A stretch of DNA of 64,000 bases from an uncultured Alcanivorax sp. (GTDB lineage: Bacteria; Pseudomonadota; Gammaproteobacteria; Pseudomonadales; Alcanivoracaceae): assembly GCA_913055795.1 (NCBI GenBank), contig CAJXLA010000003.1, forward strand, positions 1 to 64,000. Direction: 5' to 3'. Shown here piece by piece: positions 1-64,000 of the stretch (position 1 is its first letter; each line of letters starts with the position of its first letter). Position numbers and translations under genes: made by a program. A model generated the notes under the pieces. The model was not told where the DNA came from and did not search any database. It saw only the letters and a program-made list of their open reading frames with translations.

Positions 1-33
1 ATACTCCACCATGCGGTTCAGAATGACTTCGGA

Positions 34-63
34 ATCATAGCACCCGGCAGAGGACGGCGCCAA
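34..63 (-). promoter_or_regulatory. Candidate sigma70 promoter reading leftward out of the window (-35 TTGGCG, 18-bp spacer, -10 TATGAT)
   Basis: On the minus strand TTGGCG (63..58) and TATGAT (39..34) are 18 bp apart, followed at the window edge by GGTGGAG resembling a Shine-Dalgarno site. Confidence 0.45.
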
Positions 64-221
64 AGGAATCATGCCGCCCTGCCCGACACCCGTATCAGGG
101 AATTTGAGGGCATTTTGCTTGTTCTCAAGGTTGGACTGGCGGGCGGTGGAGAAGTTCCCGAACAGGGGCCTGGGCTCGGGGAAAAGGGTGCGGGGGTGGG
201 AGGTGCGAGCGCCGTCCCTGG

Positions 222-545
222 AGCTCGCCCTTCGGGGCCCGCTGGCGCGGTCTTGATTTGTTCCGGACAAATCGGTCGAACGATGGGTTCGAACGAGCCC
301 CCTCCGCGAAACAAAAACGGGGCTTCGTCCCGCGCATAACCTGCTGGGAAACTTATCCATGGGTGGGATTGCCGGGGCCATCCATGGCCCCGGCCCTTCG
401 GGCCCGCTAAAGCGGTCTTGATCTGTTCCCGACAGATCAATGCCGGGGGGCCATCCATGGCCCCGGCCCTTCGGGCTTCGCCGGCTGACGCCGGCTACGC
501 GCCGATTTGCTCCCGGCAAATCGGTCGAACGATGGGTTCGAACCA
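222..545. repeat. Three degenerate copies of a structured repeat downstream of tRNA-Ser
   Basis: Shared blocks CCCTTCGGGcccGCt..GCGGTCTTGATYTGTTCC and hairpins GATTTG/CAAATC (255-273), GATCTG/CAGATC (420-438), GATTTG/CAAATC (504-522); GGTCGAACGATGGGTTCGAAC occurs twice. Confidence 0.7.
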
Positions 546-562
546 AGGCCATCCCCTTGGCC

Positions 563-600
563 AAATAAAAAAGGGGCCTCGTTGAGGCCCCTTTTTATTT
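563..600 (-). terminator. Rho-independent terminator of tRNA-Ser
   Basis: AAATAAAAAAGGGGCCTC-GTT-GAGGCCCCTTTTTATTT hairpin directly abutting the encoded CCA end. Confidence 0.85.
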
Positions 601-689
601 GGCGGAGGGGGTGGGATTCGAACCCACGGAGGGAACTACCCCTCGGCGGTTTTCAAGACCGCTGCAATCAGCCACTCTGCCACCCCTCC
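600..689 (-). tRNA. tRNA-Ser(TGA)
   Basis: Reverse complement GGAGGGGTGGCAGAGTGG...CTTGAAAACC...GTGGGTTCGAATCCCACCCCCTCCGCCA; long variable arm, anticodon TGA, CCA encoded. Confidence 0.95.
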
Positions 690-796
690 GGTGGAAGCGG
701 CATGATACCGCGCTGGCCCCGGGGGTCAACTAGATGCTTGGGTTGGGAGCTCGCGTACGGCTATCATGGTCTGCTCACCCTGATGGCTTCGAACCA

Positions 797-1147
797 ATGC
801 ACTACAGCCTCCTGATCACTGCTGCACCGGACGAACCAGCCGCCCTGACCGCACTGCATACCGCCCGGGCCGTGCTTGAACGCGGACACGAGCTTTACCG
901 CATCTTTTTCTATCGCGATGGCGTTCGCCTTGCTTGTGTCGATCCGCTTTGCGACCGCGCCGGTTCCTGGCAGCAGTTTGTGCATGAACAGAACCTGGAT
1001 GCCACGGTCTGTTCCGGTGCGTCCGCGCGCCGGGGTCTTTTCGAGCAAAGCACGGACAACCTGGCTCCCGGCTTTGAACTGGCCGGGCTGGGCCAGTGGG
1101 TGGACGCGCTGGCGGCCAGTGACCGCATTCTTGGTTTCGGAGCCTGA
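797..1147 (+). CDS. tusD: Sulfurtransferase complex subunit TusD (DsrE family)
   Basis: DsrE-like protein with conserved Cys (DATVCSGASARRGLF); first of three adjacent DsrE/F/H-type genes. Confidence 0.85.
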   Translation: MHYSLLITAAPDEPAALTALHTARAVLERGHELYRIFFYRDGVRLACVDPLCDRAGSWQQFVHEQNLDATVCSGASARRGLFEQSTDNLAPGFELAGLGQWVDALAASDRILGFGA

Positions 1148-1149
1148 CG

Positions 1150-1461
1150 ATGCTGCTGTTGGTGTGCAAGTCGGCGCCGGAGGACAGTGCGGCCCGGGAA
1201 TGGACGGATATGGCGCTGATGGCGGCGATGTTTCAGCAACACCCGGTTGTGCTGCTACTGGGCTCCGGCGTCCGAAATCTGACCGCACCGGAGACCGCCC
1301 TGAGCGATCTGGCCGGTCTGCTTACGGAACCCTGCCGAGTGGATGCAGCGGCCCTGTCCCATGACCCGGGTGCGGAGGACACGGCCCTGGACTATGAATG
1401 TCTGGACACGGCCGGGATTCGGCAACTCTATGCGCGGGCGCGAAAGGTGATCACGCTGTGA
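1150..1461 (+). CDS. tusC: Sulfurtransferase complex subunit TusC (DsrF family)
   Basis: MLLLVCKSAPEDS...; position between tusD and tusB. Confidence 0.8.
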   Translation: MLLLVCKSAPEDSAAREWTDMALMAAMFQQHPVVLLLGSGVRNLTAPETALSDLAGLLTEPCRVDAAALSHDPGAEDTALDYECLDTAGIRQLYARARKVITL

Positions 1462-1736
1462 GCGCCCTGCTGCATCTCGTGGGCTTTGGTCCCGCACGCA
1501 CGGACCAGACCGAGCTGCTCGCGCGCGCCTGCAGTCCGGGCGACACCCTGGTGTTACTGGACGCCGGTGTGGAATTCGCGCGACCGGAAGGACTGGCCGA
1601 GCTGCGTGCGTCCGTGCCGGAATGCCGCATTCTGATACTGGGCGAAATACCGGGTTCGGGCGAGCCGGAGCCACTGGACTACGCCGGTCTGGTAGAGCTG
1701 ACCGAAACCCACCGGGGTCCGGCCAGCTGGTACTGA
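1458..1736 (+). CDS. tusB: Sulfurtransferase complex subunit TusB (DsrH family), GTG start
   Basis: Short DsrH-like protein with overlapping GTG start; third gene of the tusDCB set. Confidence 0.75.
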   Translation: MSALLHLVGFGPARTDQTELLARACSPGDTLVLLDAGVEFARPEGLAELRASVPECRILILGEIPGSGEPEPLDYAGLVELTETHRGPASWY

Positions 1737-1892
1737 ACGAGCTGCTGCTGGGTCCCGCTCGCGGCGCGGCCTGAAGCTCCCATCTGCTGCACCGGGGCGC
1801 TCGGAAAGGGAATCGCCCTGTCCGTCGCAACCAGGCACACCATCTGCATGCTTCAGGCCACGCCGGGTGCGCAAGGGGTTTTCAACAGCCTG

Positions 1893-3287
1893 CTAATCCG
1901 GGTCGCGCTGAAACCACTGATAGCGCGGATATAGCTGCACCACACCACCGATAATGATCACCGTGGGCGCGTGAATCTCACGCCGGGCGATCTGGTCAGG
2001 CAGCTCGCCGATGGTACCCACCACCACCTCCTGGCTATCCAGAGTGCCACGCGAAACCAGCGCCGCCGGTGTATTCGCGTCCATGCCGTTGCGGATCAGT
2101 CCGTCGGCAATGTCCGGCAGGCTCACCAGCCCCATGTAGAACACCAGGGTTTCGGCGGGCTGGATCAGCGCCGCCCAGTCCAGTTCCGCGCCGCCTTTTT
2201 TGCGGTGGCCGGTCACGAAACGCACGGACTGGGCATGATCCCGATGAGTCAGCGGGATACCGGCATAGGTGGAACAGCCCGAGGCGGCCGTAATGCCCGG
2301 CACCACCTGGAAATCAATGCCTGCCTCGGCCACCTTCTCGAGTTCCTCTCCACCCCGACCAAAAATGAAGGGGTCACCGCCCTTCAACCGGCAGACCTTG
2401 AACCCCTGACGGGCATAGTGGACCAGCAGATCATTGATGTTGTCCTGGGGCAGGCTGTGCTTGTCCCGCGCCTTGCCCACATAGACTTTTTCGGCCCCGT
2501 CCCGCGCGAAGGCCAGGATCTCGTCCGGAATCAGCCGGTCGTGCAGGACAATGTCCGCCTGCTGCAGCAGACGCAGACCCCGGAAGGTCATAAGATCCGG
2601 ATCCCCGGGACCGGCGCCCACCAGATAGACCTCGCCGCCGGCCAGGTTTTCGGCGTCCGCCCTGGCAACGGCGTCTTCCAGTTGCTGTCGGGCGGAGCCC
2701 TCCTTGCCGGCAAGCATCTGCTCCACCACCGAGCTGTCCAGCACCCGGCGCCAGAAACGCTGCCGAGCCGCCCGCTCGGGCAGTTTGGCGGCCAGACGGT
2801 CGTGAAACTCCCCCGGCAGTCGGGCTACCCGGCCCCAGCGTGCGGGCAGCCAGGATTGCACCTGGGCGCGGATCCATTCCCGCAGCACGGGACCGGCCTC
2901 ACCGGTATGCACACTGATCAGCAAGGGGTCACGGTCGATGATGGCGGGCAAGTCCAGGCTCGACAGCTCCGGACGGTCCACCACATGAACCGGACAACCG
3001 GCCATTTCGGCATCCCGGGCCAGAGTCTGATTGGGCGCGGCATCATCCTCGGCGCCTATAGCCAGCACCATCCCCTCGAGATCCGTGCTCCGGTATTTAC
3101 GCCGGACAACGTCGCCGTTCGTGTGGGCGGCCAGCCCGGCCAGCTCCTCGTTCACCGACAACGCCACCACACGCAGGCGCGCGCCGGCTGCGTGCAATCG
3201 CCGGGCGGCGCTCAACGCGAGCTCGCCGCCGCCGGTCACCAGCGCCCATTGGCCACGTATGCGCCAACCGACGGGCAGGTACTCCAT
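1893..3287 (-). CDS. cysG: Siroheme synthase CysG
   Basis: N-terminal dehydrogenase/ferrochelatase part plus GEVYLVGAGPGDPDLMTFRGLRLLQQADIVLHDRL uroporphyrinogen-III methyltransferase motif. Confidence 0.95.
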   Translation of the reverse strand: MEYLPVGWRIRGQWALVTGGGELALSAARRLHAAGARLRVVALSVNEELAGLAAHTNGDVVRRKYRSTDLEGMVLAIGAEDDAAPNQTLARDAEMAGCPVHVVDRPELSSLDLPAIIDRDPLLISVHTGEAGPVLREWIRAQVQSWLPARWGRVARLPGEFHDRLAAKLPERAARQRFWRRVLDSSVVEQMLAGKEGSARQQLEDAVARADAENLAGGEVYLVGAGPGDPDLMTFRGLRLLQQADIVLHDRLIPDEILAFARDGAEKVYVGKARDKHSLPQDNINDLLVHYARQGFKVCRLKGGDPFIFGRGGEELEKVAEAGIDFQVVPGITAASGCSTYAGIPLTHRDHAQSVRFVTGHRKKGGAELDWAALIQPAETLVFYMGLVSLPDIADGLIRNGMDANTPAALVSRGTLDSQEVVVGTIGELPDQIARREIHAPTVIIIGGVVQLYPRYQWFQRDPD

Positions 3288-3288
3288 C

Positions 3289-4608
<1,320 letters not shown>

Positions 4609-5013
4609 TTATTCCAGCACTACCCGCGCCACCCCGAGTCCAAGCCCGGCAAAGGCGACACAGCCCACCAGGGTCGTCAGGCCGTATCCGGCCGCCAGGG
4701 TCCAGGCGCCGCCGTCCAGCAGACGCACCACTTCGAACGAAAAGGTCGAATAGGTGGTGAACGAGCCCAGCAGGCCCATCATGAGCAGATAGCGCAGATG
4801 TTCATTCAGTGCCGCGCTGCCGGCCAGCCAGACCGCGAGAAAACCGAACAGCAGTGAACCGGTCAGGTTCACCGCGAAGGTACCCCAGGGCCAGGCGGGA
4901 AAGGCCCGGACCGGAATCAGCTGGGTGGCCACCCAGAAGCGCAGTACCGCGCCCAGGGCACCACCGCCGGCAACGGCGAACCAGTGGCCCAGGGTGGGCG
5001 AGAAAGCGCTCAT
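4609..5013 (-). CDS. crcB: Fluoride channel CrcB/FluC
   Basis: GGALGAVLRFW...WGTFAVNLTGSLLFGF...GLLGSFTTYSTFSFE. Confidence 0.93.
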   Translation of the reverse strand: MSAFSPTLGHWFAVAGGGALGAVLRFWVATQLIPVRAFPAWPWGTFAVNLTGSLLFGFLAVWLAGSAALNEHLRYLLMMGLLGSFTTYSTFSFEVVRLLDGGAWTLAAGYGLTTLVGCVAFAGLGLGVARVVLE

Positions 5014-6338
5014 TGATCGTTCTCCCCGTAGCGCTGCCAGCGGCTTTGCTCGTTGCGCCGGCGGAAATCGTCCAGTTTCTCGCCGATGCGGGTTTCCAGC
5101 CCCCGCTCTACCGGCTCGTAGAAACGCGGCCGGCCCAGGGTTTCGGGGAAGTAATTCTCGCCCGCCGGAAAGGCGTCCGGATAATCATGGGCGTACTGAT
5201 ACTCGGCGCCGAAGCCCTGCTCTTTCATCAGTTTCGTGGGCGCGTTGCGCAGGTGCAGCGGCACCTCGTCCGTGGGATGTTCGCGCACAAAGCGCATGGC
5301 CTCGTTGAAGGCCTTGTAGGCGGCATTGCTCTTGGGCGCCGACGCCAGATAAACCACCGCCTGCCCCAGCGTCAGCTCGCCTTCCGGGCTGCCCAGACGC
5401 TCCTGGGCGTCCCAGGCATCCATGGCCAGTTGGAGCGCGCGCGGGTCGGCGTTGCCGATATCCTCGCTGGCCATGCGCACCAGACGGCGCGCAATGTACA
5501 AAGGATCACAGCCGCCGTCCAGCATCCGGCAGAGCCAGTACAGCGAGGCATCCGGATCCGAGCCGCGCACGGCCTTGTGCAGCGCACTGATCTGGTCGTA
5601 GAAGAGATCTCCGCCCTTGTCAAAGCGGCGCAGGCTGTCGCGCAGCAGCTCGCGGACCAGCTCCCGGTCGACGGTGCCGCTTTCGGCCAGATCGGCGGCG
5701 GTTTCCACCATGTTCAGCAGCTTGCGTGCGTCCCCGTCGGCCTGATCGAGCAGCAGCGAGCGCGCCTCGTCGCTCCAGTGCAGTTGCGCGAACTCCTGCT
5801 GGGCCAGCACCTGGTCCAGCAGCGTCGTCAAATCGTCTGCTTCCAGCGGGCGCAGCCGGTACACCCGGGCGCGCGACAAGAGGGCATTGTTGAGCTCGAA
5901 GGACGGATTTTCCGTGGTCGCCCCGATGAAGATGACGGTGCCCTCTTCCACATGGGGCAGGAAAGCGTCCTGCTGGGCCTTGTTAAAACGGTGCACCTCA
6001 TCCACGAAAAGCACGGTGCGCCGCCCCTGCGCCAATCGCTCGCGCGCGGCGTCCACCTCCGCGCGGATATCCTTGACGCCGGCGAGCACCGCGGACAGAC
6101 GCACGAAGGCCGCGTCCACGGACTGCGCGAGAATCAGCGCCAGCGTGGTCTTGCCCGTGCCCGGCGGTCCCCACAGCAGCATCGAATGGAGCTGGCCTTC
6201 CTGCACCGCCCGCGCGAGCGGCTTGCCCGGGCCCACCAGATGCTGTTGGCCCACGAATTCGTCCAACGCCCGGGGGCGGACCCGAGCGGCCAGGGGCTGG
6301 TGGCTGTCGTCGCCTTCAGGAGTAAAAAGGTCGTTCAT
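5010..6338 (-). CDS. rarA: Replication-associated recombination protein A (MgsA/RarA AAA+ ATPase)
   Basis: LAARVRPRALDEFVGQQHLVG, Walker A GPPGTGKTT, FVDEVHRFNKAQQDAFLP. Confidence 0.95.
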   Translation of the reverse strand: MNDLFTPEGDDSHQPLAARVRPRALDEFVGQQHLVGPGKPLARAVQEGQLHSMLLWGPPGTGKTTLALILAQSVDAAFVRLSAVLAGVKDIRAEVDAARERLAQGRRTVLFVDEVHRFNKAQQDAFLPHVEEGTVIFIGATTENPSFELNNALLSRARVYRLRPLEADDLTTLLDQVLAQQEFAQLHWSDEARSLLLDQADGDARKLLNMVETAADLAESGTVDRELVRELLRDSLRRFDKGGDLFYDQISALHKAVRGSDPDASLYWLCRMLDGGCDPLYIARRLVRMASEDIGNADPRALQLAMDAWDAQERLGSPEGELTLGQAVVYLASAPKSNAAYKAFNEAMRFVREHPTDEVPLHLRNAPTKLMKEQGFGAEYQYAHDYPDAFPAGENYFPETLGRPRFYEPVERGLETRIGEKLDDFRRRNEQSRWQRYGENDQ

Positions 6339-6949
6339 CGTTGTTGACGGATCACGTCGGCTCCCTCGGGCGGTTCAAAACTGAAGGGCTTCGAACCCGG
6401 CTCGGTGTTCAATTGAAGATCCCGGAATTCGATCCGTGTGCGCTGGCCCAGGGCATCCTTGAGGCGCATGGACACGGGCTTTTTCCCGTCGAAGGCCACC
6501 TCCAGATGCGAAAACAGCGGTTCCTCGTCCCGGGGCTTGAGACGATAGATGACTTGTCCCTTGTCCCCGTTCACTCTTTCGACCTGAAAGGACTCGCCCA
6601 CTGTTTCCGGCCGGCCACCGAACAACAGCGCCGGTGTCTTGCTGATCTGATCATCGAGAGGCCGTATCACTACCTGCTGCAGACCGGGATCATGGACCCA
6701 TACCTGGTCGCCGTCCGAAACCACGAGCTGTTCAAAGGGCTCGGTGGTTTGCCAGCGGAAGCGGTTGGGCCGGGCCACAACCATGGTGCCCCGGGCTTGC
6801 TGCACCCGGGAGCCATCCTGTTCGGTGCGCTGCTCAAACCGCCCTTCCATGCTTTTGAGCGCTTCGAGCCGTTTCACCAACGCCTCCACGGCCCCGGCCG
6901 AGGCCAGCACGGGCAGACAGCACAGCAACCCGGTCATCAATACACGCAT
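6335..6949 (-). CDS. lolA: Outer-membrane lipoprotein carrier protein LolA
   Basis: Signal peptide and LolA-like sequence (MEGRFEQRTEQDGSRVQQARGTMVVARPNRFRWQT); adjacent to ftsK and rarA. Confidence 0.93.
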   Translation of the reverse strand: MRVLMTGLLCCLPVLASAGAVEALVKRLEALKSMEGRFEQRTEQDGSRVQQARGTMVVARPNRFRWQTTEPFEQLVVSDGDQVWVHDPGLQQVVIRPLDDQISKTPALLFGGRPETVGESFQVERVNGDKGQVIYRLKPRDEEPLFSHLEVAFDGKKPVSMRLKDALGQRTRIEFRDLQLNTEPGSKPFSFEPPEGADVIRQQR

Positions 6950-6983
6950 GAATACTCCCGTTGATTCGCCCAGGCGGGCGGGT

Positions 6984-9305
6984 TCAGTCTTCCGGCGGTG
7001 GCGGCGCGATCACTTCGCGCTGGCCGTTGTGACCGGCTTCACTAACCACACCGGCCGCTTCCATGGCCTCGACCAGGCGCGCCGCGCGGTTGTAGCCGAT
7101 CTTGAGCTTGCGCTGCACCGAGGAAATGGACGCGCGCCGGGACTTGGTGACATGAGCCACGGCCTCATCGAACAGCGCATCCTGCTCGTCGTCGTCGCCG
7201 CCATCGCCGTCCAGCGCGGGCATGCCGGGGGCCGGCTCGCCGCCGCCTTCCAGCACTTCCTCGAGGTAGTCCGGTTCGCCGCGCTTGCGCCAGTCGTCAC
7301 AGATGCGGTGTACCTCTTCGTCGGAGACGAAGGCCCCGTGAATGCGCTCGGGCATGGCCTTGCCCGCCGGCAGGTAGAGCATATCACCATGACCCAGCAA
7401 CTGCTCGGCGCCGCCCTGATCAAGCACGGTGCGCGAATCCACCCGCGAGGACACCTGAAAGCCCATGCGCGAGGGCACATTGGCCTTGATCAGGCCGGTG
7501 ATGACGTCCACCGACGGGCGCTGCGTGGCCAGAATCAGATGAATGCCCGCCGCCCGCGCCTTCTGGGCGATGCGCGCGATCAGTTCTTCCACCTTCTTGC
7601 CCACGATCATCATCATGTCGGCGAATTCGTCGACAACCACCACGATATAGGGCAGCTTTTCCGCCAGAGGGGCCTCTTCGGTGGTGTCCATGGGATCATT
7701 GGGCTTCCAGAGCGGATCCTTGAGTGGTTCGCCCTTTTTCTCCGCTTCGCGCACCTTGCGGTTGTAGCCGGCGATATTGCGCACGCCCGTGGCGGCCATG
7801 AGCTTGTAGCGGCGTTCCATCTCGCCCACGCTCCAGCGCAGCGCGCTGGCCGCCTGCTTCATGTCCGTGACCACGGGCGCCAGCAGATGGGGGATGCCGT
7901 CATAGACGGCCAGCTCCAGCATCTTGGGGTCGATCATGATCATGCGCACGTCCTCGGGGGTGCTCTTGAACAGGATCGACAGCAGCATGGCGTTGAGGCC
8001 CACGGACTTGCCCGAGCCCGTGGTGCCCGCCACCAGCAGGTGGGGCATATCGGTCAGATCCGCCACCACCGGATGGCCGGCGATGTCCTTGCCCAGTGCC
8101 ACGGTGAGCGGGGATTTGGCCTGGTCGAACGCCTTGCTGGAAATGGATTCCGTGAGCCGGATCATCTCGCGTTGCTGGTTGGGGATTTCGATACCTACCG
8201 TGGTCTTGCCCGGGATGACCTCCACCACCCGCACACTGATCACGGCCAGAGACCGGGCGAGATCCTTGGCCAGGTTGGTGATCTTGCTCACCTTGATCCC
8301 CGGCGCGGGCTGCACCTCGAAACGGGTGATTACCGGCCCCGGTTGCACCTCGACCACTTCGGCGTTCACATTGAAGTCCTTGAGCTTAACCTCCAGCAGC
8401 CGGGACATGCCTTCCAGATCGGACTCGGTGTAACCGCCCCGGTTTTCTTCCACCGGGTCCAGCAAGGACAGGGGCGGCACCTCGCCCGTTACCGGAGCCT
8501 GGAACAAGGGCTGCTGCTTTTCCTTCTCCACGCGCTCGCTTTTTTCCACCGGTTTCGCGGGCTTGGCGATCTGCGGGGGGCTGCGCTGAGCCTTTTCCTC
8601 CTTGGCCTTGCTGACAATCTCGCGGCGCTGTTCGCGCACGGTACGCGCCTGCCGGCGCTCACGGCGCCGGGCCCACAGGGCCCGCCACCACTGGGGCATG
8701 CGCTGCACCCAAGTCAGCGCCAGTGCGCCCAGGCGCTCGGCCAGGCGAATCCAGGACAGATCGGTAAACACGGTGACGCCGATGAGAAAGACCGCCACCA
8801 GCACCAGGGTTCCGCCCAGCGGGTTGAACGCTTCCAGCGCCGCCTGCCCGGTTTCCTGGCCGAGGATGCCGCCGGCTCCCTCGGGGAGAAAACTCTCGCC
8901 GCCGGCGAAGTGCACATAGGCCAGTCCGGTTCCCGCCACCATGGTGAGTACGAAACCCACGAAACGCAGGGCGAACATGGGCCAGCTGCCGGGCAACCCG
9001 GCGTGGCGTTCCCGCAAAACCCGGGCGGCCCAGAAAGCCACCAGCACGGGAAAGAGCCAGGCCAGGCCGCCGAAGAGAATGAACAAGAGATCAGCACAGA
9101 AAGCACCCGCGGGCCCACCAGCATTTTCCACGCCGCCGGACTCGCCCACATAGGACCAGCCCGGGTCGCGGCTGTCATAGGTCGCCAGCGCCAGCAACAG
9201 ATAAAGCGACAACGCAATCAGCCCGATGACGCTGGCTTCCACCGCGCCACGGCGCAAATGCTGCACCCAGCCGGGCTGTTCGGATTCTGCTGCGGTTTTG
9301 CTCAA
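6984..9305 (-). CDS. ftsK: DNA translocase FtsK
   Basis: N-terminal TM segments, Walker [15 protein letters not shown]-terminal winged-helix gamma domain ([22 protein letters not shown]). Confidence 0.96.
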
Positions 9306-9411
9306 GGGCGAAATACCATTCCGGTTCTTTGATGGCGGCGATTATAGGGGCCAAGCCGGGCGGCGCGCCAATCACGGCACCGGCGTTGCAGCGCTTCTAT
9401 TGAGCCGATAG

Positions 9412-10476
<1,065 letters not shown>

Positions 10477-10549
10477 CGTCCCCGTCGACAGGAATGCACC
10501 ATGGAACGGGCATCCGGCTCGGCAACAGCCGCGCTTTCCAGGTGACTCG

Positions 10550-10587
10550 GGCCGGGCATGGGCAACAGGAAGACTGCATGCCCGGCC
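10550..10587. repeat. 11-bp perfect inverted repeat between trxB and aat
   Basis: GGCCGGGCATG-N16-CATGCCCGGCC. Confidence 0.6.
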
Positions 10588-10634
10588 CTGTTCATGGTCC
10601 CATGAGGATCGTCCGCAACGGAGTGGGCCCTGTA

Positions 10635-11348
10635 ATGCTGAGCCTGTACTGGCTGGAACCCGGTGATCCCTTCCCGTCCACCGAGGAGGCACTCGACCAC
10701 CCGCCGGGTCTGCTGGCGGCAGGCGGGACTCTGGACACCCCCACCCTGGTGGCGGCGTACAAAGAGGGGATCTTTCCCTGGTTCAACCCGGAAGAACCGC
10801 CCTTGTGGTGGACCCCGGACCCGCGGCTGGTGTTCTTTCCGGAACGGTTCCACTGTGCCCGGCGGCTACAGCGCCGGTTGCGCAATGCGCGCTGGAGCGT
10901 GTCCCTGGACCAGGCCTTTCCGGAAGTCATCCGCGCCTGTGCCGAACCCCGCCCGGACCAGCCCGGTACCTGGATTTCGCCGGCCATGATCGAGGCCTAT
11001 GAAGGCCTCTTCCACGCTGGCCATGGCCACTCGGTGGAGATCTGGCGGGACGACCAGCTGATCGGCGGCCTCTACGGGCTGCAGCTGGGCCGGGTATTTT
11101 TTGGCGAATCCATGTTTTCGCGCGAGCCCGATGCTTCCAAGGCCGCATTATTCACGCTGAGCGCGTTGCGCGGTGAGCTGGGCATTCGTCTGCTGGATGC
11201 CCAGGTGGACTCGGGGCATCTTCGTTCGCTGGGCGCCGAGCTCATCACGCGCACCCGATTCGAGCACTACCTGGCACAGTGGGTGCACGGACCCTCCACT
11301 CATCCGGGACCACGCCCCGCTCGGCCCCTGGCCGAGCTGACGGGCTGA
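10635..11348 (+). CDS. aat: Leucyl/phenylalanyl-tRNA--protein transferase
   Basis: LLAAGGTLDTPTLVAAYKEGIFPWFNPEEPPLWWTPDPRLV. Confidence 0.95.
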   Translation: MLSLYWLEPGDPFPSTEEALDHPPGLLAAGGTLDTPTLVAAYKEGIFPWFNPEEPPLWWTPDPRLVFFPERFHCARRLQRRLRNARWSVSLDQAFPEVIRACAEPRPDQPGTWISPAMIEAYEGLFHAGHGHSVEIWRDDQLIGGLYGLQLGRVFFGESMFSREPDASKAALFTLSALRGELGIRLLDAQVDSGHLRSLGAELITRTRFEHYLAQWVHGPSTHPGPRPARPLAELTG

Positions 11349-11415
11349 GTCTTCAATAGGAAAGTGCCGGGATGCCGGGTTACACTCGGGGCAGATATGA
11401 CCACAGGCGGTGCTT

Positions 11416-12129
11416 ATGAGCAGTCTGTCCACATTGCGGTTTTTCACCACGCCGGCTCATCCCTGCAGTTACCTGGAGGACCGCCAGGCGACCACGCTCT
11501 TCGTTGATCCGCGTGCTCGCATTACCCCCGAGCTCTACAGTGAACTGTCGCGGCACGGCTTCCGGCGTAGCGGCGAATTTATCTACCGTCCGCACTGCCA
11601 GGGCTGCGATGCCTGTATTCCCGCCCGCATCGCTGTCGACGAATTCCAGCCCCGGCGTCGGCACAAGCGCACCATCCGCGCCAACAATGATCTGAGTGTG
11701 GAACAGGAACCCGCCGCCTTTTCCCTGGAGCATTACCGTCTCTATGCCCGATACATTGAGACGCGGCACGCCGACGGGGACATGTATCCGCCCTCCGAAG
11801 AGCAATTCTGCAGCTTCCTCATGAGCGACTGGAGCGACACGCGCTTCTATTCGTTCCGCCTGGACGGTCGCCTGGTGGCCGTCGCGGTGGCGGACCGCTT
11901 GCGCGACGGCCTGTCCGCGGTTTATACCTATTTCGATCCGGATCTGGATCAACGCAGCCTGGGCAATCGCGCCATTCTGTGGCAGATCGATGAATGCCGG
12001 CGACTGGGGCTGCCCTATCTGTATCTCGGCTACTGGGTCCCGCCCTGCCAGAAGATGGCGTACAAGCGCGATTTCCAGCCCTTCGAGATCCTCATCGACG
12101 GCGTCTGGCAGCGCTACCAGCCCGAATAG
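11416..12129 (+). CDS. bpt: Aspartate/glutamate leucyltransferase (Bpt; arginyltransferase family)
   Basis: CSYLEDRQATTLFVDP...SGEFIYRPHCQGCDACIPARI...YLYLGYWVPPCQKMAYK. Confidence 0.93.
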   Translation: MSSLSTLRFFTTPAHPCSYLEDRQATTLFVDPRARITPELYSELSRHGFRRSGEFIYRPHCQGCDACIPARIAVDEFQPRRRHKRTIRANNDLSVEQEPAAFSLEHYRLYARYIETRHADGDMYPPSEEQFCSFLMSDWSDTRFYSFRLDGRLVAVAVADRLRDGLSAVYTYFDPDLDQRSLGNRAILWQIDECRRLGLPYLYLGYWVPPCQKMAYKRDFQPFEILIDGVWQRYQPE

Positions 12130-12249
12130 CGGCACGCGAGCGTTGCAAGTCCCTCTTGCTCGACAGAACGGCGCACGGTTTTGCGCAGCCCGGCCTTTTC
12201 CGGCACAATTGCGCCTCCTTGAGTGGAGCTACCCAGGATAAGCAACCGC

Positions 12250-12468
12250 ATGGCGAAAGAAGAGCAGATCGAACTCGAAGGCGTGGTGGAGGAAACACTG
12301 CCCAACACCATGTTCCGGGTCAAACTGGACAACGGACACACCATCATTGCCCATATCTCCGGCAAGATGCGCAAACACTATATCCGTATTCTTACCGGCG
12401 ACCGTGTCCGCGTGGAAATGTCACCCTATGACCTGAGCAAGGGTCGCATCACCTTCCGCATGAAATAA
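12250..12468 (+). CDS. infA: Translation initiation factor IF-1
   Basis: [72 protein letters not shown]. Confidence 0.98.
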
Positions 12469-12525
12469 CGGCGAACGCCGGGTTTCCGGGGATCCTCTCC
12501 CCTCGTCCTTTCCCATCCCCGCATG

Positions 12526-12562
12526 AAAAAGGCCCCGCTCCCCTGGCGGGGAACGGGGCCCT
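12526..12562. terminator. Hairpin terminator between convergent infA and clpA
   Basis: AAAAAGGCCCCGctcccctggcggggaaCGGGGCC; A/T-flanked stem between convergent stops. Confidence 0.65.
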
Positions 12563-12586
12563 GGCTGCATCCGGCAGCCGCCGCGG

Positions 12587-14857
12587 TCAGACCGGCTCGG
12601 CCTGCTCTTCCTCAATGGACAGATCCAGGTTGTCGTTGCGCACGCGCACGTGAACGGTGCCGCCATTTTCGGAGAGTTCACCGAAGAGCAACTTGTCCGC
12701 CAGCGGCTTCTTGACCTGCTCCTCGATCAGCCGCGCCATGGGCCTTGCCCCCATGGCCGGATCATAGCCGTGCTCAGCCAGCCAGTCCCGTGCCTCCTGA
12801 TCCACGTCCAGCACCACGGCACGTTCATCCAGCTGTGCCTGGAGTTCGGTGAGGAACTTGTCCACCACGCCCAGGATGACTTCGCGATCCAGGGCATGGA
12901 ACTGGATGATGGCATCCAGCCGGTTGCGGAACTCCGGTGTAAAGGTTTTCTTGACCATCTCGCCGGCATCGCTGCTGTGGTCCTGGGTGCGGAAACCGAT
13001 GGACGGCCGGTTCAGCGCTTCGGCGCCCGCGTTCGTCGTCATGATCAGGATGACGTTGCGGAAGTCCGCCTTGCGGCCGTTGTTGTCCGTCAGGGTGGCA
13101 TTGTCCATGACCTGAAGCAGGATATTGAACACCTCCGGATGCGCCTTCTCGATCTCGTCGAGCAGGAGCACGCAGTGCGGCGTCTTGGTGACCGCCTCGG
13201 TCAGCAAACCGCCCTGGTCATAACCGACATAGCCCGGGGGCGCGCCGATCAGACGGCTGACCGTGTGGCGCTCCATGTACTCGGACATGTCGAAGCGCAC
13301 CAGCTCCACGCCCATGGCCCGCGCCAGCTGACGCGAGACCTCGGTCTTGCCCACGCCCGTGGGCCCGGAGAACATGAAACTGCCCACCGTCTTGTTCTCA
13401 CCGCGCAATCCGGCCCGCGAGAGTTTGATGGCGGCGGCAATGGACTCGATAGCCTCGTCCTGACCGAAGACGGTCATCTTGAGATCGCGCTCGAGGTGCT
13501 GGAGCACTTCCTTGTCCGACGAAGACACGGTCTTGGGCGGAATCCGCGCGATCCGCGCCACCATGTCTTCCACTTCGTGCACATCCACCACCTGCTTGCG
13601 GTCTTCTTCCGGGCGCAGGCGCTGCCAGGCGCCGACTTCATCGATCACGTCAATGGCCTTGTCCGGCAGATAACGGTCATTGATATAACGTGCCGACAGC
13701 TCGGCGGCTGTCTGCAACGCCTCGTCGGTGTATTCCAGATGATGGTGCTTCTCGAAACGGCTCTTCAGGCCCTTCAGGATGCCCACGGTTTCGTCCACGC
13801 TGGGCTCGATCACGTCGATCTTCTGGAAGCGCCGGGACAGGGCCCGATCCTTTTCGAAGATGCCGCGATACTCCTCGAACGTGGTCGAGCCCATGCACTT
13901 GATCTCGCCCGAGGCGAGCATGGGCTTGAGCAGGTTGGACGCATCCATAACGCCACCCGAGGCCGCGCCGGCACCAATCACGGTATGAATCTCGTCGATG
14001 AACAAAATGCCGTTGTCCTGCTCTTTGAGCTCGTGAAGCAGCGCCTTGAAGCGTTTTTCGAAATCACCGCGGTACTTGGTCCCGGCGAGTAGCGCGCCCA
14101 TGTCCAGCGAATAGACCACCGCATCCGCCAGGGGCTCGGGCACGCGCGCGTCCTCGATCATCCAGGCCAGGCCCTCGGCAATGGCCGTCTTGCCCACGCC
14201 CGCCTCGCCCACCAGCAAAGGATTGTTCTTGCGGCGGCGACACAGGATCTGGGCAGCACGATCGATTTCGTGCTCGCGCCCCACGAGCGGGTCGATACGA
14301 TCCTCGCGGGCCATGGTGTTCAGATTGATGGCATAGTTTTCCAGCGCCGTGGGCGCGGCATCTTCGTCCTGTTCCCCGGAAAGATGTTCCGCGGCCTGTT
14401 CACCCTCCTCGTCACTGTCATGCGCGCTCGAAATCCCGTGCGAGAGGAAGTTCACCACATCCACGCGGCTGATATTCTGCGCGCCCAGGAAATACACGGC
14501 CTGGCTTTCCTGCTCGCTGAAGATCGCCACGAGCACATTGGCGCCGGTCACCTCGCGTTTGCCCGACGACTGCACATGAAAGACGGCGCGCTGCAATACG
14601 CGCTGAAAACCCAAGGTGGGCTGGGTGTCACGCTCACTGTCGTCGGACGAAATCAGCGGTGTGTTCTCGTCAATGAAGCGTTCCAGCGACTCGCGCATCT
14701 CCACAAGGTCCGCCCCACAGGCGTTAAGCACTTCGGCGGCGGCGGCATTGTCCAGAAGCGCCAGCAGCAGGTGCTCGACGGTCATGAACTCATGACGGTG
14801 GGCCCGGGCGTGTCGAAACGCCTCGTTCAGGCTGTGTTCCAGTTCTCTGCTGAGCAT
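12587..14857 (-). CDS. clpA: ATP-dependent Clp protease ATP-binding subunit ClpA
   Basis: Two AAA+ modules ([32 protein letters not shown]); Clp-N domain. Confidence 0.97.
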
Positions 14858-14907
14858 CTTGTCACCTCTTGCGGCGCTCTACTACGTAAGGGTTCGACCC
14901 GGCATTT

Positions 14908-15246
14908 TCAAGCCTGTTCGACCTGACACAGCAACGGATGCTGATTTTCCCGCGCATAATCCACCACCTGATCCGCCTTGGTCTCCGCCACATCCCGGGT
15001 GAAAACCCCGCATGTGGCCCGCCCTTCCGTGTGCACCGTCAACATCACCTGGGTGGCCTTTTCACGATTCATGCCGAAAAAGCGCTCCAGCACTTCGACG
15101 ACAAACTCCATGGGGGTGTAGTCATCGTTGAGCATGACCACCTTGTACATGGGTGGTTCCTGGGTCCGGGGCCGGGCCTCCTCCACAGCCAGATCATCAT
15201 CGTGATCCGGGCGTTCCGGCTCCTCGGGAGGTTCCTGATTGCCCAT
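14908..15246 (-). CDS. clpS: ATP-dependent Clp protease adaptor ClpS
   Basis: [64 protein letters not shown]; start chosen at MGNQEPP. Confidence 0.95.
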
Positions 15247-15526
15247 AACCGGTTTCCAGGCGCGCATCAGACTCCGTTTGCGGTACATCTCTACTTCCAA
15301 GGTTTTATACCTCTGCCGACCATGGAGCAACCCCGTTATTCCGGTCCCTGCCACCATTACGACGACCGGTGGACACGTCCGTCAAACGGGGGTTGACACC
15401 CTGTCGTGCTTGGTGAATTGTTATACAGACCAACCCGTGAAGACGGCGTCGGTGGCGTCTTCCGCCATCGATCCCCGCGGGCTCGATAATAATAACGAAA
15501 GCCATCGGAAAGGCGGGGGTATCACC

Positions 15527-15796
15527 ATGGCTACCGGCAAGGTGAAATGGTTCAACAACGCCAAGGGGTACGGGTTCATTCGCCCCGATGAGGGGGGCGA
15601 GGATCTCTTCGTGCACTATTCCTATATTCGGATGGACGGCTTCAAGAGTCTCAAAGCCGGCCAGCCCGTCGAGTTCGAGGTTCAGGAAGCGGCCAAGGGC
15701 TACCATGCCGTGAACCTGCTGCCGCTCGAACAGCCGGCCGGGCACCGTGGCGCCGACCATGCCGACCCGGGTGCCGGACAACGACGCGCGGAATAA
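15527..15796 (+). CDS. Cold-shock domain protein (CspD-like) with C-terminal extension
   Basis: MATGKVKWFNNAKGYGFIRPDEGGEDLFVHYSYIRMDGFKSLKAGQPVEFEV; divergent from clpS as in other gammaproteobacteria. Confidence 0.92.
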   Translation: MATGKVKWFNNAKGYGFIRPDEGGEDLFVHYSYIRMDGFKSLKAGQPVEFEVQEAAKGYHAVNLLPLEQPAGHRGADHADPGAGQRRAE

Positions 15797-15860
15797 GCGC
15801 CGCCGCTGCCGCCATCGGAAATGACCGTGGCCGAACCAGGCCTCTCAGGCTCAAGCATGG

Positions 15861-17123
15861 CTACAGGGCCATATGTTCGATCACGGCGTCACCGAACTCG
15901 GAGCACTTGAGCAGGGTGGCATCGGGCATCAGGCGCTCGAAGTCATAGGTCACCGTCTTGGCCGCGATAGCACCGGCCATGCCCTGAATAACCAGGTCGG
16001 CCGCATCGAACCACTCCAGATGCCGCAGCATCATTTCCGCCGACAGGATCAGTGAACCCGGATTCACCTTGTCCTGGCCGGCGTATTTGGGCGCCGTGCC
16101 GTGCGTGGCCTCGAACATGGCCACGGCCCCGCCGATGTTCGCGCCGGGCGCGATCCCGATACCGCCGACTTCCGCCGCCAGGGCATCGGAGATGTAGTCC
16201 CCGTTGAGATTGAGCGTGGCCACAACACTGAAATCGGATGGACGCATCAGGATCTGCTGCAGGAAAGCGTCCGCAATCGCGTCCTTGATCACGATATCGC
16301 GGCCCGTGCGCGGGTTCTTCATGACATGCCAGGGTCCACCGTCCAGCGGTTCCGCCCCATAACGCTCGGCGGCCAGCTCATAGCCCCACTGGGCAAAGGC
16401 CCCTTCCGTGTACTTCATGATGTTGCCCTTGTGCACCAGCGTCACCGAGTCCCGATCGTTGTCGATGGCGTACTGGATGGCCTTGCGCACCAGGCGCTGA
16501 GTCCCCTCGCGGGACACCGGCTTGATACCGATGCCGCAGCCTTCCGGGAAACGGATCTGGGTCACGCCCATTTCCTCACGCAGGAAGCGGATCAGCTTGG
16601 TGGCCTCGGGGCTGTCGGCGGGCCACTCGATGCCGGCATAGATGTCCTCGGAGTTCTCGCGGAAGATCACCATGTCGGTGAGCTCCGGATGCCGTACCGG
16701 GCTCGGGACCCCTTCGAACCAGCGTACCGGCCGCATGCAGGTATAGAGATCCAGTTCCTGGCGCAGGCCCACATTGAGCGAGCGGTAGCCGCCGCTCACC
16801 GGCGTGGTCAGCGGGCCCTTGATGCCCACCAGGAATTCGCGCATGGCTTCCAGGGTTTCTTCGGGCAGCCAGTTGTCCGGACCGTACACCTTGGTGGCTT
16901 TCTCCCCGCAGAAGATCTCCATCCAGGTAATGCTGCGCTTGGTGCCATAGGCCTTCTCGACGGCCGCGTTCACCACCTTCTGCATGGTGGGCGTAATATC
17001 TTCGCCCACGCCGTCACCCTCGATATAGGGGATAATGGGATGGTTGGGCACATTCAGGGACAGATCACCATTGATCGTGATCTTGTCGCCATCCACCGGA
17101 ACGGTGATCTTCTCGTATCCCAT
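15861..17123 (-). CDS. icd: NADP-dependent isocitrate dehydrogenase
   Basis: [17 protein letters not shown]...[16 protein letters not shown]...[25 protein letters not shown]. Confidence 0.96.
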
Positions 17124-17452
17124 CTATTCAACTCCCTCCGGAACAACAATAATTCTCTACAACGCGATGCATGCATCACGCCACGGACGCCCCCGATTTG
17201 AACCCGGCGGCGTTGCCGGGCAAAAAATACGCGTCATCTGAGGTGCGCGAGCAGGCCGCGGGGCCGCCCCGCGCGCAATTCGCGGGCGAGTATATCATCG
17301 CCGACGCGCGCATGCCTGACTCGAGAAACCGGATGCCATGGTTTTTTCGTCCATCTCCGGGGTGCTGTTCCCACAGCCTCCGCCGGGTTACCATCCGCAT
17401 CCCGTTATTGCAAGCTCGCCGGCTTGAGGCAGCGTTCCGAGGTGTTCCGTTC

Positions 17453-17920
17453 ATGAACAGTTTCGAGCCCCGCATTACCGTGGCCACGGTCGTGGAACAG
17501 GACGAGCGTTTGCTGTTTGTCCGCGAGCAGCAGCATGGCTCCGTCGTCATCAATCAGCCAGCCGGCCATGTGGAACACGGCGAGGCACTCACTCAGGCCG
17601 CCTTCCGTGAGACGCTGGAGGAAACCGCCTGGCGCGTGGAGATTACCGGTTGGCTGGGGGTCTATATCTTCCAGCCCGCGCCCGGTGCCGGGGTCTATCA
17701 CCGCTACTGCTTTATCGGCGAACCGGTTAGCCGGGATGAGCAACAGCGTCTCGATGACGGCATCATTGAAACCCTGTGGCTGAATCCCGAGGAACTGGAA
17801 GCGGCCGCCGCCGAACACCGCAGTCCCCTGGTGGCGCAATGCGCTCGGGATTACCGCGCGGGCCGGCGGCTGCCCCTGGACGCCATTTACCAGCATCCCT
17901 GGCCCCTGCAGCAACGATGA
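17453..17920 (+). CDS. NUDIX hydrolase (NudJ-like)
   Basis: Nudix box [23 protein letters not shown]; upstream of mnmA. Confidence 0.88.
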
Positions 17921-19029
17921 CCACGACCCCCTTCGACAAGGCGCCTCAAGACACCCGGGTAATCGTGGGACTATCCGGTGGCGTGGATTCGTCGGTGGCC
18001 GCCTGGCGGCTGCTGGAAGCCGGCTTCCGGGTCGAGGGCCTGTTCATGAAGAACTGGAACGAGGCGGACGGCGAACAATACTGCACCGCGCGCGAGGATC
18101 TCATGGACGCCACCCAGGTGGCGGGCGCCCTGGGCATCGAACTGCATACCATCAACTTTGCCGAGGAATACTGGGACCGGGTGTTCGAGCACTTCCTGGC
18201 CGAATACCGGGCCGGACGCACCCCCAACCCGGACATCCTCTGCAACAAGGAAATCAAGTTCGCCGCCTTTCTGGACCACGCGGCGAGCCTGGGCGCCGAC
18301 GCCATTGCCACGGGTCACTACGCTCGCGTGGAATACAGCGGCGAAGCCGCCCGTCTGCTGCGCGGCCTTGACCGCAACAAGGACCAGAGCTATTTCCTCC
18401 ACGCGGTAGACGGCGAACGTTTCACACGCACCCTCTTCCCGCTGGGGGATCTGGACAAGGGCGAAGTCCGCACGATCGCGCGGGAACAGGGCTTCGCCAA
18501 TCACGACAAGAAGGACTCCACGGGCATCTGCTTCATCGGCGAGCGCCGCTTCAAGGATTTTCTGGAGCACTATATCCCGGCGCAGCCCGGCCCCATCGAG
18601 GATGAAAACGGACAGGTCATGGGTGAACACGACGGACTGATGTTCCACACCCTGGGCCAGCGCCAGGGCCTGGGCATTGGCGGGCGTTCCGGCGGTGGTT
18701 CAGCGCCCTGGTATGTGGCGGCCAAGGATCTGGAACGCAATGTGCTCGTGGCCGTCCAGGGTCAGGACCATCCCCTGTTGTTCAGCACCCGTGCGAGCAC
18801 AGGGCCCATGCACTGGGTGACCGGGGCACCGGCGAAGTGGCCTCTCCGCGTCACGGCCAAGACCCGGTACCGCCAGCCGGATCAGCTCTGTTCCGTGGAA
18901 CCCGGCGAGCACGGCGGCGTCCGGGTAACCTTTGATGACCCCCAGCGGGCCGTGACACCGGGCCAGTCGGTGGTCTTCTATGACGGCGAATACTGTCTGG
19001 GCGGCGGCGTAATCGAGGAGACCGCATGA
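17917..19029 (+). CDS. mnmA: tRNA-specific 2-thiouridylase MnmA
   Basis: PP-loop [42 protein letters not shown]. Confidence 0.97.
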
Positions 19030-19670
19030 GTCACAGTCCCGATGAGCAGCAAGTCATTGCCCTGGCGGCCATTTTTCAGGCCGCCGTGCTCGCCGACCGC
19101 CTGGCCCACGGCTATCAGGCTCATCCCGGTTCCGTGGGTGTGCTCACCGAATCCGTGCTGAGCCTGGACTCCACCAGCGTGGACGAGGTCTTCCCGGACC
19201 CGACGGTGCTCGACACCGGGCTGTCCGCGCTGGAACAGGTGTTGCGCCAGGGCCAGGACAAGGACAACAACCGCCCCGTCGCCTACACGCTGGGGCTGGT
19301 TCAGCTGGCTCACCGCTTGCGCAAGAACAGCGCCCTGACCGATATCCTGCGCAACCGACTGGAAGCACTGCGTGCCCAGCGGCCGCATTTCGACGACCCT
19401 GCGGACAGCAATTTCTGCCACCGCCTGGCGGGCATTTATCAGGATACGCTGGGCACGCTGCGCTTTCGCATTCGGGTACAGGGCGAGCCAGACTATCTCA
19501 ATAACGAGGATACGGCCGCGCGGATCCGCGCGCTCTTTCTCGCGGGCATTCGTGCCGCCTTTCTCTGGCAGGGGGCCGGGGGACGTCGCTGGCACTTCCT
19601 CACCCGCCGGCCCCGATTACTACGGGCGTTGGAGCAGGTAAAGAACAATAAAATCAGAAACCTGCATTAA
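19026..19670 (+). CDS. hflD: High-frequency lysogenization protein HflD homolog
   Basis: Alpha-helical protein between mnmA and purB, overlapping mnmA by 4 nt. Confidence 0.88.
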
Positions 19671-19763
19671 ACTGTTAAAGTAGCTTCGAGGTAAGATTCT
19701 GCTCGATTCCCGTCTTCTTTATCCGGGGAAATCGTGTAAAATCCGCGCTCCGGACGCCACTGA

Positions 19764-22265
<2,502 letters not shown>

Positions 22266-22291
<26 letters not shown>

Positions 22292-22727
22292 AGCCGACAA
22301 CACGGACGTCCGGATTGAACGGGTCTTCTGGCCCGATCATGAAGCGGATCTGACCACCGTCCGTCAGACAGTTTTCGTCGAGGAACAGGGGGTGCCCGAA
22401 AACCTAGAGTGGGACGGCGAGGACGCGGAGTCCATCCACTTTCTCGCCCGCGCCGGCGACAGTACACCCATCGGCTGTGTCCGCCTGCTGCCTTCCGGGC
22501 AGATCAGCCGCCTGTCCGTGATTGAATCCTGGCGTCACCAGGGCATCGGCAAGGCGCTGCTGGATGCAGTGGAAGACGAGGCCCGGCAACGCTCCATGCC
22601 CGAGATCTACCTTCATGCGCAGACGCAGGCCACCCATTTCTATGAAGCCGCCGGATTCAGCGTCAGCGGCGGGATCTTTATCGAGGCGGACATTCCCCAC
22701 CGGCAGATGTTCAAGGATCTGCGATGA
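22266..22727 (+). CDS. GNAT family N-acetyltransferase
   Basis: VFVEEQGVPENLEWDGED...RLSVIESWRHQGIGKALLDAVEDEA. Confidence 0.88.
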
Positions 22728-23227
22728 ACGGCGACGACCCGGAAAGTCCGCAAGGTGAAAGACGACTCGCGAATCCGGAAGACCTGGCCGCGGCCGTGGA
22801 TCAGGTGCTGGAACAAGCCCGGCGCACTGTGCGCATCCTGGCACCACAACTCGATATCACCCTGCTGAACCGCTCGGTCCCCCTGGAGGCGCTGGCCCGC
22901 CTGAGCCGCAGCCGGTACGCCCGTATCCGCGTGCTGCTGGAAGAATCCGGCCCAGCCCTGCGTTCCGGCCATGGCCTGATTGATCTGGTCCAGCGTTTTC
23001 CCAGTTCCATGGAAATGCGCCTGCTGGGCCCGGAAGACCGGGGACGCCGCGACGCCTGGATCATCGCCGACGAAAGCGCGCTGGTGTATCGCCCGGACCA
23101 CCACCGGCTGGCCGACGGCCACCTGGATCTCCAGGACGTGCGGCTGGCTCCGAAACTGGCCCGCGACTTCGATGAGTGGTGGGAGCGCGCGGAACCGGAT
23201 CCGGATTTGCGTCGCCTCTATATTTGA
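22724..23227 (+). CDS. Hypothetical protein (PLD-like fold suspected)
   Basis: Overlaps the GNAT gene by 4 nt; ARRTVRILAPQLDITLLNR; family not confirmed. Confidence 0.65.
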   Translation: MNGDDPESPQGERRLANPEDLAAAVDQVLEQARRTVRILAPQLDITLLNRSVPLEALARLSRSRYARIRVLLEESGPALRSGHGLIDLVQRFPSSMEMRLLGPEDRGRRDAWIIADESALVYRPDHHRLADGHLDLQDVRLAPKLARDFDEWWERAEPDPDLRRLYI

Positions 23228-23234
23228 GCCCTGT

Positions 23235-23903
23235 TCACACGCGCGAAAACTGGTTCATGATCCGCTGCTTGGCACGTTCATAGCGACGCGTGGAAATGCT
23301 GCCGCTGTCATGCAACCGCCGGTGCTCGGCCATGATCGCCGGCAGCCGGTCCCGCCCCTGCGGCAAGAGCCAGTGCGCGCCCTCGATGCGCTCGCTCAAC
23401 AGGTCCGCGAACGGCCGGGTATCCGCGCCGGGTTCCAGCACAAACACCGGGACACGACCCACATGGGTATAAAACACCCATTGATACCGCGAGCGGCGCA
23501 ACGCCTGAAACGCCGTCAGACCCCCCACGGCCAGCATTCCCGAACCAAGCAGCAGCAAGCCGAAGGCCATGGCACCCATGCCCGCGCACAGCACCGTTAC
23601 CGTGACGGCAATCCAGCGCCAGGCGATTACACGGTGGGGCACCGGACCGGCTTCCAGAAAGGCCAGATTGAATACCGCCCGCCGTTGCTGCCCCTTGCGC
23701 CCTTCCCGCACTTCCGGGAAATGGCCGTTGAACAGGGCAAAACTGCGGCTATAGCGCTTGAGACGGCTCTGCTGCGCAAAGCTGGATTCCAGGCGCCAGC
23801 GCTCCAGCGGTGGCAGTTGAACGAGCTCCTCGGGCATGCGCCTCGTGCCCGGCGCTTGGTCCATGACAATTTCGGTATCCGGTTTCGCCACAGCCATGGC
23901 CAA
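23235..23903 (-). CDS. Hypothetical membrane protein
   Basis: Central hydrophobic hairpin WIAVTVTVLCAGMGAMAFGLLLLGSGMLAVGGL; C-terminal ISTRRYERAKQRIMNQFSRV. Confidence 0.65.
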   Translation of the reverse strand: MAMAVAKPDTEIVMDQAPGTRRMPEELVQLPPLERWRLESSFAQQSRLKRYSRSFALFNGHFPEVREGRKGQQRRAVFNLAFLEAGPVPHRVIAWRWIAVTVTVLCAGMGAMAFGLLLLGSGMLAVGGLTAFQALRRSRYQWVFYTHVGRVPVFVLEPGADTRPFADLLSERIEGAHWLLPQGRDRLPAIMAEHRRLHDSGSISTRRYERAKQRIMNQFSRV

Positions 23904-24001
23904 CGCTACGGTCTAATACGTTTATAGTATGCTAGGAGTCAGAGTAAGCCGTTAATATGAACCATCTAACAAAATACCGAAAACGCACGTTGGTCCCAGA
24001 G

Positions 24002-24703
24002 TCAGCACGAAACGGCCTCAACGCCCCGCCCGCCGAGATCGCAGGACAGGCGGTACAGCGAATGACCGCTTTGATGATACTTGCGCTCGAAATCGGTGTC
24101 CGGGTCTTCCGGTGTGAAGGGCTCCGGTTCCGTGGAACGATAACCCGCGCGTTCCAGCGCCAGCGCCATCTCCTCCAGATAGAGCCGCCAGTTGCTGCGC
24201 ACGTCCAGCCAACCGCCCAGCGCCAGCAGATCCGGAAATACGGGATGCCCATGCCAGCGCCGACCCAGATGGGCGGGCTTGGGCCAGGGATTGGGATAGA
24301 GCAGATGATGCTGGTCGAGTGACCAGCCGCAGGCCCGTGCGAGCCGCCAGAAATCCGCGCATTCCGCGCGGAGCAACAGTAGATTGCCGGGCAGCCGGAA
24401 CCGGTGCGAAGCCCGGCTCACCCGCGCGCGGGATTGATCCAGCCCGATCACCAGCGCCCCGGGTTGAGCTTCAGCCAGGCGCACCGACGACAACGCCGTG
24501 CCGCAGCCCGAATCCAGGATCAGCGGCCGCTCGAGCCCGGCCTCCCGACGCCACCGTGCCGCGCATTCAAAGGCCGCGCGATTGTGCTCCGCCACCGGCG
24601 CCCGCCAATGGCGGCCGAGATGACGATCGACCTTGTCCGCCAGACCCGGATGCGGACCGGTCTGGCTGGAAACCGGAACCCGGCTGCCATCATGCACCGG
24701 CAC
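24002..24703 (-). CDS. TrmB-like SAM-dependent methyltransferase
   Basis: LILDSGCGTALSSVRLAE; LYPNPWPKPAHLGRRWHGHP resembles the TrmB P(D/N)PWPK motif. Confidence 0.78.
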   Translation of the reverse strand: MPVHDGSRVPVSSQTGPHPGLADKVDRHLGRHWRAPVAEHNRAAFECAARWRREAGLERPLILDSGCGTALSSVRLAEAQPGALVIGLDQSRARVSRASHRFRLPGNLLLLRAECADFWRLARACGWSLDQHHLLYPNPWPKPAHLGRRWHGHPVFPDLLALGGWLDVRSNWRLYLEEMALALERAGYRSTEPEPFTPEDPDTDFERKYHQSGHSLYRLSCDLGGRGVEAVSC

Positions 24704-24738
24704 GGTCGCTCAAAACTTCAACTCCTTTTTCACCAGGC

Positions 24739-26907
24739 TCAGCCGCCGAAACGCTGCTTGAGCTCCCGGCGCCGCCGGTGGAGCACCGGCTCGGTGTAGC
24801 CGCTGGGCTGTTCACAGCCCTTGAACACCAGATCACAGGCGGCCTGGAAGGCCACACTGTCATCGAAGTTGTCGCTCATGTTGCGGTAGGTGGGATCGCC
24901 CGCGTTCTGCTTGTCGACCACCTCGGCCATGCGTTTCATGGTCTCGGTGACCTGCTGCTCCGAGCAGATGCCGTGATAGAGCCAGTTGGCGATGTGCTGG
25001 CTCGAGATCCGGCAGGTGGCGCGGTCCTCCATCAGGTTGCTGTCCGTGATATCCGGCACCTTGGAGCAACCCACGCCCTGCTCGATCCAGCGCACCACAT
25101 AGCCGAGAATCCCCTGGGCATTGTTGTCCAGCTCCTGCTGGATCTCGTCCGCCGAGAGCTCGCGCTCGAGCAGCGGAATGGTGAGCAGATCATCCAGCGA
25201 GGCGCGGTCGCGCTTTTCGATCTCCGCCTGCACGGCCATGACATCGATCTGGTGATAGTGCATGGCATGGACGGTTGCGGCGGTGGGCGACGGCACCCAG
25301 GCGCAGTTGGCGCCGGCACTGGGGTGGTTGGTCTTGGCTTCCCACATGGCCGTCATTTCGTCCGGCTTGGGCCACATGCCCTTGCCGATCTGGGCCTTGC
25401 CGCGCAGCCCGCATTCCAGGCCGATGTCCACGTTCCAGTTCTCATAGGCCTGGATCCAGGGCTGGGCCTTCATCTCGCCCTTGCGGACCATGGGCCCGGC
25501 TTCCATGGAGGTGTGGATCTCGTCGCCGGTGCGGTCGAGGAAGCCGGTGTTGATGAAAATGGTGCGTTCGCGCGCTTCGCGGATACAGGCCTTGAGGTTG
25601 ACCGTGGTGCGGCGTTCCTCGTCCATGATGCCGATCTTGAGGGTGTTGCGCTCCAGACCCAGGGCGTCTTCGACGCGCGCGAACAGGTTCACGCTGAAGT
25701 TCACTTCCTCCGGGCCATGCATCTTGGGCTTGACGATATAGACCGAGCCCGCGGGGCTGTTGCGAATGCCGCCGGTGCCCTTGAGATCATGAATCGCGGC
25801 GAGACTGGTGATCATGCCATCCAGAATGCCCTCGGGCACTTCCTCGCCCTGATAAAGCACGGCATCGTTGGTCATCAGATGACCCACATTGCGCACCAGC
25901 ATGGTGGAGCGGCCCTGCAGGGCAAACGGTTGCCCGTCGGGAGCGACGTACTCGCGGTCTGGATGCATGGTGCGCGTGAGCGTCTGGCCGCCCTTTTCGA
26001 AACGCTCTTCCAGGTTGCCCTTCATCAGGCCCAGCCAGTTGCGATACACCTCCGCCTTTTCCTCGGCGTCCACGGCAGCGACGGAATCCTCGGCGTCCTG
26101 AATGGTGGTGATCGCCGATTCCAGCACCAGGTCCTTGACGTGCGCCGCGTCATCCCGGCCGATGGGATGCTCGGAGTCGATCTGGATTTCGGCATGCAAG
26201 CCGTTATTGACCAGCAGCACGGCTTCCGGGGCGCCGGCATCGCCACGATAGCCGACAAAGGCAGTCTCGTCTTTCAGACCGCTGGCACCGGAGCCGGTTT
26301 TCACCACCAGCTTGCCATTGTCTACATGGTAAAGGGTGGCATCGCTGTGCGAGCCCTGCGCCAACGGGAAATGCTCATCCAGGAATCCGCGGGCCCAGGC
26401 GATCACCTTCTCGCCGCGTTTGGGATTATAGGCACCGCCCTTCTCCGCACCGTCGGTTTCGGGAATCATGTCCGTGCCATAGAGGGCGTCATAAAGGCTG
26501 CCCCAGCGCGCATTGGCGGCATTCAGGGCAAAGCGGGCATTGCGCACGGGCACCACCAGCTGTGGCCCGGCCACGGTGGCGATCTCCGGGTCCACCTTGT
26601 CCGTGGACACCTGAAAGTCTTCCCCCTCGGGCTGCAGATAGCCGATATCGGTGAGGAACTGCTTGTATTCCTCCAGGTCGATCTTCTGACCGCGGCGCTC
26701 ACGGTGCCAGGCATCGATCTTGTCCTGGATTTCCACGCGCTTTTCCAGCAACTCCCGGTTGCGGGGGCTGAAATCGGCCAGAATGCGCTCCAGTTCGGCC
26801 CAGAAGTGGTCCGCTTCCACGCCCGTGCCGGGGATGATTTCCTGTTCCACCACCTGGTGCAGCTCGGGGGCGATTTCCAGGGCCCCTTTCTGAATACGAT
26901 CGCTCAT
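24739..26907 (-). CDS. glcB: Malate synthase G
   Basis: [29 protein letters not shown]; ~720 aa. Confidence 0.95.
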
Positions 26908-27024
26908 AATGCCTTGCCCTCGTTTGCCACGATTCAGGGGATGCGCCTGCATCCGCGAGCGCGGATTCTAGCGCAAACGGCGGCCCGGTTCATGGGGCCG
27001 GCGAGACCGGCGGGTCAGGGTAAC

Positions 27025-27095
27025 AGGCTGTTGGCAGTCCCCTTGCGCACTCAGGCTTTCAGGCTGAGTACGCAAGGGGTTGTTCAACGGCCTGT
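27025..27095. repeat. Long imperfect inverted repeat overlapping the ttcA stop codon
   Basis: Core arms CCCCTTGCGCACTCAG (27039-27054) / CTGAGTACGCAAGGGG (27064-27079), extended by ACAGGCTGTTG.../...CAACGGCCTGT. Confidence 0.8.
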
Positions 27096-27944
27096 AAGGT
27101 TGACCACATTCAGGCGGTCGTCGGCCGGTGGGGTGTCCACCTCCACGCCCGCTTCCAGCCCGGCGAAATCAAACAGCTCCGGGTCCGCCAGCTGGGACGG
27201 AGCCACATTCTGCATGGCCTTGAAGATCGACTCCACGCGGCCCGGATACTGGCGGTCCCAGTCATTGAGCATGGCCTTGACCGCCTGGCGCTGGAGGTTT
27301 TCCTGGGAGCCGCACAGGTTGCAGGGAATGATGGGAAACTCTTTCCATTCGGCAAATTCGGCAATGTCCTTCTCGCGCGAATAGGCCAACGGCCGGATGA
27401 CGATATTCTTGTCGTCGTCGCTGCGCAGCTTGGGGGGCATGGCCTTCATCTTGCCGTTGAAAAACATGTTCAGAAACAGCGTCTCGACCATGTCGTCGCG
27501 GTGGTGCCCCAATGCCACCTTGGTGGCCCCGATCTCGCGGGCGAAGCTGTAGAGATTGCCCCGGCGCAGGCGCGAGCACAGCGCGCACATGGTTTTGCCT
27601 TCCGGCACCTTCTCCTTGACGATCGAATAGGTGTCGCGCTCGAGGATGTAATAGGGAACGCCCTGCTCTTCCAGATACTCCGGCAGCACATGCTCGGGGA
27701 AATCCGGCTGTTTCTGGTCAAGGTTCACCGCGATCAGTTCAAAACGCACGGGCGCGTTGTGCTGGAGATTGCGCAGGATCTCCAGCATGGTATAGGAGTC
27801 CTTGCCGCCGGACAGGCACACCATGATCTTGTCGCCGTCCTGAATCATGTCGAAATCGGCGATGGCCTTGCCCGTCTCGCGACGCAACTTCTTCTGCAGC
27901 TTGTTGAAGCGGAGCTTGTCCTTGTGTTCGGCGGTAGCACTCAT
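27084..27944 (-). CDS. ttcA: tRNA 2-thiocytidine(32) synthetase TtcA
   Basis: PP-loop [33 protein letters not shown]. Confidence 0.96.
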
Positions 27945-28735
27945 CAGGTTACTTGTACGCGGCGGATCAGTTTGCGGAAAAGCGCCGGGCACCAGCGATG
28001 CAGATAGAGCCCGGCGCGCTCACGGCCGGCAATGATAACCTGCTCGCGCTCGCGCTGCACAGCGCGAACCAACCGGTGGGCACAATCTTCCGGCGCCATG
28101 CCCGCCTCCTGAGCGGTATCCATATGGCCCTGGCTGGCGCCATCCCCGGTCAGTGCATGCAGGGGCAGCTCCGTGCGGATGAAACCGGGCATGGCCAGCA
28201 GCACCCGGATGCCCCGGTCATGCTCCTCGGCACGCAGGGCGTCAAACCAGCCGTGCAGCGCATGCTTGCTGGCCGCATAGGCAGAACGCAGGGGCGTGCT
28301 CAGTTCGCCCACCAGGCTGGTAACCACGACCACCATGCCCCCGCCACGCTCAACCATGCCCGGCAGAACCGCCTTGCTCAGCGCCAGGGTGCCGAAAAAA
28401 TTGATATCCATCAGGCGCCGGTCCACGGACAGATCGGTGTCGCGCACCAGCGACCGCTGGCTCACACCGCCATTGTTGATCAGGATATCCACACCGCCGG
28501 TGGCAGCCGTGACCTCGTCCACCAGTCCCGGGAAGGTTTCCGGCCGGGTCAAATCCAGCGGCACCACCTGATGGCGTTCTGCGTGATCCAGGCCGGCCCG
28601 GACCCGCTCTAGTTCATCCCCTCGCCGGGCGGAGAGCACCAGGCGCGCGCCCCGACCAGCCAGTTCGCGTGCCACGGCTTCTCCGATGCCGCTGGAAGCA
28701 CCGGTGATCCAGACGGTCTTGTCACGCAATTCCAT
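27944..28735 (-). CDS. SDR family oxidoreductase
   Basis: [32 protein letters not shown]. Confidence 0.9.
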
Positions 28736-28917
28736 GAGCTGGCCCCTGAAATTATTTGGCCGGAATCATCTCCTGACGGCTCCAGACTGTAAACCCGTCA
28801 CAGGGGCCAATCTCCGATCCCACCACAAAGGAAACAGGATAAGGCTGACAAATCTGTTGGGAAGATTCCCCAAAAGGGTTTCCATCAAAACCGCGTGGGA
28901 GGAAACCCGGCCCGATT

Positions 28918-28996
28918 TTAAAAACCACAGAGAACACAGAGATCACAGAGCCCGATTTTTCAATCTCTGTGCTCTCTGTGATCTCTGTGGTTTTAA
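28918..28996. repeat. Long quasi-palindrome built from ACAGAGA-type short repeats; probable bidirectional terminator
   Basis: AAAACCACAGAGAACACAGAGATCACAGAG (28921-28950) versus ATCTCTGTGCTCTCTGTGATCTCTGTGGTTTT (28963-28994), flanked by A/T tracts. Confidence 0.85.
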
Positions 28997-29014
28997 TCAA
29001 GAGCGAAGCTGGCC

Positions 29015-30208
29015 CTACTTCAGCTCGCTGGACGACAGCCCCAGCTGCTGACGGGCCACGATCAGCTGCTGGATCTGCTGGGTGCCTTCGAAGATGTCGA
29101 TGATCTTGGAATCGCGCGCGAGCTTCTCGAGCAGCTGTTCCTCGCTATAGCCCGCCTCGCCGCACAGCTCCACACACTTGAGCGTGATCGCGTTGCCCGT
29201 TCGCCCGGCCTTGGCCTTGCACATGGACGCTTCCTTCGAGTTTGCCTGGCCGTTATCGGCCATCCAGGCGGCCTTCCAGGTCATCAGGCGGGCCGCATCC
29301 AGATCCGCCTCCATGCGATAAATCTCCGCTTCCAGCGCCGAGCTGTTATAAAGTGATTTCGAGAAATCGGCCGCAACCCCTTCTTTTTCCAGGATTTCCC
29401 GGGTCATCTCCAGTGCCGCGCGGGCCACGCCCAGTGCCATGGCCGCCACCTGGGGCCGCGTATTGTCGAAGGTCTGCATGACCCCGCCGAAGGCCTTCTT
29501 GCGCTCTTCCTCGGTCTGCGCGATCTCGGGCGAGCCCAGGATATGGTCGTAGGGAATGCGGCATTCAATCAGGGAGAAAGCGGCCGTATCGGATACGCGC
29601 AGGCCCATCTTGTCCTCCACGCGCACCAGCTTCATGCCCGGGTTGTCGCGCGGCACGATAAAGGACTTGATGGCCGCCTTGCCCTGGCTCTTGTCCAGGG
29701 TGGCCCAGATCACCACGGCATCGCAGCGCTGGCCCGCCGTGCAGTAGATCTTCTCGCCGTTGAGCACCCATTCGTCGCCGTCGAGCCGCGCCGTGGTCTG
29801 CACGGCCGCCGAATCGGAACCCGCTTCCGGCTCGGTAATGGCCATGGCGCAGTAGAGCGAGCCGAACTTTTCCTTCTGCTCCGGCGTACCCACGGCCTGG
29901 ACGGCGGCATTGCCCAGGCCCTGGCCGGGAATGGACAGCATCAGGCCCACATCCCCCCAGCACATTTCCTCCACCGAGACGATGCCCTGGAGATTGGCGC
30001 CGTTTTTCACTTCATCGCCGCCGGACTTCTTGCCGTCGCCGCCCCGCATGCCCGCAGCCATCTGTCCAACAGGGTGCAACTCCTCAGGCGTGTCACAGTG
30101 CTCGATGCGGTCGTATTTGCGCGAAATGGGCCGGAAAACGGACTCCGCCAGCTGATGGGTCATCTGCCGCGTGTTCTGCAGCTTTTGCGGCAATTCCAGA
30201 TTGATCAT
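29015..30208 (-). CDS. Acyl-CoA dehydrogenase
   Basis: YCAMAITEPEAGSD; LCGEAGYSEEQLLEKLARDSKIIDIFEGTQQIQQLIVARQ. Confidence 0.92.
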   Translation of the reverse strand: MINLELPQKLQNTRQMTHQLAESVFRPISRKYDRIEHCDTPEELHPVGQMAAGMRGGDGKKSGGDEVKNGANLQGIVSVEEMCWGDVGLMLSIPGQGLGNAAVQAVGTPEQKEKFGSLYCAMAITEPEAGSDSAAVQTTARLDGDEWVLNGEKIYCTAGQRCDAVVIWATLDKSQGKAAIKSFIVPRDNPGMKLVRVEDKMGLRVSDTAAFSLIECRIPYDHILGSPEIAQTEEERKKAFGGVMQTFDNTRPQVAAMALGVARAALEMTREILEKEGVAADFSKSLYNSSALEAEIYRMEADLDAARLMTWKAAWMADNGQANSKEASMCKAKAGRTGNAITLKCVELCGEAGYSEEQLLEKLARDSKIIDIFEGTQQIQQLIVARQQLGLSSSELK

Positions 30209-30220
30209 GCTCTATCTCCC

Positions 30221-31321
30221 TCAGACGACGGCCGTGCCTTCCAGAAGGCCCACGGAGCGCAGATTCCGGTACCACAGTTCCACCGGGTTATCCCGGATGA
30301 AACCGTGTCCGCCCATAAGCTGAACACCATTCGTGCCGATTTCCATGGCTTTCTCGGCACAACATACACGGGCCAGATAGGCCTCGCGGTGAAAATCCAG
30401 CCCCTGTTCGGCGCGGCTGGCGGCACGCCAGGTCAGTAATCGCATGGCCTCGAGTTCGATGTTGATGTTCGCCACCATGAAGGCCACGGATTGACGATAG
30501 GCAATGGGCTCGCCGAAGGCCTTGCGGTCCTTGACCCAGGGGGTGACATAGTCGAGCACGCCCTGGCACGACCCCACGGCCAGGGCACAGGTGCCGATGC
30601 GGGCCAGATCCACCAGCCGCTGCAGATTAAAGTGCGGCAGACGATGATCTTCCGGCACGGTCACGCCATCCAGCCGGACCGTCGCCGTTTCCATGGCGCG
30701 CAGGCCCATATAGGACTGCTCTTCGGCGCTGAGTCCGGCACTGCCCTGCTCCACCACAAAGGCCGCCGGGCCCTCGCCTTCGAGATGGGCGACCACCAGC
30801 ATCTGCTCGGCCGAGGCGCCCAGGGGCACGAGCCGTTTTTCGCCCTCGATCTGATAGCCGTCGCCGGTCTTGCGGGCCCGGGTGCGCAATTGCGACGGCT
30901 CGAAGGTGGCCGTGCCTTCCATCAGCGCCACGGTGGCCGGAACGAATTCCTCGCGGGCCAGCGGTTCCAGAAAACGCCGTTGCTGTTCTTCCGTGCCGAA
31001 ATCCAGCACCGCGTTCACAAAGGCCCGGGGTGTGACCATGGCCAGCGCCAGGGAAAAATCGCCCCAGGCCAGATCCTCGATGTTGAGCATGTTGGCCAGG
31101 GGCGAACGTTCCATGCCGGCGCCACCGGCGGCCTCCGGAATGGGCAACAGGGTCAGGCCCAGTTCGGCCGCGCGTCCGAGAAAGTCGGACGGCAGCGCGC
31201 CCGCTTCGTCCGCATCCCGGGCCTGTTCGCGCAACACATCCCGGGCATAGCGCTGCATGCTCTCGCGCGTAATGCGCTGTTCCTCGGTCAGTGACAGATC
31301 AAAGGGTGTGTCCTGATCCAT
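30221..31321 (-). CDS. Acyl-CoA dehydrogenase
   Basis: ACAD fold; VQLMGGHGFIRDNPVELWYRNLRSVGLLEGT; adjacent paralog. Confidence 0.9.
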   Translation of the reverse strand: MDQDTPFDLSLTEEQRITRESMQRYARDVLREQARDADEAGALPSDFLGRAAELGLTLLPIPEAAGGAGMERSPLANMLNIEDLAWGDFSLALAMVTPRAFVNAVLDFGTEEQQRRFLEPLAREEFVPATVALMEGTATFEPSQLRTRARKTGDGYQIEGEKRLVPLGASAEQMLVVAHLEGEGPAAFVVEQGSAGLSAEEQSYMGLRAMETATVRLDGVTVPEDHRLPHFNLQRLVDLARIGTCALAVGSCQGVLDYVTPWVKDRKAFGEPIAYRQSVAFMVANINIELEAMRLLTWRAASRAEQGLDFHREAYLARVCCAEKAMEIGTNGVQLMGGHGFIRDNPVELWYRNLRSVGLLEGTAVV

Positions 31322-31469
31322 GAAGGGGTCTCCACCTGGTGGCGGCGCTTGCCGATTAAACGCTCGTTTGATTTTAGTGATACTGACACAGCCCCTGCTG
31401 GCCCTCAAGTCCACCGCTGGTGTCTTTGCTGCCGCTGGCACAAGGCGTGTAGCGTTCCATACTGTACTG

Positions 31470-32588
31470 ATGCCACGGATGCAATGCGGTTTCACGCAAC
31501 GTCTCACGCCCCGGGATGATGACGCCACGGCGCTGCGCTTGCGCCGCCTCTTCATGGCGATCTATTCCTATCTTTTCGTCTGGGCCGGCACGGCGGCCGG
31601 TGTCCGACTGAATCTGTTTGCCGCGGACACCCCTCATCTGTATCTGTTCGGTGGCATATTGACCCTCAATGGAGTCTTCCTGGCCCTGATCCGTAGTGGC
31701 TACAGCAAGCGCTGGCGCGATCCGTCCCTGACCCTGGCCCAAATGGTGGCGGGTATTGTCCTGACCACGATTCTGATCCACTACAGCCGGGAACTGCAGG
31801 GCGCGCTGCTCACCATCTATTTCATGGTCATGCTTTTCGGCGTTTTCACCCTGTCCCGGCTGCAGATGATGCTGATGTCGCTGGTGGTGCTCATCTGCTA
31901 CCTCGGCATGGTGTTCTATGAATGGTATCTCGCACCCCGGGAATTGCTGACCGGAGCCACGCTGGGCCGGTTCGCGATTCTGGCACTGGGGCTGATCTGG
32001 TTCGTCTATGTGGGCGGACATATCAGCAACCTGCGCGCACGCGTGCGCCGTCAACGCGCGGATCTGGAAGAGCTGGCCATCCGGGATCCGCTCACGCGGC
32101 TCTACAACCGCCGCTATTTCGATGAACGCCTGGAGGAGGAGCTCGCGCGCCTGCGTCGGGGACAACACCACTTTTTCATCGGCATGGTCGATCTGGACCA
32201 TTTCAAGGAAATCAATGACACACACGGACACGGGGCGGGCGATGCAATCCTGTGCCTCTTCGCCGACTGCGCCCGCAACTTCTTGCGTGAATCCGATCTG
32301 CTGGCGCGGTACGGCGGCGAGGAATTCGTAGTGCTGTTTCCCCGGGGCGAACAGCCGGATATCGAGGGCGTAGCCGAGCGGCTGCGCCTCGCCTTTGCTG
32401 AACAATCGCCCCGCGCAACACCTGATGGTACGCCAGTCACGCTTTGCGTCGGCCTGTCCGCCGGCCACCCGGACGACAGCGTCAACACCGTCATCGAGCG
32501 CGCCGATCAGGCGCTCTACCAGGCAAAGTCAGCGGGCCGGAACCGCGTCATCTTCCATCCCGAGGATGCCGTCAAGGTGAACAGGTAA
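31470..32588 (+). CDS. Membrane-bound GGDEF diguanylate cyclase
   Basis: Multiple TM segments, active site GGEEF with upstream RESD (RxxD I-site). Confidence 0.92.
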   Translation: MPRMQCGFTQRLTPRDDDATALRLRRLFMAIYSYLFVWAGTAAGVRLNLFAADTPHLYLFGGILTLNGVFLALIRSGYSKRWRDPSLTLAQMVAGIVLTTILIHYSRELQGALLTIYFMVMLFGVFTLSRLQMMLMSLVVLICYLGMVFYEWYLAPRELLTGATLGRFAILALGLIWFVYVGGHISNLRARVRRQRADLEELAIRDPLTRLYNRRYFDERLEEELARLRRGQHHFFIGMVDLDHFKEINDTHGHGAGDAILCLFADCARNFLRESDLLARYGGEEFVVLFPRGEQPDIEGVAERLRLAFAEQSPRATPDGTPVTLCVGLSAGHPDDSVNTVIERADQALYQAKSAGRNRVIFHPEDAVKVNR

Positions 32589-32649
32589 AACGCATGCCCT
32601 TGCACCGGGCCAACTGCTACCATGACACACCCACCGTAATGAGGCTGCC

Positions 32650-33186
32650 ATGACCGTGCCCGACACCGCCGCCGGTTTCGACCGTCTTCGTGAAGAGCTT
32701 CAGGATGACGAACGCTTTTTCACCCCCGTGGAAGCCCACGGGCTGCTGTGTGCCATGGCCGTGCATCCGGACCCGCCCGAGGACTGGCCCGAACAAATCG
32801 CCGCGGAATCGGTGACCGTGCCACCGGAGCTCATCGAGCTGCTTCGGAATGAACGCGAACGCCTGGCCGCACGCCTGGGTGGCGGCGACGGGGTTCAGTT
32901 ACCCTGCCGCCTGGACCCGCACGAGGATAACGAAGGTCGGGATCTGGCGAGCTGGTGCATCGGCTTCATGGCGGGCGTGCTTGCGAGCCGTGACGACTGG
33001 CCGGACGCCGAAGAGGAAGGTGCGGAGCGCTTGCTGCCCTTTGTCCTGATCTCCGGATTGGACGATGATCCGGAGCTGGATGAACTCTGGCAACAGGAGC
33101 AGCTGGTCCGCCAGATGGCGTCTTCCATTCCCGCGCTGGTGGATGAGCTGTTCCTGTCCATGCGGGGACTGGAGGAAGCGGAATAA
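32650..33186 (+). CDS. UPF0149/YecA (YgfB-like) family protein
   Basis: FFTPVEAHGLLCAMAV...LASWCIGFMAGVL. Confidence 0.8.
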   Translation: MTVPDTAAGFDRLREELQDDERFFTPVEAHGLLCAMAVHPDPPEDWPEQIAAESVTVPPELIELLRNERERLAARLGGGDGVQLPCRLDPHEDNEGRDLASWCIGFMAGVLASRDDWPDAEEEGAERLLPFVLISGLDDDPELDELWQQEQLVRQMASSIPALVDELFLSMRGLEEAE

Positions 33187-33211
33187 GCCTCGCTGCCGGC
33201 AACACCCCGGG

Positions 33212-33868
33212 TTATTCGTCTACCACCTTGAGATGACTGATATCCGGAACTTCCACTTCGTCCTGGTCCTGCAGCTGTTCCAGGTCCGTACCCGGTGGCG
33301 CCACCGACAGATGGCTGATGTCGGGGCTCACCGGCTCCTGGTCCGAACCGGCCTGTTCCAGCTCGGCACCCGCGGGCGCCACCTCGAATTCGGAACTGAA
33401 ACCCGTGCCGCCCGTGCGGATGGTACCCACGGTCTCCAGATTCTCCGGCTTGTCCTCCATGGAAACGCCGCTGCCAGAAGAAACCGGCGCAGCCTCCGGC
33501 CGTGCTTCACCGGCCGCTGCTTCGGAATCTGTTGCCTGAGCTTCCGCCGCCGGGCGGGCGCCGGTTTCGCTCTGCGCTGACGGCGATTGCGGTTGCGCCC
33601 CGGATTCTTCCCCTCCCACAGGTTTCATTTCGCATTCCGCGCCCGCCTTCTTCAGGGCCGCTCGCATCTTCATGGCGGTGCCCTGATCGGCTTCCTTCTT
33701 GAGCACCACGGGCTTGCCGGCGAAAAGCTTTTCCACCCGCTCGGGTTCCATCTTGAACAACTGCGCCAGGTTGCGGCGCACCTGCTCGGGATCCGCGCCC
33801 GATACCAGCTCTCCGCGGAAGACGATATGGTAGCGGGCCTCGTCGTCAGCCATGGCTGCTTCTCCCAT
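33212..33868 (-). CDS. Hypothetical acidic protein with C-terminal DISHL repeats
   Basis: N-terminal domain YHIVFRGELVSGADPEQVRRNLAQLFKMEPERVEKLFAGKPVVLKK; PDISHLSVAPPGTDLEQLQ...VPDISHLKV. Confidence 0.65.
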   Translation of the reverse strand: MGEAAMADDEARYHIVFRGELVSGADPEQVRRNLAQLFKMEPERVEKLFAGKPVVLKKEADQGTAMKMRAALKKAGAECEMKPVGGEESGAQPQSPSAQSETGARPAAEAQATDSEAAAGEARPEAAPVSSGSGVSMEDKPENLETVGTIRTGGTGFSSEFEVAPAGAELEQAGSDQEPVSPDISHLSVAPPGTDLEQLQDQDEVEVPDISHLKVVDE

Positions 33869-33959
33869 TGGTTGCTACAACCAGAATAGAACGCTCGCAG
33901 CCTGCCGGCAATCCGGCCCCCGGGCCTTGTACCCCGGCAATGAACTGCAATACGCTTGC

Positions 33960-33976
33960 TGCACCCTGTTGGTGCA
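33960..33976. promoter_or_regulatory. Candidate NtrC-type operator palindrome TGCACC-N5-GGTGCA
   Basis: TGCACCCTGTTGGTGCA in an AT-rich divergent intergenic region. Confidence 0.45.
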
Positions 33977-34110
33977 TTATATAGTGTCATTATGATTTCA
34001 GTAAAAAGCATTATAAATTTTTCCCATTAGCACTTTAATGCCAGACTCAATGTGCGGGTCCAGAACGCCCGCGGCAGAGCCATTCGCAACAGGACCAAAC
34101 CGAGGCCAGC

Positions 34111-35055
34111 ATGAAAGACGAAGGACCCCGAATTCTGATTGTAGGCAGTGGCGCCGTAGGCGCGGTCTTCGGGGAACACCTCACCCGGGCCGGCGCCCGG
34201 GTGCGTTTTCTGGTGCGCAACCCGGACAGCCCCAATGCGCACATGCCCCGGGCTCTCCACCAACTCCATCTGGCCGGCCCCCCGTCCACCGTGCACCAGA
34301 TGCTGGACACCAGTGCCGACGTTCAGGGCCAATGGGATCAATGCTGGCTCTGCCTGCCATCGACGGCCCTGAGCTCGGACTGGCTAAAACAGGAGCTGGA
34401 CCAGCTCGATCCCGGCGTTGAAGTGATCAACTGGACCCCCGACCTGGAAGACCGCGCACGACTGGAAGAACGCCTTCACAGGCCCGTCAGCATGGGACTG
34501 ATCGGGTTCGTCAGCTATCAGGCCCCGCTGCCCGGCGAAACGCACCCGGACGAAGGCATCGCCTACTGGCTGCCGCCGCGCGCGGCCACGCTGGAAGACA
34601 CCCGGGCTGGCAAGCGGGCCGCGAATCTGCTGAAAAACGGGGGCCTGTCCGCCCGACGCAGTCGGAATCTGCCCTGGCTGGCCGCGCGCTTGTCGGCCTT
34701 AATGATCACGCTCGTGGCCGCGCTGGAACGCGAGCAATGGTCGCTGGAGCGCCTGCGCCGGAGTCCTCATCTGGACACCGCCGCCAGTGCCGCGCGCGAG
34801 GCCATGGCCGTGGGCGCCGCCTATCTGGACACCCGGGTACGCTGGTCCCGACAACTGCCGCGCACCGGACTCTACCGGGGATTGCTCAAGGGCGTGCCGC
34901 CGCTGGCGCCTTTCGATCTGGAGAACTACCTGGGCTACCACTTCGCCAAGGTGGCCGATCAAACCCGCCTGATGCTGGACACCTGGATTGCCGAGGGCCA
35001 CCAACGTCATGTCGAAGTCACACACCTGGAGGAACTTCGACGGCAACTGCCCTGA
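34111..35055 (+). CDS. Ketopantoate reductase (PanE/ApbA) family protein
   Basis: ILIVGSGAVGAVFGEHLTRAGARVRFLVR Rossmann start; ApbA-like length and layout. Confidence 0.75.
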   Translation: MKDEGPRILIVGSGAVGAVFGEHLTRAGARVRFLVRNPDSPNAHMPRALHQLHLAGPPSTVHQMLDTSADVQGQWDQCWLCLPSTALSSDWLKQELDQLDPGVEVINWTPDLEDRARLEERLHRPVSMGLIGFVSYQAPLPGETHPDEGIAYWLPPRAATLEDTRAGKRAANLLKNGGLSARRSRNLPWLAARLSALMITLVAALEREQWSLERLRRSPHLDTAASAAREAMAVGAAYLDTRVRWSRQLPRTGLYRGLLKGVPPLAPFDLENYLGYHFAKVADQTRLMLDTWIAEGHQRHVEVTHLEELRRQLP

Positions 35056-35190
35056 TCAAGCTCCGCCGGATGCCGGTGGCTTGTCGGTACGGGCCAAGCC
35101 GGACGAACCTTCACTGAGCCGACGGTCAGGACACGCGCGTCACGGACCGGGACAAGAAACTGCACCGCATGACACGACGAACAGGAAAGC

Positions 35191-36132
35191 CTACTCCCGC
35201 GGGTGGGAACGTTGGCGCGGATCCACGCCCAGATGCTGCTCGCCCCGCCGGCGGGCCAGCAGGATCTGCTTGCGGCGTTCGGCAAAGCTGCGGCGCTGCT
35301 CGTCCGTATATTCCCCGTAGCAGTGCGGACAGGATACCCCGCGACGGAACAATGACGAGGCGCGATCCGCCTCGGACACCGGCCGGCGACAGGCGTGGCA
35401 CTGTTCGTGCTCGCCCGGCTGCAGGTCATGATCCACCGTGACCCGATCATCGAAGACGAAGCACTCACCTTCCCAGAGTGAGTCTTCCCGGGGCATTTCT
35501 TCCAGATACTGCAAAATGCCACCGCGCAAGTGATACACCTGCTCGAACCCCTGCTCCAGCAGATAACCGGTCGCCTTTTCGCAACGAATGCCGCCGGTAC
35601 AGAACAGGGCCACCTTGCGGTGGCGCGCCGGATCCAGGTGCTGATGCACGAAATCCGGAAATTCACGGAAACTGCCGGTATCGGGATTCACAGCGCCGCG
35701 AAACGTGCCCACTTCGTATTCGTACGCATTGCGCGTATCAATCACCAGGGTTTCCGGGTCGGCAATCACCTCGTTCCATTCCCGGGGTTCGAGATAGGTG
35801 CCCACGGTGCAGACCGGATCGACGCCGTCCACACCCAGGGTGACGATTTCACGCTTGCGTTTCACCTTGGCGCGCAGGAAGGGGTGCTCGTCCGCGGTGG
35901 ACTCCTTGTACTCAAGATGGTCGCGCATGCGCTCGTCGGCACGGAGCCAGGCGACCAGCGCGTCCACCGCCGCGCGCGTCCCCGAGATGGTGCCGTTGAT
36001 GCCCTCGTCCGCGAGCAGCAAGGTGCCGCGTACACCCAGCTCGTCCATGCGCGCACGCAGCTGCTCCTGCCAGTCCCGGTAGTCGGGAAAGGCAAAGAAC
36101 TTGTAGAGCGCGGCCACCACGATTGCGTTCAT
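35191..36132 (-). CDS. trhO: Oxygen-dependent tRNA uridine(34) hydroxylase TrhO (rhodanese)
   Basis: [57 protein letters not shown]; Cys-rich C terminus. Confidence 0.94.
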
Positions 36133-36461
36133 TGCTGGAACTCCGGATCCGTTTTCATACCGCCCCGGCAATCCGGCGACGCTTGCGCGGGACCGCCACG
36201 TGCCCGCCACTCTTGTGGCGTGAAGGTATGCAGCGCCAGCGCATGCACCGGCCCGGCCATTTCCGCGTCGAGCAGCGCATAGATCTGCTTGTGCCGGCGT
36301 ACGGGCATCTGACCGTCAAAGGCTTCGGATACCACCGTCACCTTGAAGTGGGTTTCGGAGTCCGGCGGCACATTGTGCATATGGCTCTCGTTGACCACCT
36401 CCAGGTGCTCCACCGGCAGCCCGTCGCGGATTTTCTGTTCAATGGTGTTAGCGACTGTCAT
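36129..36461 (-). CDS. BolA family protein
   Basis: [68 protein letters not shown]. Confidence 0.92.
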
Positions 36462-36518
36462 GAAACTCTCCAGAACCCTGTTCCAGGCTTTGATCTCAAC
36501 GTCGGAACCATACGCATA

Positions 36519-36828
36519 CGGGCGAGGCCAAAGGCGAGCCCGAATTCCATGGGCCCCGCTGAGCCGCTGAGGGCGGCGGGCGGAGCGCAGAACAGCTTCG
36601 CCAGGGATCGGCGAAGCCAGGCAAGCCAAATCGTGGACGATTTGCCTTGCCGCGTTCTGCGTGGAGCCCGCCAACCGAGGGGACCCGACCACCCAGATTC
36701 CAATTGGGTGGTCGGGCGGCGAAGCGAGGTGTCTTTTTCTTGCTTCCTTCTTTTGGACAAGCGAAAGAAGGAAGGCGCCCACCGGGGTGCGTCCCGGCTT
36801 GCCGCCCGACAGGGCGGCGCGGCAAATT
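36519..36828. repeat. Structured intergenic repeat, copy 1
   Basis: Homologous along its length to 42455-42755; stems CGCAGAAC/GTTCTGCG, GGCAAG/CTTGCC, CTTCCTTCTTT/AAAGAAGGAAG, CCGACCACCCA/TGGGTGGTCGG. Confidence 0.85.
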
Positions 36829-36849
36829 CAGCTCTATTCGTTGTGTATA

Positions 36850-38403
36850 TTAGCGTATCCGCTCCACCTCTGCAGTCCCGGTTGCCGGCTCGGGAATTAC
36901 TTCCCGCCAGAAATCCTCCCGTTCGGAATCCAGTATGGGGGCCTGTTCGTCGGTGGGGCCCAGATACCGCAGACGTCGCGTGCCCCAGTCCGGCCAGTCC
37001 GGCATCTCGCCCCGGGCGAAGCCGGCCCAGAGGGCCATAACCCGCCGCGAAAGCCGGGCCGCGGCCTCGCCGCCGCCGGTGAAGAGCTTGCCCACCGGAG
37101 TGTCCGTCAACCCGAACACCAGGGGCACATCCACCACATGGCAGGCGCCCAGGGGCACGCCGAAGGCCGACACTTCATGGGTGAACTGAAAGCCATAAGT
37201 GGTGCCGCCGGCCGCCTGCTGTGCGTCCAGCAGACGCAACGTGGGTACCCGGAAGAGGCGGTCGGATTCCAGCGCGCTGAAGATATCCAGGGGCGCGCGG
37301 CGCGGATCCGGCATGACCTTCCGTCCATAGAGCTCGTAAGCCCGATCCCCGTGATACGGCAGGGCCCGGTGGAAACGGTGTGCCAGATCCGCGTCCGAGA
37401 ACTGACGCAACTGCTCCAGCTTCCGGTTGCCGTTAAACGGCGGCGCATACTGAAAGAGATGCCACTCGTCCCGGCAAACCCCGGCCAGCAGGGGCTTGTC
37501 CCGGGCATCGCCGCGCGCGATGGCATCCAGCGGCGGCTCCGGCAGCACATCGTCGTCCACCACGGGCATGAAGGACATACCGAACTGGGGCGTGGTGGCC
37601 CGCAAGCCCCGCTGCACCAGCTGGCGCAGTCCCTGGTTCTGGGCCCGCACCCACTCGTCGGGCCCGGCCGCCTGCATGCGCTCGGCGGCCGAACCCTCAC
37701 CCGGCAGGGCCTCCACCACGGTAGCGGTAACGCGCGCCGCTTCGTCCGGCGCCAGTACATAATCCGCCGCGCCCGACTGGACCAGGGCCCGGCGGAACAG
37801 CGGCCGCGCCTCGGGGACGGCCAGCAAGGTGGCCACGCTGAAGCCGCCGGCGGATTCGCCGAAAAGCGTAATGTTGTCCGGATCACCCCCGAAGGCGGCG
37901 ATATTGTCGTATACCCAGCGCAACGCCGCTACCTGGTCGCGCAGGCCCACATTGCTGTCCGGCTCCAGCTCCGGCGCGAGTTCGGCGAACCAGCCATAAC
38001 CCAGCACCCCCAGGCGATAGGCCGCATTAACCACGATTACCCGCTGGTCGCGGGCCAGATGTTCGCCGTGGTACAACAACTGGGAAGGCGAGCCGGAGAT
38101 ATAGCCGCCACCGTGGAACCACAGCATCACCGGAAAGGGGCCCTCGCCCTGCGGCACCCAGGCATTGAGATACAGGCAGTCCTCGCTGGATTGTTCCAGG
38201 CCCAGCAAGGGGCTGGCCTGCTGCACAGCCGGCCAGGGCCAGCGCTCGGCCTGATAGATGCCGGACCAGGGCTCCGGCGGCCGGGGCGCGCGAAAGCGGT
38301 TCGTACCCAGCGGGGGACGGGCAAAGGAAATCCCCCGGAATTCGGTGACGCCGTCCTGGTCCAGCCCGCGCAGCCAGCCCTGGGCGGTTTCTACAGCTTG
38401 CAT
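36850..38403 (-). CDS. Type-B carboxylesterase
   Basis: EDCLYLNAWVP; WFHGGGYISGS; nucleophile elbow FGESAGG. Confidence 0.93.
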   Translation of the reverse strand: MQAVETAQGWLRGLDQDGVTEFRGISFARPPLGTNRFRAPRPPEPWSGIYQAERWPWPAVQQASPLLGLEQSSEDCLYLNAWVPQGEGPFPVMLWFHGGGYISGSPSQLLYHGEHLARDQRVIVVNAAYRLGVLGYGWFAELAPELEPDSNVGLRDQVAALRWVYDNIAAFGGDPDNITLFGESAGGFSVATLLAVPEARPLFRRALVQSGAADYVLAPDEAARVTATVVEALPGEGSAAERMQAAGPDEWVRAQNQGLRQLVQRGLRATTPQFGMSFMPVVDDDVLPEPPLDAIARGDARDKPLLAGVCRDEWHLFQYAPPFNGNRKLEQLRQFSDADLAHRFHRALPYHGDRAYELYGRKVMPDPRRAPLDIFSALESDRLFRVPTLRLLDAQQAAGGTTYGFQFTHEVSAFGVPLGACHVVDVPLVFGLTDTPVGKLFTGGGEAAARLSRRVMALWAGFARGEMPDWPDWGTRRLRYLGPTDEQAPILDSEREDFWREVIPEPATGTAEVERIR

Positions 38404-38596
38404 GCATGCCCCCACCAAAGAATTTGCGCACTCTAGCAAAAAGCGCGGCGTCCCGTGACGCCACCCCATGTTCCATTGTTGAACAATACAGATTCAGTCC
38501 GACAAGGTCTGGCGTAGACTAGCGCCACTTTAACGGGACAGGGGTGCAGTCGTCCCGCAGCATGAACAGCCAATCAAGCCAAGGAGCGAAACAATC

Positions 38597-38962
38597 ATGG
38601 CGGAAACCGAAACCCATACCGTGAACGAACGCATCAACGCCACCACCGACCAGGTGCGTGACGTAACCCACAAACTTCGGCTGGCGGCGCGCGGCGCCGT
38701 TATCCGGGCGGAAGACAGCGGCAACGAGCTGCTGGACGAGCTGGTGAAAACCGGCGAAAAGCTGGACAAGGAGCGCCAGAAGCAGCAGCAGAAGAAGGCG
38801 AAGCAGAGCGGCAGTCAAAAATCCACGCTGGATGAAGCCCGTGATCGCCTGGCCGGTTATCTGGGCCTGCCCACCCGCGACGAGGTGGAAAAGCTCAGCA
38901 AGAAACTCAACACCGTACAGCGCAAGGTGAACAAGCTGGAGAAGTCCGGCAGCAACGCCTGA
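38597..38962 (+). CDS. Phasin-like/coiled-coil protein
   Basis: Helical, Lys/Gln-rich; LPTRDEVEKLSKKLNTVQRKVNKLEK pattern seen in polyhydroxyalkanoate granule-associated proteins. Confidence 0.6.
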   Translation: MAETETHTVNERINATTDQVRDVTHKLRLAARGAVIRAEDSGNELLDELVKTGEKLDKERQKQQQKKAKQSGSQKSTLDEARDRLAGYLGLPTRDEVEKLSKKLNTVQRKVNKLEKSGSNA

Positions 38963-38988
38963 AGGCCCGGACCAACCGGGCGCGCAGG

Positions 38989-39021
38989 AAGGGGCGACCG
39001 CGTGGCGGCGCCCCTTTTTTT
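38989..39021 (+). terminator. Rho-independent terminator
   Basis: AGGGGCG-accgcgtggcgg-CGCCCCT followed by TTTTTTT. Confidence 0.85.
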
Positions 39022-39105
39022 ATGCCGGAAACCCGGGTTCGTTTACAATCCGTCCAGCGCGCTATCATGGGCGCGCTTTTTCCAGGCTTCCGGAGTCGAT
39101 CGGCT

Positions 39106-40137
39106 ATGGCTGCAACGCCGGCAAATCGAATGGGTGGGCTCACCGTGGCCGCGCACTGGATCGAATTCCTGCGCGACGCGGCGGCACGGCTGGGCTGTGA
39201 CCTGAGCCCGGACCTCGCCCGGCTGGAGATTGATGAAACGACGCTGACGGACAGCAACAGCCGCATCCCGTTGCAGAGCGAACACCAGCTCCTTCAGCGG
39301 GCCTTGCAGGATACCGGCGATCCGCTGTTCGGGCTGCACATGGGAGAGATGATCCGGCCACGCTTCATGGGCGAACTGGGCTACGCGGCCATGTCCAGTG
39401 CCACCCTGGGCGATGCCGTCAATCTGATGATCCCCTTCAGCCGCATCACCACTGAATTCGCGCGCCTGGACAGCCGTTCGGACAACGGCCGGCTGACACT
39501 GACCTGGAACACTCCCTTCGAGGATCTCCCGGAGGCGCGTCACCGCGCCGAGGCGTTTTTCGCCGCCGCCATTACCTTCGGCCGCTGGATCACCGACAGC
39601 GACCAGGCGCCGGTGCGTGTGCGTTTCCGCCACGCCGCCCCCGGCCGGATCGCCGAATACGAACGGGTCTTGGGCTGCCCGGTGGCCTTCGAAGAACCGG
39701 AAACAGCGGTGGTACTGGACCGGACCCTGCTGGACCTGCCCCTGCGGGACGCGGACCCGGACGTGCACCGCGTCATGCGCACCCGCATCCAGCACGCCAT
39801 GACCAGCTACCGCGCCCGCGATCACTTGCTGGATCAGGTACGCGCGGAGATTCAGCGCCAGATTCCCCGGCGCCCGCCCCAGCTGGAGTCCGTGGCCGAG
39901 GCGCTGGAGCTCAAGCCCTGGACCCTGCGGCGGCGCCTGCGCGCGGAAAACACGGACTTTTCCACCCTGCTGGACGCGGAACGTCAGGAAGCAGCCCGGG
40001 ACCGATTGCTGTACAGCGAGCACAGTGTCAGCCAGATCGCGGCGGAGTTGGGCTATTCCGAACAGAGCGCATTCAATCGGGCTTTTCGCCGCTGGTTCGG
40101 CTGTACCCCCGTGGACTACCGGGCCCGGCACCGCTGA
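39106..40137 (+). CDS. AraC family transcriptional regulator (start uncertain)
   Basis: AraC C-terminal HTH (SVSQIAAELGYSEQSAFNRAFRRWFGCTPVDYRARHR); N-terminal arabinose-binding-like domain. Confidence 0.9.
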   Translation: MAATPANRMGGLTVAAHWIEFLRDAAARLGCDLSPDLARLEIDETTLTDSNSRIPLQSEHQLLQRALQDTGDPLFGLHMGEMIRPRFMGELGYAAMSSATLGDAVNLMIPFSRITTEFARLDSRSDNGRLTLTWNTPFEDLPEARHRAEAFFAAAITFGRWITDSDQAPVRVRFRHAAPGRIAEYERVLGCPVAFEEPETAVVLDRTLLDLPLRDADPDVHRVMRTRIQHAMTSYRARDHLLDQVRAEIQRQIPRRPPQLESVAEALELKPWTLRRRLRAENTDFSTLLDAERQEAARDRLLYSEHSVSQIAAELGYSEQSAFNRAFRRWFGCTPVDYRARHR

Positions 40138-41236
40138 TCCGCGCCCCCAGCCAGCGCCGTTTGCCCTGCCCCAGGGTTTCACCGCGCGCATAGGCGCGCA
40201 TCAGGGGCGCGGCCAGGCCGTGCTTGAGCCCGCCGAAGGCCAGCGGCAGCGTGCCATAGAACAGACCGGCCAGTGCATGCATGCGGCCCGCTTCCTCCTG
40301 CCAGACGCCAAGCAGCTCGGCGTAGCGCGCCACCACATCGCCGCCCCCCAGCAGGGCCGCGGCCGCCTGCTGCCCGCTGAAGATGGCACCATGGATCCCC
40401 TCGCCCAGCAGCGCCTCCACCTGCCCGGCGGCATCGCCGGCCAGCAGCACGCGGCCCCGGCCCGGCGTGCCCTGCCGGCCCCGGGTACCCAGCGGAAAGC
40501 CCTGCACCTGCTCCAGCGCGTCACTGCCGGTCACCGCGCGGCTCCAGTTCGCGAGCGCCTCGCGTGTGGGCCGGGCGCCACCCCGGCGCCAGACATAAAG
40601 GCCCACATTGATGTGATCCCCCTTGGGAAAAAGCCAGCCGTAGCCACCCCGGAGCGCGCCGAAATCGAAGCGGGTGGCTGGATAGCTCCCGGCCTGTTCC
40701 CGGGGCAGCAGTCCCTCGATGGCCAGGGCGCCCGCCGGCGCGGCGCCGCCGAACAGCAGCCGGCGCACCGTGCTGTGCGCACCGTCCGCGCCCACCAGCC
40801 AGTTCGCACTCAGGATCTCCCCGTCGCTGGTCCGCAGCTCCACACCCGAGCCGTGCTGACGCAGAGAGCGGATACCCCGGATCTCCCGGACCTCCGCCCC
40901 GGCCGCGCGGGCCTGGTCCAGGCAATAGGCATCCAGCTCGGGACGATGGGTCATGACCGCCACCGGATCGGCGGTCTCGAAGCTTCGTCCGCGTCGGCCG
41001 CCGAGCCGAAAATCCATGACCCGCACTTCCTCGCGTACCACGGGAGCAATCGAAAAACGCAGGCGGTTCAAAGCCTTGACCGTCACGCCCCCGGCACAGG
41101 GCTTGCGTCCGGGCCCGCCCGGACGCTCCAGCAGCCGCACCCACCATCCGGCACGCGCCAGATCATGCGCCGCCGCCGCGCCGGCCGGGCCGGCACCCAC
41201 GATCACTACATCCGCATCTCGATCCTGTCCGCTCAT
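40073..41236 (-). CDS. FAD-dependent geranylgeranyl reductase-family oxidoreductase
   Basis: DVVIVGAGPAGAAAAHDLARAGWWVRLLE; WLVGADGAHSTVRR; LLAGDAAGQVEALLGEGIHGA. Confidence 0.88.
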   Translation of the reverse strand: MSGQDRDADVVIVGAGPAGAAAAHDLARAGWWVRLLERPGGPGRKPCAGGVTVKALNRLRFSIAPVVREEVRVMDFRLGGRRGRSFETADPVAVMTHRPELDAYCLDQARAAGAEVREIRGIRSLRQHGSGVELRTSDGEILSANWLVGADGAHSTVRRLLFGGAAPAGALAIEGLLPREQAGSYPATRFDFGALRGGYGWLFPKGDHINVGLYVWRRGGARPTREALANWSRAVTGSDALEQVQGFPLGTRGRQGTPGRGRVLLAGDAAGQVEALLGEGIHGAIFSGQQAAAALLGGGDVVARYAELLGVWQEEAGRMHALAGLFYGTLPLAFGGLKHGLAAPLMRAYARGETLGQGKRRWLGARISGAGPGSPRGYSRTSGEKPD

Positions 41237-41351
41237 GCCGTCTCCGTCCCGATTCGACGCGCCATCGTGCGCCCGGCCTTCGAGTTCATTATAATGCCTG
41301 CCATTCCGGGGAGGCCCTCCCTTGATGCCACCCAGACACGAAGGAGTCAGT

Positions 41352-42332
41352 ATGAAAGCACCCGTACGCGTGGCCGTCACCGGCGCCGCCGGCCAGATCA
41401 GTTATTCCCTGCTCTTCCGCATCGCCGCCGGCGACATGCTCGGCAAGGATCAACCCGTCATCCTGCAGATGCTCGAAATCACCCCGGCGCTGGAAGCACT
41501 CAACGGCGTGGCCATGGAAATCGCCGACTGCGCCTTCCCGCTGGTGGCGGGCATGGAGCAGACGGATGATCCGCGCGTGGCCTTCCGCGACGCCGATTAT
41601 GTCCTGCTCGTGGGCGCCAAGCCGCGCGGTCCGGGCATGGAGCGCAAGGACCTGCTGGAGGCCAATGCCGCCATCTTCTCCGACCAGGGCAAGGCGCTCA
41701 ACGAAGTCGCCAGCCGCAACGTCCGCGTCCTGGCCGTGGGCAACCCGGCCAATACCAATGCCCTGATCACCCAGCGCAACGCACCGGATCTGGACAAGAG
41801 CCAGTTTACCGCCATGACGCGCCTGGATCACAACCGGGCCATGGCCCAACTGGCCATCGGCACCGACAGCACCGTCAACGACATCCGGCGCATGACGGTC
41901 TGGGGCAATCACTCCTCCACCCAGTTCCCCGACCTGCATCCGTGCACGGTCAACGGCAAGCCGGCCATCGATCAGATCAGTCAGGACTGGTACGAGAAGG
42001 AATTCATCCCGAAGGTCCAGCAGCGCGGCGCCGAGATCATCAACGCACGCGGCGCGTCCTCCGCCGCATCGGCGGCCAACGCGGCCATCGACCACATGCG
42101 CGACTGGGCCCTGGGCACCGAGGACGGCGACTGGGTTTCCATGGGGATTTACTCGGACGGCTCCTACGGCATTCAGGAAGGCCTGATCTATTCCTTCCCC
42201 TGCACCTGCAAGAACGGCCAATGGGAAATCGTACAGGGCCTGGAGATTAATGATTTCCAGCGCGAGCGCATGAGCGCCACGGAGCAGGAACTGGCGGAAG
42301 AGCGGGATGCGGTGAAGCATTTGCTGCCCTGA
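41352..42332 (+). CDS. mdh: Malate dehydrogenase
   Basis: [54 protein letters not shown]. Confidence 0.96.
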
Positions 42333-42355
42333 TTCTGCTCTCAGGTCGTAATGAA

Positions 42356-42390
42356 AACGGGGGAGGGTCAGCGAGCCCCCGTTTTTTATG
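42356..42390 (+). terminator. Rho-independent terminator of mdh
   Basis: AAAACGGGGGagggtcagcgagCCCCCGTTTTTT. Confidence 0.9.
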
Positions 42391-42454
42391 GTTGATCTCA
42401 CCTTAGCGGAAGTTTGCCAATCAGGGTCTGTGTAGTTGAACAAGGTCCAAATCC

Positions 42455-42755
42455 GGGCGAAGCCGAAGGCGAGCCCGTAATGGTGGGCCCCGCTGAGCCG
42501 CCGAGGGCGGCGGGCGGAGCGCAGGACAGCTTCGCCAGGGACGGCGAAGCTAGGTGAGCCAAATCGTGGACGATTTGTCTCACCGCGTCCTGCGTGGAGC
42601 CAGCCAACTGAGGGGATCCGACCACCCAATCTAAGATTGGGTGGTCGGACGGTGAAGTGGGGTGTCTTTTTTTTGCTTACTTTTTTTGGACAAGCAAAAA
42701 AACGTAAGGCGCCCGCCGGGGCGCGTCCCGGCTTGCGCCCGTCAGGGCGCCAACA
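42455..42755. repeat. Structured intergenic repeat, copy 2
   Basis: Homologous to 36519-36828 with covarying stems CGCAGGAC/GTCCTGCG, GGTGAG/CTCACC, CTTACTTTTTTT/AAAAAAACGTAAG. Confidence 0.85.
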
Positions 42756-42802
42756 AAGACCAGTTTTCAGTATTGCATGGCCACCGATACTTCGGCGAAT
42801 AA

Positions 42803-44098
42803 TCAGCGCGGATTACCGGGAACCCATTCCCCCTCATTCATGCGGTCGCTGTAGTTCAGCCAGACCTTGCCGACACTGCCGTGGTAGGCCTTGGCTTCCT
42901 TCAGCTTTTCATTGTCGAAGCCATGGGTGGGCACGCTGAAGCGGTGGCTGCCGTTGGTTTCGTTGCGGCAGAGCTGCTCGCCTTCGCTCCAGGAACCGGC
43001 ATCGGCGGTGATATACCAGTCATGGCTGCCCGGCTTCTTGCAGGCAAAGCGGCGCTGGGTGGAGCAGCTCGCGTCGTTGAAGCGGCCGCTGAACAGGTGC
43101 TCGGCGCAGTCCTCGCCCGAGCCGGCGTTATTGGGTTCACCCCGGTTCCAGCTCCAGACGGCGGCTTTGAGGCGGCCATCCCAGGGGGTGAGTTTATCCA
43201 TGCCGGCCAGGTTGATACCGCACTGCATCATGGTGCGCAGCGCGGCCGGCGTAATAGGCTCGCCCGGGTCGGAGAAGGTATTGGACAGGTTCGTCCGGTC
43301 CTCGTTGATGCGCAGGATGTGCTGGTCCTGAAAGGCCCGGTTGAACTGATCCGTGGCGCAGTGCGGATAGCCACCAAGGTCTTCCACGCTCGTGGTGGGA
43401 TACCCATGGGTGTAGTCCCCCACACCACCATGCACCCAGGAGCTGAAACCGTTGGCGCAGCCGTCGGTGACGAGAATCACCTGCTTGCCCCGGGCCAGGA
43501 TTTCCGAGCGTGACTGGTCCATGGGGATGCCCTGGCAGCCGCTGCCTTCGGGCCGGTAGATCCCATCCCCGAGGTAATGGTCGAGATCGGTAATGGCGTC
43601 GTCGTACCAGCCGCCGTCGATGTGATCCTCGAGGTAGAGCAGGATGACTTCGTCGCGGTTTTCCGGCTGATCGAGCCAGTCGCGGATTTCGCGCAGGCCC
43701 TGGCTGAACGTGCGGTCATAGCTGCTGCATCCCGCATGATTGTCCTGGCCATGGCAGAGCAGGAGCTCTTTGCCCCAGTCCCAGAACCAGCCCTGCATGG
43801 AGAAATAGGTGTGCAGGTCGAACTCCAGCGCCCGGACATCCATGCGCAACTGGTCACGGATGGAACGTGACTGGTTGGGATCCACATAGCGCACGGCGGA
43901 GCTGTAGGCCGCGCTGTTGTAACTGTTGTGGGTGCCCAGGAAGGTGGCCTGTCCCAGGGGTGTGAAATCACCCAGATCGCGTTGCATCGATAAGGCCCGA
44001 TCGATCCAGCTGCCCTGGTAGTTATCCACGTCCGACGCGTGGGCACCGACCGCCAGGCTCAGCATCAACATCAGTGATAGCAGTTGCTTCAGGTTCAT
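42803..44098 (-). CDS. Secreted PI-PLC X-domain-like phosphodiesterase with C-type-lectin-like C terminus
   Basis: Signal peptide; FLGTHNSYNS, LLLCHGQ; C-terminal AVWSWNRGEPNNAGSGEDCAEHLFSGRFNDASCSTQRRFACKK. Confidence 0.82.
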   Translation of the reverse strand: MNLKQLLSLMLMLSLAVGAHASDVDNYQGSWIDRALSMQRDLGDFTPLGQATFLGTHNSYNSAAYSSAVRYVDPNQSRSIRDQLRMDVRALEFDLHTYFSMQGWFWDWGKELLLCHGQDNHAGCSSYDRTFSQGLREIRDWLDQPENRDEVILLYLEDHIDGGWYDDAITDLDHYLGDGIYRPEGSGCQGIPMDQSRSEILARGKQVILVTDGCANGFSSWVHGGVGDYTHGYPTTSVEDLGGYPHCATDQFNRAFQDQHILRINEDRTNLSNTFSDPGEPITPAALRTMMQCGINLAGMDKLTPWDGRLKAAVWSWNRGEPNNAGSGEDCAEHLFSGRFNDASCSTQRRFACKKPGSHDWYITADAGSWSEGEQLCRNETNGSHRFSVPTHGFDNEKLKEAKAYHGSVGKVWLNYSDRMNEGEWVPGNPR

Positions 44099-44330
44099 GG
44101 CTTGCCGTCCCTTCTTGGTTGTTATCAGTACCGGGGCACCCCAATTGGCACGCTCGTGCAATTTCGATTCTAGGGGGGCGGCAAAGCCTTTGGCCATGGA
44201 CTGAGCGCAAAAACAGCGAAAAGAACCAGTAATCAAAAAAATCGCTAATACCCGATACTTACGTGACTTCCGGGTCACAAGCGGAGGGATCCAATACAAG
44301 ACTGACGCGGCGGATGCGCGGGTGCGAATG

Positions 44331-45443
44331 CTACTCGAACAGGGACAGCCACTGCCCGTAGCCGAGTGCCTTCATCCGGTCGCGGGGCACGAAATCGAGC
44401 GCGGCGGAGTTGATACACCAGCGCTCGCCCGTGGGTTCCGGGCCGTCTTCGAAGACATGGCCCAGGTGGGAATCCGCGTAGCGGCTGCGCACCTCGGTGC
44501 GGGTCATCCAGAGCTTGCGGTCCTCGTGCAGCGTAACGAACGCATCATTGATGGGTTGGGTAAAGCTGGGCCAGCCGCTTTTCGAATGGAACTTGTGCAC
44601 CGAGGCGAACAGCGGTTCGCCGCTGATGGCGTCCACATAGATCCCCGGCTGATCGTGCTCATCAAAGGCATTGTCATGGGGTGGCTCGGTGGCATCGCGG
44701 CGCATGACCTCAAAGGCCAGGGGCTTGAGATGCTGGCGCAGGTTTTCATCGGACGGACGCTGGAAGTTCTCCGGACCCTGCCAGGGCGCACCCAGGGATA
44801 CCGACTTTTCTTTTTGGGTGCCCTGCTTCGTGTCTGCATCCTTGCCCTTCCAGGGGCGTGCATCCGGGTTGTCCCAGTGTTTTTCCAGAAAGTCATCCCG
44901 GCCGGAACGGGACCGATAGAACTTGTACTTCAGCGAATGCTCCTGGTAGTAATCCTGATGCTGGTCGGCGGCGGGATAAAATTGCTCAAACGCAGTAATT
45001 TCGGTAACGATGGGTTCATCGAAACGCCCGCTGGCGTCAAGCTGCTCTCGGGAAGCCAGCGCCTGCTCCTTTTCGGACTCGGTGCGGTAGAAGATGGCGC
45101 TGCGGTACTGGCTGCCCCGGTCCACGAACTGACCGTCCGGGTCCGTGGGGTCGATGTGGCGCCAGAACCAGCGCAGCAGCTGTTCATAGCTGACCCGGCC
45201 CGGGTCATAGATCACCTTCACGGTCTCGGTGTGCCCGGTCTTGCCGGACGCCACATCCTTGTAGGCGGGATCCTTTTCCTCGCCGCCGGCAAAACCGCTC
45301 ACGGCTTCGTGGACTCCGTCGAGTTTTTCGAAATCGGCTTCGGTGCACCAGAAACAGCCGCCGGCGAAGAAGGCCTCGGCCCGGTCCGCAGCGGCAGTGA
45401 TCGGCAAGCCGACGGTCAACATCACTAGCAGCAGGACACGCAT
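44331..45443 (-). CDS. msrAB: Bifunctional peptide methionine sulfoxide reductase MsrA-MsrB, secreted
   Basis: MsrA AFFAGGCFWCTEADFEKLDGV; MsrB SGWPSF...HLGHVFEDGPEPTGERWCINSAALDF; N-terminal signal peptide. Confidence 0.94.
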   Translation of the reverse strand: MRVLLLVMLTVGLPITAAADRAEAFFAGGCFWCTEADFEKLDGVHEAVSGFAGGEEKDPAYKDVASGKTGHTETVKVIYDPGRVSYEQLLRWFWRHIDPTDPDGQFVDRGSQYRSAIFYRTESEKEQALASREQLDASGRFDEPIVTEITAFEQFYPAADQHQDYYQEHSLKYKFYRSRSGRDDFLEKHWDNPDARPWKGKDADTKQGTQKEKSVSLGAPWQGPENFQRPSDENLRQHLKPLAFEVMRRDATEPPHDNAFDEHDQPGIYVDAISGEPLFASVHKFHSKSGWPSFTQPINDAFVTLHEDRKLWMTRTEVRSRYADSHLGHVFEDGPEPTGERWCINSAALDFVPRDRMKALGYGQWLSLFE

Positions 45444-45501
45444 GGATTTCCTCCTCCCGGTTCGGGTTCGATGCCCGCCCCGCCTTCCCGATTACCGTGG
45501 T

Positions 45502-45987
45502 TCAGACCAGCGCATGGGGCGCGGCAATAATACCGTTATTGTCCGCGTAGACGTGTTGTCCCGGTGTGAAGACGACATCGCCCAAGGCCACATCGATATT
45601 GAGCTGGCCTTCGTCGCGGCGCACGGACTTGATGGGCACAGAGCCCAGGGCCAGAACCCCGATATCCAGCTTTGCCAGCTCATCCACATCCCGGCAGGCG
45701 CCGTAAATGATCACGCCTTCCCAACCGTTGCCCACCGCTTTCTCGGCGATCATGTCCCCGATCAGGGCATTGCGCAGCGAGCCGCCGCCGTCCACGACCA
45801 GCACCTTGCCCCGGCCGTCGGTGCCCGTCAGTTGTTCCTTGACGCGCGAGTTGTCCTCGAAGCACTTCACCGTGACGATTTCGCCGCCGAAGGCGGAGCG
45901 TCCGCCGAAACTGCGCCATTGCAACTCGCGCACCACGGAGACTGCTTCGGGGTTTTCATCACAGAGATCACAGGTCACAAAGCTCAC
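45502..45987 (-). CDS. rraA: RraA family protein (GTG start)
   Basis: [49 protein letters not shown]. Confidence 0.92.
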
Positions 45988-46033
45988 AACTGTCCTCCTC
46001 GGCCGTCGGAATGATTTTCGTGAAGTGCGGATT

Positions 46034-46705
46034 CTACGAGCCGGAGTGGTTCCAGGCCAGGAAATCACCGTACCGATAACGGTAAACACCGGGCGGCCGG
46101 TCGGCGAGCGCCACACGCACCATGGCGCCGGCCAGCTGCCGGGCCGAAACCGGCGTCAAGCTGCTGCGCGTGCGGTGAAAGGCGGGCTGAACCACCCGCA
46201 TGGCCTGAATGCCCAAGCGCTCGGCCGGCCGGCTTTCGGCGCGTTCGCCCAGCAGAAAGGAAGGCTGGAACAAGTGCACCGCGGGCAGGCCCGCGGCGGC
46301 AACATCGGCTTCCGTTTCCCCCTTGGTGCGGGCATAGAAAAACGGCGAGCGCCGGTTGGCGTTGACGGCGGACACCAGCAGAAAATTCCGCGCGCCCCGG
46401 TCCGCGCCCAGCCGCGCCGCCTGAAGACACAGATCATGATCCACTTGATAAAAGGCGCCCCGGCTGCCCGCCTTGCTCAGGGTGGTGCCCAGGCAGCAGA
46501 AGATGTCATCCACGGCGAAGCGCTCCGCGTGATCGTCCATGTCTTCCAGATTGAGCACCTCCACCCGAACCCGGGGATCGGTCACGTCCAGCGGCCGTCG
46601 GGAGAACACGGTCACGGCGTCATACTCACGGCCGGCACACAGGGCCTCCAGGCAACGGCTGCCCACCAGTCCCGTGGCACCAAGCAGCAGCGCGCGTCGC
46701 GTCAT
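46034..46705 (-). CDS. NAD(P)-binding oxidoreductase, atypical SDR
   Basis: [32 protein letters not shown]. Confidence 0.85.
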
Positions 46706-48936
46706 TCCTCGTCCTCTTCGTTTTCGGTGGAGGTGTCGGCGGGCAACCAGTGATGCAGCAGCGTCTCCAGATTATCCAGATGAATGGGCTTGGCCAGAAA
46801 ATCGTCCATGCCGGCCGCCATGCAGCGCGACTGCACGTCCTCGACCGTATTGGCGGTAATGGCGATCACCGGAATGCGCTGATCTCCGTGCTCGCGTTCA
46901 CGGATGCGCCGGGTCACCTCGAAACCGTCCAGTCCGGGCATCATGCAATCCATTAGCACCAGGTCGAAACGTTCGCGGTCCAGCAGCTCCAGGGCCCGCT
47001 CACCGCTGTCCACCACCTTCACCTGGTACCCCAGTTTGTCGAGCATGCCCCGGGCCACGAGTTGATTGATTTCATTGTCTTCCACCAGCAGCAGCCGGTA
47101 ATGGCTCCGGGCGCGGCGGTCCGCGGGCGAGTCCCCGGTCTTGTCCGCTACCGGCTGGCGGGCCTCGATGTTATACAGCTGACGCAGGGCGTTGCGCAGG
47201 CTCTGGCGATGCACGGGCTTGATCAGTACGGTAACGCCACGCTTGTCCACCAGCTTCTGCACCACCCGCTCGGCCCGTTCCTCGATACCGACCATGAGAA
47301 CCACACCCACCGCGGACAGGCTGGGATCGTCCAGTACCGTCTGACAGAGATTCAGAGCCGAGCCCCGGCGCGACCAGGTATCCACCAGCAACACCTGAAA
47401 ATCCACCTTCGACCGGTGGCTCTCGCGCAACGCCTGGAGGGCGTGATCATAGTTGTCCGCCGGCACACAGCTGCTGCCCAGCGCCTCGAATTCCTCCTGC
47501 AGCGCTTCCTCGGTACCCGATGCGGCACCGGCTACCAGGGCACGATCCGCGCCCATGACCTGGCCCAGCTCGCTCATTTCGCGCATATCGGGCTGCATGC
47601 CCAGGTGGGCGGTGAAGTAAAAGATACTGCCCTCGCCCGGACGGCTATCCGCATGAATCTCGCCGTTCATGGCTTCCACCAGGCCCTTGCACACCAGCAG
47701 ACCGAAACCGGTCGACTGTGGATCCCGGCCGTCCTCGCGCGGATGCAGGAACTCGTCCTGAAAGACATGCTGCAGCGTGGCTGCGTCCATCCCCGGGCCC
47801 TCGTCAGCCACACTGATGCGCAACATGCCGTCGCGCTCGCTTGACGGATCAAAGCGCACGCGCACGATGATCTGGCCCTGTTCGCTGAACTTGATGGCAT
47901 TGCTCAGCAGATTGGTCAGGATCTGCAATACACGCTCGCGATCGCCACGCACTCTGCGGGGCAGGTGCCGGTCCACGCTGCAGCTGAGTTCCAGGTTGTT
48001 GCGTTCGGCCATGGAGCCGAAGGCCTCAAGGGTTTGTTCAATGGCGCGGCGCAAATCGAAAAAGTCCGGATTGAGCGTAATCCGGCCGGTGAGAATGCGG
48101 CTGTAATCCAGAACATCGTCAATCAGCGAAAGCAGCAGCTTGCCGGACTGGGCCGCCACCTGATGATACTCACGCTGCTCCGGGGTGAGTTCGGTGTCCT
48201 CCATGAGTGAAAGCATGCCCATCATGGAATTCATGGGCGTGCGCAATTCATGAGCCAGGCGATAGACCAGGCTCAGCTGCACCGAGCGTCCCGCCGCTTC
48301 CGCGGGCCCGGGACTCACTTCCCGGCGCGGTGTGGGCCGGCGTTCGCGGGCCATGGCATGCCAGAAGGCGAGATGCTGTTCACGAAAGGTACGCAGCAGA
48401 TAGGCGCTGTACACGCCCAGCAGAATGGCCAGTACCACAGATTCCGGATCGGCCTCCGCGACGAGCACCAGGATGGTGGGCAGAAACACCAGGGGTACGC
48501 AGCTCTGGCGGGCCGCCAGCGAGCCCATCCAGGAATTGCCCAGGGCCGTGACCACGCCAATGTTGTAGATGCAGACCACTACAAAGGCCGCATCCACACT
48601 GTACAGACGCACCACCAGGGCCATGAGCAGGCCCCAGACCAGCGAATGCAGAATCAGACCACCGCCGAAGAGGCGGCGCCAGCGCCCCGGTCCCGCACCG
48701 TGGATCTGATCGAAGCGCACCACCAGCAGCAGTCGGAAACCGGTCAGCAGCAGGATGGCCAGTCCAAAGGTGACCGCCAGGGCCCGGTACTGGCTCCACA
48801 GATCGCCCCAGACACTGACAAAGGCATAGACAAGCAGTGCGGAGAGCAGGCCCAGCACGGAGTTGCGGGCGGCGCGATAGTCTACCTGGCGCAGTATCTT
48901 GCGGTCCTTGACGACCGGCGTGGCGGAACGCTCCAT
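46702..48936 (-). CDS. Membrane hybrid histidine kinase/response regulator
   Basis: TM N terminus; HisKA LAHELRTPMNSMMG; HATPase; canonical REC LVLMDCMMPGLDG preceded by a divergent REC-like domain. Confidence 0.93.
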   Translation of the reverse strand: MERSATPVVKDRKILRQVDYRAARNSVLGLLSALLVYAFVSVWGDLWSQYRALAVTFGLAILLLTGFRLLLVVRFDQIHGAGPGRWRRLFGGGLILHSLVWGLLMALVVRLYSVDAAFVVVCIYNIGVVTALGNSWMGSLAARQSCVPLVFLPTILVLVAEADPESVVLAILLGVYSAYLLRTFREQHLAFWHAMARERRPTPRREVSPGPAEAAGRSVQLSLVYRLAHELRTPMNSMMGMLSLMEDTELTPEQREYHQVAAQSGKLLLSLIDDVLDYSRILTGRITLNPDFFDLRRAIEQTLEAFGSMAERNNLELSCSVDRHLPRRVRGDRERVLQILTNLLSNAIKFSEQGQIIVRVRFDPSSERDGMLRISVADEGPGMDAATLQHVFQDEFLHPREDGRDPQSTGFGLLVCKGLVEAMNGEIHADSRPGEGSIFYFTAHLGMQPDMREMSELGQVMGADRALVAGAASGTEEALQEEFEALGSSCVPADNYDHALQALRESHRSKVDFQVLLVDTWSRRGSALNLCQTVLDDPSLSAVGVVLMVGIEERAERVVQKLVDKRGVTVLIKPVHRQSLRNALRQLYNIEARQPVADKTGDSPADRRARSHYRLLLVEDNEINQLVARGMLDKLGYQVKVVDSGERALELLDRERFDLVLMDCMMPGLDGFEVTRRIREREHGDQRIPVIAITANTVEDVQSRCMAAGMDDFLAKPIHLDNLETLLHHWLPADTSTENEEDEE

Positions 48937-49002
48937 GGCGCTCTCCTTGATCGCGTTGATGCGGCCCCGTGCGGTCCCGGACCCGCCGCAGTCAGGCGAA
49001 CC

Positions 49003-51318
49003 CTAGCACTCCGCCTGGTCCGCTTCCACCCCCGCACGCCGGCGCCGGTCCAGCGCGATCAGCAGGGGCACGAAAAAGAAGAAGTCCACGAACAACGCCA
49101 GGGCAATGGTCATGGCCGACAACTGCCCCATGCTGGCATTGGGATAGAAATGGCTGGTGCCGATAACGGCGAAGTTCGCCACCAGCACTACCGAAGTGCC
49201 CACCAGGGCCACGCCCACGGTCCGGAAGGCATAGCGCACCGCTTCCGGGGTGCGCTGTCCCAGTTCCCGCTTGGCACGGACATACTTGCTGAGAAAGTGC
49301 ACGGTGTCGTCCACCACAATACCCAGGGTCATGCAGCCCACCACGGACACCGCCAGGCCGATCTCGCCATTGACCCAGGCCCAGAGGCCGAAAGCCATGC
49401 CCGCCGGAAACAGATTGGGAATCAGTGACAAGAGTCCATACCGGACCGAACGCAGCGCCAGCATGAGCAACAGCGAAACCGCCACCAGGGCCACGGCCGC
49501 GCCCACCAGCATGCTGCGGATATTGCGCTGGGTGACGGTGCCGAAGAGGATGTCCATGCCCGTGCCGTGCGCCTGCATGGTTTCGGGCCAGTGCGTCTCC
49601 ATCCACGCCTCGGCCCGGCGGTTGAATGCCAGTACGGGCGTGGAACCAATGTTCTCCAGCATCACCACCACGCGACCGTGGCGCTTGTTGATATCCAGCT
49701 GGTTCTGCAGACCCAGCCCCCGGGGCAGCGACATCTCGTACATCAGGGTGTACTGGCTGATCAGCGCGCGGCGGTCCGGAATCCGGAAGTATTCGTCCCG
49801 GCCCTGGTTCATGTCCCGGTTGAGACGCTTGATGACGTTACTGAAGGCATTCACGAACACCACATGCTCCTGCTCGCGCAGCCAGGAGACGAATTCATCC
49901 ATTCTTTTCAGGTACGCCGGATCCATGGTGCCGCCCGCCTCGCCGGAATCCACCGAATAATCGATACGATGCATACCCGTCATCTCGCGCATGGCGAAAT
50001 CATTGACGCGGCGCACCTCGAAGGTTTCGTCAAAGTATTCGTTGAAGACGTCGTTGATGCGGTTCTGGGGGATGCTGGCCAGCAGGATGAGTACAGCCAC
50101 CCCGGTGCCCGCCAGCAGAGGCCGGTAGTAACGGATTACCCCCTGCGCCAACCGGTCCATGGCCTCGCTGCCACCGGACGCTTGCCGGGAAGACACCTGG
50201 TGCGGTACCAGCGCAATCAGCGCGGGCAGCAAGACCACAGAGAGCACGAACGCGGCCAGCACCCCCATGACCACCACATTGCCCAGTACCCGGAAGGGAT
50301 CGGAGTCGGCGAAATTGAGAATGGCAAAGCCCAGCGCCGTGGTGATGCTGGTCAGCCAGATGGGCTGAAAGTTGATACGCAGACTTTCCAGAATGGCCGG
50401 CCGCCATGCCTCCCCGACCAGAAGCTGCTGGCGATAGGTGGTGAGCATGTGGATACAGTCGGCCACCGCCAGCGTAAGAATCATGGACGGCGCCATACCC
50501 ACCACCGGCGAGAACGCCATACCCAGCCACACGGACAGCCCCAGCGCGATGACGATGGAACAGGCCACCACCACCAGAACCAGACCGGTGAAGAGCACAT
50601 GGCGCAGGATCAGCAGCAGACAGACCAGCATGACCACAAAGGCCAGTGGCAATATGGTTCTCAGGGCCTGTTCCGTGGCTTTTTCCGTGGCCTGCGAAAA
50701 GACCACCGTGCCCGTGAGCATGAATTCGACATCCGGGTAACGCTGCTCGAAATCCCGGGCCATTCTCCGGGCCGCGCGGGTAATCTTCGGCGCCTCGCTG
50801 TTCTGCTCATCCATGGTGACCGTCACGGCCACCCCGGCCACATGCCCTTCCGGTGACAGGATCCGCCCCACCAGGGAAGGCTCGTTCACCGCCACCTCGC
50901 GGGCAGACTGGATGGCTTCCGACGACATCTCGGAAGCATCCTGCACCAGCGGATTGATGTTGAGGGTGTCGCCATCCACCCGGGTGTGCTGGAAATTCAC
51001 CGGCGAGTCCACCCGGGTCGCATTGGGCAGCGTCCAGGCCTGCTCGGTCAGCTCCTCCAGGGCAACCAGGTTCGCGCGCGTAAAGATGTCGTCATGGTCC
51101 GGATGGACCACGAAAAGCACCATCTCATTGGCAGTGAAGCGGTCCTCCAGCTGACGGAAACGCTGGAAATCAGGATTGTCCTTGGTGAAAAAGATCCGCG
51201 GATTGTTGTTGTTCTCGAAGTCCTTGAGGCCCCAGCCGGCCAGTGCAGTACACACCAGTATCGTCAGCACCACCGTCCAGGGATGCTCCACGACCCATTG
51301 ATTCCAGCGTTCCAGCAC
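49003..51318 (-). CDS. RND superfamily/MMPL-type exporter
   Basis: ~770 aa with two sets of TM clusters around large loops; SMILTLAVADCIHML and VGCMTLGIVVDDTVHFLSKY. Confidence 0.9.
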   Translation of the reverse strand: MLERWNQWVVEHPWTVVLTILVCTALAGWGLKDFENNNNPRIFFTKDNPDFQRFRQLEDRFTANEMVLFVVHPDHDDIFTRANLVALEELTEQAWTLPNATRVDSPVNFQHTRVDGDTLNINPLVQDASEMSSEAIQSAREVAVNEPSLVGRILSPEGHVAGVAVTVTMDEQNSEAPKITRAARRMARDFEQRYPDVEFMLTGTVVFSQATEKATEQALRTILPLAFVVMLVCLLLILRHVLFTGLVLVVVACSIVIALGLSVWLGMAFSPVVGMAPSMILTLAVADCIHMLTTYRQQLLVGEAWRPAILESLRINFQPIWLTSITTALGFAILNFADSDPFRVLGNVVVMGVLAAFVLSVVLLPALIALVPHQVSSRQASGGSEAMDRLAQGVIRYYRPLLAGTGVAVLILLASIPQNRINDVFNEYFDETFEVRRVNDFAMREMTGMHRIDYSVDSGEAGGTMDPAYLKRMDEFVSWLREQEHVVFVNAFSNVIKRLNRDMNQGRDEYFRIPDRRALISQYTLMYEMSLPRGLGLQNQLDINKRHGRVVVMLENIGSTPVLAFNRRAEAWMETHWPETMQAHGTGMDILFGTVTQRNIRSMLVGAAVALVAVSLLLMLALRSVRYGLLSLIPNLFPAGMAFGLWAWVNGEIGLAVSVVGCMTLGIVVDDTVHFLSKYVRAKRELGQRTPEAVRYAFRTVGVALVGTSVVLVANFAVIGTSHFYPNASMGQLSAMTIALALFVDFFFFVPLLIALDRRRRAGVEADQAEC

Positions 51319-51403
51319 GGGATGTCACTCTCAGCCACTTGGTACCGGGCGCAGTCTAGTCTTGTTTGAACAGGGTGTCATTTATTGACGCGGCGTCCTC
51401 TAT

Positions 51404-51426
51404 TTGACCTTTACGTAAACGTAAGG
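51404..51426 (+). promoter_or_regulatory. Candidate LiuR (MerR-type) operator/promoter region
   Basis: TTGACC followed by palindrome TTACGTAAACGTAA (51411-51424), 22 bp upstream of the liuR start. Confidence 0.6.
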
Positions 51427-51445
51427 CTTGTTCAGAATCGGCCTC

Positions 51446-51826
51446 ATGAACCAAGAAATCTGGACCATCGGCGAGCTGGCACGCACCTTCGGGATCACCA
51501 CCCGGGCGATCCGCTTCTACGAGCACGAGGGCCTGCTGCACCCGGAACGCGACGGTCAGACCCGGATCTACCGCCCGCGGGACCGGGTGCGGCTCAAGCT
51601 CATTCTGCGCGGCAAGCGCCTGGGTTTCTCGCTGTCGGAGAGCCGGGAACTGATCAACATGTACAGCCCCGACGCGGACAACCGGGATCAACTCGAAGCG
51701 CTGCTGGACAAGATCGACGACCGGCGCCGGCAGCTGGAACAGCAAAAGCGCGACATCGCGGCCATGGAAAGCGAGCTGAACGAAGTGGAACAACGCTGCC
51801 GGGACGCCCTGGCCGAACGCGCCTGA
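51446..51826 (+). CDS. liuR: MerR family regulator, LiuR-like
   Basis: WTIGELARTFGITTRAIRFYEHEGLLHPERDGQTRIYRPRDRVRLKLILRGKRLGFSL; heads the liu operon. Confidence 0.88.
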   Translation: MNQEIWTIGELARTFGITTRAIRFYEHEGLLHPERDGQTRIYRPRDRVRLKLILRGKRLGFSLSESRELINMYSPDADNRDQLEALLDKIDDRRRQLEQQKRDIAAMESELNEVEQRCRDALAERA

Positions 51827-51838
51827 TCAACAGGAGTC

Positions 51839-53008
51839 ATGATGCGACACTACCCCACCCTGCAATACGGCCTGGACGAAACCCTGACCGCATTGCGCGA
51901 TACGGTCTATGCCTTTGCCCAAAACGAAATCGCCCCCCGGGCCGCCGAAATCGACGAAACCAACACCTTCCCGGCGGATCTCTGGCCCCGCATGGGCGAG
52001 TTGGGCCTGCTCGGTATCACCGTCGAGGAAGAATACGGTGGCTCGGACATGGGCTATCTGGCCCATGTGATCGCCATGGAGGAAATCAGCCGGGCCTCCG
52101 CGTCCGTGGGCCTGTCCTATGGCGCGCATTCCAATCTCTGCGTTAACCAGATCCGGCTCAACGGCACCGAGGAACAGCGCCGCAAGTATCTGCCCGGCCT
52201 GCTCTCGGGCGAGCAGATCGGGGCGCTGGCCATGAGTGAAACCGGTGCCGGCTCGGACGTGGTGAACATGAAACTGCGCGCGGAACACAAAGGGGATCAT
52301 TATCTGCTCAACGGCAGCAAGATGTGGATTACCAATGGACCGGATGCCCATACCTATGTGATCTACGCCCGAACGGACCCGGACGCCGGCTCCAAAGGCA
52401 TTACCGCCTTTATTGTCGAGCACGATTTTCCCGGTTTCTCGCGCGCGCAGAAACTGGACAAGCTGGGCATGCGCGGTTCCAACACCGGTGAGCTGGTCTT
52501 CGAGGACTGCAAGGTACCCGTGGAAAACGTGCTGGGCGGCGAAGGCCGCGGCGCGGGGGTTCTCATGAGCGGGCTGGACTATGAACGCGCCGTACTCTCG
52601 GGTGGACCCGTCGGGGTCATGCAGGCCTGTCTGGATGAAGTCATCCCCTATGTCCATGAACGCGAACAGTTCGGCCAGCCCATCGGCGAATTCCAGCTGA
52701 TGCAGGCCAAGCTCGCCGACATGTATACCCGGCTGAGTGCGTCGCGCAGCTACCTCTATGCCGTGGCCCAGGCCTGCAACCGGGGCGAGACCCAGCGTAA
52801 GGATGCCGCCGGCTGCATCCTCTTCTGCGCCGAAAACGCCACCCAGCAAGCGCTGGACGCCATCCAGGCCCTGGGCGGCAATGGCTATATCAACGAATAT
52901 CCGACGGGGCGTTATCTTCGGGATGCAAAGCTTTATGAAATTGGAGCCGGTACAAGTGAAATCCGACGTATGCTGATTGGTAGAGAGCTTTTCAATGAGA
53001 CCACGTGA
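51839..53008 (+). CDS. liuA: Isovaleryl-CoA dehydrogenase
   Basis: ACAD family; [57 protein letters not shown]. Confidence 0.93.
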
Positions 53009-53238
53009 GCACCCGATTCGCTCCAATTCGGCGTAGGCTAACCTCGGCTTTGCCGAGGTTAAGCTCCGAAAGCAGCGTGCTGGAGCCAAATTGGCGCTGG
53101 TACCAGCTTGATCAGACGGATGCTGATTGGAAGGGAACTCTTTGAGGAAACATCGTGAACGCATTTACCAGCACCTATTCGGCGGAGGCTAACCTCGACT
53201 TTGCCGAGGTTAAGCTGCGAAAGGAGCGTGCCGGAGCC
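52938..53238 (+). repeat. Two tandem ~150-bp repeat units containing the liuA 3' end plus a fold-back module
   Basis: Unit 1 52938-53087, unit 2 53088-53238, partial third start at 53239 (AAATCGGTGCC); both encode IGAGTS(E/L)[11 protein letters not shown](N/E)ET(T/S)* then ATTCGGCG.AGGCTAACCTCG.CTTTGCCGAGGTTAAGCT. Confidence 0.92.
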
Positions 53239-53277
53239 AAATCGGTGCCCCTGAACAATCGAAAGGATTAGATGGCC

Positions 53278-53333
53278 GTAGGGTGCGCCCATGCGCACCC
53301 TTGCCGAGGACGGTGCGCATGGGCGCACCCTAC
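53278..53333. repeat. Perfect 22-bp inverted repeat (REP/terminator-like) between liuA and liuB
   Basis: GTAGGGTGCGCCCATGCGCACC (53278-53299) and GGTGCGCATGGGCGCACCCTAC (53312-53333). Confidence 0.92.
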
Positions 53334-53377
53334 AATTTTCGGCTTGCGTCTTTCGTCTTTTTACTGGAGATCCTTTT

Positions 53378-54988
53378 ATGTCCGTAATCAAGAGCCGCGT
53401 CCAGCCCGGCGGCGAGGACTTTGAGAACAACCGCACCCACAACGAGGAGCTGGTAGCGGACCTGAAAAAGGAACTCGACCGCGCGGCCCGGGGCGGTGGC
53501 GACCAGGCGCAGGCGCGGTTGCGCGAACGCGGCAAGCTGCCCGTGCGCGAACGTATTGAACGCTTGCTGGACCCGGGCTCCCCTTTTCTGGAACTGTCGC
53601 CGCTGGCCGCGCGCGATGTCTACGAAGGCGAAGACGTCCCGGCCGCGGGCTGCGTGGGCGGCATCGGCCGCGTCAACGGGCTGGAATGCGTGATCGTGGC
53701 CAATGATCCCACGGTCAAGGGGGGTAGCTATTATCCGCTCACGGTGAAAAAGCATCTGCGTGCCCAGGCCGTGGCGGAAGACAACAACCTGCCCTGCATC
53801 TATCTGGTGGACTCGGGCGGCGCCAACCTGCCCCGCCAGGACGAGGTCTTCCCGGACCGGGATCACTTCGGCCGCATCTTCTTCAACATGGCCAATCTGT
53901 CGGCTCAGGGCATACCCCAGATCGCGGTGGTGGTGGGCTCCTGCACCGCCGGCGGTGCCTATGTCCCCGCCATGGCGGACGAAACCATTATCGTGCGCGA
54001 CCAGGGCACCATCTTTCTCGCCGGACCGCCGCTGGTGAAAGCGGCCACGGGGGAAGACGTAACGGCCGAGGAACTGGGCGGTGCCGTATTGCACACGGAG
54101 CAATCCGGCGTGGCCGATCACCTGGCCGAGAACGAAGATCACGCCCTGCAGCTGGCCCGTCACTGCATCGGCCGTACCAACCGGCGCAAGACCCATCTGC
54201 AGGATACGGCCGAGCCCCGGCCGCCGCGTCATGACCCGAAGGAACTCTACGGCATTATTCCACCGTCCACGCGTCAGGCCATGCCCGCGCGCGAAATCAT
54301 CGCCCGGATCGTGGACGACTCGGAACTGGATGAGTTCAAGGCGCGCTACGGAACCTCCCTGGTCACCGGCTTCGCGCGCATCCACGGCTATCCCGTGGGC
54401 ATTGTCGCCAACGACGGCATCCTGTTTTCCGAATCCGCCACCAAGGGTGCGCACTTCATCGAGCTGTGCAACCAGCGCAAGGTGCCGCTGATCTTTCTGC
54501 AGAACATTACCGGCTTCATGGTGGGCCCGAAATACGAAGCCGAAGGCATCGCCCGGCACGGTGCCAAGATGGTCAATGCCGTCGCCTGCTCCACGGTGCC
54601 CAAATTCACCGTCGTTACCGGCGGCAGCTTTGGCGCGGGCAACTACGGCATGTGCGGGCGCGCCTATGATCCGCGTTTCATGTTTCTCTGGCCCAATGCC
54701 CGGATATCGGTCATGGGCGGCGAACAGGCGGCCAGTGTGCTCACCCAGGTGAAAGAGGCCGCCCTGCGCAAGAAAGGCGAGGTCTGGGACGCCGACGAAG
54801 CGCGCGCATTCCAGCAGCAGATGGTGGAAAAATACGAGGCCATGGCCCATCCCTATTACGCCAGCGCGCGTCTGTGGGACGACGGCGTTATCGATCCGGC
54901 GGACACCCGGGATGTGCTGGGTCTGGCCATTTCCGCCAGCTTGAACGCCCCCATTCCGGATGCGCGCTACGGCGTCTTCCGCATGTAG
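53378..54988 (+). CDS. liuB: Methylcrotonoyl-CoA carboxylase carboxyltransferase (beta) subunit
   Basis: [44 protein letters not shown]; operon context. Confidence 0.95.
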
Positions 54989-54999
54989 GAGTCCGATTC

Positions 55000-55797
55000 A
55001 TGAGCGTTGATTTCACCATCGACGGCGACATTGCCCGGATCACCGTGGACCGGGACGACAAGCGCAACGCCTTTGACGCCGACATCATCGGCGAATTGAC
55101 CCGTTCACTGGACCAGGTGGCGCAATATCCGGAAGTGCGCGCCGTGGTGCTGGGCGGCGCGGGCAAGCATTTCAGTGCCGGCGCCGACCTCGCCTGGATG
55201 CGTGCCATGGCGGACATGGATCATGACGACAATATCGCCGATGCGCGGCGCCTGGCAGCCCTCATGGACGCCATCGACCAGTGTCCGCGTCCGGTGGTGG
55301 TCCGGGTTCAGGGGGCCGCCTTCGGCGGCGCGCTGGGCCTCATCTGTGCCGCTGATATTGCCGTGGCGAGCGACGACGCGCGCTTTTGTCTCAGCGAGGT
55401 ACGCCTGGGCATTCTGCCCGCGGTGATCGCCCCCTATGTGGTGCGTGCACTGGGCCAGCGCCAGGCGCGGCGGTTCTTCATGACCGCGGAGGTCATCCCG
55501 GCGGCAACGGCGGAACAGCTTTCGCTGGTGCACAAGGTGGTTCCCCGCGACCAACTGGATGACACCGTGGACGAACAACTGAATCTGCTGCGCGGCGGCG
55601 CACCCGGTGCTCAGTGCCGGGCCCGGGAACTGGTGGAACGGGTCGCGCACGGGCCTGTTGATGAATCCATGCGCGATTACACCGCTGGATTGATCGCCGA
55701 ACTGCGCGACGCCGACGAGGGCCGGGAAGGTCTGTCCGCTTTCCTGGAAAAGCGAACCCCGAAGTGGCGTGCGAGCAGCCGGGAGAACGAATCATGA
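55000..55797 (+). CDS. liuC: Enoyl-CoA hydratase family protein, probable methylglutaconyl-CoA hydratase
   Basis: Crotonase motif GKHFSAGADLAWMRAM; liuB-C-D order. Confidence 0.92.
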   Translation: MSVDFTIDGDIARITVDRDDKRNAFDADIIGELTRSLDQVAQYPEVRAVVLGGAGKHFSAGADLAWMRAMADMDHDDNIADARRLAALMDAIDQCPRPVVVRVQGAAFGGALGLICAADIAVASDDARFCLSEVRLGILPAVIAPYVVRALGQRQARRFFMTAEVIPAATAEQLSLVHKVVPRDQLDDTVDEQLNLLRGGAPGAQCRARELVERVAHGPVDESMRDYTAGLIAELRDADEGREGLSAFLEKRTPKWRASSRENES

Positions 55798-57755
55798 TCC
55801 GCAAGGTGCTTATTGCCAATCGGGGCGAAATCGCACGCCGGGTTCTGCGCACCTGCCGCGAACAGGGGCTGGCGACGGTGGCGGTGTATTCCGATGGGGA
55901 TGAACAGCTGCCCCATGTGCGCGAAGCCGACGAGGCGGTCCGGCTGGGTCCGGCCCGCGCCGCCGAAAGCTACCTGGATACCGACCGGATCCTGGCGGCC
56001 GCCCGGGATACCGGCGCGGACGCCATCCATCCCGGCTATGGTTTTCTCTCGGAGAACGCGGATTTCGTGGAGGCCTGTCAGCAGGCGGGGCTCATCTTCG
56101 TGGGCCCGCCGGCCCGCGCAATCCGGCTCATGGGCGACAAGGCCGAGGCCCGCCGGCGCATGGCGGACAGCGGCGTCCCCGTGTTGCCGGGCATGGATCA
56201 GCCGCAGGCCGACGACGCCAGCCTGCGCGACGCCGCCGGCGAAGTCGGCTATCCCCTGCTGATCAAGGCCGTGGCGGGTGGCGGCGGCAAGGGCATGCGG
56301 ATCGTGCATGACGCCGAGTCCTTCGATACCGAGCTGGCCGCCGCGCGCCGGGAGGCTCGGGGCGCATTCGGGGATGAGCGCATGCTGCTGGAGCGCTATC
56401 TGCCCAGTGCCCGCCACGTGGAAGTCCAGGTCTTCATGGACCGTCAGGGACAGGCGGTGCATCTGTATGAGCGTGACTGCTCCGTACAGCGCCGGCACCA
56501 GAAAATCATCGAGGAGGCCCCGGCGCCAGGCTTGTCCCATGAGCAGCGCGAGGCCATGGGCGCGGCGGCGGTACGCGCCGCCGAGGCCATCGGCTATGAA
56601 GGCGCGGGCACGGTGGAGTTCCTGTTGGCCCCGGACGGCGAGTTCTTCTTCATGGAGATGAATACCCGGCTACAGGTGGAACATCCGGTCACCGAGCTGA
56701 TCACCGGCCAGGACCTGGTGGCCTGGCAATTGCGGGTGGCGGACGGCCTCGCCCTGCCCCTGGATCAGGGCGAGATCCCGCTGGAAGGTGCCGCCATGGA
56801 AGTGCGGGTCTATGCCGAGGATCCGGCCCGGGGTTTTCTGCCTTCAGCGGGCACCCTGACGCGCGCCGATTGGCCTCGCGCGCACGCGCGCGTGGATACC
56901 GGTTTCGAGCAGGGCGATACCGTCTCGGATCACTATGACCCCATGGTGGCCAAGATCATTGCCCATGGCGGCGACCGGGCCGGTGCGCGGCGGCAGCTCG
57001 GCCGGGCCTTGCGGCAGACCCGGCTTACCGGCATCCGGCACAATCTGGACTTTCTGCTGCGGGTGCTGGAAAGCGAGCCCTTTGCGGCCGCGCAGCTGGA
57101 TACGCGGCTGCTCGAGCTCCATGGCGAGCTGCTGGACGTACCGGAACCGGAGCCGAAGCTCCTGCTCGCGGCCGCGGCCCTGAGCGAACAACGCCGGCGC
57201 CAGGGTCCGGAAACGGATCCCTGGTCCTCGCTGACCGGGTGGCGGCCGCTGGGCGAACGGCGCTTTACACTGCGACTGGCGCTGGAAGACGACACGCATC
57301 TGGTCTCGCTGGTCACGCGGAACGACGGTCACTGGCTCGACATTGACGGCGAGGCCCATGCATTCGGCCATCGGACCACCGAGGGACTGGACCGGATCGA
57401 AGTGGCTGATCAGCGGCTGGTCTTTACCAGCGCCCCGACATCGACGGGGACGGTGATCTTTGTCGATGCCCGACCCTGGGCGGTGGCGGTGGATCCGCCG
57501 CTGGAACAGCTGGAAAGCGATGACCGCGGGGACACGCCCTTTGTCGCCCCCATGAGCGGTACCGTGGTGAGCTGCCATGTGGACGCCGGCGAGACCGTGG
57601 ACACCGGTCAGGCGGTGATCACACTGGAAGCCATGAAAATGGAAAACACCCTCCATGCCCCCGGCCCGGGCACGGTAACGGCACTACCCTTCGGCGAGGG
57701 CGACAGTGTCCGCGAAGGCGATTTGCTGGTGGAATTTGAAGCGGAGGCGCAATGA
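55794..57755 (+). CDS. liuD: Methylcrotonoyl-CoA carboxylase biotin-containing (alpha) subunit
   Basis: Biotin carboxylase IRKVLIANRGEIARRV; HPGYGFLSENADF; biotinyl motif EAMKMENTL. Confidence 0.95.
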   Translation: MIRKVLIANRGEIARRVLRTCREQGLATVAVYSDGDEQLPHVREADEAVRLGPARAAESYLDTDRILAAARDTGADAIHPGYGFLSENADFVEACQQAGLIFVGPPARAIRLMGDKAEARRRMADSGVPVLPGMDQPQADDASLRDAAGEVGYPLLIKAVAGGGGKGMRIVHDAESFDTELAAARREARGAFGDERMLLERYLPSARHVEVQVFMDRQGQAVHLYERDCSVQRRHQKIIEEAPAPGLSHEQREAMGAAAVRAAEAIGYEGAGTVEFLLAPDGEFFFMEMNTRLQVEHPVTELITGQDLVAWQLRVADGLALPLDQGEIPLEGAAMEVRVYAEDPARGFLPSAGTLTRADWPRAHARVDTGFEQGDTVSDHYDPMVAKIIAHGGDRAGARRQLGRALRQTRLTGIRHNLDFLLRVLESEPFAAAQLDTRLLELHGELLDVPEPEPKLLLAAAALSEQRRRQGPETDPWSSLTGWRPLGERRFTLRLALEDDTHLVSLVTRNDGHWLDIDGEAHAFGHRTTEGLDRIEVADQRLVFTSAPTSTGTVIFVDARPWAVAVDPPLEQLESDDRGDTPFVAPMSGTVVSCHVDAGETVDTGQAVITLEAMKMENTLHAPGPGTVTALPFGEGDSVREGDLLVEFEAEAQ

Positions 57756-59692
57756 CTGAACTGCTCTGGAGTCCGGACGAAAGCCGTATCGCCAACGCGA
57801 AGATGAGCGCGTTTCGCTCGGCGGCGGAGCAAGTCAGCGGCCGCGATCTGACGCGCTATGCGGATCTGCACCAATGGTCGGTGGAGCATCCGGAACATTT
57901 CTGGCGTCTTGTCCTGGATTTCTGCGGCCTGACCTATGAGGGCGCGCCCGAGCCGGTCCAGGTGCCGGCGGAACGTTTCGAGGACACGAGCTGGTTTCCT
58001 GAAATACGCCTGAATTTCGCGGAAAACCTGCTGCAACGCCGCGATTCCGGCACAGCCGTGGTGGCAATCCAGGAAAACGGCGACCGCCAGAGCCTTGGCT
58101 GGCATGATCTCTATATCGCCGCCGGCCAGGTGGCCGCCCAGTTGCACGATGCGGGCATCCGGCCCGGCGACCGGGTAGCCGGCTATCTGCCCAACCGCAT
58201 CGAGACCCTGGTAGCCGCGCTGGGGGCGGCCTGGATCGGCGCCGTCTGGTCGTCGTGCTCGCCGGATTTCGGCGTTCAGGGTGTGCTGGACCGTTTCGGC
58301 CAGATTGAACCCCGGGTGCTCTTCGTCTGCAGCGGCTACCACTACAACGGCCACTGGATCGACATGGCCGAACGGGTCGACGCCGTGCGCGCGGAACTGC
58401 AGCCGGAACTCATGGTGCAGATTCCGGCGGGTGAACCGGAGCTGCCCGGCGCGCTGGACTGGCGCCAGTGGCTCGACGGCGCGGGCCAGCCACCGGCCAT
58501 GGCGCGGCTGCCCTTTGATCATCCGCTCTACATCCTCTATTCCTCCGGCACCACGGGCCGGCCCAAGTGTATCGTGCACGGCGCCGGCGGCACCCTCGTC
58601 CAGCACGCCAAGGAGCTGCAACTTCACACGGATCTGCACAGCGAGGACTGCTTTTTCTACTTTACCACCTGTGGCTGGATGATGTGGAACTGGCTGGTGT
58701 CCGGCCTGCAGACCGGTGCCACCCTGGTGCTCTATGACGGCAGCCCGGCGTATCCGGACATTACACGCCTGCTGGATCTGGTGGACGCCGAAGGCATTAC
58801 CCACTTCGGCACCTCGGCGAAATTCATTCAGGCGCTGGAGAAAAACGGCGCACAGCCCATCAAAAGCCATGATCTGAGCAGTCTGCGCACCCTGCTGTCC
58901 ACCGGCTCGCCCCTGCTGCACGAAAGCTATGACTACATCTATGAGCAGATCAAGTCCGACATCCTGGTGAGCTCCATTTCCGGCGGCACGGATATCGTGT
59001 CCTGTTTCGCCCTGGGCCATCCCCTGCTCCCCGTCTATCGGGGCGAACTCCAGTGTCCCGGGCTTGGCATGGACGTGGCCGTTTTCAATGAGCACGGCGA
59101 GAGCGTGGAAGGTGAAAAAGGGGAGCTCGTCTGCCGACGGCCCTTCCCCTGCGCACCGGTCTATTTCTGGAACGATCCGGGCAATCAGCGCTTCCATCGC
59201 GCTTACTTCTCCACCTTCGACAATATCTGGGCCCATGGCGACTATGCCGAAGTCGTCCGCCACCAAGACCATCGCGGCCTGGTCATTCACGGACGCTCCG
59301 ACGCGGTGCTCAACCCCGGCGGTGTGCGTATCGGCACGGCCGAGATCTATCGCCAGGTGGAGACCCTGCCCGAAATCCGCGAAAGCATTGTGGTGGGTCA
59401 GCAATGGCACGGCGATGTCCGGGTGGTGCTCTTCGTCGTCCCCCAACCGGACGTCGAACTCGACGATGCGCTGCGCGAACGGATCCGCTCGACGATCCGC
59501 GAAGGCGCCAGTCCCCGGCATGTGCCCGCGCGCATCCTGGACGTACCGGAAATTCCACGGACCATCAGCGGCAAACTCGTGGAGCTCGCCGTGCGCCAGG
59601 TCATCCATGGTGAAACCGTGGACAACCGCAATGCTCTGGCGAACCCCGAAGCGCTGGACTGGTTCGCTAATCGGGACGAGCTCAGGCAGTAA
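57752..59692 (+). CDS. Acetoacetate--CoA ligase
   Basis: AMP-binding YILYSSGTTGRPKCIVHGAGG; WFPEIRLNFAENLL; FFYFTTCGWMMWNW. Confidence 0.93.
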   Translation: MTELLWSPDESRIANAKMSAFRSAAEQVSGRDLTRYADLHQWSVEHPEHFWRLVLDFCGLTYEGAPEPVQVPAERFEDTSWFPEIRLNFAENLLQRRDSGTAVVAIQENGDRQSLGWHDLYIAAGQVAAQLHDAGIRPGDRVAGYLPNRIETLVAALGAAWIGAVWSSCSPDFGVQGVLDRFGQIEPRVLFVCSGYHYNGHWIDMAERVDAVRAELQPELMVQIPAGEPELPGALDWRQWLDGAGQPPAMARLPFDHPLYILYSSGTTGRPKCIVHGAGGTLVQHAKELQLHTDLHSEDCFFYFTTCGWMMWNWLVSGLQTGATLVLYDGSPAYPDITRLLDLVDAEGITHFGTSAKFIQALEKNGAQPIKSHDLSSLRTLLSTGSPLLHESYDYIYEQIKSDILVSSISGGTDIVSCFALGHPLLPVYRGELQCPGLGMDVAVFNEHGESVEGEKGELVCRRPFPCAPVYFWNDPGNQRFHRAYFSTFDNIWAHGDYAEVVRHQDHRGLVIHGRSDAVLNPGGVRIGTAEIYRQVETLPEIRESIVVGQQWHGDVRVVLFVVPQPDVELDDALRERIRSTIREGASPRHVPARILDVPEIPRTISGKLVELAVRQVIHGETVDNRNALANPEALDWFANRDELRQ

Positions 59693-59815
59693 AAGCCCTC
59701 CCCTGGCGTTGTACGCTCGTGCCGTCACCGCCTTACAAAAGGGTCACATTTACGAATTGACGCCGCCCGACAAAAAAGCAACATAGTAGGAAGTTATGTC
59801 CAATTCTTTATTCTG

Positions 59816-61105
59816 ATGCTGAAAACAAAGCCCCAAATGCAACAACTTGCATATGCGCTCGTGCTCTGCATGGGGCTGATTCTTGCCAGTGGCGCCCGTG
59901 GGCAGATACTCCAGATTCCCGCGGACAAGCTGGCCGACCTTGTGGGCGAGCCCAGCAGCCCCTACAGTTTTTTTGCCGTCCAGGACGGCGAGCTCGAGCC
60001 CGTACCCCATCAATGGATGCGTTTCAGCACAGCCGGTTATCCGGCTTTCACCAGTGATCCGCAAACCGAACGCCAACCTCATGACGGCCAGATCCGCAGC
60101 GCGGATCGCTTGCTCTTGCGTCGGGAAGACGGGGGGCCACCGCTGCGTGACACACCTCGAATGGGCAACCTGGTGGGAGAACTGGTAGTAGACTATCCCG
60201 ATGACACCCTGGTGTTCTATGTGATGAAGAACGCCTACCGTCAGGCCACCAAACGTTATGTGAAGTTCGATCGCGATCAGATGGTCATCAAGTCGACGGA
60301 CTATTCGTTGAGCATGGCGCCGGACAATATGCTGATCTGGCGCGATTTCCACTATCGCGGTTACGAGCAGCCTTCCGGCGAACGTCAAAGCATTCTCGAT
60401 TCCCTCAAAATCCGCATGGGCGCGGGGTTGTTCACCCGGGACAATCGAATAACCATGACCAACCGGAATCTCGACCCGACCATCGAGAGCATGGTGCGCG
60501 GCCCCCTGGCCTGGGCCCTTCATGCCACCACCCGCGTCAAGGTCGCGGGCGTCACCGTGCTCAAGATCAATAACTATTTTCTCATCATGCCCACCCAGAC
60601 CGATATTCACAGTCGCTTTACCCTGCCCGGCGTGGCTCGCACCGTGATCAACAATCCGTCGCTGTCGATCTCGCTGGACGGCAACAAACTGCTGGGCGGC
60701 AAGCTGAAAACGAGCTGGACCGGCGAACGCATGGCCGAGGTGGACGGACGTGTCTCCGGCGAAGAAGAACAGATGCGCGGCGCTCCCCTGGAAAAGGATA
60801 ACTGGATCTGGTTCAGCAGCGGCCGCGGCTTCGATGTGCTGGCCCGCCTGGCCTTCCGCGATGGTGCCTCCGTGCCCGCTCATCTGCTCTATCAGGATAG
60901 CCTGAAAAAGACCAACAAACCGGAACGCTTTCCCGGCCAGCTGCCTAATGTGGGCTTTACCATGAATGAACTGCCTATCGGGGAGGAATTCTATTTCCTG
61001 ACGCGGCTATATTTCAGCGGCGACAGCGAGGGCATGGATGCGCGCCGGTATGCGGATCACATCCTGACCGACCCCGAAATCCTGTTTCAGACCACCTCCG
61101 AGTGA
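59816..61105 (+). CDS. Hypothetical secreted protein
   Basis: N-terminal signal peptide (LAYALVLCMGLILASGARG); no recognised domain. Confidence 0.7.
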   Translation: MLKTKPQMQQLAYALVLCMGLILASGARGQILQIPADKLADLVGEPSSPYSFFAVQDGELEPVPHQWMRFSTAGYPAFTSDPQTERQPHDGQIRSADRLLLRREDGGPPLRDTPRMGNLVGELVVDYPDDTLVFYVMKNAYRQATKRYVKFDRDQMVIKSTDYSLSMAPDNMLIWRDFHYRGYEQPSGERQSILDSLKIRMGAGLFTRDNRITMTNRNLDPTIESMVRGPLAWALHATTRVKVAGVTVLKINNYFLIMPTQTDIHSRFTLPGVARTVINNPSLSISLDGNKLLGGKLKTSWTGERMAEVDGRVSGEEEQMRGAPLEKDNWIWFSSGRGFDVLARLAFRDGASVPAHLLYQDSLKKTNKPERFPGQLPNVGFTMNELPIGEEFYFLTRLYFSGDSEGMDARRYADHILTDPEILFQTTSE

Positions 61106-61154
61106 CGGTTCCGGGCTCCGCGCGTAACGTCTCACATCACAAGCGGGGTGCTGA

Positions 61155-62765
61155 TCAGGCGCTGTTGCCCTGAATAAAGAGCCCGTCGCGACGCTCCAGA
61201 ATGCGGTTGGCGATGTGCTTGGCCACCACCTGGACGGTCCACTGCGGCGGCGCCGGCATGGGTTCGGGGAAAAGGCTGCCGTCAGCCACGAACAACCCCT
61301 TGGTCTCGTGGCATTCCCCGTCCGGATCCACCACGGCGGCGTACTTGTCGAGTCCCATCCGGCAGGTCCCCTGAGCGCTGAACGAATTCATGCGGAAGGT
61401 ATACATGCCGTTCAGCCCGTAATCCACCTGATCCAGGGTCTGATCCAGGTCGAACACCGAATCCACCGCCAGGTGCTGATAGGTGGGCAGATAGACCCGG
61501 CTTGCTCCGGCGGAAAAGAAAATCCGCGCGGCCAGTGCGGCCGTGCGCTTCACATTCTCGAATTCGGAACGGCCGGGATTCCACTTGATCTTCTTGCTGC
61601 CGTTCACGGCGTCGCCTTCCCATTGCACCTCACCATTGCCCTCGTCAATGGAAAACGCGTTGAGCGCCGCCATGCGCTTGTACTTCTTCATGAAGTCAAT
61701 GTGGTCCTGACCGGCCCCGAGATAGCCCTGGGCCAGCATCTGCTCGGGTTCTGCCAACCCGGAATAGAAGAAATAGCCATCGGTATCGAAAAACTCATCC
61801 ACCTGCACGCCCACCAGGGCGCCACGGAAAGCATGCAGGTCTTCGGGGAATTCCGCCAGTGCCTGCGTAAACGGTTGCACCGCCAGGTTCTTGCCCAGCT
61901 GCCCGCTGGGATCGCTGATCTGGCTGCGCTGCAACAGCATGGGCGTTTGAATGGCACCACCGGCGACCACCACCACCTCGGCGTCCACCGCCATGCGGGC
62001 CACCTCACTACCGCTATCCGGATCCATGACCACTGCGTCCACGCCTGTGGCCCGGCCGCTGCGCGTGCGCACTTGCGTCACCTGGGTGTCGGCGAACATG
62101 CGTGCCCCGTACGCCGACGCCCAGGGCAGATGCGTCACCAGCGCGGACATCTTGCGATCCGAAGGGCAGCCGGCCAGGCAATGCCCGGTCAACGCGCAGC
62201 GTTTGACGTTGCGAGTCACCGGCTGCCAGGAAAAGCCCATGCGCTCACAGCCCTGAATGACCTTGTGCGCACAGGCGTTGATTTCGTGCGACTCGTTCAC
62301 GTGAACCTGCTGTTCCTGGCCTACCTGATTGAAATACGGAGCCAGTTTTTCCGGCGCCAGATCAGCCAGGCCGTGATTGTCCACCCAGCGCTGAAAAACC
62401 CAGTCGGGCGGGTGCTGCATGACACAGCCGCCAATCACGGTGGAGCCGCCCATGCACTGACCTTCGGCGAACACCACATCGGCGGAGGTATTGACCTGCC
62501 CGGCCTGATCACGCCAGATCAGTTGCATGGAATCACCAAGATGCTCGGTGAACCGGGAGCTGGGATAATACCGCCCGCTTTCGAGTACCAGCACATCCAG
62601 CCCGGCCTTGGCCAGTTCATAGGCGGCGACGGACCCGCCTCCGCCCGAACCGACAATGACCACGTCGGCACGCAACCGGAATTTCTTGCCCAAAGACGGA
62701 TCCGCGGCTACATCCTTGGCCTGGGTAACCGGAACGCCATCACGGGGTACATTGACATTTCTCAT
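61155..62765 (-). CDS. GMC family oxidoreductase
   Basis: DVVIVGSGGGGSVAAYELAKAGLDVLVLESG; FAEGQCMGGSTVIGG; C-terminal FSAQGTCRMG...DGSLFPEPMPAPPQWTVQVVAKHIANRI. Confidence 0.92.
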   Translation of the reverse strand: MRNVNVPRDGVPVTQAKDVAADPSLGKKFRLRADVVIVGSGGGGSVAAYELAKAGLDVLVLESGRYYPSSRFTEHLGDSMQLIWRDQAGQVNTSADVVFAEGQCMGGSTVIGGCVMQHPPDWVFQRWVDNHGLADLAPEKLAPYFNQVGQEQQVHVNESHEINACAHKVIQGCERMGFSWQPVTRNVKRCALTGHCLAGCPSDRKMSALVTHLPWASAYGARMFADTQVTQVRTRSGRATGVDAVVMDPDSGSEVARMAVDAEVVVVAGGAIQTPMLLQRSQISDPSGQLGKNLAVQPFTQALAEFPEDLHAFRGALVGVQVDEFFDTDGYFFYSGLAEPEQMLAQGYLGAGQDHIDFMKKYKRMAALNAFSIDEGNGEVQWEGDAVNGSKKIKWNPGRSEFENVKRTAALAARIFFSAGASRVYLPTYQHLAVDSVFDLDQTLDQVDYGLNGMYTFRMNSFSAQGTCRMGLDKYAAVVDPDGECHETKGLFVADGSLFPEPMPAPPQWTVQVVAKHIANRILERRDGLFIQGNSA

Positions 62766-62780
62766 TCGGTGCTACCTCGC

Positions 62781-63377
62781 TTACGCGCGTGGTAAGGGTG
62801 CGTTCCCGAGCCGGGTGACGCCCCACTTTTCCGTAACCGGCCCCCAGTAATCCAGCGCCGGCCAGGTACGCTCGTCACGCCAGTAGTTCAGCGTGACCAC
62901 GGTCTTGAGAGTCGTGGTGAGTCCGCGCTCGAAAAAACTCGCCTGCTGCATGGACCGGATATACTCCAGCGCGTCGTCGTCGTCGAGATTGCTGAAGCGG
63001 GTAAAACTGAAACTCACCATGGGGCGGCGCTCGAAGACCCAGAGGGCCAGACCGAAGAGTTCGCGCGTCTGGGGCGGCATCTTGCCGGCCATGGAATCGA
63101 TATTGCCCAGGGTGGGCACCTCTTCGATGCTGGAGGGCAACCCCTCGGACGCCGGAATCAGCACCTCGGTCAAACGCCGCAGGGTGCGAACCTCGTTCGG
63201 CTCAAGGTGTTCATATTCCAGCGCTTCCGGGGCTTCCTTGCGGCCCAGCAAGCGCGCGCAGCCGGCGCTCAGCGCCGCGCCCGCAAGCACGGAGCCACGC
63301 AGAAAGCCGCGTCGCGACAGGGGTTCGAGACCAGCCATGAAGGACGGATGCCGGTCGGAAAAATCTTGCTGCCTCAT
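62781..63377 (-). CDS. Tat-signal protein, gluconate 2-dehydrogenase subunit 3-like
   Basis: Twin-arginine SRRGFLRG plus hydrophobic stretch and LSAGC lipobox-like motif; located between two GMC oxidoreductase genes. Confidence 0.72.
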   Translation of the reverse strand: MRQQDFSDRHPSFMAGLEPLSRRGFLRGSVLAGAALSAGCARLLGRKEAPEALEYEHLEPNEVRTLRRLTEVLIPASEGLPSSIEEVPTLGNIDSMAGKMPPQTRELFGLALWVFERRPMVSFSFTRFSNLDDDDALEYIRSMQQASFFERGLTTTLKTVVTLNYWRDERTWPALDYWGPVTEKWGVTRLGNAPLPRA

Positions 63378-63516
63378 GCCCTACTCCCGCTGGCCATGGC
63401 GGCCGGGCGTTTTCTTGTTATCAAACCGTGAGGAACACGGCTTGGTTCTTTGCAACACCAAGTCTATACAAAGAACCGCCGGGGCAAAAGCCCGCCCCCG
63501 GCCCCTTACCAGGCTG

Positions 63517-64000
63517 TTAAGCAGCTCTGTTCATATCGGCCAGCATACCGTCCGCCACCCAGTGAGCCAGGGCATAGACCGTAACCTGGGGATTAACGAT
63601 GGTCGAGGTGGGGAAAAGGCTGGCATCGGCGACATAGAGGCCCGCCACATCGTGGCTTTCTCCCCGAACATTGACCACTGAAGAGGCCGGGTCCGGGCCC
63701 ATCCGGCAACTACCCTGAGGGTGATAGGACACCAGCCGCAACGAGTTGGGTTCGTTCACCAGGCCGTCCACTACCGGATCGATTTCATCGACCGAGTTGA
63801 TCTCCAGCGGCTGATAGCTGGGGACAAAGACCTTGTCCGCGCCCGCGGCGAACTGCAGCCGGGCCGACGCCTTGATGGACTGCTGCATCGTGGGGAAGTC
63901 GGCCTCCGCTATGCGGTAATCCACCTGCTTGGTCTCCTCCTGCCAGCTGATCTCGCCCACGCTGTGATCATGAATCAGGGTCACGATGCCGGAGTAATGC
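63517..64000 (-). CDS. GMC family oxidoreductase, C-terminal part (5' end outside window)
   Basis: LVSYHPQGSCRMGPDPASSVVNVRGESHDVAGLYVADASLFPTSTIVNPQVTVYALA; no stop or convincing start before the window edge. Confidence 0.85.
   Translation of the reverse strand, partial: HYSGIVTLIHDHSVGEISWQEETKQVDYRIAEADFPTMQQSIKASARLQFAAGADKVFVPSYQPLEINSVDEIDPVVDGLVNEPNSLRLVSYHPQGSCRMGPDPASSVVNVRGESHDVAGLYVADASLFPTSTIVNPQVTVYALAHWVADGMLADMNRAA

Follow-up and report, generated by a model that had tools for sequence, protein, structure and literature searches.

What kind of sequence is the structured intergenic element that occurs twice in the window, the 64,000-nt stretch of Alcanivorax DNA analyzed here? 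Copy 1 (36519-36819) and copy 2 (42454-42749) are each about 300 nt long, are 86% identical and share a multi-hairpin architecture; both lie on the plus strand, taken as the strand with GGA in the hairpin loops. Copy 1 has a carboxylesterase gene (PF00135, 36850-38469, minus strand) on one side and bolA (PF01722, start at about 36461, minus strand) on the other. Copy 2 is flanked by the malate dehydrogenase gene (41322-42332, plus strand) and by a minus-strand gene (42803-44299) with a lectin-C match and a weak PI-PLC match. The original prediction described a two-copy intergenic RNA, spanning 36519-36828 in its first copy, with covarying stems taken to indicate selection on folding and with no named RNA family. 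Its start coincides with that of the element, whose sharp ends are common to 13 copies in the genome with non-homologous flanks; its end does not, the element stopping at about 36819.

The order of hairpins described in that prediction can be read in both copies. Copy 1 begins with a 5' end hairpin, CGGGCGAGGCCAAAGGCGAGCCCG (36519-36542; alignment columns 1-24), in which 98-100% of cells are paired. An outer stem, CCCCGCT..GCCG / CGGC..AGCGAGG (36554-36729), closes a junction and ends at GGTGTC; in the copies of this genome its columns 36-48 pair with columns 199-211 in 97.7% of cells, and a CCCC/GGGG counterpart is present in other taxa. Enclosed by it is the core, a three-way junction resembling the TwoAYGGAY RNA (36586-36661), where the stem CGCAGAAC/GTTCTGCG closes two hairpins and is itself paired in 100% of cells, with double changes in two pairs. 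GGA hairpin 1, GCTTCGCC-AGGGATC-GGCGAAGC (36595-36617), is paired in 99% of cells and its GGA is invariant. GGA hairpin 2, GGCAAG-C-CAAATC-GTGGAC-GATTTG-C-CTTGCC (36620-36651), is paired in 98.6%, and among the copies of this genome it shows double changes in three pairs and an invariant TGGA. The CCGACCACCCA/TGGGTGGTCGG hairpin (36684-36716; 95.2% of cells paired, double changes in three pairs) precedes GGTGTC, after which come the T/A-rich frame hairpin (36743-36774), with a fixed TTGGACAAGC loop and arms that are free to vary (double changes in four pairs among the copies of this genome), the GC-rich hairpin GCGCCC-ACCG-GGGTGC (36775-36790; 100% of cells paired) and the 3' end hairpin GCCGCCC/GGGCGGC (36801-36818; 98.4% of cells paired, one double change). 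In copy 2 the sequence shows the frame at 42659-42708: GGGGTGTC, then a hairpin (42676-42708) whose loop is TTGGACAAGCAA.

Several stems differ in step between the two copies. The closing stem of the core (36586-36593 / 36654-36661) becomes CGCAGGAC/GTCCTGCG in copy 2, GGCAAG/CTTGCC (36620-36625 / 36646-36651) becomes GGTGAG/CTCACC, and the arms of the T/A-rich hairpin become CTTAC...GTAAG with the GGACAAGC loop held constant; no change is seen in the CCAAATCGTGGACGATTTG hairpin. Both copies fold into far more stable structures than their dinucleotide shuffles (z = -7.0 for copy 1 and -9.2 for copy 2). Among the 13 aligned copies of this genome, which are related paralogues whose pair cells count copies rather than independent events, 98.0% of 1089 pair cells hold standard pairs, compared with 95.2% when the 3' letters are shuffled among copies (0 of 500 shuffles reach 98.0%) and 38-45% when partners are slid. 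Double changes are seen in 14 of 92 pairs (shuffled mean 6.0) and in 34 cells (shuffled mean 10.0), and again 0 of 500 shuffles reach either value. Since no shuffle attains these values and slid partners fall so far, the covariation is real as an observation, and alignment, shuffles and the 13 copies together confirm the predicted picture of two multi-stem copies with covarying stems and fixed loops.

Selection on folding, as the source of this covariation, is plausible rather than proven. The stems are nearly all Watson-Crick, also in the wide set: positions 1-10 of the 108 T-hairpins among the matches listed comprise 998 Watson-Crick pairs of 1080, 25 G-T, 14 A-C and 43 others. In the copies of this genome the excess of G-U over A-C minority states is weak (about 15-18 vs 6; p 0.02-0.08, borderline), and double changes could also arise if one DNA arm served as the template for the other. 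The GGA strand is about 10 kcal/mol more stable than its complement (p = 9e-18), a difference that dinucleotide shuffles reproduce nearly in full (p = 0.21, wide set). Because base composition explains this excess, folding energy was rejected as a sign of strand-specific RNA selection.

The claim that the element belongs to no named RNA family fails for the core and stands for the rest. In cmscan, the core of copy 2 (42523-42590) matches RF01731, TwoAYGGAY, at model positions 44-113 of 168, with 50 bits against a gathering score of 43 (E 3.7e-05 for the whole window). Another copy in this genome, on contig C34, reaches 50.7 bits, so some copies pass the threshold of 43; copy 1 gives no Rfam match above threshold, and the remaining 230 nt or so outside the core are covered by no Rfam family in cmscan. 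Matches to sX13 and RAGATH-28 were subthreshold (26.4 and 17.7 bits against 50 and 45.3) and were treated as chance. RF01731 was found in 22 of the 291 gammaproteobacterial genomes searched, often in many copies. Coordinates compared in two Guyparkeria genomes show that 16 of the 18 RF01731 loci listed are immediately upstream of the frame and on its strand, which argues that, at least in Guyparkeria, TwoAYGGAY forms the core of a more extensive dispersed element. TwoAYGGAY is listed in a table of Weinberg et al. 2010, and Gardner and Eldai 2014 (PMC4333381) independently matched it to the CsrA motif, a site with GGA in the loop, and predicted CsrA binding. The loops of the copies in this genome read CAGGGA(n) and GTGGAC/T, with GGA invariant in 13 of 13 copies and flanking letters unlike AYGGAY.

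A BLAST search of the genome, a 2.78-Mb draft in 169 contigs that is 86.7% complete, returned 19 matches, corresponding to about 13 full or near-full copies plus fragments. This number is limited by the assembly: breaks of draft contigs fall inside or beside copies, several of which are cut by contig ends (C145:1-271 and the ends of C24, C34, C48, C127, C130 and C134). The ends of the element are sharp and the flanks unrelated. No target-site duplication was found in ten flank pairs, where shared words average 2.5 nt vs 2.46 in the control. In the sister species (G001) the bolA-esterase and obgE-rpmA neighbours are kept, with flanks 70-77% identical, and the element is absent; the sister species has its own version of the element elsewhere, at contig ends. 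Similarly, in Guyparkeria one genome has the element in the gap between higA and an acyl-CoA synthetase gene, and in two others this gap is empty; in these empty-site comparisons the non-coding sequence is too diverged for exact insertion junctions to be read. The orientations of genes flanking the copies are random (14/14/13/13 in 54 loci, as called by a simple ORF caller). Instead of a two-copy intergenic RNA, we thus find a dispersed repeat with species-specific insertion sites, which is probably mobile.

Some copies themselves contain other repeats. A second repeat of about 270 nt, which forms a long hairpin and whose stems differ from copy to copy (e.g. GTGCCCTGCCTGCCCGATA/TATCGGGCAGGCAGGGCAC), lies inside copies L012:1374-1936, L011:1501-2064 and L004:1200-1769; its site is the second GGA hairpin in two of them, at the same position and replacing CAAATC, and the 5' hairpin in one. 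Clusters of small hairpins of about 67 nt, of the GCACTAAAGTGC and GCCTTCGGC types, are found in the T/A-rich hairpin of L008:1501-1867 and L009:1501-1868, and a sequence resembling such a cluster also occurs 3' of copy L005.

Across genomes the constant part is a frame, CCCC...GGGGTGTC followed by the hairpin with the TTGGACAAGCAA loop, which recurs across Gammaproteobacteria and sparsely elsewhere. The pattern GGGGTGTC-N(12-34)-TTGGACAAGCAA matched at least 118 stretches, of which three (L136, L141, L155) are probably chance matches. Among the matches listed are Rhodanobacter, Tahibacter, Frateuria, Shewanella, Methylomonas, Solimonas, Halothiobacillus, Guyparkeria, Thioalkalivibrio, Kangiella and others, together with a few beta- and delta-proteobacterial and Patescibacteria records. 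Relatives within the Alcanivoracaceae have the same layout with unrelated arms. The exact pattern is present in 1 to 16 copies per genome, on both strands, in 31 genomes, and the reversed-pattern control gave 0 in 31 of 31. The 108 elements of other genomes among the matches listed have 68 different 12-nt 5' arms in the frame hairpin, the loop being fixed there by the search pattern itself. The element had no match in 50,697 phage records and a single partial match in 72,556 plasmid records, and an origin from phages or plasmids was rejected. The literature searched gave no account of the element as a whole, a body that lay mostly outside subscription journals.

Arrangements of several elements were seen in two genera. 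In Guyparkeria, copies often form divergent pairs about 480-720 nt apart (G342:C1 460890/461380, 606624/607346, 610098/610648 and 1853244/1853745; G401:C1 1081251/1081729), which resemble REPIN inverted pairs. In Shewanella (L048, L064, L092, L100, L118) the element is part of arrays that also contain other repeated hairpins (GCCCATCACCTGCGGTGCG..., AGTTGCGTAGCAACGTGC...), and these arrays comprise more modules than the Alcanivoracaceae copies.

The frame encloses one of two core types, either CA(N)GGA-loop hairpins or TGTYTGA/GAGTT. Within 200 nt upstream of GGGGTGTC, the 114 elements examined among the matches listed have 169 GGA-loop hairpins vs 8 TCC-loop hairpins, and CA(N)GGA is present in 100 of 122 unique GGA hairpins of other genomes in the same list, on unrelated stems. 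This strand bias of the loops is strong, yet it could be as useful to a protein recognizing single-stranded DNA as to one recognizing RNA. TGTYTGA...GAGTT was identified in 15 of the 28 listed elements without GGA hairpins vs 0 of the remaining 86. Four copies with this core (L268-L271) occur on a 178-kb Patescibacteria contig (G350:C2), where the inner arms vary from copy to copy and the pairing is kept; others are at L059, L082, L114, L122 and L137, and the host genomes mostly lack CsrA. As a lead, the TGA/GA arrangement of this core may resemble a kink-turn.

The site bound by CsrA is A(N)GGA in a hairpin loop, with which the CA(N)GGA loops of other genomes agree. A CsrA/RsmA-binding RNA would be expected to have paired GGA-loop hairpins, preferably with A(N)GGA, and the copies of this genome have two: the loop of hairpin 1 conforms to A(N)GGA, and that of hairpin 2 is GTGGA. 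Among the sampled genomes, CsrA was detected in 24 of the 26 that have GGA cores vs 8 of the 24 whose cores are of another kind (Fisher p = 1.8e-5), an association between groups that were defined by GGA content and one that is confounded by phylogeny and incomplete genomes; eight CsrA-encoding genomes carry cores without GGA loops. No csrA match was obtained in the present draft genome (86.7% complete) or in the draft assembly of the sister species (G001), and the gene is present in all other family members searched. In the present genome lysC, the expected neighbour of csrA, runs off a contig end. Because lysC is cut there and the csrA-lysC (aspartate kinase) neighbourhood is conserved in Alcanivorax (PMC9788540), the missing csrA is likely an assembly gap.

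As to the machinery of movement, clustering of the ORFs around the 118 listed pattern loci returned only ORFs made by the repeat itself and ordinary genes, with no shared neighbouring transposase, and an autonomous transposase beside the element was rejected at these loci. A Y1 transposase (PF01797) was detected in 28 of 35 genomes. Four carriers had no detected Y1 (RAYT-type) transposase: the present genome (86.7% complete), the sister species (G001), Shewanella indica and S. corallii. Such an enzyme thus does not appear to be required, and a RAYT-driven REPIN was rejected. The element is multi-copy, sharp-ended and present or absent at orthologous sites, as a mobile repeat should be; the target-site duplication of a classical MITE was not seen, and the Y1 transposase of REPIN/RAYT systems was not detected in those four genomes.

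We lean, with modest confidence, toward the view that this is a non-autonomous, non-coding, dispersed mobile element of about 300 nt whose transcript would dock CsrA/RsmA. A constant frame surrounds a core of two or more hairpins, which in the lineage of this window have stems that vary freely and constant GGA loops on one strand (CA(N)GGA in most relatives). Read-through from neighbouring promoters would produce GGA-strand RNA, which would fold and present paired GGA loops to the homodimeric translational regulator CsrA/RsmA. Each genome would then hold a scattered set of CsrA docking sites, acting either as a distributed sponge or as a means by which the element controls its own RNA; we infer that, of the functional readings, such docking fits best. 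As to movement, single-strand or hairpin-dependent transfer in trans would be the most economical guess. A wider proposal is offered tentatively: a cross-phylum mobile family may combine one frame (CCCC...GGGGTGTC plus the TTGGACAAGCAA hairpin) with interchangeable, host-suited, RNA-like cores, in which CA(N)GGA hairpins would capture CsrA/RsmA where CsrA exists and the TGTYTGA...GAGTT core would be used elsewhere. If this is true, the element would be a selfish one that exploits the host's global RNA-binding regulator.

Mobility could also be the whole explanation, with CsrA uninvolved and the fixed loops of a REPIN- or MITE-like DNA hairpin element serving as single-strand sites for a trans-acting transposase or recombinase. 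This rather doubtful reading is consistent with the lineage-specific insertions, the missing target duplication, the insertion of hairpin elements inside hairpins and the divergent copy pairs about 400-720 nt apart in Guyparkeria. It also suits the near-pure Watson-Crick stems, which are unusual for RNA-only selection, and the presence of the frame in genomes that lack CsrA, one of them a Patescibacteria genome of 0.5 Mb with four copies. By itself, however, it explains neither the concentration of GGA cores in CsrA-encoding genomes nor the choice of CA(N)GGA over another loop sequence, and the copies showed no shared neighbouring transposase and, in this genome, its sister and two Shewanella genomes, no RAYT-type Y1 protein was detected. 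Nor need the stems themselves record selected folding: quasi-palindrome template switching or gene conversion, copying one DNA arm onto the other, is a possible but rather doubtful source of the covariation, and could account for part of it under the other explanations, with which it is compatible. The few departures from Watson-Crick pairing (998 of 1080 in the T-hairpins listed), the double changes within otherwise intact palindromes and the compositional origin of the strand asymmetry in folding energy point in this direction. Arm copying fits less well with the maintenance of multi-branch stems, in which as much as about 170 nt can separate the paired arms (columns 36-48 and 199-211), with the borderline excess of G-U over A-C states, and with loops that are conserved when arms are not.

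Two readings that place the function in the individual copy fare worse. Paired GGA loops, the RF01731 match and the prediction in PMC4333381 all favor an individually selected, CsrA-sequestering sRNA of the CsrB/RsmZ kind, as proposed for TwoAYGGAY in 2014, but copies that number 1-16 per genome, are not conserved at orthologous positions and lie at random relative to genes make this unlikely. CsrR1, an experimentally detected CsrA-related sRNA of Alcanivorax dieselolei, derives from the hfq leader. The genus of A. mobilis showed no frame copy ahead of hfq, and CsrR1 was rejected as an expressed copy of the element. A cis-regulatory leader or transcription terminator, to which the T-run 3' of the outer stem and the GC hairpins near the 3' end might belong, is highly improbable: it is contradicted by the random gene orientation, which includes divergent gene pairs at 13 of 54 loci, there is no common downstream gene, and copy 2 is itself downstream of what looks like the mdh terminator (about 42357-42386).

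Should transcripts of the element bind CsrA, as we favor, many gammaproteobacterial genomes would bear a scattered and fast-changing load of sites for their main post-transcriptional regulator, and a mobile repeat would be coupled to global metabolic control. The unexplained Rfam motif TwoAYGGAY would gain an explanation, and the CsrA prediction made for it in 2014 could be tested directly. If CsrA plays no part, the frame is still a widespread repeat, with copies at many assembly breaks.

The element resembles REP, BIME, REPIN and MITE-like sequences in being made of dispersed, non-coding intergenic hairpins that form inverted pairs in some genomes and are presumably mobilised in trans; it differs from them in its length of about 300 nt, its multi-branch structure, its loop-conserved GGA hairpins and its lack of target duplication. 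With CsrB, CsrC and RsmX/Y/Z it shares several GGA-loop hairpins, paired and on one strand. Each of those RNAs, however, comes from one gene that has a promoter and a conserved locus, whereas the element described here is dispersed over lineage-specific positions and known from sequence alone. The likeness to RF01731 lies in the closing stem around two GGA-loop hairpins, with copy 2 scoring above the gathering threshold. That family is a 168-nt model and no dispersed repeat; it includes neither GGGGTGTC with the TTGGACAAGCAA hairpin nor the GC hairpins, does not describe the many copies or their turnover, and does not match copy 1 above threshold.
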